64,000 nucleotides of DNA, from assembly GCA_011037195.1 (NCBI GenBank), contig JAAEAF010001059.1, forward strand, positions 124,001-188,000, given 5' to 3'. Origin of the DNA: Triatoma infestans (Eukaryota > Arthropoda > Insecta > Hemiptera > Reduviidae). The translations under genes and the position numbers were made by a program. Of the stretch, positions 1 through 64,000 are shown in pieces (within the stretch, counting starts at the first letter, position 1; each line of letters starts with the position of its first letter). The notes beneath the pieces were generated by a model. It was given only the letters and a program-made list of their open reading frames with translations, had not been told where the DNA came from and did no database searches.

Positions 1-633
1 GTAAAGCCTAATTTTGGTTTGCCTGGATATCAGGATGCTCTTCATAAATTTCATTAAGCAAAGTAGCATCTACATGCGGCTGTGATTCTTTTATGGATCG
101 CCTACAAGTTGCTATTAATGAAGTTAACTTGGGAGCCAACGTAATTAAATTCAATTATTCTCTGGAAGAATAGGAGCCGATTTGCAAATTCTCTCCGGGA
201 GGGCCGGTGCCTCCCTCTCCCAACATACAAATACTTCGTTTTTTCCTCCTTTACAATCAGGCCCATTGATATTGCTGCTTTTTGTAGAGAGATGACTTCA
301 GAAATCTGTAGATCTGAAACATTATTACCTTCTCCAGGGCTAGATTAAAAATTACAGTCCCCATAATACTTTTATAAAATTGAAAAAGTTTGTAATTAAA
401 CTTGGAACAATTTTATTTAGCTCTTACAAAATTATAGGGATGGTGAAGGAATATATATCCCAATGGTTTGTAACAGTTGAAGTGATTACATTCAGATGGG
501 ACCGCCATTATCATTGATTACATTTTTAATTGAATATCACAGATTCTTCAATACCTCCTTAAATCTACTTTTCCGGAGAAATATACATAAAGTGATAAGT
601 ATGTATCTGTGCTATTAACATTTCAAAATTTAA
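1..633. other. AT-rich stretch, nothing recognised
   Basis: Single-copy-looking AT-rich sequence. I see no coding potential, RNA gene or repeat that recurs elsewhere in the window. Confidence 0.5.
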
Positions 634-1345
634 CAAAAAAAAATCTGGTGTGAAATAATCACATAATATCATTCTTCTACTCCAAATAATTAAATTAGAA
701 ACGAAATTCTTTAAAACTACAATGTTTAGAAACTTTTAGTTGGAATAGACCATGAGAAAAAACGTGATACTGGGGATAGACGTATATACACCTAAGTGAT
801 CACAGTGGGCGCCCACATCTCAAGACCATATAGCATCAGTTTAAATTTAAACGTAATAACTGGAGAGGCATCCAGAATCCTTCTAAAATATTTTTTTTTG
901 TTTCTTTTTTGAAAAAATGTTTCATAATAAAGGGGCATGTTTTCAACTTTGCCGTGTGCATTTAAAGTTGAAAGAAAATCGTAAGCCATTTTCGAGAATA
1001 TCGCGAAATACTAAAAAAAAAAAAAAAAAGTAGCTTTCAGTAGAATAATACTTCCGGTTGATGGATTTTGCCCGAAAACTTCGTAGCAGATGCAATGGTA
1101 ACACCTAACGAAATACGAAATTTGAGCTTTTAGCGATTTGTCATTTTTGAGATATTATGTTCACACAGATTCACGCACACATACACACATATTCGCTAAA
1201 AAAAACATTGTTTTCGTACACAGTGGACCTCAGAACATGTATTTCCGGTGAAAACTCAATTTCAAAAATTTGAACCAATCGCAAAACTTCATTTTTACAA
1301 GAATTTAAGTGAAAGCAAAAATCGTAGGAGCCATTTCTGTGAAAA
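634..1345 (+). repeat. Family C interspersed repeat, copy 1
   Basis: Starts with the family's terminal signature TCTGGTGTGAAA near 644 and continues through the conserved internal blocks (ACTTCCGGTTGA near 1051, a CA-rich patch near 1155-1190, GGTGAAAACTCA near 1238). The same blocks in the same order recur at about 20.6-21.6, 22-23.5, 25, 26 and 47 kb. No open reading frame is conserved between copies, so I treat it as non-coding. A further fragment of the family (ACTTTCTGGTTGATCG) lies near 1546. Confidence 0.6.
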
Positions 1346-1683
1346 TTACCAAATGTCTAAAGTGTTTATTCTGTAATATCGCTTTTGCGATTAATCGATC
1401 TTTCTTTTTTTTTCAATTTAGGCTTCTAGTCCAAGCTCTTCAAAATATATAAGTTATAGAACCATCAATGTTTTTATAGATAAAGCGTACTACTAAATAA
1501 CTTCAAGAAAATCCAGACAAACTAAAACAATAATTCCGTCAAGTCACACTTTCTGGTTGATCGATTTTGTTAGAATCCTTAATTTCATAATATGCGGTTG
1601 TGGTGCTTTTACATAATATTAAGTTGAGCTGCTACGATTTTTTTGTTTATAAGATATTTTGATCAGAACTCAAGGTTTATGTT

Positions 1684-1900
1684 AAGGAAGGGATTAACTC
1701 AGTGGTAGCGCGCTAGGGTAGCAACGTGGAAGTTCGTGAACAGCAGTGCTGCCTTCAGCTTTTATAAAGAGAAGGACAGTGTTTTCACCTTTTCTGTAAG
1801 GAGAGAACACTATCTAAAGACCAGCAGTGCACTGAGAAGGCTCCGGGCACTAATGATTATAGGTGTTGACGCGCCTTAAATTAAAAAAAAAAAAAATATG
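1684..1900 (+). repeat. SINE-1, tRNA-derived short retroposon
   Basis: Begins with an A-box-like TTAACTCAGTGGTAGCG, has a degenerate B-box region near 1730 and ends GACGCGCCTTAAATT followed by an oligo(A) tail at 1884-1896. The conserved body GCACTGAGAAGGCTCCGGGC recurs in at least seven other places in both orientations. The pol III boxes point to a tRNA-like promoter head. The body matches no family I can name. Confidence 0.75.
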
Positions 1901-2029
1901 TTTAACTTGATTTTAACGGAATAAACTTATTATAATTCGTGTACTACTCAAAAGCCAATTATTATTGTTTTTATGGTCCTTTTAAATCGACATCCACATT
2001 TACACCCAAGCTTTACTTAGAGCAAAAGT

Positions 2030-2290
2030 CAGTTTTTTTTTAAAGGAAAAGCTCCAATTTGTTCCAGGCATAACGGAGCATTTCAATAGATGCATTTCTG
2101 GGTCTGCCTTCGGATATACAGCTTTGACATGCACTTCAAACTTGTAATACTGCACAGAGGGGCTCGGAAGCATGGATTGTCAATATTAGGCCGTTTCTAT
2201 GTGGTACGCAAGCGCCAGAAAAATTCGATCCGGTGAAAACTCTATATCGATAATATGCACGATACTAATACTCCCTCCTATAAAAAAAAA
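2030..2290 (+). repeat. Family C fragment (3' part)
   Basis: The end block GGTGAAAACTCTATATCGATAA followed by CACGATACTAATACTCCCTCC corresponds to the right end of family C. The left part is diverged. Confidence 0.4.
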
Positions 2291-2809
2291 AAGAAGTAAA
2301 TATGCTGAATTTTATAATTAAAAATCCAATCGATTAATATAACACAGACACATACACATTCATAGAATTTAATCGTTTGTATTGATTCACATTGCTTGCC
2401 AGCTGGTAAAAAAAAAAAATGGTTATTAATAAATACTGACCTTTGTAATTTTATTGAAAATGAAATTCTTTAAATATAAAATAAACAAATTCATATTTCA
2501 AATGAAATTCCTCTTCAATATAGAATTTAACTAGTACATATAATAAAAGTATTCTATTTCACATTATATATATATAAACACCGAGTTAAATTTATTATTC
2601 CCTAAAGGTACTCATGTATCATATTTTATGTAATATGAGACTTACGCGACTTTAAATCATACTTCTAATATAATATCATTCCCTTAATAAATAGCATAAT
2701 ACTCTGAGAAATAGAGATATTTAGTTTTAACATTCTCTTACTCCTAAGTAAAGAAGTGTTTGTTGGATTCGTGAGGTCCTCGCTGTCCAAAAAAACTCTC
2801 TGTGAAGTA
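2291..2809. other. AT-rich spacer
   Basis: AT-rich DNA with a short TA repeat near 2565-2575. Nothing else recognised before the mariner terminal repeat. Confidence 0.5.
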
Positions 2810-3363
2810 CGAGGATCATTCAATAAGTAACGAAACAAATCGCTATAGCTCAAAAACGAATTATTTATCCAATACAAAACTTTGGCTACTTTATAATAGT
2901 CCCTAGTAACATTTATACACTTGTCTCATCCTTCTTGTAATTTGTGTATATACCTCTAGCATAAAATTCTTTGGGTTGATCTCGATTTTTTTACCATTTG
3001 CACCTGATTTTTAACTTCTTCTTTGGATTGAAAACGTTTCCCACGTATAACCTCTTTAAGTGGTCCAAACAAATGAAAATCCTATGGGGCGAGGTCAGGA
3101 CTGTAAGGGGAATGTGGAACTTTTCTTCTACCCTACTTTTTGAAGTGTTTTTTGAGTTAACTGTGCCGTGCTTAGGCGCGCGTTATCAAGAGTCCACGAC
3201 GTTTCGTTCGAATGGCAGGCCTTACTTTGTTTGCAAACATATCACTCTAATACTGGCTGTTGATGGTTCATTGACCTTAGAGAAAGTCACAATGAATAGG
3301 CCCCTGCAAATTCCAGAATACTGTAAGCATGACTTTACCTGCAGACGGCTTGGTCTTGAATTT

Positions 3364-4000
3364 TTTTTTTTTTTCTTGCAACGCTGATTTTTGTTGGCAT
3401 CAAATCATTCGCTGGCGAGCATTCCAATAAAGGGCAGTCAGCCACTGCACCAGGTCACTGAATTTTGAATTGTATTCATCGCGAGCATCTTTGAGTGAAG
3501 AACATTCCAACAGATGCTCGCTCGTCATCTCCGAATAGGGATCGTTACATAAAGGGCATATGGAGCTGTCCATGAGCCCCCAAACGAGGCAAAGGCTTCT
3601 GCAAGTAGTCCTGACCAGTCAACATTCGAAAGTTAGCCACCCCGACTCCTCTGGGCAGGTCCGGCTGGATTCGACCTTTTGGCATCGAAAGGGCACGTAC
3701 CTTTTATCCTGGACGGCTTCTGATCTCTCCCGTATTGATTGGTGACTAAATTTAGTGCGTATAAGGCACTTAGCTGTTTCAAGAGAAACATCTAAGTCAG
3801 GTTGAGGGAGCAATAAACCTTTCTTTGCCAATTCATTGGCCCTCTCGTTTCCACTCACTCCATAGTGGCTTGCCACCCACTGAAAGACCAACTCATGCCC
3901 TGACGATTGAAGGAGCCTGCTGATTTGTAGTAGGTGCAGCCACAATACACGAACAGCCACTGAGGCACAGTCGCTGGAACTAGTCACCGTAATGAAGACG
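3364..4000 (-). mobile_element. 5'-truncated RNase H-type LINE inside the mariner
   Basis: A minus-strand non-LTR retrotransposon tail. Its oligo(A) tail appears as a T run at 3361-3374. It is flanked by GGTCTTGAATTT at 3352-3363 and again at 4001-4012, a 12-bp target-site duplication cut from the transposase. Coding content: the end of an RNase H domain (WVASHYGVSGNERANELAKK) and then, after a frameshift, a Cys-Cys-His-Cys finger (CPLCNDP...HLLEC) and a terminal W-N-A-R-Q-R-M. It is 5' truncated within RNase H. The same family appears at 55.4 kb. Confidence 0.92.
3619..4000 (-). pseudogene. LINE RNase H domain fragment
   Basis: Carries the last RNase H blocks, including WVASHYGVSGNERANELA; the family's final catalytic Asp is replaced by Asn (ERAN instead of ERAD). 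The open frame runs across the insertion junction into the mariner, so its apparent N-terminus is not genuine LINE protein. A frameshift near 3610-3630 separates it from the Cys-His finger. Confidence 0.85.
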
Positions 4001-4726
4001 GGTCTTGAATTTCTTTCGAGTGGGAGAACCCGTATGCTTCCACTCAAGGCTTTTCGCTTAGACTCCCACTCAAAATAGTGTATCCCTGTTTCATCACGTG
4101 TTACAATTCTTCTGAAAAATTCTTTTCAATTAAACATCGTTCTTTCACTGTTGACGTATTATTTGAAATCTGATTTCTTTATGGGAGTCCATGAAGTTGT
4201 CTTGGAACCTATCTCGCACAAGTTTTCTTGTCCTGCAGCTTATTCTGAATATTGGTATGGACAGTTCCAACAATTGCGTGCACTTTTTCAGCTATCAGTT
4301 CATCCGTAATACGCTTGTCCTTAATTAACGCGTTAATGCGAGGGAGGAAGTTGCGACTTCAACCGGTCGTCCACTTCGTTGCACGTCACAGACACTTACA
4401 CGGCCATTTTAAAATGTTCTATTCATTTGTAAACGTTCGAACGGTTCAAAGAATTATTCCCCTACACTTTCCACATTCTTTCGTGGATTTTACTACGTTT
4501 GATACCCTCTTCAACTAAAAATCTCATCACTGAACGTTGTTCTTCTGAGGTGCAATGCTCGAGCAGAATCGCCATTATTAACTGAATACATTTGAGGTTA
4601 TGCTTACCAAATATTTTCGAACAGCTGATGAAAAACTAAGTACAAGGATGCCAACTTTGTATTGATTAAACAAACCATTTCTGAGCTACAGCAATTTGTC
4701 TCGTTACTTATTGAATGACCTTCGTA

Positions 4727-4729
4727 TAT

Positions 4730-4760
<31 letters not shown>

Positions 4761-5891
4761 TTATGTTACCGGCAAAACTAGATTTCAGTTCGAACCAATT
4801 TTACCGAAGGCAACTAGTTTATTCAACACTTGTTAAGATCTACTAGTTTATACTGATAATAAAATTCACACTTTAGGATGAACAAATATCGCCTAGGTCT
4901 AGGCTAAACTGATTCAGCCGTTGTAAGTGAGAAAATAAACATTAGGGATCGTGTTAATGCGGGTAAATCCCCTTCCGCGCCACTTTATATCCCGCTTTAA
5001 GTATTCTTCCCATTACGGGTCGTCGTGTTGTGATTTGTACCGTTGTAGTGAAGTTTAAATATTAACCTTTTTTAACTCATAGTTTAAAAGTTTTGTGTTG
5101 TTTATATTATGTTGAAATAATTGGATGATCTATTGTCTAGCTATCAACGTGATCACTGCATGTAGAAAACGGTTTCTGTGTGAAATACTATTCTATTTAT
5201 GATCATATTTTCTTAGACAATTATTTGAAATCAGTTTTTTTGATTTGAAGTCTCTGATAATTAAAAAGGATTAAAAAAAGAAACATTGATCAGTTTTATT
5301 GTTTTTAAGAAAATAAAAATAAATATACTTCTGGTGAAAGGTTTATAAGATATAAATAAATTAGAAAACTTCGCTTTTAAATGTAAAAAAAAGAAAAAAA
5401 AAAAGGATCAAATCTGTAGAAAATCTTTTCAGGATAGTTAATAAATATGGTTGGTAATTATCTCGGTTTTTAATTAGTGGAGAAGATCCATTGCATCTCT
5501 GTTTAATTAACCTCTTTTGTAATAGCATTCAAAACTAATTACCGTTAATTGTATATTAAATTATACAAAAAAAAAAAGAAAAAAAAAGCCTATTGAATTT
5601 GTGGTAGCCAAACAATAATGAACTTCCTATTCTATTTTTTAAACTTTTACTGTGATGTTATTTGTTTTATTTTAAGTTAGTAGCCTACAAATTATTCTAT
5701 AATAACTGAGGCAAAGTTAATACACTCAAAAGCTCTTAAAACTATTAATTTATTGAACTTTATAGAAAAAAAATCTGGCCACTCATTCTAACTCCTTCCT
5801 ACTCCTGGTATACAATTTATATATATTATATATATATAATTACATAATATTTTGTATACATATATATATATCTATATATATATATAATATA
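4727..5891. other. AT-rich spacer with TA microsatellites
   Basis: Contains TA repeats at about 4729-4755 and 5817-5893. Otherwise AT-rich with homopolymer runs and no recognisable gene. Confidence 0.55.
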
Positions 5892-6130
5892 TGTCCTCAC
5901 GCGTTGGTCTTGTGGCTAGCGAACTCGCCTTTCGTGCGAAAATTCAGGGTTCGATTCCCGAGCTGGCAAAGTCGGTGTTGACAGAGCACCGTGATAAAAA
6001 GGGTAAAGCTACAGTTAGTAGCACCCTAGGTATCGAAGGTCGGAATTAAACGGCGTGGGTACTGCGGCGTGCCCCCATTCAAATCGCCATCTGACAAGCC
6101 TTGGCCCATCATGGGTCGTTGCGGCAAAGG
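5892..6130 (+). repeat. SINE-3, tRNA-derived short retroposon
   Basis: Head CTCACGCGTTGGTCTTGTGGCTAGCG resembles an A box. GGGTTCGATTCC near 5948 is a near-consensus B box. The body runs through GGCGTGGGTACTGCGGCGTG and ends CCTTGGCCCATCATGGGTCGTTGCGG. Antisense copies occur at 50.9/52.0, 54.7 and 63.9 kb. The head resembles a tRNA but is followed by unrelated body sequence, so it is a SINE rather than a tRNA gene. Confidence 0.8.
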
Positions 6131-7425
6131 TATATATAATACACGAATTATATTAAATTATATTATATATATAATGTCAAATTTTCTTTAAACATTAAAT
6201 TTTGTCCTAATTCATTTGTCATAAATATATCATGAACATAAAAACATAAATATATCTGTGTGGGGAAAGGATACCAACCTATCTGTAATGGAATCGTTTG
6301 ATGTGATTCCTGATGTCTTGAAGAGGGCGGAAGTTAGTTGAGAGATTTTGGAAGTTAGTGCATCGAATTATTAATACGGATTTTATAAAAATAAACTGTA
6401 TTTTAACAATAATTTTCACGTATAAATGGTAACTAATAACTAGCAAAATACAGGAATAAATAGAAGATAAATAAGTAATAAATTAGAATGATAAAATAAA
6501 CGAACTAAGATGCACTACTAAAAGATAACAAGTTTAAATGAAACTGTGTATAGTCGCGTAAACTGCTGCTCGTGTATATGGACGTGCTTGTATCGTCGTA
6601 TAAGATATAATGATCCTCTCGTTGTATATGATAAGAGTTTATATATCGGTGTTGGCCACACTCATACCAAAACATCTGTCCTAGTGTGCGACCTTGTGCG
6701 ACCTTCGTAGTTTGCTAACCTTATTTAGGTCAGTGGCCAACCTTATCGATGCTTGCTTTGATGTAAAATATTGAAAAAGGCTTTGTTGTTTGTTTGGCCG
6801 GCATTGTTTTGAAGACGGCGCCTGCTAGGTCGCTGGTTATAAATTACCCTTTTATTACTGCCATCCTTTGTTAAGATAGCAGCTGGCTGGAACCACTTTG
6901 ACATTGGCATGACTTTCCATGTCATTACACCACCTTCATCCATTTTCTCCACAAATAGCTCATTTTTTTTTTCCATTTTTTATTTTGTTAGGATACCAAA
7001 CAATATTAAAGTCCCAATTTCAACCATTGTATTAATGTGTTGCCAGACAATTTCTGTGAGAAGTCTCACCAAGAATTTGAATCTTTCTTCAACCGATCGT
7101 AAAATTCGGCGATATATTCAAAATGCCGTAAGTTTGGTATAATTTATATGCAACAAGAGCACTACCAATTTGGTTTTCATGAAGAAAGAACTACTTTCAT
7201 CAATGAATTACTAACAAAGTAATTCTTTCTGATTTTGAATTTAGATAGGATCTAATTTTTTTTTAATATTAGATATCACAATCAACAGCACAATCAATTT
7301 GGTAACTCTCAAGAGGAAGACTGATTATAGTCGGTACATTTTCCTCTAGTTCGCCTTCAATTTTGGTAATGCGTACGTGATATTCTTATTCAGTGCTGGC
7401 ATCTGGAGGAAAAATTAGAATCAGC
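6131..7425. other. AT-rich spacer; one unassigned short ORF
   Basis: A 77-codon minus-strand ORF at 6743-6976 contains a non-random-looking stretch (WFQPAAILTKDGSNKRVIYN) but I cannot assign it to a family. The rest is AT-rich. Confidence 0.4.
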
Positions 7426-7430
7426 ATCAT

Positions 7431-8240
7431 ATGCTGCATTTTTTAAAATATATATCAAAAGTCTGTTTGTATAGTGATAATAGATTGCCAAAGGTAGTGG
7501 GTACTTTAATGGCACAACGGAAGCTCTTTTGGTTTAAGGAATGGCTTGATTTAGCCATTAATGGCTTGAATTGTATCATAGAGAACTCCTTTAGTTCTCT
7601 AGAATACTGCATTAAACAGATAGAGAAACTTCTAGAAACTATAAAGGCAAACGCGACCAACGAATTTCTATTAAAAGTGCAGGACGCTCAGTACCACCTA
7701 TATACAAAGAACTATTGCCAGTAAAGTATCCCTATATCAATGATGAAAATAATGCAGACATTATAAGAATAGTTTTTAAAATAAGGGGGGGACTTACTGA
7801 ATTTAAATTATAATGCTTGGGATCCTGATAGCATTCATATCTGTTCCCTATGCAATAGAAATGAGATAGAGGACACCATTCACTTTAGGGCAATATGTCC
7901 TATATTAGAATCTATTAGAAGAAGGTACTTCGGAAAGGACGTAATCTCAAAAGGAGAACTAGTTAGTTTGATGATAGCTGAAAATATAAAACCAATGTAT
8001 AATTATGCAAAGCTTTAGAATATAGGAAAGCGAAAATGGAAAATATAATTTAATTTATTTTTCTTTTATTTTGTTTTTGTTATTTTATTTTTGTCTTTTA
8101 TATTATAATTACCACGCCAAACTCCTGGCAGACGGCTGTTGTATTCAGCCATTGCTGTAATGTTTTATGTTTGTATCTGTAAAGTTTTGTAAGTTTATAT
8201 TTTTTATAATAAAGCAAAATATTCATTCATTCATTCATCA
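7431..8240 (+). mobile_element. LINE C-terminal fragment with (ATTC)n tail
   Basis: The frame at 7431-7724 reads as the region upstream of a LINE Cys-His finger. After a frameshift the reading continues KYPYINDENNADIIRI and HICSLCNRNEIEDTIHFRAICP, a clear CxxC-H-C finger typical of LINE ORF2 C-termini, then RRRYFGKD. The 3' end carries ATTCATTCATTCATTC at 8220-8237, a simple-repeat tail rather than poly(A). 5' truncated and frameshifted; not active. Confidence 0.82.
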
Positions 8241-8322
8241 TATGAAGAAGACTTAACAAATTAATAAAACAATTAAGATGCTTCAGAGACATTTTCCGTG
8301 GTAGCCTGCTTCATTTTGTGGT

Positions 8323-8360
8323 TATCGACCGGTTTCGGGCGTTCGCCCATCTTCAGGATG
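8323..8360 (-). ncRNA. Hammerhead ribozyme-like motif, A1 left arm
   Basis: Minus strand: stem I CATC, core CTGAAGA, extra T, hairpin GGGC-GAAC-GCCC, GAAA, palindromic stem III (A-CC/GG-T), cleavage base C, then GATA completing three pairs of stem I. All invariant core positions are present. The extra base after A9 is non-canonical. Confidence 0.6.
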
Positions 8361-8558
8361 CGTTCTTCAGACAGTGTGCCAACACAGACTCGTACAGAGA
8401 CTTAGTTTCACACTAACTGAGGTGTTTTTTAAATACTACTTTTTACTTACTTAAACTTACTTACTTACTTAAATACTACTGAGTATTTAAAAAACACCTC
8501 AGTTAGTGTGAAACTAAGTCTCTGTACGAGTCTGTGTTGGCACACTGTCTGAAAAACG

Positions 8559-8596
8559 CATCCTGAAGATGGGCGAACGCCCGAAACCGGTCGATG
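8559..8596 (+). ncRNA. Hammerhead ribozyme-like motif, A1 right arm
   Basis: CATC (stem I 5' strand), CTGAAGA (8563-8569), one extra T, hairpin GGGC-GAAC-GCCC (8571-8582), GAAA (8583-8586), CCGGTC with predicted cleavage after C8592, then GATG (8593-8596) pairing perfectly with CATC. Stem III is only 3 bp and palindromic, as in retroelement hammerheads that work best as dimers. Activity is inferred, not shown. Confidence 0.65.
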
Positions 8597-8683
8597 ACCA
8601 CAAAATGAAGCAGGCTACCACGGAAAATGTCTCTGATGCTTTCCAGCTCTGCGGAACCAACCACCACAACAAATTAAGATGCT

Positions 8684-9689
8684 CTTTATTATGAATTTAA
8701 AATGACCGTTGAATTTCCACTTTTCAAAAAATAAAAATAAAAAAAGATACATTAAGTAAAATAACGTTTAAAAAACAAAAACAAAAATACATATAACCAA
8801 AGGCATAATTAATTACAACAAAATAATCTTAAGTGCAGAAACATTAAATTTTATTGATAGTCATAAATACAAATCACATACTTAACAAAAATAATTATTG
8901 ACTAAAATCAATTAATACCTAAGTTGAAGGAATGGTAAACATAATTAAATAGAAACTTTCGGAAACACCTTGAAACAGAAATTTTTACTTTATAATATTG
9001 TTAAATATCATTGCAAAGAAAGGATAGAAAAAGTATAAATGGATAAGTCCAAAGGACTGACCTTTTGTATTTGAGGGTTAAACAGGGAAGTTATAAAATG
9101 GTAAAAAGGGAAAACTGGTAAAGAAATGTATGCTTCAACTCTATTTTTTTTTTTTGTAATATTTCTACAAAAAAACAAAACATATTTTTTATCATAAAAA
9201 ACAAATAAATTCAAAGAAAAAGGAAAAAAAAATGGCGATACTAAAAATAAATAAACAAAAACGAAATAAAGAGTTAAAGAATCAATGTGATGTATTTGTG
9301 GGAAATAAGAACAAAATATATAATATATATAGTTCAATATATATATATATATATATAGTATAATATATATATTGTACGTATGGAAAATATAGATCAAACC
9401 CTGTATCTTTTTGGTCAGTTTTGTAAAGCAACCCTAGTTTCCTTTCTGCCCTCAATAATTCACCATTGTCCCTTTTCTTACCATAAATTAGGACCTTTCC
9501 ACTGTTTTTCCATTTGGTTACAAATAAATATTCTCACTATAACCGCTTTTACAAATATATTTGGTTGAAAAAGGTTTTATTTAAGTATCTTGTTTCAAAC
9601 ACGAATATTTTGCAGAATAAATTCAAGATTATTTATTTAGTTTCTCAATAAATTCTTAGCAATAGGAATAATGTTGAAAATGGATTTTG
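8684..9689. other. AT-rich spacer
   Basis: Very AT-rich with a TA repeat at about 9320-9371. The ORF at 9008-9397 is low-complexity (Tyr/Ile/Phe-rich) and overlaps the TA repeat; I do not consider it a gene. Confidence 0.55.
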
Positions 9690-9727
9690 AGGTTCGGTCA
9701 AACAAAAGAACTCTTTTTTAAATTTCT

Positions 9728-9764
9728 ACCGACGTTTCGGCAAATTTATTACCTTCTTCAGGGT
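9728..9764 (-). ncRNA. Hammerhead-like motif in the Penelope-like terminal region
   Basis: Minus strand: ACC, CTGAAGA, extra A, stem II GGT...GCC with an AT-rich loop, GAAA, CGTC (cleavage base C), GGT. Stem I has three G-C/A-U pairs. Hammerhead motifs in Penelope-like terminal repeats are established knowledge; the assignment here is from the visible core. Confidence 0.65.
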
Positions 9765-10219
9765 CTGTACAAAGGTTGAAATACATATCAAAAATAGGAC
9801 CAACAGAAAATATGAACTTAAACTAAATATTTCCAGAATAAAAATTTAAACTAAACAATATAAAATAAACTAATTACAAAATATGATATATATAGAGTAC
9901 AATTAAATTTATTTTAAATTATTGTAGGCAGATCAATATTAAACTAAATCGCAACTATTAATTAATACTAATAGAAAAATAAACATAAAAAAATATAAAA
10001 TATATATATATATATATGTGTGTGGCATATATGAGTACAGTATGAAAATAAATTAGGAAATGTACTTACAAAAATTTTTTAGTGAGAATTCCAGTAGTAA
10101 TTAATAATCTAGTATAACCTGTGACATATCATCACCAAGTGTTACGGACATTGGATGGGTCAAGGTTTATAAAGGGCTAGGAGAGGGGATGGGAAAACCG
10201 TGTCTTAGTCTGTATGTCG

Positions 10220-10600
10220 TTTTGGAAATTCCAGGAGATTGTTATAGCTGAGGGATAGGTTTTTGGTGTCTGTTCTAAAATTAATAGAAAATTTATCTTT
10301 TTTAATATAAATCATTTCCAATATATTTCTTTTTTTATTATTATTATTGATGGAGAGAATTTTGGTGTTTTCTATGTCAAATTCGTGTTTGTATTGTATG
10401 CAGTGTTTCGTTAGTGCTGTAGTCGTGTCAGTCGGTTTTTTAGTTTTACAGTCGTATTTATGTTGGTACAGTCTATTTTTTAAATATTGAGATGTTTGTC
10501 CTATGTACGTACCTGCGCATTGTAAACAATTTATTTTATAAATTATATCTGATAATAAAGTTGTGGGTGTGGGGTCTTTTAGTTTAGTGGGGTCAATCCT
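10220..10600 (-). pseudogene. GIY-YIG endonuclease domain of a Penelope-like element
   Basis: Reading the minus strand from about 10555 gives DIIYKINCLQCAGTYIGQTS, followed by LKNRLYQHKYDC, KKPTDTTALTKHC and EFDIENTKIL. The GTYIGQT block with its preceding CxxC pair and following R...H motif is the Penelope-type GIY-YIG nuclease signature. The frame continues to a stop near 10218. No start is present because the upstream reverse transcriptase has been lost. Confidence 0.88.
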
Positions 10601-10846
10601 CTAAAAAAAACTCTTTTCTAAACTAATAGCCCCACACCCACAACTTGTAAAAGAGAACTATTCATGGCGGTGGGGGGGGGGGTCACTTTCGGCTCAGAGA
10701 ACATTTCCGTCCCATGTAATAATTGTTAAGTTAAAATAATTGGTGAGTTCAAAAGAGAAAAGCAATTTAACAGTTATTTATCAAACAGTGAGTATAGAAA
10801 TGCATTTTTATATTTGAGCTCTAACTAAACGAAAGTGTACTTATGT

Positions 10847-11935
10847 GTTGAATATTAAATTTATTTCTGCGACAGCATTAAATTGGTTCTTGAATATAAT
10901 GAATATAAAAAAAGATCTGGTGTGAAACACTCACACGACTTTCTCTTACTCCTGTTAACATAGTTACATAGTCTCTAGTTTTTCGAACTCTAATATATAA
11001 CGCTTCTTCTTAATCTAATTTATTCTTACCAAAAATCATCAACGGTCAACAGATACTTTTATATAATTTTTATTCTGAAAGATCTATTGTGCCCCCCCCC
11101 AGCCTTCTCAATGCAATGCTGCCCCTCCCCAAGCAGTGGTCTCTAGCTGCAGACCACGCTGCTCTTCACCAGACAGTGAATTGTAGAGGTTGAATATTAA
11201 ATTTATTTCTGCGACAGCATTAAATTGGTTCTTAACTTAAATGAATATAAAAAAAGATCTGGTGTGAAACACTCACACGACTTTCTCTTACTCCTGTTAA
11301 CATAGTTACATAGTCTCTAGTTTTTCGAACTCTAATATATAACGCTTCTTCTTAATCTAATTTATTCTTACCAAAAATCATCAACGGTCAACAGATACTT
11401 TTATATAATTTTTATTCTGAAAGATCTATTGTGCCCCCCCCCAGCCTTCTCAATGCAATGCTGCCCCTCCCCAAGCAGTGGTCTCTAGCTGCAGACCACG
11501 CTGCTCTTCACCAGACAGTGAATTGTAGAGGTTGAATATTAAATTTATTTCTGCGACAGCATTAAATTGGTTCTTAACTTAAATGAATATAAAAAAAGAT
11601 CTGGTGTGAAACACTCACACGACTTTCTCTTACTCCTGTTAACATAGTTACATAGTCTGTAGTTTTTCGAACTCTAATATATAACGCTTCTTCTTAATCT
11701 AATTTATTCTTACCAAAAATCATCAACGGTCAACAGATACTTTTATATAATTTTTCATTTCTTTAATTGCACTAATAATTGTAGATTGTTGTAGGGGATT
11801 ATCACACTGCGACCTGAAAGATCTATTGTGCCCCCCCCCCCCGGAGCCTTCTCAGTGCAATGCTGCCCCTCACCAAGCAGTGGTCTCTAGCTGCAGACCA
11901 CGCTGCTCTTCACCAGACAGTGAATTGTAGAGGCA
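10847..11935. repeat. Three tandem copies of a 342-bp unit
   Basis: The block GTTGAATATTAAATTTATTT starts at 10847, 11189 and 11531, a period of 342 bp. Each unit contains the family C terminus (TCTGGTGTGAAACACTCACAC), a C homopolymer, and a palindromic block CTCTAGCTGCAGACCACGC. Units 1 and 2 are nearly identical. Unit 3 has about 60 extra bases (from about 11757 to 11813) and runs into a SINE-1-like sequence. Confidence 0.9.
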
Positions 11936-12022
11936 CTTTGGAAGAGAAAAACTAAGGGCAGCATGCTGGATTCGAACCCGGAACCTCTGCGTTGCTAGCC
12001 CCGTGCGCTACCATAGCTAATC
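11838..12022 (-). repeat. SINE-1-like element, antisense
   Basis: On the minus strand: A-box-like TTAGCTATGGTAGCGC, B-box GGTTCCGGGTTCGAATCC at about 11969-11986, then the SINE-1-like body ending in the CACTGAGAAGGCTCC block. It overlaps the last tandem unit, so part of each 342-bp unit derives from a SINE-1 body. Confidence 0.7.
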
Positions 12023-12119
12023 CCTTCCTTCTCCCTGGCTTACGCCAATTAACTAGGGACGGAGACCCTAGTTTGTGTACTGTGTTTGTCATTGTCTGTA
12101 AAGAATAGAGTGCATGTTT

Positions 12120-13190
12120 TTTTTTTTTGTGTTATTTGAAAGGTGCACAACATCTAAGATCCTTCGCACCTGTTACCTCTGATGGACACTATACTGATTA
12201 TGTTAAACTACTAGTTACCTAACGAAGAAAACCTAACGACAACTGACCTAACATATAAATCAATCGAACCTATATTGTTTCTATATCTACTTGGGGTGGA
12301 GTACTTGATATTCCTCGCGCCCCTCACGGATCATAGCCTAAAGTAAAACTAATATGTACATTTACTCTAATTTACACTTATCATAACGCATTCATACAGA
12401 CAAACATACCAATAAATACTTACATACTTAAATGCGCTCATACTAATAAATACACCCAAGCAAATAAATACACACACGCATTAAAAATGGACAATCATAC
12501 TACACATATACGCACTAAACTGAATTTCGGGTGGAGTACTCAATATTCCTCGCACCCTAAGCAGAGACTAAACCTAAACTAACATATTTATACTATTTAC
12601 ACTACATTCTTTCGTACCATTCATACCTTGCCGGGGTGCCAATCCCGACATAGACCCACCCCTCCAGAAGACAGTGGCTCCCAATTATGTACATTTAAAG
12701 TACAGGAAAGGCGTCCTGTAGAGAAGAAGTCTGCCACCCCTATCACGACATTGGCACCCCCCGCACTCATTCATACAACCATTCTTACAGCCTAAGTCTA
12801 AATCTAACATGAATTAATCCTACTTATAGACCTAAACAAAAGAGAAACCTATATACATCGATTTAAACGAGTCTAATATAAATTTTTAGCATAGTGTCCA
12901 TTAAATTAGATGCATTAAGTTAATTTCTTGTAGAAGCTGCAGCGCTTTTTGTACATTATTTTCATTGTCACTTAGAATTTCCTTAATGTTATTTTCTAAG
13001 TTCACTCTCCGTTTTGCTTCACTGTACATCGTGCATTCAGTGAATATATGGAGGACAGAGAGTGCATGTGGTAGAGTATATGTAGAGTGTATGTAGAGTG
13101 TACATGCTGTTCTGACGAGGTGCATGGAGTAATCCGAGGGGTTGCTACACCCTAAGTAACTGCATGCAACAGATACCCCTTGCAGGCATA
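12120..13190 (-). mobile_element. LINE 3' end (ORF2 tail plus 3' UTR)
   Basis: The minus-strand frame at 12901-13125 ends with LHIFTECTMYSEAKRR and a helical tail, resembling the H...C end of a LINE ORF2 zinc finger; a CSYLGC pair lies just upstream in the same reading. The following non-coding part (12200-12880) contains the phrase GGGTGGAGTAC...GATATTCC twice and shares blocks with 42.96-43.47 kb, consistent with a 3' UTR. Confidence 0.55.
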
Positions 13191-13755
13191 CACTAGTAAA
13201 TTAGTTCGATTTCTTTTTTTAAGTTGTTGCGAGAAACTAGATTTTGATTGAATTAACTCATGCCTAGATTTCCAACTCTATAAGTATTCTTTCAAAATAC
13301 TTTGTAGACTGCGCCATATTCATAAAATTAAGGATAATTAAGGGAATAGCAAAAAAACTGCAGGTCTAAGAAAACATTTTGTATGTGTTTAACATCAATT
13401 TTATTTTGCCCCCACTGGTATAAACGGCCAGATACAAAATGGCGGATCTTGCATTTCCTCCTATTTCTCTTTTGCCTTATATTTCAAGAATAGTATGAAA
13501 ATTCTGGATTTTTTCTTTATAGTTCACATCAAATATATAAAACAGTAAATATTATGTTAAAAATAACTTGATTCTTTGCATTTTTTTCTTTTAATTTTTA
13601 TTGCAGAGTTTGATAATTTATAAAATACCTACGAAGAGAAAATTAGTACATAAATTCTAAACTATTCTAACAAAGAAATTCTAAGCAAAAAACAGAAAAA
13701 TTTTTTATTAAATTTTAGAAAAAAATGCAGAAAATTAAGTTATTTTTAACATATT
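13191..13755. other. AT-rich spacer
   Basis: A stretch near 13205-13255 is the reverse complement of one near 50805-50855 (GTTGCGAGAAACTAGATTT), so it is part of an interspersed repeat. Nothing else recognised. Confidence 0.45.
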
Positions 13756-13760
13756 ATTTA

Positions 13761-13860
13761 CTATCTGTGAGTTTATCCGTCGGAGCATGCATATTAATGA
13801 TACCTTACTCTCATGGTGGATGAAAATCCGAAACTGGTCAGGAACAACAATAATATGTAC
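13761..13860 (+). repeat. Decayed family B foldback fragment
   Basis: TTTATCCGTCGGAGCATGCATATTA followed by GGATGAAAATCCGAAACTGGTC matches blocks of family B, but the ribozyme core is degraded (CTCATGG instead of CTGACGA) and the arms are not both present. The overlapping ORF at 13787-14014 starts inside this fragment and is unlikely to be a gene. Confidence 0.6.
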
Positions 13861-14384
13861 GCTTCTCCTAATGCATGGCTCAGATCTTTTCTCGTTGGAT
13901 ATGCCCGAAAAAATCTTTGCCTATGTAATGTTATTAGTGATGTTTGATGTGAGTATAGGTAGCTTGTGGCGTGAGCGTTTTAGCGAAAAGGGCTTGTATG
14001 TTTGCTTGAGATAGAATGTAAGAATAATTAAGATGTCACCACTGTTATATAAATAATTGTATTCTGTTAAAATAATAACTACAACTTATTTGATATTATA
14101 AACTTATTTAATTTATTGTGAAACTGGTACAGATATTTAGAGAGCGATTCCTGAAGTAGCGTTTCGATGTTTCCACCTTGATTGGTAGCACAAGTGTGTC
14201 TTTAAAAATATTTCTTCTCTTTGTTTCTTCAATTCCTCTCCTGTGAGAAGAAGGAGTAATACAATGGCAGTAATTGTTCTTGTACCGTACCAGTAACTGG
14301 ACTTGTCCTTTTGCAAGAGTATGTCACATATTTTGATAATTTAGATTTATTTAAAAATTAATATATTTATATGTTTCTTGCATC

Positions 14385-14720
14385 CATCACACCTATCTCA
14401 ATCCAAGGGACGTCCTCCAGAACAATGGTCTCTTGGTTTCCCGCCCATTTTGTGAACTCTTCTTGGACTATCTGGACGCTTATCCAGCGAAAGGGTTCCA
14501 CGTAAGCGATTGCTGAATCTTTCTTTATCAGAATCATTACTTATCATTACCTTCTATACCAGTATGTCTTGGAATCCAAAAATTGATTTATTTCTGTCCA
14601 CTTTGCCATTGCATTTACAAACCATTTTCGAAAAAATAATCCATGTACTTAATGCTTTAATGGGAATCTAAGTATTGAATAAGATTACAATCTTCTGAAT
14701 CTGTTAGTTGACGTTAGGAT
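14385..14720 (-). mobile_element. LINE RNase H fragment
   Basis: Minus-strand reading contains FWIPRHTGIEGND (about 14530-14585), the conserved RNase H end motif, preceded by an AMQWQ-like piece and followed by QEEFTKWAGNQETIVLEDVPW. Frameshifted and without a continuous ORF. Confidence 0.6.
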
Positions 14721-14755
14721 TGAACTGGATAAAAGTAAAGTAATGCCTATTTTTT

Positions 14756-14932
14756 CAGGCGGGCTTAACGTCCAACTACCAAATTAGGTGTCGTGGACGG
14801 GGGCGGAAGCACCTACTTTACTATTAACATTTTTTAAACAAATATAAAATTTAGCAGTTATACGCTGGACTCGAACTGGGCTCCTCCCACTTACAAGTCC
14901 ATGCTCATGACCACTACACCAACACCCGCCCC
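14756..14932 (-). repeat. SINE-2, antisense copy
   Basis: Reverse complement of the element at 21.6 kb: head GGCGGGTGTTGGTGTAGTGG, B box AGTTCGAGTCC near 14869, body GTAGGTGCTTCCGCC and tail GGACGTTAAGCCCGCCTGAAAAAATAGGC. tRNA-derived by its A and B boxes. Confidence 0.78.
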
Positions 14933-14934
14933 TG

Positions 14935-15970
14935 AAGTGATTGAACTGGATATATTTTCTAATTTCGAAAATTTCCGCCTGGAAGATTGTGACAAATTTG
15001 TCCAGTGGTAGTGTCTAGTTTTAGGATCAATCAGTTTCCACCGAGACTCTCGGACTATTATTTACACTTACACATTGCACACATTATATACACTTCCATT
15101 CTATTTCTCTCTAGAACTTAGAGGGTTTTTCTAAACATCTAATATATAATAATTAATGAGGTGCATAATTTTATTTTTAACACTCCTTGTTTTACTAAGG
15201 AGTTGCTGTGATTATGCAGCTAGGGAACTTTCAAGAATCGGGGTTTTGTTTCTTTACTTTTCTTTTATAGTAATCATGAAAATGCTTACCATCCTTCTAT
15301 CTGATTCTCAGTAGTCTGCCCGGTATTTAATAAGACAAGAAGAAATACAAATTTCTGCAGCTATGGCCAACTCATAGTCCTACTAGAAGTATCCTTATGA
15401 GGCTCACTACTTACGTGGGTTATAAGCTTTTTTGATTCTTAAAAATAACCTTTATTGACATAATAAGTAGTGTGCAGTAAAAGATTTGACTCCATTTTCT
15501 ACAGAAAATAAAACTTAGTAAATTAACAAGCTGCTGGAACTGATAGAGAGCATTAATATAATGACCGTTAATTTGCAGAATAACTCGGGATATGGTCTGT
15601 TAACTGTAAATAAAACAAATAAGAACATTATAGTAACAGAAATAACGGAATAAGCAGCTCCAATACTGTTTTACAACCACAAAATCAATAGTCTTTTTAC
15701 ATAAATAAGTACATAATTAGTAGTAATTAGTTTTTGCGTGCTATTACTAAAGAGAGTAATTTAGTGGAATAAATAAAGATGCTGTGGATTTACTGCAGTA
15801 ATTAAAAAAACCAAGATAATTACTTACTTTATAACTATTTAATCACTGTCTCGCTAGAATTTATAAGGATTTTAAAAAGATTTTAAAATCTTTTCTTTTT
15901 TATTTGATAGTAAATTATTTGTGTTAATTGTATTAGTTCTTTCTTCTATCTTAAAGATATTGCATATGTT
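14935..15970. other. AT-rich spacer
   Basis: No conserved motif, repeat or RNA gene recognised. Confidence 0.5.
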
Positions 15971-15974
15971 TACT

Positions 15975-16860
15975 TTTTGTTACTGCGGTAAGGCGGCGCA
16001 AAGGCTGGGTGGGATCCAAAGGCAAGCATGCCTGGGTTCCACGGGGGCCATAAAAACCGCCCCGACTGCGGCGTTGGAAGTCCTCCTCAATTTGCCACCA
16101 CTCGTTCAAGGCGTAGCAAGAAGGGAATACCTAGGATCTTGTAGGGCCGCCTCCCATCACCACTAGGCACGATCGTAATAACCAGAGGTTGATTGAGGAA
16201 ATCAAGGCTGACCATTTACTTGGGATGCCAACTGATAGGATGGTTCCTAGGTATCATTTCGAAAGGAACTTCCAAATTGTTATACCGAGCAGAGGTGAAT
16301 GGGAAAGTGACCCCCCCTGTTTGGTAACTCGATCTGGTACACAGACGGATCCAAAACTCCTACTAGGGTCGGAGCCGGGGCCTAAAGTTAAGATTACCGC
16401 CAGCCTAGGGAAGTACGCCACTGACTTTCAGGCTGAAGCCGTGGCATTACAACTCTGCGCTAGGGAGATTATAAGGCAAAGCATAGTGTGTAGGGAAGTG
16501 GCCATATACTCCGACAGTCAGGAAGCCCTGAACACACTTTCTTCACACCAGATAGTCTCAAAACTGGTGTGGGATAGCCTATTTGCCCTAACCGAGGTGG
16601 ATATTCGCAACAAACTGACACTCGCCTGGGTGCCGGGATATACGGGGCAATGAAAGGGCGAATGCCCTAGCGAGGGAGGGTTCGCAGGATTCCTTTATAG
16701 GCTCCGAACCCTTCTGCGGCTTGTCCAGGAGCCTTATTCAAACTTCTATCAAAGATTGGATAGAAGAACAGCGATAGAAGAACCTATAAGTTTCATGTCG
16801 GAGCCGCTGTCAGCTTTGCTAGGACTGGTTAGGAGGGCAAAGCTGATGGTTGTGCTATAG
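15975..16860 (+). mobile_element. LINE fragment: RT C-terminus plus RNase H
   Basis: The first frame (15984-16166) reads AAQRLGGIQRQACLGSTGAI and TAALEVLLNLPPL, the connector between reverse transcriptase and RNase H in I/R1-type LINEs. After frameshifts, YTDGSKT (near 16345), QAEAVALQL (near 16430) and YSDSQEALNTL (near 16508) give three RNase H catalytic positions. WVPGYTG, then after a one-base shift NERANALAREG, ends the domain. 5' truncated and frameshifted. Confidence 0.85.
16189..16653 (+). pseudogene. LINE RNase H domain, frameshifted
   Basis: A 154-codon open frame holding most of the RNase H fold: Glu in AEAVAL and the second Asp in YSDSQEA lie in frame. The first catalytic Asp (YTDGS, near 16345) lies in another frame. 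The ORF stops right after WVPGYTG because of a one-base indel in front of NERANALA. Confidence 0.82.
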
Positions 16861-16904
16861 TTTAAGGGGATCCACAATAGACCTCGTCTTGTAGGTCACA
16901 GTGG

Positions 16905-17045
16905 AATCAGGCTCGTTCCCCCCCCCGTCTTTAATCTTCTGCGGTAAGAGGAAGTACTGCGTTACTGCAAAATTTTCGAAATGATATTCACCGGAAATAC
17001 ATGTTTTGAGGTCACTTTTTTTCTTCCTTTTTTGGGGGGTTTTAT
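16905..17045 (-). repeat. Family C fragment
   Basis: GGTAAGAGGAAGTACTGCGTTACTGCAAAATTTTCGA and TTCACCGGAAATACATGTTTTGAGG match the family C end block in reverse. Lies between two LINE fragments. Confidence 0.6.
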
Positions 17046-17084
17046 GCACTGCAACCATCCAGTGATCAATTGTACTCCTTCGAG

Positions 17085-17640
17085 CTTGCTCATCTACAGC
17101 ACCCCCTCCAAGTTGAGCTTTCTAAGGAATCCCAGAATCTTGGAGGGTTCTAGGTAGGCTGTTTCTCCCTCCCCCACCTGGTAACAACACAAGCTATTAA
17201 ATCTTCTTTGGATGACGGCGTCGCAGGTCGGTGAGGGAATTTCCTCCATCTCCACACAGAATCTTCATGTGCCATCATCTTCTAGGCCCAATTTCCTCAG
17301 TGTTCCCCGAATCTGCAGTGTCCCCTAAGAATGTAGATCTTGCCTTTTACTGAGACTGAGCAGGCCTTCAAACTTTCCTTAGTTATAACCTCTCAGACAG
17401 ACCTTGGCCTGCCTCAGTCCCGGGAGACCATACTCTTTTTGCCCCCTCCTTTTCCTTGATTTCTTCTAAGTGTGACTGGTCGCTGACTCCGCAAAAGTGA
17501 TTAGGCCTCAAGAGAGGATATGGCTGCGCCTTCTTTTGCCATAGTGTTGGCCAATTCGTTGCCATCCACGCCGAAATGTCCTGGCACCCAGAAAAAGATA
17601 ACTTTATGCCTAGGTCGTTTTGAGGTCCTTTGAGCAGGGA
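17085..17640 (-). mobile_element. LINE RNase H tail fragment
   Basis: Minus strand reads VWVPGHFGVDGNELANTMAK (about 17520-17590, split by a frameshift), then GHCRF, HLRKLGLEDDG, RFCVEMEEIPSPTC and RRFNSL, matching the RNase H end and Cys-rich tail of a LINE distinct from the CCHC family at 55 kb. No intact ORF. Confidence 0.72.
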
Positions 17641-19630
17641 AAAAAAAGGTTTTAGGTTTATTTACGAAATAAAGTTACCTATTCTGGGTGCAGGGACAAG
17701 TCGGCACCCAGCGACCAGTTACTCTTGAAAGAAATCAAGAAAGAGGAGGTGGCTAAAAGAGTACGTCTCTGGAACACTCCTCTCCCGGGTCTCATATATA
17801 AATATATATAAAGCAAATACAATACAAATAAATACAAAAACAACAATCGCAGATATTGGACAATAAGACGCCGCAAGGCTACTATTCCATCGGTAGGCGT
17901 AGGATAAAAAAACTTTACTAAATTTTTGGCAAAAACCTAGCTTTTTTTGGGGGGCATATTCTTTACTGCGATGACTTTCTTTAATGTTGGCATAGTGCTT
18001 GCACAGATATAGAAATATCTTAGGTTATTTGAAACATTTGTACCGGAAAAATTGATTTTAGTGGTATTACCGCAGACCGGTATCACAGATACAATTCTGA
18101 GTTGATCAGAGAGAATATAAAATAATAACTCTTGCTGCATGCAATAACATTAATTTTTCTCTACCGAAAAATGTTTTTCTAATCTTAGTAATTACAATGC
18201 AAAATAATAATATAGTTAACCAGCTTTTAGTAATGAAATCAAATCCCAGAAATTTGACGCTTGTATAGGAAGGATTCCTGCTAAATACACTAACAGACTT
18301 TTATTATAAATTAAATATATTGTGACCAATTTATTTTTTTTCTTGATCGTTCACGTACAGCAATCTCCATGGTCTATTGTGCTATTCCTCTCGTAACATA
18401 GTTGAGATTTCCAAAAAAAAAAAAACATCGAAATCAGATATAATTAATTAATTTACAAAATTTATTTCAACTATAAAAATTGCAGAAAAATGAGGTTTTC
18501 TTTTCTTTTCTTTTTTTAATATAAAATTTAAAAATTAAAAAGACTCTATCAATTTCTGGTGAGCTATAGTTTTATTATTACAGAAGATATAAAGACTTCA
18601 AAACACTTAAGTAATAAGTTAACGTGCATGTACTAAACGCATAATACATTAGAGAAACATCGTGGAATATGAAAGGTAAGAAAAGGTTGTGGATGTTCGC
18701 AGCATCCACTTTAGATGTTTTGGCTACGTGATCTAGTAATACACCTGCGGCACTATCGCCTCACTACCTAGCCTTCTTATCTAAAGTATACATATTCATA
18801 TTTTGAAACGTGAAAATACCTATACTAGGCGAGAAGCACAACTAACCATTGCTATATGATTTAACCTTACGTTTAATAATATTATTGTTATTATTATTTT
18901 TATATTTTATTATAATATACAATTTCTAGTTGTTAAATTGCTTTGGTTTTATTTAGAGGGAGGGGTGTTACATGCTTTGAGATATTTTTATCGGAATAAC
19001 TACTTTAGAAATTCTGTTTCAGAATTTACAGTACTACGTGATTATGGGTATTCTATAAAATATAAAAGAAAAGAAAATATAAAATATACTTTCGAATTAA
19101 GGCTAGACTTTGAGCTGTGGATGTTGTTATAACATAATAGAAGAATGCTTAACAAAAATTCTATCAAAACGCTTAATTTAAAAAAATAAAAATTGAGAAA
19201 GTAAGAAAAAACTGGTGAGAAATACTTCAAGTCTACTGCAATTTTCATAGTTCCCTCTTGAAATATATAATTCTTATTAAATGTTTCGTAGTCTTCAATT
19301 TATATTGCATGAGGATCTGAACTTTATAAAATGACTTAGTAGTTTCCCCAGGTTGCCATTATTCTCTCTCTCTGCAGAAATTCTCAAACAGAGAGTGACT
19401 TGGTTCTTGCATGTAGTAGCAAGCAAGCCAGCTCGGAAAAACAATATTAATCCACTAGATCCCTTGTCATATGGACGTGCCGGGAAACGTAGCAAAAGCT
19501 GGGACCAAGCTACCCCATTGAGGACTCTCTAACCATCTTTCCAAGTAGCATTTAAATTGGCGATGCGATGTTGGTTGTGAGAGTATTCTGTCAATGTAGT
19601 CTGGGCCAATAATGCAGGGTTTAGGCTCGA
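17641..19630. other. AT-rich spacer, nothing assigned
   Basis: Contains several short ORFs (17679-17876, 17937-18140, 18938-19132, 19295-19495), none of which I recognise. The 19.33-19.56 kb part may be decayed LINE coding sequence upstream of the fragment at 19640, but I cannot align it confidently. Confidence 0.45.
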
Positions 19631-19639
19631 CTGATCGAG

Positions 19640-19906
19640 AATCTTTCTTTACCTTTTCTTTGGGCAGAGGTTGTAGCCGCTTTCCACCTACTCATAGGTC
19701 AAGATTACTACCAAGCCCATCTAAATAGGACTGGCATAGCCAAACGGACTAGTTCGTCAGGACTCAAGCCATGTATTGGTTTGTCCACCAGCCTTATCCT
19801 GACACAGGCCTATTCATGCTGAAATATAATTCGTGTCTTTTATGAAACGCGGCATCGAATCACAGAGAAGCGGGCGTTGGATAACAAAAAAAAAAAAAAA
19901 AAAAAT
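19640..19906 (+). mobile_element. LINE 3' tail with poly(A)
   Basis: Reads VVAAFHLLIGQDYYQAHLNR followed by TGIAKRT, resembling the FRLLTGHDYLQ-HL-RIG block before the Cys-His finger of the RNase H-type LINEs at 3.6 and 56 kb. The finger itself is decayed. Ends in about 21 A residues at 19885-19905. Confidence 0.55.
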
Positions 19907-20551
19907 CTCTTACGTCGTCTTGCCGTTTGTAGTGGTATAACTTCTGCGTTTTTCTGCCCTTTTAATTCTCTCCCGCCAATTCTCTGGCATGTTGGGGGAT
20001 TTCGCGTCACCGGACGTTGGTCTCCCCACCTTGGTCACCCTCTTTTTCTCCTGTTAATCATCCCTTTTTGTTACTTGTGTGCTGCGTCGCTACTAGGGCA
20101 TATGTGTATTGTTCTTCTGCATCAAAATCTTAACTGCTTCATCATTAAGATTCACCGCCTCCACGGATGCATTGTACTAACAATACAGGCTATTCATTCT
20201 GCCTCCAACCAGCTTCCGAGAGGTCTTATTTGCATCAACAAACGCACGTTTTCGTACCGCTTCATTCACCAATTAGCTTTCCTGCAACTTCCCTTCATAC
20301 ACGAACATATTTACACATATACACAGCCTCCTTTATACCCTTCACGCTTCATAGCGTCCTTCACAGCTTCACCGGCTCAACATACGCTTCTCAATCATCC
20401 TATACGCATCTTCAAGGTAAGCGAATTAAAACCTTTATTCTTTTGTAAGTCTTTGTTCTTTGTAATTGTGTGCTTCACTAAGCACTTTTCCGTACGCTTA
20501 AGAGTTCACGACTGCGCGGGTACACCCCACTCGCTATATTTACGTATGTAA
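19877..20551 (+). other. Unrecognised 224-codon open frame
   Basis: The longest open frame in the window, starting inside the LINE poly(A) run (MDNKKKKKK), so its start is not credible. Composition is Leu/Phe/His/Ile-rich and a second frame is also open (20167-20448). I see no domain, signal or family match. The region is less AT-rich than its neighbours, which by itself lengthens open frames. Most likely non-coding; a decayed repeat is possible. Confidence 0.3.
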
Positions 20552-20579
20552 AAATTCAGGGCAAAGAAAATTTTATTAA

Positions 20580-21605
20580 AAACGATATCTAAGTTTGAAG
20601 ACGCTTATATCGATTAGCATTAGTATGTTTTAAACTAGTGGTGTAACGTTTTCTCCAACTGACGTTTACTTTGCCTTATGGTTTATAAGAGAAAGTTTTG
20701 AGACCAAGTCAAATTTTTGAAAGTGGAATTGCACAATGTAACGCTTTCCTGAATACGAAAAAAAAGTATTTGAGTTTATTTTGTGTCTGTGTGTTAACAA
20801 ATTATCTCAAGCACGAAAAATCGGAGGAAGCTCCAAGTTGACATTACGTTTTGGTAACTTCTACTACAGCATCTAACACGAAGGTTTCCGGTATCTGCCG
20901 GAAATGGAACATTACTCAAAGATTATTTATTTTTGTTTTCTAGTTTTTTTAGATGTACTCAAAACCGGTTCCAACAATTTTCTTTAAACTTCGTACATTA
21001 TCTACATAAATAAATGCCTATCACTTATATTTGAAATATTTTACTGGGAAAATTGATATTTTAATAGGGTCTAGCAGAACAGTAGCGTTCTCTAAAATAC
21101 CACTTCAGTACAATGTACAGTTCTAGAGCATACAGAAAATTAATATACATTAGAACCATTGGAAGAATTATTAAAAATGTGATGGAAAAACAGTTAACCG
21201 GATATGCGATTTTTACAGAATGTGTTTTTGGGACTTTTTCGAATTTTCTTGAAAAACCAAAATGTCCTTTAAACTTGGAATGTTAACTGTACATACACAA
21301 ACCTATCACTTGTAAACGTTTTTGGAAAAAATTAATTTTATAGTAGTTCTGCGGTATTAGTGGCATTAATTTTCAAATTACATTGCGTTGGTCAATGTTA
21401 TTGGCACTGTCTTGTGGGTACCGTCTAAATCTAAGGAGACTATTACCTGCCAGGGTAGGTAGTTGTTCCCTCACTACCTCATTATTTTGTTTGGACAAAT
21501 GAATCAAATTTTAAAGAAAAATTGCATTTAATATAATATAATTATATTAAAAAAACATAAGAGAATGTCGGTTGAGTGTTTCATACCAGGTTTTTTTTTT
21601 TTTTT
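20580..21605 (-). repeat. Family C, diverged long copy
   Basis: Blocks recognisable in reverse order include GGTTCCAACAATTTTCTTTAAACTTCGTACA, ATTTTACTGGGAAAATTGATATTTTAA and the terminus GAGTGTTTCATACCAGGTTTTTTTT near 21575-21605. More diverged than the copies at 25-26 kb and appears to contain an internal duplication. Confidence 0.6.
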
Positions 21606-21635
21606 TTAATTGACTAATATATATTACTCTCATGC

Positions 21636-21836
21636 GGGGCGGGTGTTGGTGTAGTGGTTATGAGCGTCGACTTGTAACTGGGAGGACACCAGTTCGAGAC
21701 CCGTGTATAACTGCTAAATTTTATATTTGTTTAGAAATGTTATTAGTAATATATGTGCTTCTGCCTCCGTCCATGACACCTAATTTGGTAGATGGACGGT
21801 AAGCCTGCCTGAAAAAATAGGCACTACTTTGCTACT
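21636..21836 (+). repeat. SINE-2, tRNA-derived short retroposon
   Basis: Head GGGGCGGGTGTTGGTGTAGTGG (A-box-like), B box CAGTTCGAGACCC near 21690, body ending GGTAAGCCTGCCTGAAAAAATAGGC. Its antisense partner is at 14.76-14.93 kb. The tRNA-like head continues straight into body sequence, so it is not a tRNA gene. Confidence 0.8.
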
Positions 21837-21959
21837 TTACTTTATTATTTTACACAGAATGACCTAATATAGCCTCCTTTTTCGAGGACATAAAAAAAAA
21901 TCTCAAGTAAGGACTAAATTGCGGAAATTTGACAACTATACATTACTTCCTCCATTAGA

Positions 21960-22205
21960 AAATTAAAAAAAAAATCTGGTGTGATACACTCACACAACTT
22001 TCTCTTATTTCAGTTTTAAAAGTTATTGTGATTGACAAATTTTATTGTTAGTATATCAAATTTTTTAATGAAATTTGTCGGTGTCCTTATGGAGAAAATC
22101 GTAAAAATTGAAAAAAATACTTCCTAGTAAAAACGCACTTCCGGTTATCCGATTTTTAAACTCGGAATTTCAAAAACATATTTAATTCTAATTAATATTA
22201 TTTAG
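21960..22205 (+). repeat. Family C copy 3, left half
   Basis: Starts at TCTGGTGTGATACACTCACACAACTTTC. It is interrupted at about 22206 by a family B foldback and resumes at about 23001. Confidence 0.72.
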
Positions 22206-23000
22206 TCTGGTATTTTATCCCGTCGTAGCCTGCATATTAATTTTGTTATTGACCAATTCGGATTTTCATCCATCGTCAGAGCAAATTCACCAAGTTCGTG
22301 TAGAGAATTCATTTCAACGTAATGTTTCTGTTATACTCACACTTGTTGGTTTGTTGATTGTATGTATGTGCGGGAGGTTATAAGGTTATGTTACTATGTG
22401 TGTCTGTGTTTAATGACAAAATGGAATTATAATGATTAGACATTAGAAAATAGTGTACAATCATAAATAGCATGTTTTGAAGGATAAGTAAATTTTCATA
22501 GTGTTGTTAAGTATGTTCAGTGTTTTATCAAGTCATTTTTATTAGTCGGGGGGGAGGATAAGTTATTTCAGGAGTACTATATTAGGAATAGATAAAGTTT
22601 GAAAAAAAGGTCATTCAAAGTTCATGGTCAGTCAAAAGCTTGTGCAAGTAATAAATAATGTGAAATGTAAGCAGGGTTAATGCAAGAAAATAATATGTAA
22701 GTACATTGATATGTAAGAAGCTTGGCAGCAAACAGCATATTGGAGATGATATTAAAATAAATAATAGTGGTAATCAATTGTATTCGTTTTTATTTATCAT
22801 GCTTGTTTTTAAATGATATTAATTTATGATTAAATTACTTTAAGAATATGTTGAAAGAGATGTGGTAGTATTCGTTAAGGTATTTTTAATATCAGGGACA
22901 TTTTCCGTGCCCGACTAAATTGTATTTCAGTCGGGAATATGGTACGACGGATAAAATACCAGATGTTATCCAGCATTGCGGACCCATCCACATTTTCAAT
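22206..23000 (+). mobile_element. Foldback B, long form with internal body
   Basis: The left arm starts TCTGGTATTTTATCC and contains a minus-strand hammerhead-like motif at 22246-22285 with GAAA changed to GAAT. The right arm ends GATGTTATCCAGCATTGCGGACCCATCCACATTTTC. Between the arms lies a body of roughly 450 bp that recurs inverted at 36.67-37.10 kb. The right arm has lost the ribozyme core and instead carries a perfect hairpin, CCCGACT...AGTCGGG (22905-22930). I see no convincing target-site duplication. Confidence 0.8.
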
Positions 23001-23338
23001 AATATGATGATAGAATTGTGTAATAAACTGAAATAGCACTTTAGAGGAAACCGTAACGCCACTCTTCCCCCAAAAGTACCCTTAAATGAATTTTCCCGGA
23101 GAACTGTTACAAATAAAAGGTAGCTCTTTGGATGTCTAGTTGATGTAACAAGTTTGAAGAAAATTGTTGGAGCCATTTTTGAGAAAATCGCGAAAATGTA
23201 AAAAAAATACTAGTATAGTGGTACTTCCGGTTGAGGAATTATGACTGCTGATCTACTGTCGGATCCCATGGTGATATCTAAATGGAATATGAAGTTTCAA
23301 CTTTCTACAGTTTTTCGTTTTTGAGCTATGCTATTCAA

Positions 23339-23374
<36 letters not shown>

Positions 23375-23500
23375 ACACACACACACACCATTGTCTAAAA
23401 ACCACTTTTTTAGACTCAGGGTACCTCAAAACGGACATTTCCGGTGAAAACTCGTAATCGAAAATTTGACACCATTACAATACTTCCTATTACTAGGATT
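23001..23500 (+). repeat. Family C copy 3, right half
   Basis: Resumes with GATGATAGAATTGTGTAATA (compare 25155) and continues through ATTTTTGAGAAAATCGC, ACTTCCGGTTGAGG, a (CA)n run at about 23338-23390, and the end block ATTACAATACTTCCTATTACTAGGA, where a LINE has inserted. Confidence 0.8.
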
Positions 23501-24141
23501 CCCTGAAGTACTTGGGCATGACAATTGATTCGAAGTTGAGCTTCGGGAGACATTTGCATGGTGTGGCGGATAAGGCTGGAAAGAATGTCGCCAGACTTAG
23601 TAGGCTTATGAGCAACATAAGAGGACCCAGAGCTAGTACGCGAGGTCCTTTGGCGAAGTGGACTACAACGTTACCCAATTCCTCAGTGGTCACGGCTATT
23701 TCTGTGAATATTCAAGGAAGATGGGGAAGAGGACCAGTGGTGAGTGCGGCTATTGTCCGGGAGTGTGAGACGATGCACACCACACATTTTTTGTGTGTGA
23801 GAGGTGGTGTCGTCTCAGGAGAGACCTGGAGCAAAACGTCGGGCATATTACCCCGGCGGGGATAATATCGACTATGCTCTCTAGTAGGCGGCATGCTCTC
23901 ATGTGTGGCGCGCTTCATTAGAGAGGTGCTGATTGCCAAGCAAAGGGAACTGGGTGAGTTTGGCGGGAGGATCCCCTGATTAGGGACAGAATAGGGGCCT
24001 AGCCTGATGTAGTGCTGCATAAGCGAATCCAGGCTAGGTCTGGTGCCGGCGGAGCTGATTTAGCCGGTAGGCTGCCTTGGCGGGAGTCCGTCACATACGT
24101 GCGTCAAAAGCATTTCACCTCCCTCATAAAAAAAAAAAAAA
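23501..24141 (+). mobile_element. R1-like LINE fragment with internal deletion and poly(A)
   Basis: Flanked by ACTAGGATT at 23492-23500 and 24142-24150. Reads KYLGMTIDSKLSFGRHLHG...ADKAGKNVARLSRLMSNIRGP (RT thumb region), then jumps by deletion and frameshift to VTQFLSGHGYF, CGYCPG and DDAHHTFFVCERW, the C-terminal zinc finger of R1-clade ORF2. Ends with an A run at 24128-24142. The middle of ORF2 between thumb and finger is missing. Confidence 0.88.
23512..23865 (+). pseudogene. R1-like LINE ORF2 remnant
   Basis: A 117-codon frame whose first half is genuine reverse transcriptase sequence (GMTIDSKLSFGRHLHGVADK). The second half is out of frame relative to the zinc finger, which is read in a neighbouring frame from about 23655 on and itself contains a stop (CPGV-stop-DDAHH). 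Confidence 0.82.
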
Positions 24142-24150
24142 ACTAGGATT

Positions 24151-24970
24151 AATATAATAGATGCGTGGATTACTTCAAAACAATGCAAAACATGTCATCG
24201 AAAATGTGCCATATTTTTATAAAATTTAATTTATGATAAATTCCACTTTCATAAAATCGTTAAAAATATAGCAGCAATTCCTTTCTTAAAATAATAATAA
24301 TAATAAAAAAAAAAGTAAACATAAAACGACCATTCTACAACAATCATTCCAACAAAATTTGGGAACATATTAATAAAATATATTTATGATGGTAGCGTAG
24401 TTTAAAAGCAATGCGTTATTAATTACATGTTCTACAAAGTCCAATAATTTCATTCAAATAAATTTCATAAGTGCTATAGCAGTGTTTAAACATGATTCAA
24501 GTGGATGTCGGACCAGCGCTCTAATCTCTCTTGAACATACATACTACAAACCCTAGAATTATGTCTAATTATTCACCCACTTGGGGGGGAAATTCTTAAA
24601 ACTTTCTCAGCCGTTGATAGGAAATTCTCTATGATTAATGTGTCTAATCGATATAAATTATTTTGTTCCACTTCTTTGTATTTTTTTTTTTTTTTTTCTA
24701 AAGTTAAAGGAAATTTAAGAGGAGTTTAAGAATTTCTTTCTAAAGGAAAATTGACGATAATTGGATACCGGAGAAGATATATCACTTAACAAAGAGAATA
24801 ATCACCATTCAACAATAATGAAACCTTTAAAGGGTGTAATAATTGGTTAAAAAAAAAAGAAGAAAAAATTACGTCATAACTCATTGATAATAACAATCGT
24901 ATACAATTATTTTATTCACTTACCATCATCAGCTTTTCTCGCCTATCTGTTTCGTCATTCAGAATTGTGA
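24151..24970. other. AT-rich spacer
   Basis: AT-rich with T and A homopolymers. Nothing recognised. Confidence 0.55.
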
Positions 24971-24974
24971 TCTG

Positions 24975-25489
24975 AAAAAAAATTGTATAGTTAGTACACC
25001 AAATTTAATGAAATTCTTCGGTGGTTATTATGGAGAAAATAGCAAAAAAACTGAAAAAAAACTGTTCAGTAAAAAAATGCAGTTTCAGTTCACTAATTTA
25101 CTTAAAACTCGTAAGTTTGGAACTCATTTATTTATAATTAATTTTATAATTAAGTTTAGATGGTAGAATTGTATAATCAAGTATGATAGCACTTTAGAGG
25201 CAAACATAACCCTACCCCTTATCCCATAAGCATGCTTAATTGAGTTTTCCCAAAGAAATGTTTTAAATGAAAAATTGCAGATCTTAGTATGTGTAGTTAA
25301 CAAATCAATTTTGAAGAATATTTTTTGGAGCCATTTTTGAGAAAATTGCAAAAAAGTGAAGAAAAAAAAAATTTAATAAAGTGGTACTGCCGATTGAGGA
25401 ATTATGACAGATAACCTACTTCCAAATCCCTTCGTGATACCAAATGGAATATCAAGTTTGACCTTTCTATAGTTTTTCCTTCAAATACA

Positions 25490-25522
<33 letters not shown>

Positions 25523-25645
25523 GACCATTTTTCCAAAAAACCACTTTTTTTTTTTTTTATTCAGAAGATATCAAAACGTGTTTTTCCGATGAAATCTCGA
25601 TATCTAAAATTTGACACGATTACAATACTTCCTCTTACTAGGACT
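24975..25645 (+). repeat. Family C copy 4
   Basis: Contains ordered family blocks: GGTGGTTATTATGGAGAAAATAGC, GCACTTTAGAGGCAAACATAACCC, GGAGCCATTTTTGAGAAAATTGC, a (CA)n run at about 25488-25520, and the end ACACGATTACAATACTTCCTCTTACTAGGA. The ORF at 25124-25351 on the other strand is incidental. Confidence 0.8.
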
Positions 25646-26059
25646 AAGAGAAATTAATATGGGAATACTTGTTGGTACGTGCCCAATAACATTGAACAAA
25701 CGCCAATTTAAAATTCAACATCACAGGACACCCTAGAAAACAGATTTTTTCATAAAAATATTTCAAATAAAAGTGGTTAGCATCTGTGAATTTAGCATTC
25801 CAGACATATAGAAAATCGCTAGAGTAATTTTCAAGACACATTAGTTATTTCCAATTTTTAAAATATAGAATAATAGCAATGTCATTCATTGGTAGCTATC
25901 GATTTAAAAAAAAAAAAAAAAAATCATTAACGAGTAATTAAAAGATGCAGTATTAAATAATTTCATACGTCTATCGATCGTATAGTTTAATTATGAACTA
26001 ACATTTTCATAAGACCTTTTTTTAACTTTCCTTATTTTACTGAATGTACAAATTTTTAC
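25646..26059. other. AT-rich spacer
   Basis: Nothing recognised. A 65-codon minus-strand ORF at 25644-25841 has no visible domain. Confidence 0.5.
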
Positions 26060-26747
26060 TTTTTCTTACTCCTAGTATAAGAGGAAGTATTGTAATCGTG
26101 TCAAAATTTTCGATTACGAGTTTTCACGGGAAATATCCGTTTTGAGGTCCCCTGAGTCCAAAAAAAAGTGGTCCCCTCAGTCCAAAAAAAGTGTGAACAG
26201 CATAGCTCAAAAAAGAAAAACCGCAGAAAGTTGAAACTTGATCTTCCGTTTAGATATCACCATGGAATCTGACAGTACGTTATCTGTCAAAATTCCTCTA
26301 CCGGAACAACCACTTGATTAGTTTTTTTTTTTTTTTTACTTTTTTTGCGTTTTTCTCAAAAATGGCTCCGACGATTTTCTTAAAACTTTTATATACACTA
26401 AACATACAAAAATCTATAGAACTTTTATTCTAAACATTTCACTGGGAAAATTCATTTAAGCGCACTTTAAATTGGAGGCGTGGGTGTTATGTTTTTCTCT
26501 AAAGTGTTATCATAGTTGATTATACAATTCTATCATTCAAAGAAAATTAATTAGAAATAAATAGATGGCCAAAATTTCGAGTTTCAAGGAAATTAATAAA
26601 CGCTTTTACTGAACAGTTTTTTCAATTTTCGACGAATATCATTAAATTTGGGACACAAAGTATAAAATTTGTCAATTATAATTTTGAAAATTGGAGTAAG
26701 AGAAAGTTGTGTAAGTGTTTCACACCAGATTTTTTTTTTTTTTCTAA
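26060..26747 (-). repeat. Family C copy 5, most complete
   Basis: Runs from TTACTCCTAGTATAAGAGGAAG to GAGTAAGAGAAAGTTGTG and GTGTTTCACACCAGATTTTTTT. At about 680 bp it shows both ends of the family. Both termini carry a TCTTACTCC-like motif in opposite orientation, hinting at short inverted ends. Confidence 0.82.
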
Positions 26748-26757
26748 TTTAACCACA

Positions 26758-27062
26758 CTTAACAATTTTTACTTCCTCTTTCAGCTAGGTTTCCAAAATT
26801 GAATTTTTACCCGGGAATATAATGTTTTAAAATCCACTGAGAAAGAAACACTGTTTTTAGCGAATGATCTGTATACTTGTGGGCGTCTATATATGCTCGG
26901 TGAATCTGTACGTGAATAAAATACCTCGAAAAACGAAGAATTGCAGGAAGCTTAAAGTATGCATTCCATTTACGACTATCACCTAAAGTTTCGGGCAGCC
27001 AAAGACAATCAACCGAATTGTGACTTTACTGAACAACTTTTACAGTTTTTGCGGTTTTCAAA
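26758..27062 (-). repeat. Family C copy 6, partial
   Basis: Begins ATTTTTACTTCCTCTTTCAGC and carries diverged versions of the end block, the ACTGAGAAAGAAACACTG block and a TTTTTGCGGTTTTC block, where it is cut by the RTE-like tail and foldback A6. It seems to resume near 27490-27553. Confidence 0.6.
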
Positions 27063-27063
27063 C

Positions 27064-27240
27064 TTTTTTTTTTCAACTTCGTGTACTGTCCTCCTTCATT
27101 ACTCTTTGCCATTCTTCTTTCTCATAGGCAAGTCTTCACCATCACCTCACTCTGAGTGTTTGGAGGACTTCCTCCAAATCGTGCAGCCATCTTTTACGTG
27201 GGCGTCTTCTATTTCTACGTCCTCCTGGATGCTTTTTGTC
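27064..27240 (-). mobile_element. RTE/endonuclease-RT-type LINE tail
   Basis: Minus strand reads RRNRRRPRKRWLHDLEEVLQ, then WRRLAYEKEEWQRVM. The R-R-x-R-P-R-x-R-W-x-D-D/L and later L-A-x-x-R/K-x-x-W pattern is the common C-terminal tail of RTE-like LINEs. It ends in a T run (poly(A) on the minus strand) at about 27065-27076. Confidence 0.7.
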
Positions 27241-27425
27241 AAAACAGTGTGATAACCTAGATTTGTTCTGTGCAAACTATGTTATCACAACACTGTTGGA
27301 CAAAAAGCATATTGATGATGGGCGAACGCCCGAAACCGGGACGATGACCACAAAAAAGTAGCAGGCTATCACGGAAAATATCTCTGATGCTTTTCAGCTC
27401 TGCGGAATCAACCACAACGTACATT
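27222..27425 (+). mobile_element. Foldback element A6, partial
   Basis: A short left arm (GGATGCTTTTTGTCAAAACAGTG) and a full right arm ending CTGCGGAATCAACCACAAC. The right-arm ribozyme core is altered at C3 (TTGATGA instead of CTGATGA), so it is probably inactive. The stem II hairpin GGGC-GAAC-GCCC and GAAA are intact. Confidence 0.75.
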
Positions 27426-27555
27426 TGATACATTGCTAGTATTCGAGTATTGAAGGAAATCGGAAAACCATAAATGCCACATTACAGAATAGGTTTTTGA
27501 GTTTTTTGGAACTACAACGATTTCCTTTAAACTTGGAAAGTCAACTGTACAGTCA

Positions 27556-27715
27556 AGGTGCATCAACATCTATGGTCATTGGCGCCCGAAACCTTCTCAA
27601 CGCACTGCCAGCTCCCGGACGGTGTATACTCATCACAGACATCCCTGCTCATCATCGGGCAGTGGGCTGTAGAGATTCCTAGGAAGAGAAAATCTATGGG
27701 CAGCACTGTTGGAAT
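27556..27715 (-). repeat. SINE-1, antisense
   Basis: In reverse: GGTGCATCAACATCTATGGTCATTGGCGCCCGAAACC, then CTTCTCAACGCACTGCC and CTAGGAAGAGAAAATCTATGGGCAGCACTG. The tRNA-like head is missing, so the copy is truncated. Confidence 0.75.
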
Positions 27716-29814
27716 TTTTTTTGTAACATTTCTGAAAAAAAAAAATCTTAAAACGGTTTTTTGTGTTTGTCGGTTAGGTTTAAATTTAAATTGCCCTCTA
27801 CGATTTTGTTGTGACAATGTACAATCAGGTATACTTGTATTACCCCTACATTCTTTTTTGTTGGCAGTTCAACTAACCACCTGTAAGCATTATAATTAGA
27901 GATATTGTGTTCTATGAAACTGCATTAATTACATTAAGAAAAAGAATCGAGTATATATTTCTCAACATATTTTTTGTATTTTGATTTTTTTTTAACGTAA
28001 TTTACAAAAGATTTGATTCTTTCACTTCTAGAATTTTTGCAAAAAATAGGTTATATTTATTCTACTACTTTTCTGTGTTTACACAAATTAAAAAAAACAA
28101 AAAAAAAACAAGAATTTAAGGCATTTCTCTATATCACAATTGATACTTATCTTGAAATTTACATTTTTTGAATACATTGATTACTTTTAACTTTTATCCT
28201 GGTCATGCTTTAACGTGGGGTTCGAAACCCTTGAAAATAGACACCTAACTAATTAGGCAAGCGGTGCGCGACACAATACACAGACATAAATATACAATTT
28301 CCAGATGTTTTTCACTTAGCTTAATATAAAGAGAGATGTTATAAAGCCGAAGATTAATTGCGGCTCCCATTGGTACTAATTTTTGTACAAAAGGATCGCA
28401 GTGGCGTAGGCTGGTTAACCAACCCCCACAGAATCTAAATCTGTGTGAATAATATGTTTCTTTTCTACAAATATCACCATAATTTTGGAATACAGCTCCA
28501 CAGTTTTACTGTTTTTTTCTACGGTCAGCCTGCTTTTGTTGTATGGTAATTACATTGTTGATGAGGAGCTAATATCATGCCATCAATGCGAGAATCCAAT
28601 CAATCATATGTGAACACTTACAAAATATTCTACATTGCAAATCAAGTGCTAACTCAACATTATTTGAGGCAAAAATTGTGAGAGGCAAAAAACTTGTAAT
28701 ATATTGTAAATATGAAACCAGCGTAAACAAGAGTCAACATCTCTAGGAAGCGTGCGTACTGCACCCATGGGGATAGGAAATTGACCAGCACAGTTTGGTG
28801 TTTATTTACATTCCAATGCTTCCGTTTAGTAGAATTCACAATGTTTATTTTTTTTCTCCTTATTTTCCTGCCAGAATAAAAAAATAGATATATTTTTTTA
28901 ATTATTATGTGTTTTTTGATAAAATATTTCTATAAAGTAATAATAGTTTCTACAAAGTTTATTGTTTGCATATAATCTGAATTCATATTTTACTCATTTT
29001 GGGTTTTTTGTTTATTATAATTTAGTATTATGCAATCTGCCAATTCTTCCAAAAGTGATTTTACAAAATAATCCTTCATTTCATATTATTATTATTCATT
29101 TTATATATTTTGTTTAATTATCCATAAAATCAATATAGAATTTAAACTATAATTTTACTTATTGCTAGCTCCTAATTGATTTTAAATGATAGTGTCCAAA
29201 ACATTAAACTTCGATTTAGATAACTCATTATTTTTCAACTTTTATAAAAAATTATTTAGTAAAATAATAATGTTAAATTTCCTTCTTCACTGAAAAAAGT
29301 TTGGAATATCCAATTTTCTTTATTCTAAATACTTTTAAAAAAAGAAAATTGGTAATATGAAGCTACAGTATCAGACTTCTAAGTATTTAATTTCACTGTT
29401 CTATTTAACTAGCCTAACCTGGCATATTCATATACATCATTCAAGAGGTATTGGCTAATTAACGGTCAGACGTCAACCAAATCATAATGGCTAAAATTTC
29501 TATAGCTCATAAAGCCCTTTCGGGTTATAGAGTGCCATTGTTAACCATGAAAGTTTCCACCGTCATATTGAGTCGATACTGATGTTTACAATATGATCTT
29601 CTGATTCTTATTTTGGGATTAAATTACTAGTAGAAATGGCACGGGCGTTTTTACAAAAACAAATAAAGTCTCCTATTTTTGTAATCATCTGACACCCCAA
29701 TTCTCTTATATAGGGCACTTAAAATTCTATTAATTTTTATTTGTAACCTTTTAAAGTGACTACAAATCAGTGTTACCATTCAGAATTAGTGTACTATTTA
29801 TTGATCTTTGAAGT
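27716..29814. other. AT-rich spacer
   Basis: About 2 kb of AT-rich DNA with no recognised repeat, RNA gene or coding segment. Confidence 0.5.
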
Positions 29815-29965
29815 TTCCATGGCCATTTTCCTCAAAAAACACTTGAGATTCGGGATGAAACCGCGTTTGTTATAAACCGACGTTCCGCCGTTATTGCAAT
29901 GAGCCTCTTCAGAATCGTTTCACCTTGTAAGCCTGAAGAAGCTCAATATTGGCGAAACTCGTGTT
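29815..29965. repeat. Inverted pair of Penelope-like terminal fragments
   Basis: Minus strand near 29875-29922 reads CTGAAGAGGCTCATTG...CGGCGGAACGTCGG. Plus strand near 29935-29970 reads CTGAAGAAGCTCAATATTGGCGAAACTCG. Both resemble degraded hammerhead-like motifs and face each other. The flank CTCAAAAAACACTTGAGATTCGGGATGA also occurs at 31.11 kb next to the second Penelope-like element. Confidence 0.5.
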
Positions 29966-31094
29966 TTTCATATTACTTACTGTTTAGGTAAGTGTCAAAA
30001 ATAATTAGTCTAACGTCTTCAACCTGTAGCTCACGCTTTCGAAATCACAATGTCCTTTAAAAAAGTAATATTTACAACTAAGACTAATTTGAGAGATTCC
30101 ACCTCCAGGCGCAGGGAATAAGCAAGCACTTCCAGAATATCGAAAGTAGTGACTGAAGAACTAAGCTCTATATGGTGTAGTCCAAACAAACACTTCATCT
30201 GTTTTAGTTTGCTACTCCGATTCATTCCTTGGCATAGATCCATAAATGCGCACAAGAAGATTGGGGATTAACAAGTTTCTTCCATCAGATAGACTTTTAA
30301 AAATTTCGCTACCTCATGTTCTCCCTTGAATATTTTTATAATCTTCGACATCCATCAAATGGTATGCAGATGTTTATATATATCCTTTTCTTTTCTTCCC
30401 TCTATCGATTTTATTCATCAGGAGAACAGAGATCTGGAACTACAGGTCATGGGCTTCAAAGACTGAAGGCACTCATAAGATAATATATCCTCTCTCCCTT
30501 TCTGGGCTTTGATTGGGACTATCCGTATTTATTCTTGGATAGTTCAATTTACTCTTGCACATTGAATTATATTTGTGAGAGGAAAGTAGATGAGGAAGAT
30601 AACTGCCTTGATTTTAGAACTTTGTCTCCTTAGGAAAACGTTTCCACAATGCAGACTTACAGCAGATTTGGTTTTTGGAAATGGCTGCAAATTATTTTTC
30701 AAGTTTGGCACTGCATTGTGTGGCAACTTGGAATCGAAAATATATCTCAAACATTAAGTCAACTTCGCCCTTATGTGGTGTAATCCTTAAATTAGTTATG
30801 TTTCTTTCCTAATCCAAGTTAGTTCCTTTCATTGGACTATAACTTCGCAAACGGGTTAGTTCCATTTTGAATTCTCATAAAATGCCATCCGCCTCTGGAG
30901 AATCAAAACTATTTCTTGATTAGAGAAAGAGCTAATCAATATTCCACACAAGTCTTATCCTGAAAGTTGTCACTTTTCTATCTGCGACCGCAGATTAGAG
31001 GTTTTTTTTTTCATAATTCCTTACCTTCTTTCTTCTACCTATCGCTTGTACCATTTATTGACAAGATGGCGGAATGGGCTTGGATCTTTTAGAT
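29966..31094. other. Spacer, no assignment
   Basis: Two short minus-strand ORFs (30031-30255, 30544-30750) show no family I recognise. Confidence 0.45.
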
Positions 31095-31760
31095 TTCCTC
31101 GCTAATTTTCATGAAAAACACTTGAGTTTCCGGGTTGAGACCACGCTTCCCGGTTTCCGGTGGCCGCTTGAGTTTCAGTGGTTCGCTAAAAACCGACATT
31201 TTGTCCATGTATCAATGAGGGTCCTTACCCTCAAAAGCCAATAAAGCATTGAGTCTTGGTAAAGAAAGGGCGTCGTGGCTCCTTTCTTTGCCATCTTGAC
31301 CGCCATATTGACTGCCTGCTTGAACACCATGTTTACTGTATGTGGTGGTGGGGCTTAATTTCCTCTTTCTTGCCTACATTTGGCTGGCGGGTGAGGAAAT
31401 CTAAGTCTTCCATCCCACTGCACTCCTGCCAAAGTTTTAACCTTGTTTTAACCTCCCGAAAACCTTTAGACGCTTTTTCGCTGCTTTTTTACCCCATTTC
31501 CTAAGCAGGGGGAGCCATGTTCTGCTTAGCCGGAGTCCATCATCTTTATTTAGACAGTTTCTCTCTATCTTAATTTCCACTGCCTCTCTTATGACAGGTT
31601 CGTAATAATTGTCTACCTGTCTACCTGATATCCTCAAAACTTATGGCATGCCCAGCCATATCAATGTTTTACACTGTGAATGGGATTTGGCGAAAAGGAT
31701 TCTGAAATGGTACAGAGTTCGTAAGAGATTCTTCATCTCATTTGAATATATGACCTAGGT
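31095..31760 (-). mobile_element. Second Penelope-like element, endonuclease C-terminus and terminal region
   Basis: The minus-strand frame 31437-31637 reads VIREAVEIKIERNCLNKDDG then LRLSRTWLPLL, the conserved tail after the GIY-YIG domain in Penelope-like elements (R-E-A-x-E-I ... N-x-D-D-G-x-x-L-S-x-T-W). Further 3' (31240 down to 31100) lies terminal-repeat-like sequence shared with 29.82-29.92 kb, including AAACTCAAGTGTTTTTCATGAAAAT (written for the minus strand). Confidence 0.72.
31437..31637 (-). pseudogene. Penelope-like endonuclease C-terminal fragment
   Basis: A 66-codon frame whose middle is recognisable Penelope-type sequence (IREAVEIKIE, LNKDDGLRLSRTW). The GIY-YIG catalytic core upstream is missing or decayed and the tail after LPLLRKW is not conserved. 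Confidence 0.7.
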
Positions 31761-31764
31761 CATA

Positions 31765-32155
31765 TATTCAGTCTCGTAAAATTGCAAAAATTTAATTTGT
31801 TACGCAACTGTTTGCATTCGTCTTTCTACCAATAATTAACTTCTTAGTGGTAATTGGGGAATTTATCAACTGCCAAAACTTTTTTGAAATATTCATCTTG
31901 TCTGACAAGATCACTTTTTGCAATGATGGAGAATAAATCTCACAACATCCATTACTCGTATGCCAAAAATTCCCAATATGCGGATACAAGCACAAATGGA
32001 CTGTAAATGTATTGAGTGGCATAGTTGACAAACAAACAAAAATTGTTGGCCGATATTTCTTCGATTGTATTATACTGCATAACAAATAGTGGTGTCTTCA
32101 ATATAGTGCTTTCAGTGCGCTTAAAACTTTTAGATTTTTATGATGTATACTAACA
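31765..32155. other. Spacer, no assignment
   Basis: The minus-strand ORF at 31792-32085 (97 codons) has no recognisable domain. Confidence 0.4.
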
Positions 32156-32159
32156 CCAA

Positions 32160-32300
32160 AAAAGCCATTGATCTCTTTAGGTCGGATTTAGCACCACGGC
32201 AGTTGTGTGAATGTGGATAAGTTTAGGATCTTCATAGAATGCGAGGAGGAATATAGAGTACTCCAGCCTCTTGTAAAAAAAGAGATGATTCGCGTAATTG
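32160..32300 (+). mobile_element. Possible LINE zinc-finger tail
   Basis: Frames read DLAPRQLCECG, then DLHRI/M and ECEEEYRVLQPLVKKE, resembling the CxCG...H...C tail of a LINE ORF2. Short and frameshifted, so only a tentative call. Confidence 0.4.
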
Positions 32301-33440
32301 TGTTTTAACGGATGAATGTATTAATAAGGATGAATGTACTCATTAGATTGAATGTAACTATTACATAATCAGTTTTAGAGAAATAATATATTTATGACTA
32401 TGATTTATAAGTTTAATAGCTCAGTAAATTTAGTGATAAACATCAACTATTCCATCCATAGTCAACTATTAGAGTTCATTTTAATAATATAGAGTGGTTT
32501 ATATGGTAAAGTGTCTATTTAATATAGTTCAGATGCAAAGAACGACCATTGAAGTTGCAAAGCACCTTTCAAAATAAGAAAAAAATAAATAAATAAATAA
32601 CACCAAAAAGTTCTGTCACTAACTAAAGTAATAAAAATATAAAATGGTGATTGTTCCTTAATGACAATAACTCATGGATAACTATACAGAAAAACAAGAG
32701 ATTCCTATAATAAATTGTTTGTTTCCAATAACTTCTGATATTATTTTTTAAACTTTTTTATTTTCAGCCTAACCTCCTTTCCTTTTCTCTACGTACAAAA
32801 ATTACGTTAAATGGTTTCCATTTAAATTATAAATATTAGGATGTAAACAAGTTTATTTCACAAAAAAGTACAATTAATATCATCCCCCCCTTCTAAACAA
32901 ACTGTGATTTTTATTTTTCTATATATTCTTTGTCTTTTTCAATGCACATATCCACTTGCTGAAATTGGTACCGAGAAACATAACAATATTTCACTTTACT
33001 ACTCTGGCATTTTTCACTTGTTTGTAGACATTATTTATGTCCCATTTTTGGACTAGAAGGAAAAAAAGTGGGGGATTAACCAAAACCTTTTAACATTGAC
33101 TTTATGTCTGTGTCTGTCTCTCTCTCTGGCCACACACATTGCTCGCTTACACCAAACATTTTTTGTAGTAAACTTTTATCTCATTACCTTTTCCCACTGT
33201 CCCTTTTGTTTTCTAAACTTATTTGCCTTATTTCGTTGTTGTTTATTTTTGAACATTTATATTCTTTAACAACTTTACATTAACGTCGCCCATTGTGTCA
33301 TTTTCTGACCATTCTTCACTAATATTTGAAAACTAAGGAACATTAGAAGGAAAGATACTTGTGTAAACTTCATGTCATTTTTATAAATTTATATTATATT
33401 CTTAGTAGAAAATAAAGCTAGTAAAACACACTTGTGTATT
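32301..33440. other. AT-rich spacer
   Basis: Nothing recognised beyond homopolymers and a short AAATA repeat near 32580-32600. Confidence 0.5.
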
Positions 33441-33441
33441 A

Positions 33442-33900
33442 TTGAGTACATTAAATTTAGGGGAGGGTGGGGCTTGTTTATTACAGAAAATGATCCGAGA
33501 GTACGTGATTAGGAAGTGGCAAAGACGCTGGGATGAGACGGGGAATAGGGAGAATCGTATACGAGTTCTTCCCGAATCTGCATCACAGACTGTCGATTCG
33601 ATAATTGGAGCTAACCCAAACCCTAACGCAGTATTTCATGGGCCACGGGGAGTTCAATTCTAAGCTCCATGAACTGGATTTGAAAAATTCCCCAAATTGC
33701 AAATGCGGTGAACCGGACACAATGCATCACGTTCTCTTCCGATCTCCTCTCCTCGACAAGGCAAGAATCCATATGGAATTCAAGCTGAGTAGAAGGGGAG
33801 AGAACTGGCCGGGGTACTGCAAAGAGTTAATGAAAAGTGTTATCAAAGAAATAGGTAATTTTGGAAAATTGAACTCATTGAAGTGATTATATTTTATCAG
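33442..33900 (+). mobile_element. R1/jockey-like LINE C-terminal fragment
   Basis: The first frame (33442-33663) contains IRKWQRRWDETGNRENRIRV, the W-Q-x-x-W-D motif after the RT domain. A frameshift near 33640 moves the reading to FMGHGEFNSKLHELDL, CKCGEPDTMHHVLF and SPLLDKAR, matching G-H-G-x-F and the CxCG...HH zinc finger, whose final Cys is replaced by Ser (FRSPLL). 5' truncated. Confidence 0.8.
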
Positions 33901-34425
33901 AAGATATTCAACATCAAATTTATAAATTCGGGGCCATCATGTTGCCAAATTTTAATTACATGAAAATAAATCATTTATTTTTACTTTTTTTTCATTTATT
34001 TTTAGTTATAAATATTGACCTTTACATAGGTGACCTATGTTAGTTTTGTCCATTTATATATTGTGTTGTCTGACTAGAGAGAGACACGACGAGTTCATTA
34101 ATCAGCTGAGTCATTCGTTAGTACTTGTTACAAAAAATTTACTTCTAAAAATACATAGTTATATTCATTTTACTCAATTACATTCTAAAAATGTCCTAAC
34201 AATTATAAAGAATAATTTAAACTGAGTCTATTTTTTTCCCCCCGGCCCCTTTCCCCATGATCATTTAACATCTATTTAAGGAAGTTATGCAATTGGTGGT
34301 AAAAATTAAAATGAAATTTATGTCCTTAATTCTTCTTAATTTTTAACTTGATGAATAAGAGAGTTATTAAAATCATTAACAGAATTATCTTTTCCAATAA
34401 AATATAATGTTTATTTTCCATGGAT
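33901..34425. other. AT-rich spacer
   Basis: No recognised feature. Confidence 0.5.
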
Positions 34426-34851
34426 ACCATTGAGGCAGGTTTATTAATTTTCTCAGCACAGAAAGAATCATGGGGTTCGAATCTCTCTCTCTCTCTCTCT
34501 CTCTGTCCGGTCTGAGTAAATTTTTCTTCAGAAACAATTGGCTGTTACTCCTTACAGCAGTTGATGCTCAAAAAAACACGCGGAAGTCCTGGGTTCTAGT
34601 TTAGCAGTGCTGCCCTTACATTGTTTCGCCTATGAGATCGGCACTTCACTGAGAAGTCTCCGGGCGCCAATGACCATATAGATGTTGACGCGCCTTCAAA
34701 GAAAAAATAAACGACTGATACGATCTTAGCCCATAGAACTAAGTGTTTTGTGAAAGAGGCAACTATTCACTTCATTTTGGCGGAAAGGGCGGTTTTCTTA
34801 ACCTTCAGCTAACATAATAGGTGTCGTAGACGGGATCGGAAGTACATAGGT
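34426..34851 (+). repeat. Direct-duplication unit, first copy (contains SINE-1)
   Basis: Runs from ACCATTGAGGCAGGTTTATT to GGGATCGGAAGTACATAGG. Repeated at 35201-36671 once the hAT insertion there is removed. Includes a (CT)n run at 34481-34504 and a SINE-1 body at about 34560-34708 ending GTTGACGCGCCTTCAAAGAAAAAATAA. Confidence 0.85.
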
Positions 34852-35200
34852 TTTAACATGTGGATGGGTCCGCAAATCTGGTATTTTATCCGTCGAAGCA
34901 TGCATATTTATAGTTTTCCTGACCGGTTTCGGATTTTCATCCATTGTCAGAGCAAATTCACCAAAAGTTCGTGTAGAGAGTTTACTTCAACTTAATGTTT
35001 CTGTTACACTCACACTTGTTGGTTGTATATATTTGTTGGTACCTTATAACCTCCCCACATAAATATATACAACCAACAGGTGTGAATGTAACAGAAACAT
35101 TAAATTGAAATGACTACTCTCTACACGAACTTTTGGTGAATTTGCTCTGACGATGGGTGAAAATCCGAAACCGGTCGATGACCATAAAAAGAAGCAGGCT
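34852..35200 (+). mobile_element. Foldback A/B hybrid between the duplicated units
   Basis: The left arm is family B (ATGTGGATGGGTCCGC...TATTTTATCCGTCG). The right arm begins as B but ends as family A (GGTCGATGACCATAAAAAGAAGCAGGC). Right-arm core: CTGACGA, T, GGGT-GAAA-ATCC, GAAA, CCGGTC. Stem I would join a B 5' strand to an A 3' strand and does not pair. The left core has G8 changed to A (CTGACAA). Confidence 0.78.
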
Positions 35201-35654
35201 ACCATTGAGGCAGGTTTATTAATTTTCTCAGCACGAAGGAGTCATGGGGTTCGAATCTCTCTCTCTCTCTCTCTCTGTCCGGTCTGAGTAAACTTTTCTT
35301 CAGAAACAATTGGCTGTTACTCTTACAGCAGTTGATGCTCAAAAAAACACGCGGAAGTCCTGGGTTCTAGTTTAGCAGTGCTGCCCTTACATTGTTTCGC
35401 CTATGAGATCGGCACTTCACTGAGAAGTCTCCGGGCGCCAATGACCATATAGATCAGTGATGGCGAACCTATGACACGCGAGCTCATTTTTGGTGACACG
35501 CATCTTCAAAGATAAAAAATTTCATAATTCAAAAAAATCTTTTTTTTCTGATAATGTAGCTCATATAGTTAGCAACTCTCTCTGTTTACTACATATTTTG
35601 TGTTTAGTTTGTTTTATGGAAATTATAAATACCGATTAACATTTTTTTTAATTT

Positions 35655-35695
35655 TATCCCTGAAAAAGACAATAAATTTGTCGAAACGTTGGAAA
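35655..35695 (+). ncRNA. Degraded hammerhead-like motif of Penelope type
   Basis: TCC, CTGAAAA, A, GAC...GTC hairpin with an AT-rich loop (AATAAATTT, the same loop as at 9.74 kb), GAAA, CGTT, GGA. G8 of the core is changed to A, so probably inactive. Confidence 0.5.
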
Positions 35696-35754
35696 AGATT
35701 TAAAAAAAAAGTGTACATTTTATTGACCGCTCCTCGAGATCTCCTTTAGTTGTT

Positions 35755-35940
35755 TTGCTAACAATTTTTTCATCCACATATTTTTGTGAGACATTGTTCT
35801 CAGCATTAAATAATATTAAGACAAACAAACGGAATCGGTTAACAGATGAAGTCAGTGGCGCTTGCTTGGCCTTGAAATGTACCAAGTATATACCCGAAAT
35901 AGAAGATTTAGCAGACAATCCTCAGCACCAAAAAAAGTCA
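35755..35940 (+). pseudogene. hAT transposase C-terminal (dimerisation) fragment
   Basis: Reads YFCETLFSALNNIKTNKRNR followed by LTDEVSGACLALKCTKYIPEIEDLA, the conserved hAT C-terminal block (C-E-x-x-F-S-x-x-x-x-I-K...R-x-R-L-T-D-E). The frame enters foldback A2 after 35940. The zinc-finger BED domain and catalytic core are absent. Confidence 0.88.
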
Positions 35941-35980
35941 TCAGAGACATTTTCCGCGGTAGCCTGCTTCATTTTGTAGT

Positions 35981-36018
35981 CATCGACCGGTTTCGGGCGT
36001 TCGCCCATCTTCAGGATG
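35981..36018 (-). ncRNA. Hammerhead-like motif, A2 left arm
   Basis: Minus strand: CATC, CTGAAGA, T, GGGC-GAAC-GCCC, GAAA, CCGGTC, GATG. All core positions intact and stem I is a perfect 4-bp match. Confidence 0.63.
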
Positions 36019-36124
36019 CGTTTTTCAGACAGTGTGACAACACCGACATGCACAGAGCAAACTTAGTTTTCACACTCAAGTTTGCTCTGTACAAGTCTGT
36101 GTTGTTCGCACTGTCTGAAAAACG

Positions 36125-36162
36125 CATCCTGAAGATGGGCGAACGACCGAAACTGGTCGATG
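36125..36162 (+). ncRNA. Hammerhead-like motif, A2 right arm
   Basis: CATC, CTGAAGA, T, GGGC-GAAC-GACC (one stem II mismatch), GAAA, CTGGTC, GATG. Core intact; predicted cleavage after C36158. Confidence 0.58.
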
Positions 36163-36671
36163 ACTACAAAATGAAGCAGGCTACCACGGAAAATGTCTCT
36201 GATGCTTTCCAGCTCTGCTGAACCAACCACCACACACCAAAAAAGTCACTAATTTTTCATATATATTTATTTTCTAATTATATAAATTTATATTGTTTTT
36301 CTGTTTTTGTTCAATTATATTTTATATATATATTACTTGATTTTGTATGTTAAGTGTCAATGAAATATGTAAGACAAGTCTCTAAATGTAAACTATTGGT
36401 TTCATAATTTTGGCTTTTGTATTTTAAATGGCATTAAACAAATAATTAACTTGATGAATGACACGCCACGAGAATTATGTTTCTATTTTTCAAAATTTTG
36501 ACACACCGAGCTCAAAAGGTTCGCCATCACTGATATAGATGTTGACGCGCCTTCAAAGAAAAAATAAACCACTGACACGATCTTAACCCATAAATCTAAG
36601 TGTTTTTTTGAAGCAGGCAACTACTCACCTCTATCCATCAGGTGTCGTAGACGGGATCGGAAGTACATAGG

Positions 36672-37277
36672 TATATGATAAATAAAAACGAATACATTTG
36701 ATTTCCTCTAATATTTATTTTAACTCTTCTCCAATTTGCCGTTTGCTGCCAACCTTCTTACATATCAATTTACTTAATAATTTCCTGTATTTAACCCTGC
36801 TTGTATTTCACATTTATGTATTACTTGTACAAGCTTTTGGACTGTCCATTAACTTTGCATTGCCTTTCTTCAAACTTTATCTATTCCTATTAGTACAGTA
36901 TACTCCTGAAATAACTTATCCCCCCCCTAATAAAAATAACTGATAAGACACTGAGCATACTTTACAACACTATTAAAAATTTAGTTATGGAGTATTCTGC
37001 AAAACAGTAAACAAATTTATTATACACTATTTTTCTAATGTCTAATCATAACTTACAATAATTCCATTTTGCCATTAATCACATACACATAGTAACATAA
37101 CCTTATAATCACCCCACATAATTATATACAACCAACAAGTGTGAGTAACAAGTAACAGAAACATTACGTTGTAGTGAACTCTTTACACGAACTTTTGGTG
37201 AATTTGCTCTGACGATGGATGAAAATCCGAAACCGGTCAGGAAGAAAATAAATATGCATGCTAAGACGGATAAATAC
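36672..37277 (-). mobile_element. Foldback B, long form, inverted copy
   Basis: The body at 36672-37100 is the reverse complement of the 22.37-22.80 kb body (for example ATGATAAATAAAAACGAATAC against GTATTCGTTTTTATTTATCAT). It is followed by one arm with a plus-strand hammerhead-like motif at 37203-37243, ending GACGGATAAATACCAG. The other arm is missing. Confidence 0.8.
37203..37243 (+). ncRNA. Hammerhead-like motif, family B, intact core
   Basis: TTTGCT, CTGACGA, T, GGAT-GAAA-ATCC (stem II closed by a GNRA loop), GAAA, CCGGTC, AGGAA. Stem I: U-A, C-G, G-G mismatch, U-A, U-A. Predicted cleavage after C37238. Confidence 0.63.
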
Positions 37278-37291
37278 CAGCCATAGATATA

Positions 37292-37706
37292 TGTTGAATA
37301 TGTGGATGGGTCCGCAATGCTGGATAACATCTGGTATTTTATCCGTCGTAGCATGCATATTTGTAGTTTTCCTGACCGCTTTCGGATTTTCATCCATCGT
37401 CAGAGCAAATTCACCAAAAGTTCGTGTAGAGAGTTCACTTCTCAATTTAATGATTCTGTTACACTCAAACTTGTTGGTTGTATATATTTGTGGGTATCTT
37501 ATAACCTCCCCACATATATACAACCAACAAGTGTGAATGTAACAGAAACATTAAATTGAAGTGACTACTCTCTACACGAACTTTTGGTGAATTTGCTGTG
37601 ACGATGGATGAAAATCCGAAACCGGTCGTTTGACCATAAAAAGAAGCAGGCTATCACGGAAAGAATCTGTAAAGCTTTCCAGCTCTGCAGAACCAAACCA
37701 CAACTT
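37292..37706. mobile_element. Foldback B/A hybrid
   Basis: The left arm is a full B arm (GAATATGTGGATGGGTCCGC...). The right arm runs from B sequence into a full A end (GAAGCAGGCTATCACGG...CTCTGCAGAACCAAACCAC). The left core has a stem III change (GAAAGCGGTC) and the right core has C3 changed to G, so neither looks functional. The short ORFs of 60-119 codons around here are translations of the arms, not genes. Confidence 0.78.
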
Positions 37707-37914
37707 ATATATATATATATATTTATTATCAGTATTTTTCCAACCAAAAATTATAAATTTAAGCAGTTTTCTATAGATCTCGAACAGGGATCTCCCAAAT
37801 ACAACATCCTTGCTCATAATCACACTCTAAACTACAGTGCACCCACGTCAACTTGTATTTCAGTCAATAAATCTTATTTAATATTAATGACAACAAATTC
37901 CTCCCAGGTACTTT

Positions 37915-38230
37915 TTTACAGTTCACTGGCTGGTCACGGGCACTGTTGTCAGTAACGAGTGAACACCGGTAGTGTACTGAGAAGGTTTCGGGCGCCAAAA
38001 TCCACGGATTTTGGGTAAATAATAATAAAGGCTTAGATCAAAAGAGCGCACTAAACTTGCATGCGGAAGTCCCTAGAGATTCAGTAGTGCTAGCCTTAGA
38101 TTTTCCCCTCCCAAAAGTTTTTACATTCAGAAGCGATAACGAAAGAACAATGCATGAATGCCGGCATTGTACTGAGAAGGTTCCAACCACCAGTGAACAC
38201 AGATCTTGAAGCGCCTTAATTTAAAAACGG
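37915..38230 (+). repeat. Two SINE-1 fragments in tandem
   Basis: The first (37915-38005) has TACTGAGAAGGTTTCGGGCGCCAA. The second (38037-38230) has GCGGAAGTCCCTAGAGATTCAG and ends GTACTGAGAAGGTTCC...CTTGAAGCGCCTTAATTTAAAAA. Both are diverged. Confidence 0.65.
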
Positions 38231-38235
38231 ATAAT

Positions 38236-38780
38236 TATTTTTAAGTATAAATCAATGAGAACATAAAGGAAAGTTTGAAACATACACTAATATTGGAATA
38301 ATATTCAATTACTTTACAATTTATTTTCTTTTGCGTAAAATTATGCCAGTTTACAATTTCTATTAATTCATTCATTCTTTTTTTTTTTTTTAATTTCATA
38401 ACGGTAAACTTGAACAGAATTTCATTCAATTAATAAAAATTTCACTGCTATGAATTTTGTTTTCTGGTCTTCATTATACTACAGAATAATGAGTTTAATC
38501 AAACCGAGTTCACTTCCTTTTCTCGAACAGTTTAATGAGTAGTATGGCATAATAGAATATCAATACTAGGAATCGTAGATTCACCAAATTCTTCCAATTA
38601 TGTAATGAGAAATTGAAATGGTTCGCGAATCGTGCATCATAGAATTAATATTAAATTTTGTGATCAAATATTTACCAATGGGCCACTGTTGATAATTTTT
38701 TAAACAAATTATTCAAAGACATTAGCACTTAAGAAGATACATAGCCAAGTAACGCTTTTGCTATCAGATATATTTTTTCC
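38236..38780. other. AT-rich spacer
   Basis: No recognised feature. Confidence 0.5.
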
Positions 38781-38781
38781 A

Positions 38782-38996
38782 AGATAGGGTGCTTCTTTTT
38801 GTGGTCATCGACCGGTTTGGAGAGTCCGCCCATTATCAGGATGTTTTTGTTAAAACAGTTCAGTATGATAGCAGCTTTATCAAAACATCCTGATGATGAG
38901 CGAACGTCCGAAACTGGTCGAGGACCACAAAAAGAAGCAGGCTATCACGGAAAATATCTCTCATGCTTTCTGGCTCTGCGGAACCAACCACAACAA
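38782..38996 (+). mobile_element. Foldback element A5
   Basis: The left arm is truncated (starts AGATAGGGTGCTTCTTTTTG), the centre is near 38862, and the right arm is full, ending TGCGGAACCAACCACAACAAC. The left-arm core is decayed (CTGATAA, GAAA lost). The right-arm core is intact (separate entry). Confidence 0.82.
38885..38922 (+). ncRNA. Hammerhead-like motif, A5 right arm
   Basis: CATC, CTGATGA, T, GAGC-GAAC-GTCC (weakened stem II), GAAA, CTGGTC, GAGG. Core positions intact; stem I has three pairs. Confidence 0.5.
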
Positions 38997-38999
38997 CTC

Positions 39000-41900
39000 T
39001 TTTGTTAATTAATAGAAAGATAGTAAGTATTACGCACCATTGCAAATCTTAACATTGACCTGGGGAATTAACCATTCCATTATCAACTTTGTGTCCTACA
39101 CTTATATTTTACTATCTTTCATAAATTGGATTTTAGACTTCTCTTTTTGACCTTACTATTAACAATTCCCTGCATAGTGGGGGTGTGTGTGTGTGTGTGT
39201 GTGTTGTTAATTATCTTTACTAATTCGGTAGAATAAAGATGGCCTCTGTTAGGTAAATTTTGGATACATCATAAATTTAGTGGATTCTTATTTAATACGC
39301 TCATTGAACATAAAGGAGTAGATAGATATTCTGTCAGGATTTTGTGGAAATATTCTTTCATAAATCGTGTGTGAGTTCTCAGATTTAATAAGGTTTCGCT
39401 CAAGATCATCGTAATTTAAAAATATCTAATATAATTTATCATGATTAGTTTATATAAAACAGACTGAAAGTGTAACCCACTGAAGGTGCTACTGGAGGAG
39501 GGGGGGTTATGGGACGGGAGCTGGAAGGGAATCAGAGGTCCAGAGAGGGAGAAGATGAAAAAGAATCCAGTCTTAATTGTATAAGTTATATAATATAAAT
39601 TGAATAAAACAATAGTAAAATTTCAAATCAAAATTATAAAACAAATGCTAGAATAAATATTGTTAGTAGATTGCAAATCTTTAGTTATAAAGACAATACT
39701 GGAATATATATATATATGTCGCTAGTAAATTGCAAACCCGAAGTTATAAAAACAATACTAAAATATATGTTGCTTCGTAATCCATTAATTAAAGAAATTA
39801 TTAAGAAATATAACCCACAAAATAATCAAATTCTAAACTAGTATTTTTAATAGTTTAACAACGTAAATAAAAGAAAATGGAAAAATTGTAAAGGCTACTG
39901 GTTGGGATCACTTAATCTGACTCCAAAAAAACAATACACACATCCGCTAACAAACGTCTAAGCAAATCTTACTAAATTAAACCATCCCAGACCACTAATT
40001 CCTACGGCGATGCGTTACGCCCAGAGAGCTTGGCAATACAGTGAAAAGGCACTCACCTGCGCAATAGAATAACATCAAAAACAGCATGAGGAGATCTGAA
40101 CGTATGCACTCACGAACTCACCACTCATATCCAGTCCCCTTCCCGTTCTCCATGTCTCGTTCCGCTCGCTGAAAGCTGGTTCAACTAGCACCTCCCTTCC
40201 ATCCCAACCGGCTCTTATTCTACCCATGATTCCTGGGTGACTGAGGCTGCGGCCTCCTGAAAGTTCTCGCGGTCCTGCGTCTTCAAAAGTCTGCGGAGCG
40301 TCATATTGTAGCGTCCTATACCGAGTCTGATATAATCCCTTCAGGAAAGCGTAATATCAAAATCAAAACATCAAAATTGAATCTTGCAAGCGTTGTTGTA
40401 ATGCTATAAAAAGAAAAAAGAAAGAAAATAAGATGCATTTTACAGTGATCTGGCAGCAAGAATGTGCCATGGTAAACCAATTTTAAGTTTCAGAAGCATA
40501 AGGAATCCTTTTCAACTTCAAATTTGTTTAAGTTTAGGACTTATTTTCATTTCTTTTTGTTAAAATGAAAGCCCCAAGTTTGAGATAGCTGGATAAAGAC
40601 TGACAAAAGATCATCCGATTCAAAATTTTGGTTCAGAGCCTGAAGTTGAAGATAATATAGTATCACAGAATCCTAATCTGCCCTTGCCAGTTTTTCAAAA
40701 GAAAAAGGAAATCGAGAAAATTGTAGGTATTCTTCAAATGAAGGACAGTAACTTCTTACATCCTTGTTACTTCTCTTGAGAACAGACAGAATCTGAAATC
40801 GGAAGTAGTTAAATTGGGGGGAACATTCTTGTTAAATTTAATTTAATTCCTTTTAACTCTTTAACCGTAATACTCTTTGACAGAAAAACATCGTTTCAGT
40901 TTTATAATGAGGATTAAGAGATTTTGATATAAGCTGTAACATAAAGAGAGATTAATTAATTAATCGAGAGACACTTTTAAAATTGATTTAATTTTCTAAT
41001 ATAGCTTATAATTCTATCTAAATTCAATTTCTTGTAAAAGAAACGAATGCAAAATAAATATTATATTAGAATAAAAATGGTCTATTTATGGACATGCCAT
41101 ATTTGATGAGTTTTTGAAGAAGAGGATGTACCCTTTGTACAATGTCGTTTCTATATATTTGTGAAAAGTTATGACCATGGGTTTTCCATACAAATAACAA
41201 TAGGTATTTTGGTGGCGCCAGTCTGCTTTCAGGCTCAGTGGTACACCCCCTCCCTCCTCTTTCTTATAACGGGGGCATTTCACTAGAGCGGTAAGGCGTA
41301 AAAGTTTTCTATATTTATAAGAAGTTCCAAAACCACGAGAATAACTAACAAAAATTATGTTATCATGTAAAAATAATAAATACGCCGCACTATTTAACAC
41401 AAATGTATATCGATAATTTTAATTCTTAGTTTATATTTTGATAAGAATAGAATAATATCAATATAATGGGTAATAAAAATACAAAGGTAGATGATTAAGT
41501 GTATATATATATATATACTCTCTTGTTTTTTTTTATTCCTCACGGCAAATTAATTACTTAAAAGATTAAGTAATAAAAAACTACTTTTGTTAAGCAGAAC
41601 ATTAACAGCCATTGTTTTTATTACTTTATAAAACTTTAAATAATTTTTTTTTTTTTTTTCTTTTGCATTTATGTTTTTAGGAATGGCCTATGCTAAAATA
41701 TATGAAGACGGATGATTTCTAAAAAAAAAAAGGATGAGGCACACACTACACCAAGAAGAAGTAAGTTTCGTGTAAGTAAGAGGGATTGTTCCCGCCCACC
41801 TGGTCACCTACAGCCAATCACAGTTTAAGAACACACACCTCCCTCTTTAAGAGGGCTGTTAACCCCTCCCCTACCTACCCCTTCATTACCCTGTGTAATA

Positions 41901-42515
41901 TCATCATCCTTTCTAAAACTACATTCCAAAGTTAACAAAGTAAATCTATTAACCAGAAAAAAAATATCTTCTCCACTTCTTTTTTATTTTTTTCAATCTT
42001 CATTCTTTTTCAACCATTGTCAAGGTTATCACTATAATGGTGGGGCGGTGGGGGGGGGAGAGCACATTATCAGACTATGTTTAAATTATTGATAATCAAT
42101 ACATTTTTATAACATATATATATTAACTTATCAAATGATTTATTTACAGTAATTTATACAAGATAAACACTAACATTAAGCCCTTATTGTTTTTTAAGAA
42201 CTAGGTATTTGGAATTCTTTCTTCACAATGGAGGAGTGGACGTCCATGTCTTTCTTGTTCAAGTGTGGAATTTCTTTTCTTTTTCTTTTTTTTTTTAATG
42301 GGAAAGAAACGTTTTAATGCTTCGTAGCCATTCTTTTACCCACTGAATAGTTAGTTAGGTCTGTATGCTGGACTAATATTTGAGATTGAGTCGTTAATAG
42401 ACTTGCTGGCACTCTGCTTTCGGACAAGAAGAATTGTACCAATCTTCATGTATATCACCCAGATATTGAATCAAGCCTTTTCCCCAGTTAGTTCTTCCCA
42501 AGTAAACAAGCCTCA
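39000..42515. other. Long spacer with a less AT-rich patch
   Basis: Contains a (GT)n run at 39182-39206 and a less AT-rich patch at about 39990-40330 with no coding signal I recognise. The 104-codon minus-strand ORF at 41086-41400 has no recognisable domain. No repeat family of this window is evident here. Confidence 0.45.
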
Positions 42516-42519
42516 GCAT

Positions 42520-42870
42520 TGTTTAATGAGTCCGCAATGCTGGATAACATTTGGTATTTTATCCGTCGTACGTAGCATGCGTATCCATTTGGTCCCTCTG
42601 ACCGGTTTAGGATTTTCATCCATCATCAGAATATATTCACCAATTTTGTGTAGAGAGTTCACTTCAACGTAATGTTTCAGTTGTACTCACACTTGTTGGT
42701 TTTTACTAACTTTAATCAAGAGACACTTAACCAACAAGGATGAGTGTAACAGAAACATTACGTTGAAGTGAATTCTCTACATGAACTTGGTGAATTTGTT
42801 GTTATGGTGGTTGGTTCCGCAGAGCTGGAAAGCATCAGAGACATTTTCCGTGATAACCTGCTTTTGAGCT
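42520..42870. mobile_element. Foldback B with an adjoining A arm
   Basis: Left B arm (GAGTCCGCAATGCTGGATAACATTTGG...), centre near 42710, right arm B up to GGTGAATTTGTTG, then an A end (GGTGGTTGGTTCCGCAGAGCTGGAAAGCATCAGAGACATTTTCCG). The left ribozyme core is intact at CTGATGA but GAAA is changed to TAAA. The right core is missing at the junction. Confidence 0.72.
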
Positions 42871-42959
42871 ATTTCTGCCATGCATTATTTATATATATAT
42901 ATCTAACATATTTTGGGAAAAATAAATTAACATCCAACATAGTCAAATCTGTCAGACCA

Positions 42960-43470
42960 TCTAGCCTCAGTCCTATTAACATCCTTCATACTATCTTTAG
43001 ATCCTTCATATTTCTTACATTTTCAACTTTTCTATTTACAACTAGATTACCGATTCATACCAATAAATACATCCATACAAGCATATATACCAATAAATAC
43101 TCGCATTCCAATAAATACATTCATTCTAACCACAATCATTTCACGTCTAAAACAATATGGGGTGGAGTACCCGATATTCCTTGCACCCCTTTTTCTTAAA
43201 ACTAAGTTAAAATTATTTACACTATTTACAGAACAAATCATTCTCCCATTCGCACAGGTGCCGGGGTAGCCAATCCCGGCTCAAACCCTCCCCTCCAAGA
43301 GAAGGTGGCTCCCAAAATTAAAACAGTGCAGGAAAACATCTTACACGACCAAAAGTTGCCACCCCTGGCCGGTATTGGTCCCCCCCACACTCATTCATAA
43401 AATCATTCATTCTAGTTCTAATTTATACCAAATCTAAAAATTCACTCAAATAAATACTTCCATACTAATA
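42960..43470. repeat. Repeat shared with the LINE 3' region at 12.2-12.9 kb
   Basis: Shares GGGGTGGAGTACCCGATATTCC, GCCGGGGTAGCCAATCCCGG, AAGGTGGCTCCCAAAATTAAA and CCCCACACTCATTCATA with 12.28-12.78 kb, and has ACCAATAAATAC-like short repeats in both places. Probably the 3' UTR of the same LINE family. Confidence 0.6.
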
Positions 43471-43585
43471 AATACAGACATACCTATCATAAAATAAAAG
43501 CTTGATAAATCTATAAACATTATATACATACTCTGAAATTTCGTCACAAACACTGAGCACCACCAACACCCACACACCCAAACTG

Positions 43586-43820
43586 TTCTTTTTGTGTCAT
43601 CGTACCGGTTTGGGCGTTCGAACATCATCAGGCTGTTTTGTTAAACAGTGTAATGACATAGACTTGCACAGAGCAAATATAGTTGATACACAAATATCTA
43701 TATCGATATCAACTGTATTTGCTCTGTGCAAATCTATGTTATTACACTGTTTAACAAAAACATCCTGATGATGGGTCGATGACCACAAAAAAAAGCAGGT
43801 TATAATGGAAAATGTCTCTG
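43586..43820. mobile_element. Foldback element A7 with core deletion
   Basis: Inverted arms around a TATC-rich centre near 43697. In the right arm the ribozyme is cut out internally: CATCCTGATGATGGG joins directly to TCGATGACC. The left core is decayed. Ends AAAATGTCTCTG, where a family B fragment begins. Confidence 0.75.
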
Positions 43821-43907
43821 TAGGTGAATTTGCTCTGACGATGGATGAAAATCCGAAACCGGTTAGGAACCAAATGAATATGCATGCTACGACGGATAAA
43901 ATAACAG
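43821..43907 (+). repeat. Family B arm fragment
   Basis: A single B arm, GGTGAATTTGCTCTGACGATGG to TGCATGCTACGACGGATAAAATAACAG, with an intact hammerhead-like core at 43830-43869. Confidence 0.78.
43830..43869 (+). ncRNA. Hammerhead-like motif, family B fragment
   Basis: TTTGCT, CTGACGA, T, GGAT-GAAA-ATCC, GAAA, CCGGT with cleavage base T (allowed H17), AGGAA. Core intact. Confidence 0.58.
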
Positions 43908-44170
43908 AAGACTCAGCATTCTTTCTTAAATTGAAAATGATTTAATGATCCAGATATTATCCTTCAGCCATTACTTAGCTGAATAAGTTCCTGCTGCCTA
44001 CCTAGGTCTACATTAAGAAATGTTGCACAGAATTATAGATACATTAAGCCAAATTATAATTTATTCTTGTCACAATTGTTGCTTGAATAGTGAGAGGAAA
44101 GTCGTAAATGGGGGGCTACATCGGCGATATCTGGATATTTTTATAAGAAAGCAAATAAATTCTTAGTAAT
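43908..44170. other. AT-rich spacer
   Basis: Nothing recognised. Confidence 0.5.
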
Positions 44171-44182
44171 AGTTTTTGTACA

Positions 44183-44444
44183 GTTGTTGTTGTGATTGGT
44201 TCCACAGAGCTGGGAAGCAACAGAGACATTTTCCGTGATAGCCTGCTTCTTTTTGTGGTCATCGACCGGTTTCGGACGTTCGCCCATCTTCAGGATACGT
44301 TTGTCAAACAGTGTGATTTCACAGACTTGCACAGAGAAAAAATGTGTGTAAACTGAATTTATTCTGTATTATCACACTGTGTGACAAACGCATCCTAAAG
44401 ACCACAAAAAGAAGCAGGCTATCACGGTAAAATGTCTCTGATGA
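44183..44444 (-). mobile_element. Foldback element A3
   Basis: Full left arm (GTTGTTGTGATTGGTTCCACAGAGCTGGG...) and short right arm ending AAAATGTCTCTGATGA. Flanked by AGTTTTTGTACA at 44171-44182 and 44445-44456, a perfect 12-bp duplication. The right arm lacks the ribozyme core (GCATCCTAAAG joined to ACCACAAAAAG). Confidence 0.87.
44260..44297 (-). ncRNA. Hammerhead-like motif, A3 left arm
   Basis: Minus strand: TATC, CTGAAGA, T, GGGC-GAAC-GTCC (G-U pair), GAAA, CCGGTC, GATG. Core intact; stem I has a terminal U-G pair. Confidence 0.6.
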
Positions 44445-44456
44445 AGTTTTTGTACA

Positions 44457-44870
44457 CCTGTAAATTTAGTAGAATAAAACTAAGAATCATCGTGTTGAAT
44501 CTGAACGATTTCAGTAACTCTTCCAAGCCTCCCTGGGATTTAACAAGTTACATCCCTTATTTGGTGAAAATATATATCTGATTTTGCATATATTATAGCC
44601 TGATTTTTTTTTTCTTTTTATTTTTTATTTCTGTCCAGTTTTTCTATATTCATGCATCATCGGAGATTGGTTTGACCAAACAATGCTTGTCTATCACTTT
44701 CACCAACTTTTGTTTAAATCACACAGCATAGTGATTGATTATTTAGAAGCGGTAGAATATTCTGAAAGTGGTAGATATGCGTCTGGAAAGATTTGTTCAG
44801 AAGTGTACTATTCTTCGAAAGTTTGTACTATTCATCTATTTCTTTATGCCAACTTTTCTTAATTTGTTGA
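44457..44870. other. AT-rich spacer
   Basis: Nothing recognised. Confidence 0.5.
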
Positions 44871-44871
44871 A

Positions 44872-45262
44872 TATATGGATGGGTCCACAACATCGGGTTT
44901 TTTTATCCATCGTAGCAAGCATATTTCTTGTATTCCTAACCGGTTTCGGATTTTCATCCAGCGTCAGAGCAAATTTATCAAGTTTGTGCAAAAGAGTTCA
45001 CTTCAACGCAATGTTTCTATTATCATATATAACCATCCCATATATGTTATCATATAAAATGTTATATCATATATAACCTCCCACACACACACACACGCAT
45101 ACGATCAACAAACCAAGAAGTGTCGATTGGAACAGAAAAATTACGTTGAAGTGAACTCTTTTGCACAAACTTGATAAATTTGCTCTGATGCTGGATGAAA
45201 ATCCGAAACCGGTTAGGAATACAAGAAATATGCATGCTCTACGATAGATAAAATACCAGATA
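44872..45262 (-). mobile_element. Foldback B with A9-to-C change in both cores
   Basis: Left arm full (GAATATATGGATGGGTCCAC), right arm short, ending ATAGATAAAATACCAGA. The centre is TA-rich plus a (CA)n run near 45083-45098. Both hammerhead-like cores read CTGANGC instead of CTGANGA (left CTGACGC, right CTGATGC), with GAAA and GGTT kept. No clear target-site duplication. Confidence 0.8.
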
Positions 45263-46370
45263 TTTTCATGATTTATTGAATTACTTATAATCATTTCTTT
45301 TATATTTTCGGAATAATTCCATGCATAAAAGTTTCTTAATCATAGCTAGCAATTAGTTAATTACTTATTAGTTTATAAGTTTATGGAACTAAAATAAAAT
45401 TCCAAAACATTTTTGGGTGCTTTTTTTGATAATGCCGGAAACATTCCTTGTTATAACACAGGAAAATGTATATTAATAATTTTTTAATTCCACAATTCAT
45501 GCACCTTTAATTAAATTATTTATCCGGTAAAACAATAGTTTCAGGGCATAAATACGATGATTGACGTATATCCTATTAAATTCTTCAATAGTAAACTTAT
45601 TTAATTTTTCAGCATACATAATCATGAAAAAATGGGCCACTAATAAAATAATAAAAGTGTTAATAAATCAATAATAATGATCACTAAAGTGATGAGGGTC
45701 GTGAACTTTGATAGAATTATTGGGTCATGATAAAGGTTAAGGACATACATTGTGGATCCGCTTTATACAGCTCTAATAATATATATTCTTCAATTTTTAA
45801 CATTACTTACAGATTTTTTTTTTATTTTCTATTTATTTTATTTATCTTTCTGAGAAACAATAAATTGTCTACAGTTTATGTTTATTTTACATTATGCATC
45901 GCTATTTACGCTAGGATAAAAATGTTGTAAATAATTTTTAGTATTTTATTGAAGGTAATTTAATATCAATTTCTCAAATTTTTCAAATACAATACATTTT
46001 TCTCAAAATTGTTATAAAATTTTAATTTTAAACGGTTATGGAGTAATTACAATGTTTTATTTATTTTTTTCTTTTTTGTATTTTGAAAGGTGCATAATAT
46101 CAATGGTCCTTTGCACGTGAACTATATTAAATAGACACTTTACCTTTTAATAAACACTCTGTATTATTGGAACAAAAAAGAAAGAAAACAATCTAACGAA
46201 ATAGATAAAATATTAACCTTTTTATTTCAATTCAACTATGCTCTACTCTTTTAATTTTGCTTGATTAGTTTGGCAGCTTAAAAACTAATTGATCATCAGT
46301 ACAGTTAGACATATTTCCTTATCATTCTTATCATCTATATTCTAATCGTGTATTGTTTACATTTATCCTG
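45263..46370. other. AT-rich spacer
   Basis: A fragment near 46084-46130 (TTTTGAAAGGTGCATAATATCAATGGTCC) resembles 12.13-12.17 kb and may be a LINE 3' UTR remnant. Otherwise nothing recognised. Confidence 0.45.
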
Positions 46371-46375
46371 TGAGT

Positions 46376-46562
46376 ATATTCATCCTTATATAAAGATCAT
46401 GCATCTTTATAAATACATTCATCCTTATAAATACAACCATCCTTATAAATACATTCATCCCATTCATCCTTATAAATACAATTATCCTTATAAATACATT
46501 CATCCTTATAAATGCATTCATCCTTATAAATACATTCATCCTTATAAATACATTTATCCATT
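46376..46562 (+). repeat. 18-bp minisatellite
   Basis: About ten imperfect copies of ATACATTCATCCTTATAA. Because 18 is divisible by three, an open frame translates it as repeated YKYIHP. The frame continues into a SINE, so it is not a gene. There are no unique spacers, so it is not a CRISPR array. Confidence 0.9.
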
Positions 46563-46574
46563 ACAATGTTTTAA

Positions 46575-46821
46575 AATGCTATTCAGGGAATGGAATAGCA
46601 GTACTGGACTCCCACGCGGAGGATCCGGATTCGAGTCCAGCAATGCTGCCCTTAGATTTTTTGTCTTCCTCGTAGTGTCTACAGCTCATTGCCCGGTGAT
46701 GGACAGTGTTGTCTGTAACGAGAGAATACTGTCCGGAGGCCGACATTGCACTGAGAAGGCTCCGGACGCCTTTTGACCATACATAGATGTTGACGCGCCT
46801 TAAATTAAAAAAAAAAAAAAT
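46575..46821 (+). repeat. SINE-1, near full length
   Basis: A-box-like GGAATAGCAGTACTGG, B box GGATTCGAGTCC at about 46627-46638, body with GCACTGAGAAGGCTCCGGACGCC, end GATGTTGACGCGCCTTAAATT and 14 A residues at 46807-46820. The best copy in the window for defining the family. Confidence 0.85.
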
Positions 46822-46959
46822 GCTATTCTTAAAGAAAGCTTGTTATCCTAGCTTTTATAGAATAGTGATTTCTTAACCTTTCCTAATAGTAGGCTTCCCC
46901 CCCTTTAAGCCTCAAAATATATTCATATATTCTCACCGAAAAAATATATTCTAATTTTA

Positions 46960-47245
46960 AATTTCTCTAAGAAAGGACTTATTGCGATCCTGTCAAAATT
47001 TTTCTGCCGGAAATATTTCTTACTTAGTAAGAAAAAGTAAAAAAAAAAAAAAATAAAAATCAGTATAGTGACAATTCCGGTTTAGATTTTTGACACAGAA
47101 ATGTCGGAACCCGGAAAAAAGCATCAGAACGGTAATGTCAAGTCTGATATTTTTGAATTACTTTGTTCATATATTTATAGATTTCACAAACCAAAATATA
47201 CAGCTTGCAAAATACGCACACACATAAAAGTTTTAGAATTACATG
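46960..47245 (-). repeat. Family C fragment
   Basis: Reverse-order blocks: ATTGCGATCCTGTCAAAATTTTT, GACAATTCCGGTTTAGATTTTTGACA, and a CACACAC patch near 47217. Diverged. Confidence 0.6.
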
Positions 47246-47254
47246 TACAAAATT

Positions 47255-47570
47255 GAATATATGGATGGGTCCGCAATGTTGGGATAACATCTGTTATTTT
47301 ATCCGCCGTTGCATGCATATTCATTTGGATCCTAACCGATCGTCAGAGCAAATTCACCAAGTTCGTGTAGAGAGTTCACTTTAACGTAATTTTTCTTGTT
47401 ACACTCATAACATACAACCAACAAGTGTTGAGTGTAACAGAAACATATATACGTTGAAGTGAACTCTCTACACAAACTTAGTGAATTTGCAAATGACGAT
47501 GGATGAAAATCCGAAACCGGAACAGGAACCAAATGAATATGCATACTAAGACGGATAAAATACCAGATTT
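47255..47570 (-). mobile_element. Foldback B
   Basis: Left full arm (GAATATATGGATGGGTCCGCAATGTTGGG), right arm ending GACGGATAAAATACCAG. The left core is deleted (CCTAACCGATCGTCAGAGC); the right core has C3 lost (AATGACGATGGAT). Flanks TACAAAATT (left) and TACAAAATT (right) fit a short duplication. Confidence 0.8.
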
Positions 47571-47795
47571 ACAAAATTATTGTAGAAACAGTGTTTGCTA
47601 ATTATTTATCAAACAGAGAGTAGTGTAATGGTTTTTTACATTCCAGTTCATGTAATTACCTGAACGAAAGTATAAAAATACTTAATTAACGTGTTGAATA
47701 CTTAATTAACGTGTTGAATATTAAATTTTTTTTTACAACCGCATTAAATTGATACTTAATTTATATGAATATAAACAAATATGATTTCTTTTATT
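47571..47795. repeat. Spacer related to the tandem 342-bp unit
   Basis: ACGTGTTGAATATTAAATTTTTTTTTACAACCGCATTAAATTGATACTTAATTTATATGAATATAAA is a diverged form of the start of the 342-bp unit at 10.85 kb; a TACTTAATTAACGTGTTGAA segment is locally duplicated. Confidence 0.55.
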
Positions 47796-47799
47796 TTTT

Positions 47800-48660
47800 T
47801 AACTTTTTATTTGTCATTTACAACTGTTAGATAATGGTACAATAAGTAAATATGGTAAGGGTGGTAAATGGCATGAATGGCTTGAATTACGGGTGATCAC
47901 TGGGCCCTTAGCCACCTTCAAGGGTTGGAAGAAAGTGTGGTTGGAGACAAGTTAGCTGCTAATTCATTAAGGTGTGTTGATAAGATTTTGTGAAATCTAT
48001 TGTAATGACTTTTAGCAAGTTCGGAGATGAAAAGGAATTTTGAGTCCTGAATATATAGTTTTAGGTTACTGACATAGAATGGAGCGTTTTATAATCCGGT
48101 GAAGGATTTTAGATTGAAGTGTTTATAATCGGGTGATATTAGATCGTTTAGCTGATCCGGATAGTTCAAGGAGGGTTAGAATCAGCGCCCGCTCTAGCGG
48201 TCATGTCGCCCCGGACAAAAAGACAAATTGCCGCCCCTTAAGTATATATATATATATTTTTAAGCAAGTCTATGCATGTTCAAACACAAGCTGAAGCAGC
48301 GCTTTGCTCGCGTGTTAATGTTATTTCTTTTTGGAGAAATTAGTAGCGAACGAAAAAAATCGATATGTGAAATTTTCTATTAACTGAGAATTTAACATAT
48401 TTTTCTCACACTTACAACCAAAATGGCGCGCCTAAATTTTGGCGCCCCGGACAAATGTCCGGGTTGCCCCCCCCCCCAGAGCGGGTGCTGGATAGATACA
48501 GACGAGTGTCTTTTATTGTGAAGTGTTAGTTTTGATCGGTGATCATATAGTCTGGCTAGAAGGTTATATCTTTTGTTTAATTCTATTCGTATAAGTCGTG
48601 TATTCCATGTGAGTCTCTTGTCGAGGTACAGAAAACAATATGAAAAAGTGCAAATAAGAG
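47800..48660 (-). mobile_element. Jockey-like LINE, RT C-terminal part
   Basis: Minus strand reads YLDKRLTWNTRLIRIELNKR, then LLARLYDHRSKLTLHNKRH (about 48490-48630). Beyond the small element inserted at 48183-48490 it continues LELSGSAKRSNI, LQSKILHRI and LKIPF, all typical of the jockey RT thumb and tail. No finger domain or intact ORF. Confidence 0.82.
48183..48490. mobile_element. Small terminal-inverted-repeat element (hAT-like MITE)
   Basis: 308 bp with matching ends: CAGCGCCCGCTCT at the left and, reverse-complemented, CAGCACCCGCTCT at the right, plus inner GCCCCGGACAAA motifs near both ends. Sits inside the jockey fragment. The flanking octamers GTTAGAAT and GATAGATA match only at about five positions, so a hAT-type 8-bp duplication is uncertain. 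Non-coding. Confidence 0.7.
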
Positions 48661-50489
48661 AAGGTAATTTTAATTCAAGTCAAATATTCTCATTGTCTCT
48701 CTATAAATGCCTCTCTCTCTCTCTCTCTTCGTTATAACCTCATTTCCTTTGCAATCTGGAATTAGTATTGCAATAGTTTTGGTTTTCGCAAATTGCCGCT
48801 AGATGTCAGGCTGGTTAGAGTTGAATAATATTACATGCGTCATTTGTGAAGAAAAAGTAGGTAATGGCTGTTTTTACTTTCACTCACTTGTGATTGAAAA
48901 TAAATTACATATTATTACATGGTTTTAGAAAAAAAATTAACCTTATTCCTGAATATAATAACGAATTAATGACAACATTATTGCCATCCAAAGAAAAGTT
49001 ACGGTTATACGCTTCATATAGAACAGTGATACCCAAAGTGGGAGTTACTTCTGGTGGACGCTGAAACGATTCAAGGGGTGATAGTAACCTCAAGTAAAAT
49101 TTGGGGAGGTGGCGTTGAATAAAAACAGAAAGAACGAAAAAATTTTGAAAAACTCTTCGTAAGTTCCATCTGTTGTGTTTATACATAGGAAAGCGTAGTG
49201 GGTGATTAGATACTTTAATTTCTTAATAAACAGACAAATGCAAGTAGTTATAGAACAGTAGTCAAGTCTGGCAAGACAGATCTTATCAAGCAAATGCTGG
49301 CAGACGAGCATTGCAGGAAATCCAGCAAACTCGTCAACACTATTCAGGGAGAAAGAAAGAGAAAATATCCCATATCCGCCCAACTCGCAAGGCTCAGATC
49401 ACTGTACTGTGTCCAGAATCCTATATACACTTTCCTAATCAGAATATAAAATTGAAAAATCACATCCGGCACATCTCTACAACTAAATCCATACGTTTAC
49501 CACACACTCAACAGTGTAAATTTTCTTTGAATGCAATCATACACCAGCCTATAACTTCTCGGCCTTTCTACAACCTTAAAATAAAAAAAATTTGAGGAAT
49601 TTAACCCGTCCATTTTTAGAAAAGAAACCGATAACAAATAACTAATCGCGGCGAATTAAAATTACTACTGACAAAGATCAGCCAGACCTGAATTATTAAC
49701 AAACTAAACTAGCGCACCAGATTCATTTCATGCCTTACGATCTTTTTATTATCCTTATATAATTAGTTTGTGAGTTAGTTTTCACATTTTACATACTTGT
49801 TAACATAATATTCAGTTTTTGGAATGTTCACTTCTTTAAATTAAAAGACACCAAATTGAATAGAAATTCTAGCAATTGATTCGGCTAGCGGGAGGATGAA
49901 AACAGTTTGTGTTTTATTTGTTGTGGGCAAAATATAAAAATCTCCATTTATATGAATTATATGAAAGATATAGTTTTATATCAATATAGTATGCAAGTGC
50001 GATAGCGTGGCCGGAATGTTAGTGATATTGTTAAATAATACACATGAATGATATTGTATATACAATGTTATATATGAGGTAGTGAGTGAGCAGGAGATAT
50101 AGTGCACATAGTGAGGTGAGCGATCTGGTGGTAGTTTAGAATGGTAGCGTTGGTTGATATGTATAGCTCTATGAGCGGTATAGCTATTTCGAATACTTGC
50201 TTGTATTATCGGTAGCTGGTTTGGTTTGCTTGACGATAGATAACTCCTAGCCTGCAAAAAGGTCCGGGAGCTGGGTGAAAGACAGTTGATTATTTTCTTG
50301 GAAGCTGTAGCTTGATGTAACTTTTTAAGAGTTGTGTTACAGGGACATCGATAATGTTAGTAGGCACTTGAAAGCCATTTTTGAAAACTGTTTCTTGGAT
50401 TTCTTTATTACTTGTTAATTTTTAACACTGAGTATTGTTTTAGTCTTCTCGAAAGTTGATTTATAAACTGACTTGAGATCTAAGAATTC
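48661..50489. other. Spacer, no assignment
   Basis: Contains a (CT)n run at 48711-48729 and several short ORFs (48905-49186, 49090-49383, 49311-49595, 49976-50257) with no recognisable domain. Confidence 0.45.
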
Positions 50490-50580
50490 CTTTGGCGCAA
50501 CAGCCCATAAAAGGCCTAGGCTACGACGATTTTTATTACAGGATGCGTGTGGTAAATAAGTCGCGTTTTTTAACGCCTTT
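50490..50580 (-). repeat. SINE-3 3' fragment, antisense
   Basis: TTGGCGCAACAGCCCATAAAAGGCC followed by CTACGACGATTT matches the reversed 3' end of SINE-3. Truncated and diverged. Confidence 0.6.
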
Positions 50581-50789
50581 TTTTTTTAGTTCATAACTGT
50601 TACTCACAACTGTTGTATTTAGCGGTTTATATTAATGGAACAAAATAAAATTGATGTTAAATACCCACAAATATCTCTCAAAAGGAATTCACAATTTTCT
50701 GTTGAAAAACTTTTTATAGTCCTGGAGTTTTTAGCTATTCATTATATTGTCTTTATTGAAAGAATATTATAAAGATGTAAAGCTACGCA

Positions 50790-50945
50790 TGAGCTAATGC
50801 AATCGAAATCTAGTTTCTCGCAACAACATAAAAAAATGGAATCGGACTAATTATTAGAAACGTTATAATATTAGAGTTTGATGAACTAGAGACTATGTAA
50901 GTTGGGGGAGTGAAAGTATTGCGAGTGTTTCACATCAGACTTTTT
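50790..50945 (-). repeat. Family C terminus fragment
   Basis: Ends GAGTGTTTCACATCAGACTTTT, and GATGAACTAGAGACTATGTAAG is the reverse of the CTTACATAGTCTCTAGTTTTTCGAAC-type block in the 342-bp units. The part near 50805-50855 is shared inverted with 13.2 kb. Confidence 0.6.
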
Positions 50946-51138
50946 ATTTAACCATGGTGCAACAACGATAAAGGGCCAAGGTTTGTCAGACAGCCAGATT
51001 TGTATTGGGGGACGTGTATTAGGTAAGCACGCTGCGGTTCCCTCGCAGTTTTAATTCCGGCCTTTGCTAATCACCTAGATGCTGTACCGACTGTAGCGTC
51101 CCACTTCTTCTCACGATACTGGTTCAACACCGGACTTA

Positions 51139-52022
51139 TTATTATTATCATCAAAACGGGTGCCCAAAAGGCGCGGGACCTAAGCCTATGTGGCCCTGAT
51201 ACCCGCCGTAACCCCTTAATTAATTTCCCCCGGTAACTTGCCGGTTAATCTGCAATATCTCAAGACATCCGTAAACTCCAACTCGCCCAGGCAATCCTGC
51301 AAGAGTGGTGTCCTCCCAAATATACGAAACCTAGTTCCGGCGAAACGGGGACACTGACGTATAGTGATACACCGTTTCCCCCGTCATCACAATTCTGACA
51401 AATGGGACTCCGCGTCCTCCCTATGTTAAACAAGTGACCGGACACCCAAGTGTGTCCAGACACTATTCCTACCAAGGTCCTCAAACCCGTCCTACTAAGA
51501 GACAGGAGATACTCCGAGATTCCCTGCTTGCTTGCCTTTATAAATCTTTTGGCTTGGAGGCACCCTGCGTGTCCCCCCAGCGTTTCTCCAAAGCTCTCGT
51601 CTCCCAAAGTCTAATCTGTTTGTCGCGAAACGTCTTTGTAACGGCCAGGGCTGGTTCAGGACCATAAAATGGTAATGACGATCCCTCCCTGGCCAGCCGA
51701 TCCGCCCTCTCATTGCCCTCTATTCCCGCATGTCCGGGTATCCAATAGAGATGCACCTTACCCCTCCGAGCCAAAGCGTTAAGCCTTCTCCTACATTCTC
51801 CCACTAATTTCGAACTCCACCAAGGCTTACTCAAAGCCCTTAGTGCGGCTTGACTATCGGAGAAGATTCGCACTTCCTTAAACTCTCCTAGCCACTCCCC
51901 CACAAGGTGGCAGCATTCAATGATGCCCACCACCTCAGACTGGAAAACATGGCCAAACCACCCAAGGCCACCGAACTCCCTCTATCCAACTCCTGAAAAC
52001 CATGCTCCCGCCCCCGACAGGC
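51139..52022 (-). mobile_element. RNase H-bearing LINE with (TAA)n tail inside SINE-3
   Basis: Flanked by CACCGGACTTA at 51128-51138 and 52023-52033. The 3' end on the minus strand is GATGATAATAATAATAA, a TAA-repeat tail as in I-type elements. Coding content is the RNase H domain and, after a frameshift, a zinc-finger tail (SPICQNC, then H and C in another frame). 5' truncated at the start of RNase H. Confidence 0.9.
51538..51933 (-). pseudogene. LINE RNase H domain
   Basis: A 131-codon frame with IFSDSQAALRAL (catalytic Asp) and YWIPGHAGIEGNERADRLAREG (last catalytic Asp in ERAD). The first Asp and the Glu lie upstream, where the copy is truncated or out of frame (FQSEVVGI just before the start). 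A frameshift near 51540 separates the Cys-finger tail. Confidence 0.85.
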
Positions 52023-52139
52023 CACCGGACTTAACCCTCACGAGAATCGAACCCTGAATTCTAGTACCAAAGGCGAGTGCGCTAGCCACTAGACAATGCT
52101 TGAGGGCAAGCTCTCAAATTGCCGTGGTTAAATACGATT

Positions 52140-53110
52140 TTTTTTTAAGATCTTTTTTTTTTTACTTTATTTGATTTGCAACTGCTTTATCATACACAAC
52201 AAGCAAATGAGATGACAATGATAATATAACAAATAATAAAATAAAACATAAAATAAATTGAACACAAAACTGAAGAAAAAAAACAATAACTAATAACTTG
52301 ACGTGACAGAATTGAATGAGGGCCATCCATCAATGACCATCATAAGTCGGTTAGTATAGACACCGATGAAGCGAATTCGAAGGATGCCCTTTTTTTATCA
52401 AGCGATCAGGTGATCGCGAGGCCATCGGCGCTTTAGTCTTCGGGAAGGATAAACAGGAAGTGTTATCTGTAACAGGTTGCGGATCAATGGGTTGTAGTGA
52501 TGGGAAAATTTTGAATGGAATTTAATATATCGGGACTTGGCGAGATCTAGGACAAATGGGATTTTTAGGTCACTGTGGATGGTGTGGTTGCTGACGTAAA
52601 AAGGAGCATCGACTATTGTGCGGAGGATTTTTGATTGGAAGGATTGGATACGATGAAGATTGGAGCGCTTTGCTGATCCGTATAGTTCGAGTCCGTATGT
52701 CCAGATAGGTGCGAGCAGAGTTATGTAGAGTGTTTTTTGTTCGAGAGAGTTAGTTTTGATCGTCTGTCAAGAAGTCTTTTGATCATTCGGTATCGGAAGT
52801 TAAGTTCTTGTCGCTTAAGTCGAGTATGTGGGTTCCAGGTATGGCGTTTATCAAGGTACAGGCCGAGATATCGCACTTTGTCTGCCGAAGGAATAGGAAT
52901 ACGGTTCCGGTATATTGGAGGGAGTATTTTGCGATTTAGAGTGAATGGTATGTATCTAGATTTGCTCTCGTTGATCTTTATTCTCCATTTGCGGAACCAG
53001 GGTTCGGGGATTTCAAGATGGGATTGAAGGGATCGGATGGCAATTATAGGGGTCCATATTTTGGGAGAGGATTGCTGCCGTATCATCGGCGAAGGAAGAT
53101 CTTTTCTAAG
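52140..53110 (-). mobile_element. Jockey-like LINE, RT fragment with FADD motif
   Basis: Minus strand: SSFADDTAAILS (about 53060-53100), the RT catalytic motif, then FRKWRIKINESKSRYIPFTL, VRYLGLYLDKRHTWNPHTR and LKRQELNFRYRMIKRLLDRRSKLTL, all diagnostic of jockey elements. Decayed tail after about 52720 (LQSSSYPILP, LIKKGHPSNSL). 5' truncated just upstream of the catalytic motif. Confidence 0.88.
52721..53086 (-). pseudogene. Jockey reverse transcriptase remnant
   Basis: A 121-codon frame holding the RT palm/thumb segment. The FADD catalytic motif lies one frame over at its N-terminal edge, showing an indel near 53070. The frame ends in NKKHST followed by a stop. Confidence 0.86.
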
Positions 53111-54161
53111 GTAGACAAAGCTCTAACATAGTATGAGCATATTCTTCTAACTTAGTAGAAGCTTATTACTAGTACCTATATTTTTATGGGGGGATTAAGA
53201 ACTCCTTAGATAGATGTGAACGTAACGCTGATCCAGCACTTGTTATGATGAATTTCCTCGATGGACTGTTTATTTCCATTACCCAGGTAAGTTTATTATA
53301 TTAATTAGTGGATCAAAAAAGTTATGTTTAATCTATAAACATAAAAGAATAATAACTTAAATCCTAGGTAAATAGATAATAAACTAATAACGAAGCTTCC
53401 GTGAGAAATAATTTACTTATAATGGGAAAACTAGGCGATCTTATCTTATTTAGTTTATTTAAAGTATTTATATTATTAATTGCACAATAATTGTAACCGA
53501 TATCTTCTGCTTTATAAATTTTTACTGTTATGGTGTTTTTTTTTTTTTTTTTAAATTAGTAAACAAAATGACTTGCAATTATTTTGATTATTATTCTAAC
53601 CGTATTTTTTCCTTATTTAATTGTTTTTATTTGTGTTAAAAATAACTTTAAATCAAATTCAAGACGCAATATCTAAAATAGTTGAGATCTTTTAAGTTAT
53701 TTATTTTCCCACCAAACGTTGTCAAGTTAAATATACGAATCAAGTTAATTGTTGAAGATGATTCATACAACAAGATTAATTATATATTTTCCAGGATGTA
53801 CTACTTTCAATGGAAATGTGTGACGCACCTAATATACAGTTAGAAATAATTGTTTACATAGAAATATTCGATGACAAGTTTCTGTGTGGGTACATTATCC
53901 AATCTTTGGTGAAATCTTGAATTCCTTTTGTTTAAACTATTTACATTTCTTTAATTGTTGTAAAAAGTATATTGCGACGTTGCCAAATTTTTTTAAATTG
54001 AGTTTTCAGACAATGATTATTTGAACTTATTTGAATATATTTTCGTATTTTGTTATAAACTTTTATTATGGAACAAATTTCTAATCGTTATTCCAATAAG
54101 GATATTATTATTTATCATTTCTTTCTGTGTGTCCGTTTGTATTATCGATTGTCATACATGT
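53111..54161. other. AT-rich spacer
   Basis: Nothing recognised. The ORF at 54021-54242 is hydrophobic low-complexity sequence that runs into repeat D. Confidence 0.5.
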
Positions 54162-54686
54162 TTACTTGCCATACTGCCGTCACGATTTGTGGGCTTGCAC
54201 AGATTAACTAGGTACAACCCCGCAAGCTACTCGATCACATGAGGCGTGACATGTCTTCCCTACCTCAAAAGCTCATAGAGGGGCAAATTTAAGATCCGCA
54301 TCTGACGATATTGAAGTCAAGGGAGAGGAGGAGAAGTGGACTTTCGCATAAAAGGTAAACTCTCTATGTCTAATTCTTCTCTCTTTCATTCAAACGCCAT
54401 TCGAACAACCATCAACATTCAACGACCATCGTTCTCACAATGTCACAATGCCAGTCAATCTTTCACTCTGTTCTCATGCTACCAAATCTTCTTCTAAAGT
54501 ATACATTCCTTGTACTTACATTCTCCTACCAATATAAAGTTCAAATAAGCCTAACTTATATCTCAGTAACTAAGTATGTATTCTGTCTAACACCAAAAAA
54601 TATCCACTCAGTTTATAATTATTTAAAGATGTGTATTTTCCATAATACGATAAGTATAAACTTATGTGAATATAAAAAAAAAAAAA
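54162..54686. repeat. Repeat D, first copy
   Basis: About 525 bp beginning TTACTTGCCATACTGCCGTCACG and ending TAAACTTATGTGAATAT plus a poly(A) run. Matches 63345-63895 almost throughout, with small indels. No family recognised. An antisense SINE-3 follows directly in both copies. Confidence 0.88.
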
Positions 54687-54689
54687 AAA

Positions 54690-54916
54690 AATCTATAGCG
54701 CAAAAGCCCATGAAGAGCCAAGGCTCGCCAGACGACGATTTAAATAGGGGGGCGTATGGTAAGCACCCTTCGCTACCTAGGCTGCTACTAACTATACCTT
54801 CCCACTTTTCATCACGATGCTGGGACAACACCGACTTTGGCCCTCACGGGAATCGAATCCTGAATTCTCGTACGAAAGGCGAGGGCGTTAGCCACTAGAC
54901 CAACGCGTGAAGACAT
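54690..54916 (-). repeat. SINE-3, antisense, complete
   Basis: In reverse: GGCTCTTCATGGGC-type 3' end, body, GGATTCGATTCC-type B box (GGAATCGAATCC at about 54849) and head CTAGCCACTAGACCAACGCGTGAAGAC. The ORF at 54440-54898 runs through repeat D, poly(A) and this SINE and is not a gene. Confidence 0.85.
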
Positions 54917-55429
54917 GAATATCTATCCTTTATATATATAAAAAGTTTGGCTACAATCTGTGACTCTTTTTTCTGTCACGTTTTTTGACACAACCGAAAC
55001 ACGTGTTTCTGTCAGAACCGTTGGACTAATTCCCAATCCATCGAGCCCCTAGGAGCCGGCAAAATCGCCGGCCAAGATAGGCTACTATAGTAATTACTAC
55101 AATTGGGCAAAATGTAGTTGCAAACGACAAATTAAAAAAACTACAGTTTCATTAGCTGAGATGTAGTTACAATTAACAACTACAAAAATATAATTGTAAA
55201 TGCTTTTGCAGTTTTATTATTATTTTTTCAACTAAAGTAGTTGTAGTTGAAAATCGTAACTGCAACCAGTAGTTGAGAAAAATTAGTTAGAGGGTACAAT
55301 ATGTTCACGTACTGCAGATGGACATATGTATATATTGTTCAATCTTCGAACAAGATTAATATCCAGTATGGACTAATTAGGTAGATAAGGAACATCCTTT
55401 GGATAAGGAGAGATAAGGCAATTTTTGAT
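54917..55429. other. AT-rich spacer
   Basis: Contains short TAGTTGTAGTTAC-like repeats at about 55080-55290 in both orientations. Nothing else recognised. Confidence 0.45.
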
Positions 55430-55569
55430 ATTGAGTTTTCATGGAAAATGTAAGTCTTAAGATCATGAAGTAGATTGCACTCCACACCATTGCCGAGCGA
55501 TATCCAAGATGTAAATGGCTTCACATTTATATTGATGGATCAGCTAACCCTAAAGGAGAATCAGGAGCG

Positions 55570-56061
55570 GTGGTTTATTCGGAGCTGTTCCAATTATCAG
55601 TAGCAGCGGGTGAACTCTCCACAAACTACGACGCTGAGATCCTAGCAGTAAAGCTGGCACTGGATAAGCTTAGAACTGTAGATGTAAATGCCGGCAAGCT
55701 AGTGATTTTCATCGACTCGCGAGCTACTATAGCATCCCTGGTGTCACCCGCTTCTCCAGAGTCAGCAGTGTTGCTAGCTGCAAAGCTAAGCGCATCCCAG
55801 CTGATTAGAGAAGGATTGGTGCTGACGTACCAATGGGTACCCAGTCATTGTGTGATTGAGGGGAACGAGAAGGCAGACTCTCTGGCGAAGAACGGAGCAA
55901 AAATGAGCCAACCGCATAATCCTCTAAGCTTCAAAACAGTGTGCTCTTACTTGAGAAAAAATAAAAAAAAGCAATGTTCGAAGAGAGCACCAATCCATAG
56001 CCGAAGGGAAAACTTGGGCGAAGCTGATGGAACAGCCGCTACCGCATTACTTGCCACGTAA
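55570..56061 (+). pseudogene. LINE RNase H domain, all catalytic residues present
   Basis: Just upstream of the Met the same frame reads HIYIDGSANPKGESGA (first Asp). Inside: YDAEILAVKLAL (Glu), VIFIDSRATIASL (second Asp), YQWVPSHCVIEGNEKADSLA (last Asp). This is the best preserved RNase H in the window. After KKKQCSK the frame is wrong because of an indel in the AAATAAAAAAAAG run, and the true continuation is the next entry. Confidence 0.88.
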
Positions 56062-56299
56062 GGTAGAAGTGGCAAACTTTAGAGCAGCCACAGGCCACGA
56101 CTTCCTACAGAGTCATCTCCACCGCATTGGGGCAGTGAACTCGCCGATTTGTCCTCTTTGCTACCTAGAAGAAATGACCCAGAACCACCTTTCTACCTGC
56201 CCAGGACTGGACGACGTGCGCGCCGAACGCGCCACCGACGATCCTTATTTTCGAATTAGCAAATTTTATTGGACTGCTAGAACACGTCTTATGGCCTAA
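56027..56299 (+). pseudogene. LINE C-terminal zinc-finger tail
   Basis: Reads MEQPLPHYLPRKVEVANFRA, then TGHDFLQSHLHRIG, CPLCYLEEMTQNHLSTCPGL and FYWTARTRLMA-stop. The CxxC...H...C finger is intact. Poly(A) begins about 20 bases after the stop. Confidence 0.87.
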
Positions 56300-56335
56300 A
56301 AAGCCTTAAAATCAGGCGTAGGAAAAAAAAAAGAT

Positions 56336-57578
56336 GTAGTGTTGTCTGCCGAACACTAAGACTTATGTAATGTTGTAAATTAGAGGATCCTTCAAATCTA
56401 ACTATGGCATTGACGCCAAAAATGTCATTTTATATTGGATTACACATTATATTGGGGACAATAATTAGTTTTAATTGAAAGAAAATAAAAATTACAGCAT
56501 TAAGAGGTATGTAAACAGACTAAACGCAAGAGAAAGGTTGTATATACTCGTATGTACAGATTTTTAAAGCAAATACAGATTTCTTGGGCACTAGAATTTG
56601 AAAAATCAGACAGATTTTTATATTGAATTTGTGTAAACCATTAACAAAAAATCTTGCATTTCTCACCAGATTTTTCTGATCTTTGTAGAAAGACTTCATT
56701 CACTTAAAAAGATCATTTCTTTATAAACTATGGAACAACATAAAAATTAATGAGGCTACTTAGGCAAGGATCGGCTTTGTGTTGAAAATTAGCTTTGGCG
56801 TTTTTCTTTCTTCATCCAATTGAATGAATCATCCAAAATTGTATTCTATATGTTTAAGAAATTGACTTTGAACGGAAATCACGTATAAGATTAATTAGAA
56901 AAGGATAGTTAAACCGGAAGATGCATATAATATGGAAATCACAGCAAGATTACAATGAAAAAACAGAATACAATAAGAACCGATTGGATGAGCTGTGACT
57001 TCATCGTCATCTGAACCTGAGTCACTGAACGCTGATAATAAGATTTAGGGGGACTTTTTTGAAGTCATTTTAAGATATCTTTTTCGTACGCACAGTCTGG
57101 ATGATAATTATTGACAATACCGGAACGTAACTTTTGACAAATCATTCCTGCTGGAGAATTGTGATGAAAGAAACAAACACATTACATTTCTTCCTTTTCT
57201 AATAAAAAACGAATGACTCATTATTGTCATTTTACTGAATTATATGTTGTTTTTTAAATGATTCATGGCTTTACGACTTGCCTTAAAGTTTGTTTACTTA
57301 TAATTTCTCAATAAAATTCTTTCTACTTTCTTATAACAGTTAATATATGTAAGTAAAAGGATCATTAATTTTAAATATTTCTAGTTTATTCACTGACTAG
57401 AGATAGATAAGAAAGACGAGGATCCTTCTTCAAACACTTCTGATGAATAGCTAAACAAAATATCAGTGTAGCTGAGCCAAAGAACAAAAAGTCAAGCTGC
57501 TTTTCAAAGACAGAGACTATTTATAGGCGGTTAGTGCTAAGGAGGAATTTCTCCAGGACATTCTTGAAACTGGGCTAA
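56336..57578. other. AT-rich spacer
   Basis: Nothing recognised. Confidence 0.5.
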
Positions 57579-57580
57579 TA

Positions 57581-58869
57581 CATGGGCAAGGTGAAAATTT
57601 CTCGGCCTAATAGTGAAAATGAGTTTTTTTTTATTTAAAAAATGCATTTATTTCTCAATTTAGTCTCCCTTTAGTTCAATACACTTTGTCCAAAGTTTCT
57701 CCAATAACTGGATTCCGTTCCTGAAGTGCGATTTTGGAAGGTCTTCAAAATATCTATTTACCGCTGCTATCACCTCTTCATTTGACCCAAAACGTTTTCC
57801 ACCCACAAATTTCTTAAGGTTTGAGAATAGATGAAAGCTAGGGGGAGGCAAGTCTGGCGAACAGCGAGGATATTCCAACAATTCATACTTAAATCCCTCA
57901 ATTTTCCCATTGCCAAAGCGTCTTTGTGGGCGGGTGCATTGTTCTGGTGAAAGAGGATTTTTTTCTTGTGGAAACCAGGCCTTTTTTCATCTAGCTGGTC
58001 AAGCAGTTGTGCATGCTATCTCCCATTAATTGTTTGACCCTTTGGCAGGAAGTCAATTAAAAGAAACCCTTTGCTTTCCCAAAAAACACTAGCCATAACC
58101 TTTCCAGCCAATGCAATTGTCTTTGCTTTCTTCGGTGCAGAACCATCGGCTTCTACCACTACTTGGACTGTTGTTTTGACTCAGAAGTAAAGTGGTGAAC
58201 CCACGTTTCGTCTGTCGTAACAAATCGGCATAGAAAATCGGTTGTATTCTTCTTAAAACGGCACAAACATTGCTGAGAAACTCGATTCTTCATTTGTTTT
58301 TGATCAGTATTTAACAAATGCGTCACCCATTTTGCACAAAGCTTTCTAATACTGAATTCTTTGTATAAATTGTGCTGCACCCTTTCTTCTGAGATGCTTA
58401 CAGCCTTAGCTATCTCATACGTACACCTTTAATCGTCGATCATCTAGAACCATATTGTGTATATCTTCTCGATATTTTCTTCGGTAGTTGCAGTTTTTGG
58501 CCGTCCTTCATGTGGATCATCTACAATCGATATACAATCACGTTTAAACTCAGCAGCCCATTATTTTACTGTTGATATTGAAGGTGCAGTCTCATTATAC
58601 ACTTTCACCAACTTTGGATGAATTTCTGTTGGCGATAAAAACCATATAAAACTAAGAATTTTATGAAACAAGTTTATTCATTTTGTCAGAAAACACACAA
58701 CACGCTTACTTTAAACAGCCATATAAAACAACCTATTTGTCTGATTAAATTCACATTTTTTTTTTGTATTTACTTTTGCAACAAGTGTGCCAACATAACA
58801 AAACAGCAATTTCATTTGTAGCAGTGCCATCTATGGTGCTAGGCCGAGAATTTTTTCACCTTGCCCTAG
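57581..58869 (-). mobile_element. Mariner DNA transposon, nearly full length, inactive
   Basis: 1.29 kb, the usual mariner length. Terminal repeats: GGGCAAGGTGAAAATTTCTCGGCCTA at the left and its near-complement at the right, with TA on each side (57579-57580 and 58870-58871). A minus-strand transposase fills the interior. Clearly a different mariner lineage from the one at 2.8 kb. Confidence 0.93.
57655..58640 (-). pseudogene. Mariner transposase with two catalytic Asp lost
   Basis: N-terminal part: EIHPKLVKVYNETAPSIST, WAAEFKRD and DDPHEGRPKTATTEENIEKI. First catalytic motif FVTTDETWVHHFTSESKQQS is intact. The second reads FHQNNAPAH where the family has HDN (Asp to Asn), and the third reads SPDLPPPSFHLF where the family has APSDYHLF (Asp to Ser). 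The C-terminus NLKKFVGGKRFGSNEEVIAA and KLWTKCIELKGD ends at a stop. Internal stops and at least one frameshift are present. Confidence 0.92.
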
Positions 58870-58871
58870 TA

Positions 58872-59574
58872 TGCTCAGTTATATTTTGAATTTCGGTTTT
58901 GGAAAATTAATGTGTCCAATTTGGGAATTGCTTCTTTATATTTTTCAGTACATGATCGTCTACTGCACAACTTGCAGATCGGAGGTAGTGCTAATGCTTC
59001 AGCAAATTTCCAGCAGTGAAGAGCCTACTTCTTGCCTGAAGCCTGACTTCACAGCCTAACCTCTTTCTTTCTTTTCTTGAATTATTCTCCTTCAACGAAC
59101 AAAAGTTGATCACTTTTTAAAAATCTGTTTTTATGTATCGAATAAAAATATTAAACTCACAGGATAGCGTAGAGACAAACGAGATCTATTGACTAAATAG
59201 CCCTTATATTGCCTATAATGGAGTTGATGAGGAGAGAAATTAGGTTTGATTAATTAGACAAGATATGAAGACACTGTTATAATATAGCTGCAAGCTTACA
59301 CAAACTGCACTGGACTTGTAATGATTTTATAGAATAAAGGGTTAGAGTAGAGTTGTGACATGATGCAATGTATGGATGAATCTGATAGACCGATGTCTAG
59401 ATCTCTCACTGGCTTATATACAGGTTCTCCTCACTCTAGCCTGCTTAAGGGAGAGAGTACCAGAAAGAGTCTGTTTTCTCTCGGTCGGGCTTGTGTTCTC
59501 TCTCTTGCCGTTACATGCCTTATATTTAAGGGGCCAATCTGTTAACACAACACACACACAAACACAGAATATTT
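58872..59574. other. Spacer, no assignment
   Basis: Two overlapping short ORFs at 59360-59579 show no recognisable domain. Short (CA)n near 59545-59565. Confidence 0.45.
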
Positions 59575-59680
59575 GCTAAAAAAAAAAAATTTCGTCTTCA
59601 GGGAACCTCAAAACATATATTTCCCGTGAAAACTCAATTTTGAAAAATTGACATTATCGCAATATTTTCCCTCTTATTAA
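59575..59680 (+). repeat. Family C end fragment
   Basis: CAGGGAACCTCAAAACATATATTTCCCGTGAAAACTCAATTTTG followed by ATTATCGCAATATTTTCCCTCTTATT matches the right end of family C. Confidence 0.65.
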
Positions 59681-61076
59681 ATTAAATTAATTAATATTAT
59701 TATTAAATTAATATATTATTATTACGATAACTTAATTGATATTGCAATTTCTATGCTACTACTAGTTGGCATCTTGTTCATCTTTAGAACTCCACAAGTT
59801 TTAAGGAACTCAATATGATCATTAATAAAAATAATTAAAATTTCTTAACATAGATCCAAAAATGGCAATTAGCAAAAAAAGAGTAAAAAGTAAAAAAAAA
59901 AAAAAACCTAACATATATTCAATATAAATTAGGTAACTAATAATTGGGTTTTGTATGACCAAAATAAATCTATATATATTTTTAAATTTTTTTTTTTTTA
60001 CCTTAAGAGTGTTAACCAATTACACAATATCAGCTGTTATAAAAAAGTAGGTTAAGAGTAAAAGTTACAAATTGAAAGTATGAACACGGAGAGCTGCCTT
60101 CTTCTCATGAGTTAGCTGCGCGAGTAATTGTAGAGAATTGGGCGTTGGTTTCTTAATGCCCTTGGCGTATTTCTCGTTGAAACCTGCCATATTACATACA
60201 CACATTCATATATATATAGAAACACATACACACACACACACACAAACACACAAGGAAAGTAACGCCCCCCACTGCTCGCTACCCTTGACTCTTTGTACTA
60301 GTATTGCCCAAGGAAATATTTCATTTAATCTTCCTCTTATAAAGAATTTTATTTTATTTAATTTATTAGATTTCCGGATTTCGATGGCAACTCACAAATG
60401 TTCCTTTATTTTTCTTTATTTATTTATTTATTTTTTTAAATAGAAATAATTATTCTTAGTTTCTTAATTAAAAATATATGAGAAATGCGTAAATCATATT
60501 GAATAACTGGACATTTCCCACGTGTCCTTTTTATATATATATATAAATAATTTAAATGACCTTGTACTATGATAAGGAAGAGATAAAAAAAAAAAGTCGT
60601 TAAAAATGTAAACAATAACTTCCTCAACTGCATATACTGGAATATATATTATTTATAATTAGTAACTTTATTATTAATGCTGAGCATTATTTCAAAATAA
60701 TATTTCATACAATAATTATTTCAATATTATTGAAATAATTTTTTTGTTATTCGATTATTTGAAATAAATAAATGAGGGAAAAAAATGTTAATATATATTA
60801 TGTTCGTACAGTCTCAGTATAAACACTGTAGGCAGCCTTGGAAGCGTGGAGTTCCAATCATTACTTGTTTGATTACGGATTGCTCCGAAGAAAAGGAAAG
60901 TGCTAAATTATATGGTGGATAAACGGAGGCTTTACATGTGGGTAATCTTGGACAAGTTAGCCCAATAGAATTTTCCATCAAGTGGAAGTATTTGCGATAA
61001 TTATATGCCTCATATAAATGCATTGGAGATCATGATTTCAAATTACCTATGTTCCTATGAGTTCAATCCAAAGACT
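59681..61076. other. AT-rich spacer with microsatellites
   Basis: Contains (CA)n near 60222-60250 and short TA repeats near 60210 and 60532-60545. No coding signal. Confidence 0.5.
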
Positions 61077-61088
61077 GTTATGAAATTG

Positions 61089-61708
61089 TTGTGATTGGTT
61101 CCGCAGAGCTAGAAAGCATCAGTGACATTTTTCGTGATAGCCTGCTTCTTTTTGTTGTCATCGACCAGTTTCGGGCGTTCGCCCATCGTCAGGATGTTTT
61201 TGTCAAACAGTGTAATAACACAGAGCAAATACAGTTTATCAACTAGTATTGTGTATCAACTGTATTTGCTCTGGGTAATAGGATCCAAAGAAAGAATCCG
61301 TAGCAGAGAAAGAGAGGCAAAAATCACAGGACCACTCTCTCTGACCAGAGTGGGAGAAACTACATAAATACAGCGACGGGAAATAGATATAGAACACAGT
61401 TCATACAACTGAGGTTATTCGACAGTCACAACGTGTCATTACCCTTTACCTCTCTATCATTACCATACTCTACCATTGTAAGTGTAAAGTCCAGGCAGTC
61501 AGTGTCACTTCTTATATTATACAGTGTTAGCCATATTTTGTTTTTTCATTCAAATCAGACCATTTCTCTCCTTCAACAACCCCATTATACTCTGTACAAG
61601 TCTGTGTTATTACACTGTTTGACAAAAACATCCTGATGATGGGCGAACGCCCCGAAACCGTTCGATGACCACAAAAAGAAGCAGGCTATCACGGAAAATG
61701 TCTCTGAT
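61089..61708 (-). mobile_element. Foldback element A4 with unique central insert
   Basis: Full left arm (TTGTGATTGGTTCCGCAGAGC...), right arm ending AAAATGTCTCTGAT, flanked by GTTATGAAATTG at 61077-61088 and 61709-61720, a perfect 12-bp duplication. The centre (about 61275-61590) is unique sequence, so this is a longer form of the family. The left core is intact; the right core has an extra C in stem II and a broken stem III. Confidence 0.88.
61159..61196 (-). ncRNA. Hammerhead-like motif, A4 left arm
   Basis: Minus strand: CATC, CTGACGA, T, GGGC-GAAC-GCCC, GAAA, CTGGTC, GATG. Core intact, stem I a perfect 4-bp match, stem III with one G-U pair. Confidence 0.62.
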
Positions 61709-61720
61709 GTTATGAAATTG

Positions 61721-62689
61721 CCTGGGCATCCTAGTGCGACTACAGAATCAAAATTACTTGTTTGAGTTCCCCCACGGCTTTTAATAATGAGGTGCTCGGC
61801 TTGCCTTTTTCATAGGGGTTCTTCTAGGAGTTTACTCATAGGATCTAGGCTCTTTTGCAACTTTCAGAATGCTCTCTCAGCGGGATCAGTAATGATAGTT
61901 AGAAACCTGTGTAAGAGTCAGACGAAAAGTATATTAACAATTTAGCCATATGGATTCCCTGCAGATGTGTTCTATAAAGGACGTAGGCTGCTGCAGGATC
62001 TACTACGAGATAACTAATTTATAACATTCAATAATTGAAGCACTGAGAAAGGTCCATACTTTTTCAATACTGGCAGATCTTGTTGGTTTATTCGTATCAC
62101 TCTATCAGTGAAATGTGTCCTGGTATTTGTAAGTGAAATTATCGACGAGTTTATTTATTTATTTATTTTTTGAAGAGGAAGGTTTTGGTTTTGCACTGTT
62201 ACAACCTCTAACAGCTAATAAACAAACAGCTAATTAATTCAATCAACAGCTGATAAATTTCAAGCATTGAAATTTCAAAAGATTTCATAGACTAAAAAAC
62301 AAAAAACAAAAAATGATTATCATAAATAAACTGTAAAAGATACCCCAGTCATACGCATACTAAATTTTAAGTGAAGTGTTTACGTCAATAACACTTTCAC
62401 AGAACCTTCAAAATACTTTAAACAAACATTTTTAAATTGAAAATAAGTAGAAAAAAAACAAAAGGTATTCAAGTCCATTCTAATGTTTAGGTGTGAAAAA
62501 TGCTTCTGTGAGAAGCATTCAGATTTGTATTATTTGTTAAACCGTTGTAAAACTTTTTTTTTTTTTAATTTTTTTTTTAGTAAGAAATAAAAGCTAAATT
62601 ATAAATTTTAAAATCAAATTCAATTGGTATTCCCATTTAGGTAATAGCTACAGCATCAGGCATTGGAGGTTTCGGGAAATAGCCGTTAA
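61721..62689. other. Spacer, no assignment
   Basis: AT-rich; nothing recognised. Confidence 0.5.
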
Positions 62690-62975
62690 TCTGAAAGTAC
62701 GACTTTATTGAATTTTTTTTTTTTTTAACGGCTCCATCGACTTAAATATCTATCACTTTTATTTGATACATTTTCCTGAGAAAGTTGTATTTTGGGTAGT
62801 GTCTAGGGTGGGGGATTAGTAGCGTTAAGCTTTCTTATAAAGTTCACTCACTATATAACTTAAAGTTAAATTAAATGTAGGTATTGCTAGAGATTTCCAG
62901 AGTTGATAGGTTAAACCAGCAATTGCAGTTTTACAGATTAAGTTTTGGGGTTTTTTGGTGGGAGATTTTCTTTTT
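62690..62975 (-). repeat. Family C fragment
   Basis: Reverse-order blocks: GGCTCCATCGACTTAAATATCTATCACTTTTATTTGATACATTTTCC and GGGGGATTAGTAGCGTTAAGC. It seems to resume after the SINE at about 63165-63225 (GGGGAATTTGTGGCGTTAAATTT). Confidence 0.55.
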
Positions 62976-63142
62976 TCTTTAATTTAAGGCGCGTCAACAT
63001 CTATGGTCACTGGCGCCCGGAGCCTTCTCAGTGCACTGCCAGTATCCGGACAGTGTTCTTCCATCACCGGACAGTGAGCTGTTAGAGGCTCCTAGGAAGA
63101 AAAAAAAATCTAAGGGCAGCACAGCTGGTCTCGAACCCAGGA
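62976..63142 (-). repeat. SINE-1, antisense
   Basis: TTTAATTTAAGGCGCGTCAACATCTATGGTCACTGGCGCCCGGAGCC, then CTTCTCAGTGCACTGCC and GGCAGCACAGCTGGTCTCGAACCCAGG (partial B box). The copy is well conserved; the head is missing. Confidence 0.82.
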
Positions 63143-63274
63143 TAATTGGTTCCCAAAATAATTGGTTTTCAGTTAGTGGTGGGGAATTTGTGGCGTTAAA
63201 TTTCCAAAAAATATTATTCTGGTTTTCCAATGTCACAGACTATTTTAGACAATAATGTAAAAAAAAAAAATTAT

Positions 63275-63325
63275 GGCACCACAGCACATCAAGGGCCAAG
63301 ACTTGCCAGATGGCGATTTGAATAG
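63275..63325 (-). repeat. SINE-3 3' fragment, antisense
   Basis: CACATCAAGGGCCAAGACTTGCCAGATGGCGATTTGAATAG, cut short by the start of repeat D. Confidence 0.65.
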
Positions 63326-63344
63326 TGGTTTTATCCATTGGCAT

Positions 63345-63862
63345 ATATATTTACTTGCCATACTGCCGTCACGTATTGTGGACCCCCACAGATTAACTAG
63401 GTACAACCCGCAAGCTACTCAATCACATGAGGGGTGACATGTCTTCCCTACCTCAAAAGCTCATAGATGGGCAAATTTAAGATCCGCATCTGACGATATT
63501 GAAGTCAAGGGAGAGGAGGAGAAGTGGACTTTCGCATAAAAGGCAAACTTTCTATGTCTAATACTCTCTCTTTCATTCAAACGCCCATTCGAACAACCAT
63601 CAACATTCAACTACCATAGTTCTCACAATGTCTCTATGCCAGTCAATCTTTCACTCTGTTCTCATGCTACCAACTCTTCTTCTAAATTATACATTCCTTG
63701 TACTTACATTCTCCTACAATATAAAGTTCAAGTAAGCCTAACTTATATCTCAGTAACTTAAGTATCTATTCTGTCCAACGCCAAAAAATATCCACTACAG
63801 TTTGTAATTATTTAAAGATGTGTATTTTCCATAATACGTATAAGTATAAACTTATTTGAATA

Positions 63863-63894
<32 letters not shown>

Positions 63895-63895
63895 C
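63345..63895. repeat. Repeat D, second copy
   Basis: Same start (TTACTTGCCATACTGCCGTCACG) and end as 54162-54686, with a longer poly(A) run at 63866-63894. Confidence 0.88.
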
Positions 63896-63900
63896 AAATA

Positions 63901-64000
63901 AACCCTATGGCGCAATAGCCCATGAAGGGCCAAGGCTTGCCAGACGGTGATTTGAATAGGTGGCGTATGGTAAGCACGCCGCAGTTCCCACGCCGTTTAG
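63901..64000 (-). repeat. SINE-3, antisense, cut by the window end
   Basis: TATGGCGCAATAGCCCATGAAGGGCCAAGGCTTGCCAGACGG through CACGCCGTTTAG; the remainder lies beyond the window. Confidence 0.8.

Follow-up and report, generated by a model that had tools for sequence, protein, structure and literature searches.

Foldback elements of Triatoma infestans as probable head-to-head pairs of Penelope-like pLTRs carrying a hammerhead-like motif

Penelope-like elements (PLEs) typically have inverted pLTRs arranged head to head, a tail at one end and, where a target duplication is present, one of 8-10 bp (PMC3846280). Minimal type I hammerheads occur within their pLTRs (PMC7761336, PMC11167929), and minimal PLE-type motifs without any stem III have been reported (PMC7761336). 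In the typical Penelope element of Adineta vaga, the head-to-head inverted pLTR is shorter by 37 bp, a 31-bp tail lies at one end and palindromes occur at the junctions; the pLTRs include the first 12 codons, or 22 with the tail, and duplications measure 8-10 bp in the cases given, with two elements said to have none (PMC3846280). The RNA of the Poseidon element of Anolis carolinensis (PAc) contains CUGAGGA-U-GCC...GGC-GAAA-CGUC-AGG; the start codon is marked at this place, and the cut lies 26 nt beyond it. Cleavage by the hammerhead required the presence of protein and was abolished by single mutations in the core. Synthesis of PAc cDNA begins within an AC-rich stem-loop, 111-118 nt into the frame, where two start points delimit a tail of 30-40 nt; cutting and extension affect both strands of the target (PMC11167929). 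Dimers of minimal hammerheads are said to require direct tandem copies (PMC6466107).

We analyzed 64,000 nucleotides of the Triatoma infestans genome (hereafter, the window), in which a foldback of 389 nt, A1, is flanked by a target-site duplication (Table 1). Self-comparison placed its inverted arms at 8280-8454 and 8465-8639, limits that include three bases of the duplication; the arms are 94% complementary and are separated by a 10-nt spacer, and the last 33-35 nt are present at the right end only. An earlier note on this DNA had described an inverted repeat with one hammerhead-like core per arm, on opposite strands, and this description was borne out: at 8563 (+) and 8356 (-) both arms read CTGAAGA-T-GGGC-GAAC-GCCC-GAAA-CCGGTC, followed by a short stem I. 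No frame with a telomerase-like reverse transcriptase and a GIY-YIG endonuclease lies within the 389 nt of A1, so that A1 is at most a non-autonomous PLE derivative.

We interpret the foldback as two head-to-head copies of a PLE pLTR without the enzyme-coding part, each made up of the 5' leader, the hammerhead motif and 23-34 codons from the start of the frame, and assign this reading a probability of roughly 0.78. A1 is most likely such a pair, since PLEs typically combine inverted head-to-head pLTRs with a single terminal tail. The elements show the terminal structure expected of the group, namely head-to-head pLTRs, one arm shorter by the tail, an AC-rich tail about 100 nt into the frame and a short, variable duplication. 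The earlier note had proposed a non-autonomous, ribozyme-motif-bearing, inverted element related to Penelope-type hammerheads, and this part of its reading is supported. Its further suggestion of an undescribed class is not, given the typical PLE organization and the hammerheads of PLE pLTRs (PMC3846280, PMC7761336, PMC11167929).

Among described systems, the Penelope elements of A. vaga (Pen2a_Av and its relatives) share the inverted pLTR in head-to-head arrangement with one of the arms some 35 nt shorter, the tail at one end, a frame start inside the pLTR, a palindromic junction and a short variable target duplication. In A. vaga, however, the pairs are very low in copy number and lie on either side of, or next to, a coding unit (full or truncated) or captured sequence, whereas the window holds 12 pairs without a coding part in 64 kb, with the first 23 and 34 codons in their arms; the word hammerhead does not occur in the main text of the A. 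vaga paper (PMC3846280). PAc resembles the present elements in having the extra U of the hammerhead in a start codon, an AC-rich internal start about 100 nt after the ATG and two start points bounding a tail, but the published account describes a direct tandem arrangement, the start of the protein is dissimilar by eye, and inverted pLTRs do not come up in the accessible text (PMC11167929). Minimal type I PLE hammerheads (Cervera and de la Pena 2014; Lunse 2017, as cited in PMC7761336 and PMC6466107) likewise lack stem III or have a short palindrome in its place; they are reported in tandem and can act as dimers, whereas the copies here are inverted. Metazoan non-LTR retrozymes (PMC7229834) are similar in being small and non-coding, with a type I hammerhead, low GC and target duplications longer than 4 bp. 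They differ in consisting of direct tandem monomers with canonical hammerheads, and the accessible text on them describes no inverted arms, frame start or tail. A1 was rejected as a retrozyme, a class with direct tandem hammerhead repeats: its arms are inverted, and no direct tandem copy occurs in 8000-9000.

Table 1 Coordinates of the foldback A1, related copies and a neighboring remnant in the window
Feature	Position	Strand	Remarks
A1 head-to-head pLTR pair	8283..8671	+	389 nt; most likely identity
A1 left arm	8283-8454	antisense	proximal end
A1 right arm	8465-8671	sense	distal end
Target-site duplication AATTAAGATGCT, left copy of A1	8271..8282		12 bp
Target-site duplication AATTAAGATGCT, right copy of A1	8672..8683		12 bp
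Hammerhead-like module, A1 right arm	8555..8600	+	predicted cleavage after 8592
Hammerhead-like module, A1 left arm	8319..8364	-	
Putative start of PLE reading frame in A1	8569..8670	+	ATG inside motif, 34 open codons, by eye MGERPKPVDDHKMKQATTENVSDAFQLCGTNHHN
AC-rich tail of A1, between proximal and distal end points	8639..8671	+	right end only
A2 pair	35939..36234	+	proximal/distal ends; 10-bp duplication
A3 pair	38763..38997	+	proximal/distal ends; duplication unclear (6 bp, not above cross pairs)
A4 pair	44185..44443	-	proximal/distal ends; 10-bp duplication; left arm without most of motif
A5 pair	61086..61709	-	proximal/distal ends; 13-bp duplication; about 316 nt extra inside left arm
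A7 pair	27227..27418	+	left arm truncated (-5), right end distal
A10 pair	43583..43820	+	nonstandard left end (+45); proximal right end that adjoins B43
A8, 5'-truncated A unit	42797..42864	-	distal end
C35 mosaic foldback	34852..35204	+	left arm B (distal); right arm B upstream and A downstream of motif (end +52)
C37, second copy of C35 mosaic foldback	37294..37704	+	distal ends both sides
B37a, single B arm, longer 5' part	37019..37280	+	proximal end; contains motif 37203
B42 pair	42526..42798	-	nonstandard ends (+92, -8)
B43, 5'-truncated B unit downstream of A10	43826..43905	+	contains motif 43830
B45 pair	44867..45267	.	left distal, right proximal
B47 pair	47253..47571	.	left distal, right proximal; 9-bp duplication
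B22, single B arm, longer 5' part	22206..22461	-	proximal end
B229, fragment with B tail	22939..22999	+	distal end
B13, decayed B module (13805-13863) with short antisense piece (13763-13795)	13763..13863	+	counted as single
Separate remnant, putative PLE	10205..10597	-	frame homologous to GIY-YIG proteins; motif of another family

Families A and B and the mosaic family C were defined by self-comparison and by reading the copies. With arm limits set by hand, the window contains 30 arms, comprising 12 head-to-head pairs (A1-A5, A7, A10, C35, C37, B42, B45 and B47) and six single arms or fragments (A8, B37a, B22, B229, B43 and B13). B13 is perhaps the remnant of a pair. The extra stretch in the left arm of A5 (61274-61589, unrelated sequence) has CAGAG on either side and looks like a later nested insertion. 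At 43820-43826, the proximal end of the A10 right arm abuts the 5'-truncated B unit B43, an arrangement like a template-jump partial tandem.

Measured from the ATG, the outer ends of the arms fall at +99..+104 (distal) in 13 of 30 cases and at +67..+75 (proximal) in 10, with seven ends elsewhere (A7L, A10L, C35R, B42R, B42L, B43 and B13). The distal ends are capped where the known consensus stops, but past that limit the flanks vary between copies. By eye, the match of B43 stops near +67, and this end may be proximal too. The two classes lie 30-35 nt apart, bound the AC-rich tail and occupy matching frame positions in both families. With uniformly placed ends, no 10-nt bin received 10 of the 17 non-distal ends in any of 20,000 trials. 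All left arms of A1-A5 are proximal and all right arms distal, B45 and B47 also have one end of each class, and C37 has two distal ends; overall, seven pairs combine a proximal and a distal end, one has two distal ends and four have a nonstandard end. We rejected the coupling of one distal with one proximal end as evidence, as seven of the eight pairs with two standard ends is not significant (0.09). The outer ends of the foldback likely mark two internal sites where Penelope reverse transcriptase starts copying.

Target duplications were tested in nine pairs, that is, all except A10, C35 and B42. Five of them (A1, A2, A4, A5 and B47) have duplications of 9-13 bp, while the stretch shared between junctions reached at most 6 bp in 72 cross pairs. 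In A3, B45, C37 and A7 the shared stretches were 6, 5, 6 and 4 bp, not above the cross pairs.

The hammerhead-like motif consists of CTGANGA, one T, stem II, GAAA, a short palindrome, TC and stem I. A loose form, CTGANGA...GAAAC...GT, gave 14 matches at 13 places in the window, 11 in arms of A, B or C, against 0.40 expected; none of 100 shuffles reached 14. The earlier note had read at least nine intact cores, and those in both arms of A1 and A2 and at 38890, 44265 (-), 61164 (-), 37203 and 43830 are present, but some are imperfect; its numbering of A3-A5 corresponds to ours with some uncertainty. The pairing stem I that it described in the A1 and A2 arms has one mismatch in the A1 left arm (CATC/GATA). 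In the A2 right arm, where a stem II and a palindromic stem III had been claimed, stem II has a mismatch (GGGC/GACC) and stem III (ACTGGT) is non-palindromic. An isolated hammerhead-like match, CTGAAGAAGCTC...GGCGAAACTCGTGT, lies outside the A and B arms at 29933-29964 (+).

Covariance-model searches had been suggested as a check. The Rfam hammerhead models had no match at gathering score in the whole window and, at E up to 1 in 8200-8750, were not among the eight matches to six models obtained there. Those eight matches, to microRNA precursor models throughout, fit the long hairpin as such and fall below the gathering score, and we rejected A1 as a microRNA precursor. Our own model, built from 18 modules, found 25 in the window with E below 0.02, of which 18 are its training rows.

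We then analyzed the stems on the 18 gap-free modules, a set from which at least seven modules with indels were left out. Of 162 cells, 90.1% were paired, against 22-41% in slid controls, and none of 500 shuffles equalled the paired percentage or the covariation score. Five pairs changed on both sides, a number equalled in 57 of 500 shuffles, and the number of pair types was equalled in all 500; one stem I pair was unpaired in 9 of 18 rows. The covariation is mainly a single split, family A versus family B. Judged from the alignment, paired changes between the two families preserve stems I and II. The layout is PAc-like, including the extra U, and together with the covariation it points to a putative minimal type I hammerhead of the PLE type.

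Conservation within families was distributed differently. Family A scored 0.907 in CTGANGA, 0.925 in the later reading frame, 0.902 in the tail and 0.830 upstream; the values for family B were 0.883, 0.878, 0.885 and 0.928, respectively. The stem II hairpin was the best conserved stretch in both (0.932 in A, 0.962 in B). The earlier expectation that the core would be conserved above the rest of the arm is thus not upheld for CTGANGA within families, but stem II ranks highest and the stems covary between families. With CTGANGA not above the rest and stem II only slightly so, we rejected core conservation as proof of ribozyme function.

In canonical hammerheads, the CTGANGA core runs directly into stem II. 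Here, one extra base precedes stem II, and this T, with A9 before it and the first base of stem II after it, gives an ATG. By analogy with PAc, we infer that the T belongs to a start codon. The consensus sequences of A and B are both open for 34 codons from the ATG and are identical at 70 of 103 gap-free sites, compared with a mean of 28 and a maximum of 47 in 1000 shuffles. By codon position, they differ at 9 (first), 11 (second) and 13 (third) sites, and on these counts protein-level selection was rejected as proof of coding. Since there is no sign of such selection, it is the parallel with PAc that suggests coding from the ATG. Neither the A nor the B frame start had a homologue in protein searches, and in the PDB the start of the frame gave one chance match (E 1.3).

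Next, we considered how the motif would behave inside the foldback. The whole A1 transcript is predicted to fold into one long hairpin of -305 kcal/mol with arms paired over about 170 bp, and forcing the hammerhead fold of the right arm costs 80 kcal/mol. Each foldback transcript contains a sense and an antisense copy that should pair and therefore block the ribozyme. Thus, the A1 ribozyme, inherited from the pLTR, is predicted to be trapped in duplex by the facing arm. Because of the 80 kcal/mol penalty, the need for tandem copies to form dimers and the pattern of conservation, the ribozymes are probably not what the foldback works by.

About 1.5 kb from A1, a remnant at 9728-10597 (-) consists of a GIY-YIG-related frame and then a leader with a hammerhead-like motif at 9728-9761 (-), CTGAAGA-A-GGTAA...TTGCC-GAAACGTCGGT, which has one extra base after CTGANGA and no ATG. 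From its sequence, the remnant looks like a different PLE. Pfam gave no GIY-YIG match on the remnant frame itself, at 10.2 kb; of its seven homologues, five were scanned: two (P0004, P0005) score above the GIY-YIG cut-off, two (P0001, P0003) match below it, and P0002 has no match. No reverse transcriptase part was identified beside the remnant frame. A full-length PLE with the ends of the foldbacks was found neither in exact pattern scans of viral and prokaryotic contigs nor by protein searches with the frame start. Elsewhere in the window, repeats with 342-bp spacing at 11017-11722 also appear as repeated peptide blocks in three-frame translation, and frames matching RNase H at 3619-4125 (-; below the curated cut-off), 51538-51981 (-) and 55474-56061 (+) are probably LINE remnants.

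For the origin of the pairs, we tentatively favor two-sided insertion, although we place it somewhat short of even odds. The enzyme of a full PLE, acting in trans, would cut both target strands, and each cut end would be extended on sense pLTR RNA, from the distal position (+99..+104, in the AC-rich tail) on one side and from the proximal position (+67..+75) on the other. The cDNAs would run to the 5' ends of their RNAs and be joined with the 5' leaders facing, giving a head-to-head repeat; in a full PLE, the hammerhead would process a tandem transcript. Head-to-head pLTR pairs would then be footprints in which both cut strands primed internally on sense RNA, and the foldbacks could afterwards spread as non-autonomous units. 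The two-strand step taken by itself seems to us about equally tentative. A point against the reading is that PAc showed no strand difference in start site (PMC11167929). No link between two-strand priming and inverted pLTRs was found in the open-licence literature.

It is also possible, if rather doubtful, that the foldbacks are mobile themselves, their whole transcript being copied by a PLE enzyme, which would make them a non-autonomous PLE family instead of pairs remade each time from single pLTR RNAs. C35 and C37 speak for this: their left arms match at 95%, as do their right arms, they have the mosaic make-up and central junction in common, and a single alignment spans both arms and the junction at 90% over 367 columns, stopping at the element ends, while their flanks are 62-66% identical versus 53-67% for random window pairs. 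These data therefore indicate a two-source foldback that was either copied as a unit or assembled on two occasions from one pair of RNAs, and two RNAs combined twice alike would look the same. Moreover, this is a single case among 12 pairs, and the arms of A1 and A10 group by element rather than by side, which fits remaking or conversion between arms.

The mosaic arms of C35 and C37 (34852-35204 and 37294-37704) switch from B to A within CCGAAACCGGTC, at +13 to +24, where the families share 12 bases. The 3' end of CCGAAACCGGTC in these arms coincides with the predicted hammerhead cleavage site. The switch may represent an enzyme jump between cleaved RNAs or an ordinary switch within the 12 shared bases, in either case one event present in two copies.

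Self-priming, another variant within a PLE origin, in which cDNA or RNA folds back and is copied and the copy stops at the proximal site as protein covers the tail, appears unlikely. It was proposed for A. vaga Penelope from the palindromes at head-to-head junctions, but on a sense template it gives a tail-to-tail product, and an antisense template is needed for a head-to-head one (PMC3846280). The two arms of A1 (94%) and of A10 (90%) are each other's closest match, as self-priming would have it, but in A2-A5 and B47 this relation between arms is not clear. In C35 and C37, the arms are unlike within the element (83% and 81%) and like arms are 95% identical between elements, so that, at least in these elements, one arm was not newly copied from its partner.

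Foldback- and MITE-type DNA transposons have symmetrical terminal inverted repeats and a fixed duplication length. Such a transposon would account for the inverted arms, small size, many copies and target duplications, but is very improbable given the asymmetrical ends, with the tail on one side only in A1-A5, B45 and B47 (7 of 12 pairs), the end points inside a frame at two preferred sites, the variation in duplication length and the single arms A8, B37a, B22 and B229 that end at the same sites as the pairs. We consider it just as improbable that the foldback is a new class whose working part is an active hammerhead on each strand, as the earlier note had proposed: either A1 strand would yield one core per transcript, the paired changes keep the stems between families and stem II is best conserved within them, but the roughly 170-bp arm pairing sets 80 kcal/mol against the ribozyme, the tandem arrangement said to be necessary for dimers of minimal hammerheads (PMC6466107) is absent, CTGANGA is no better conserved than the rest within families, and pLTR descent accounts for arms, motif, tail and ends alike.

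Two features of these probable PLE pLTR pairs may be new: the many foldbacks made of pLTRs alone, with ends that agree with internal initiation on each of the two cut strands, and the occurrence of a mosaic foldback at two sites. The pairs also warn that a hammerhead-like core in an inverted repeat of an animal genome can be no more than the remnant of a pLTR. The available PLE literature calls the origin of inverted and partial-tandem Penelope copies unresolved. Because the two end classes match the in vitro start sites of PAc in layout, genomic foldbacks offer a direct test of two-strand priming. If two-sided priming is true, it would remove the antisense-template self-priming invoked for head-to-head pLTRs, because both cDNAs would be copied from sense RNA.
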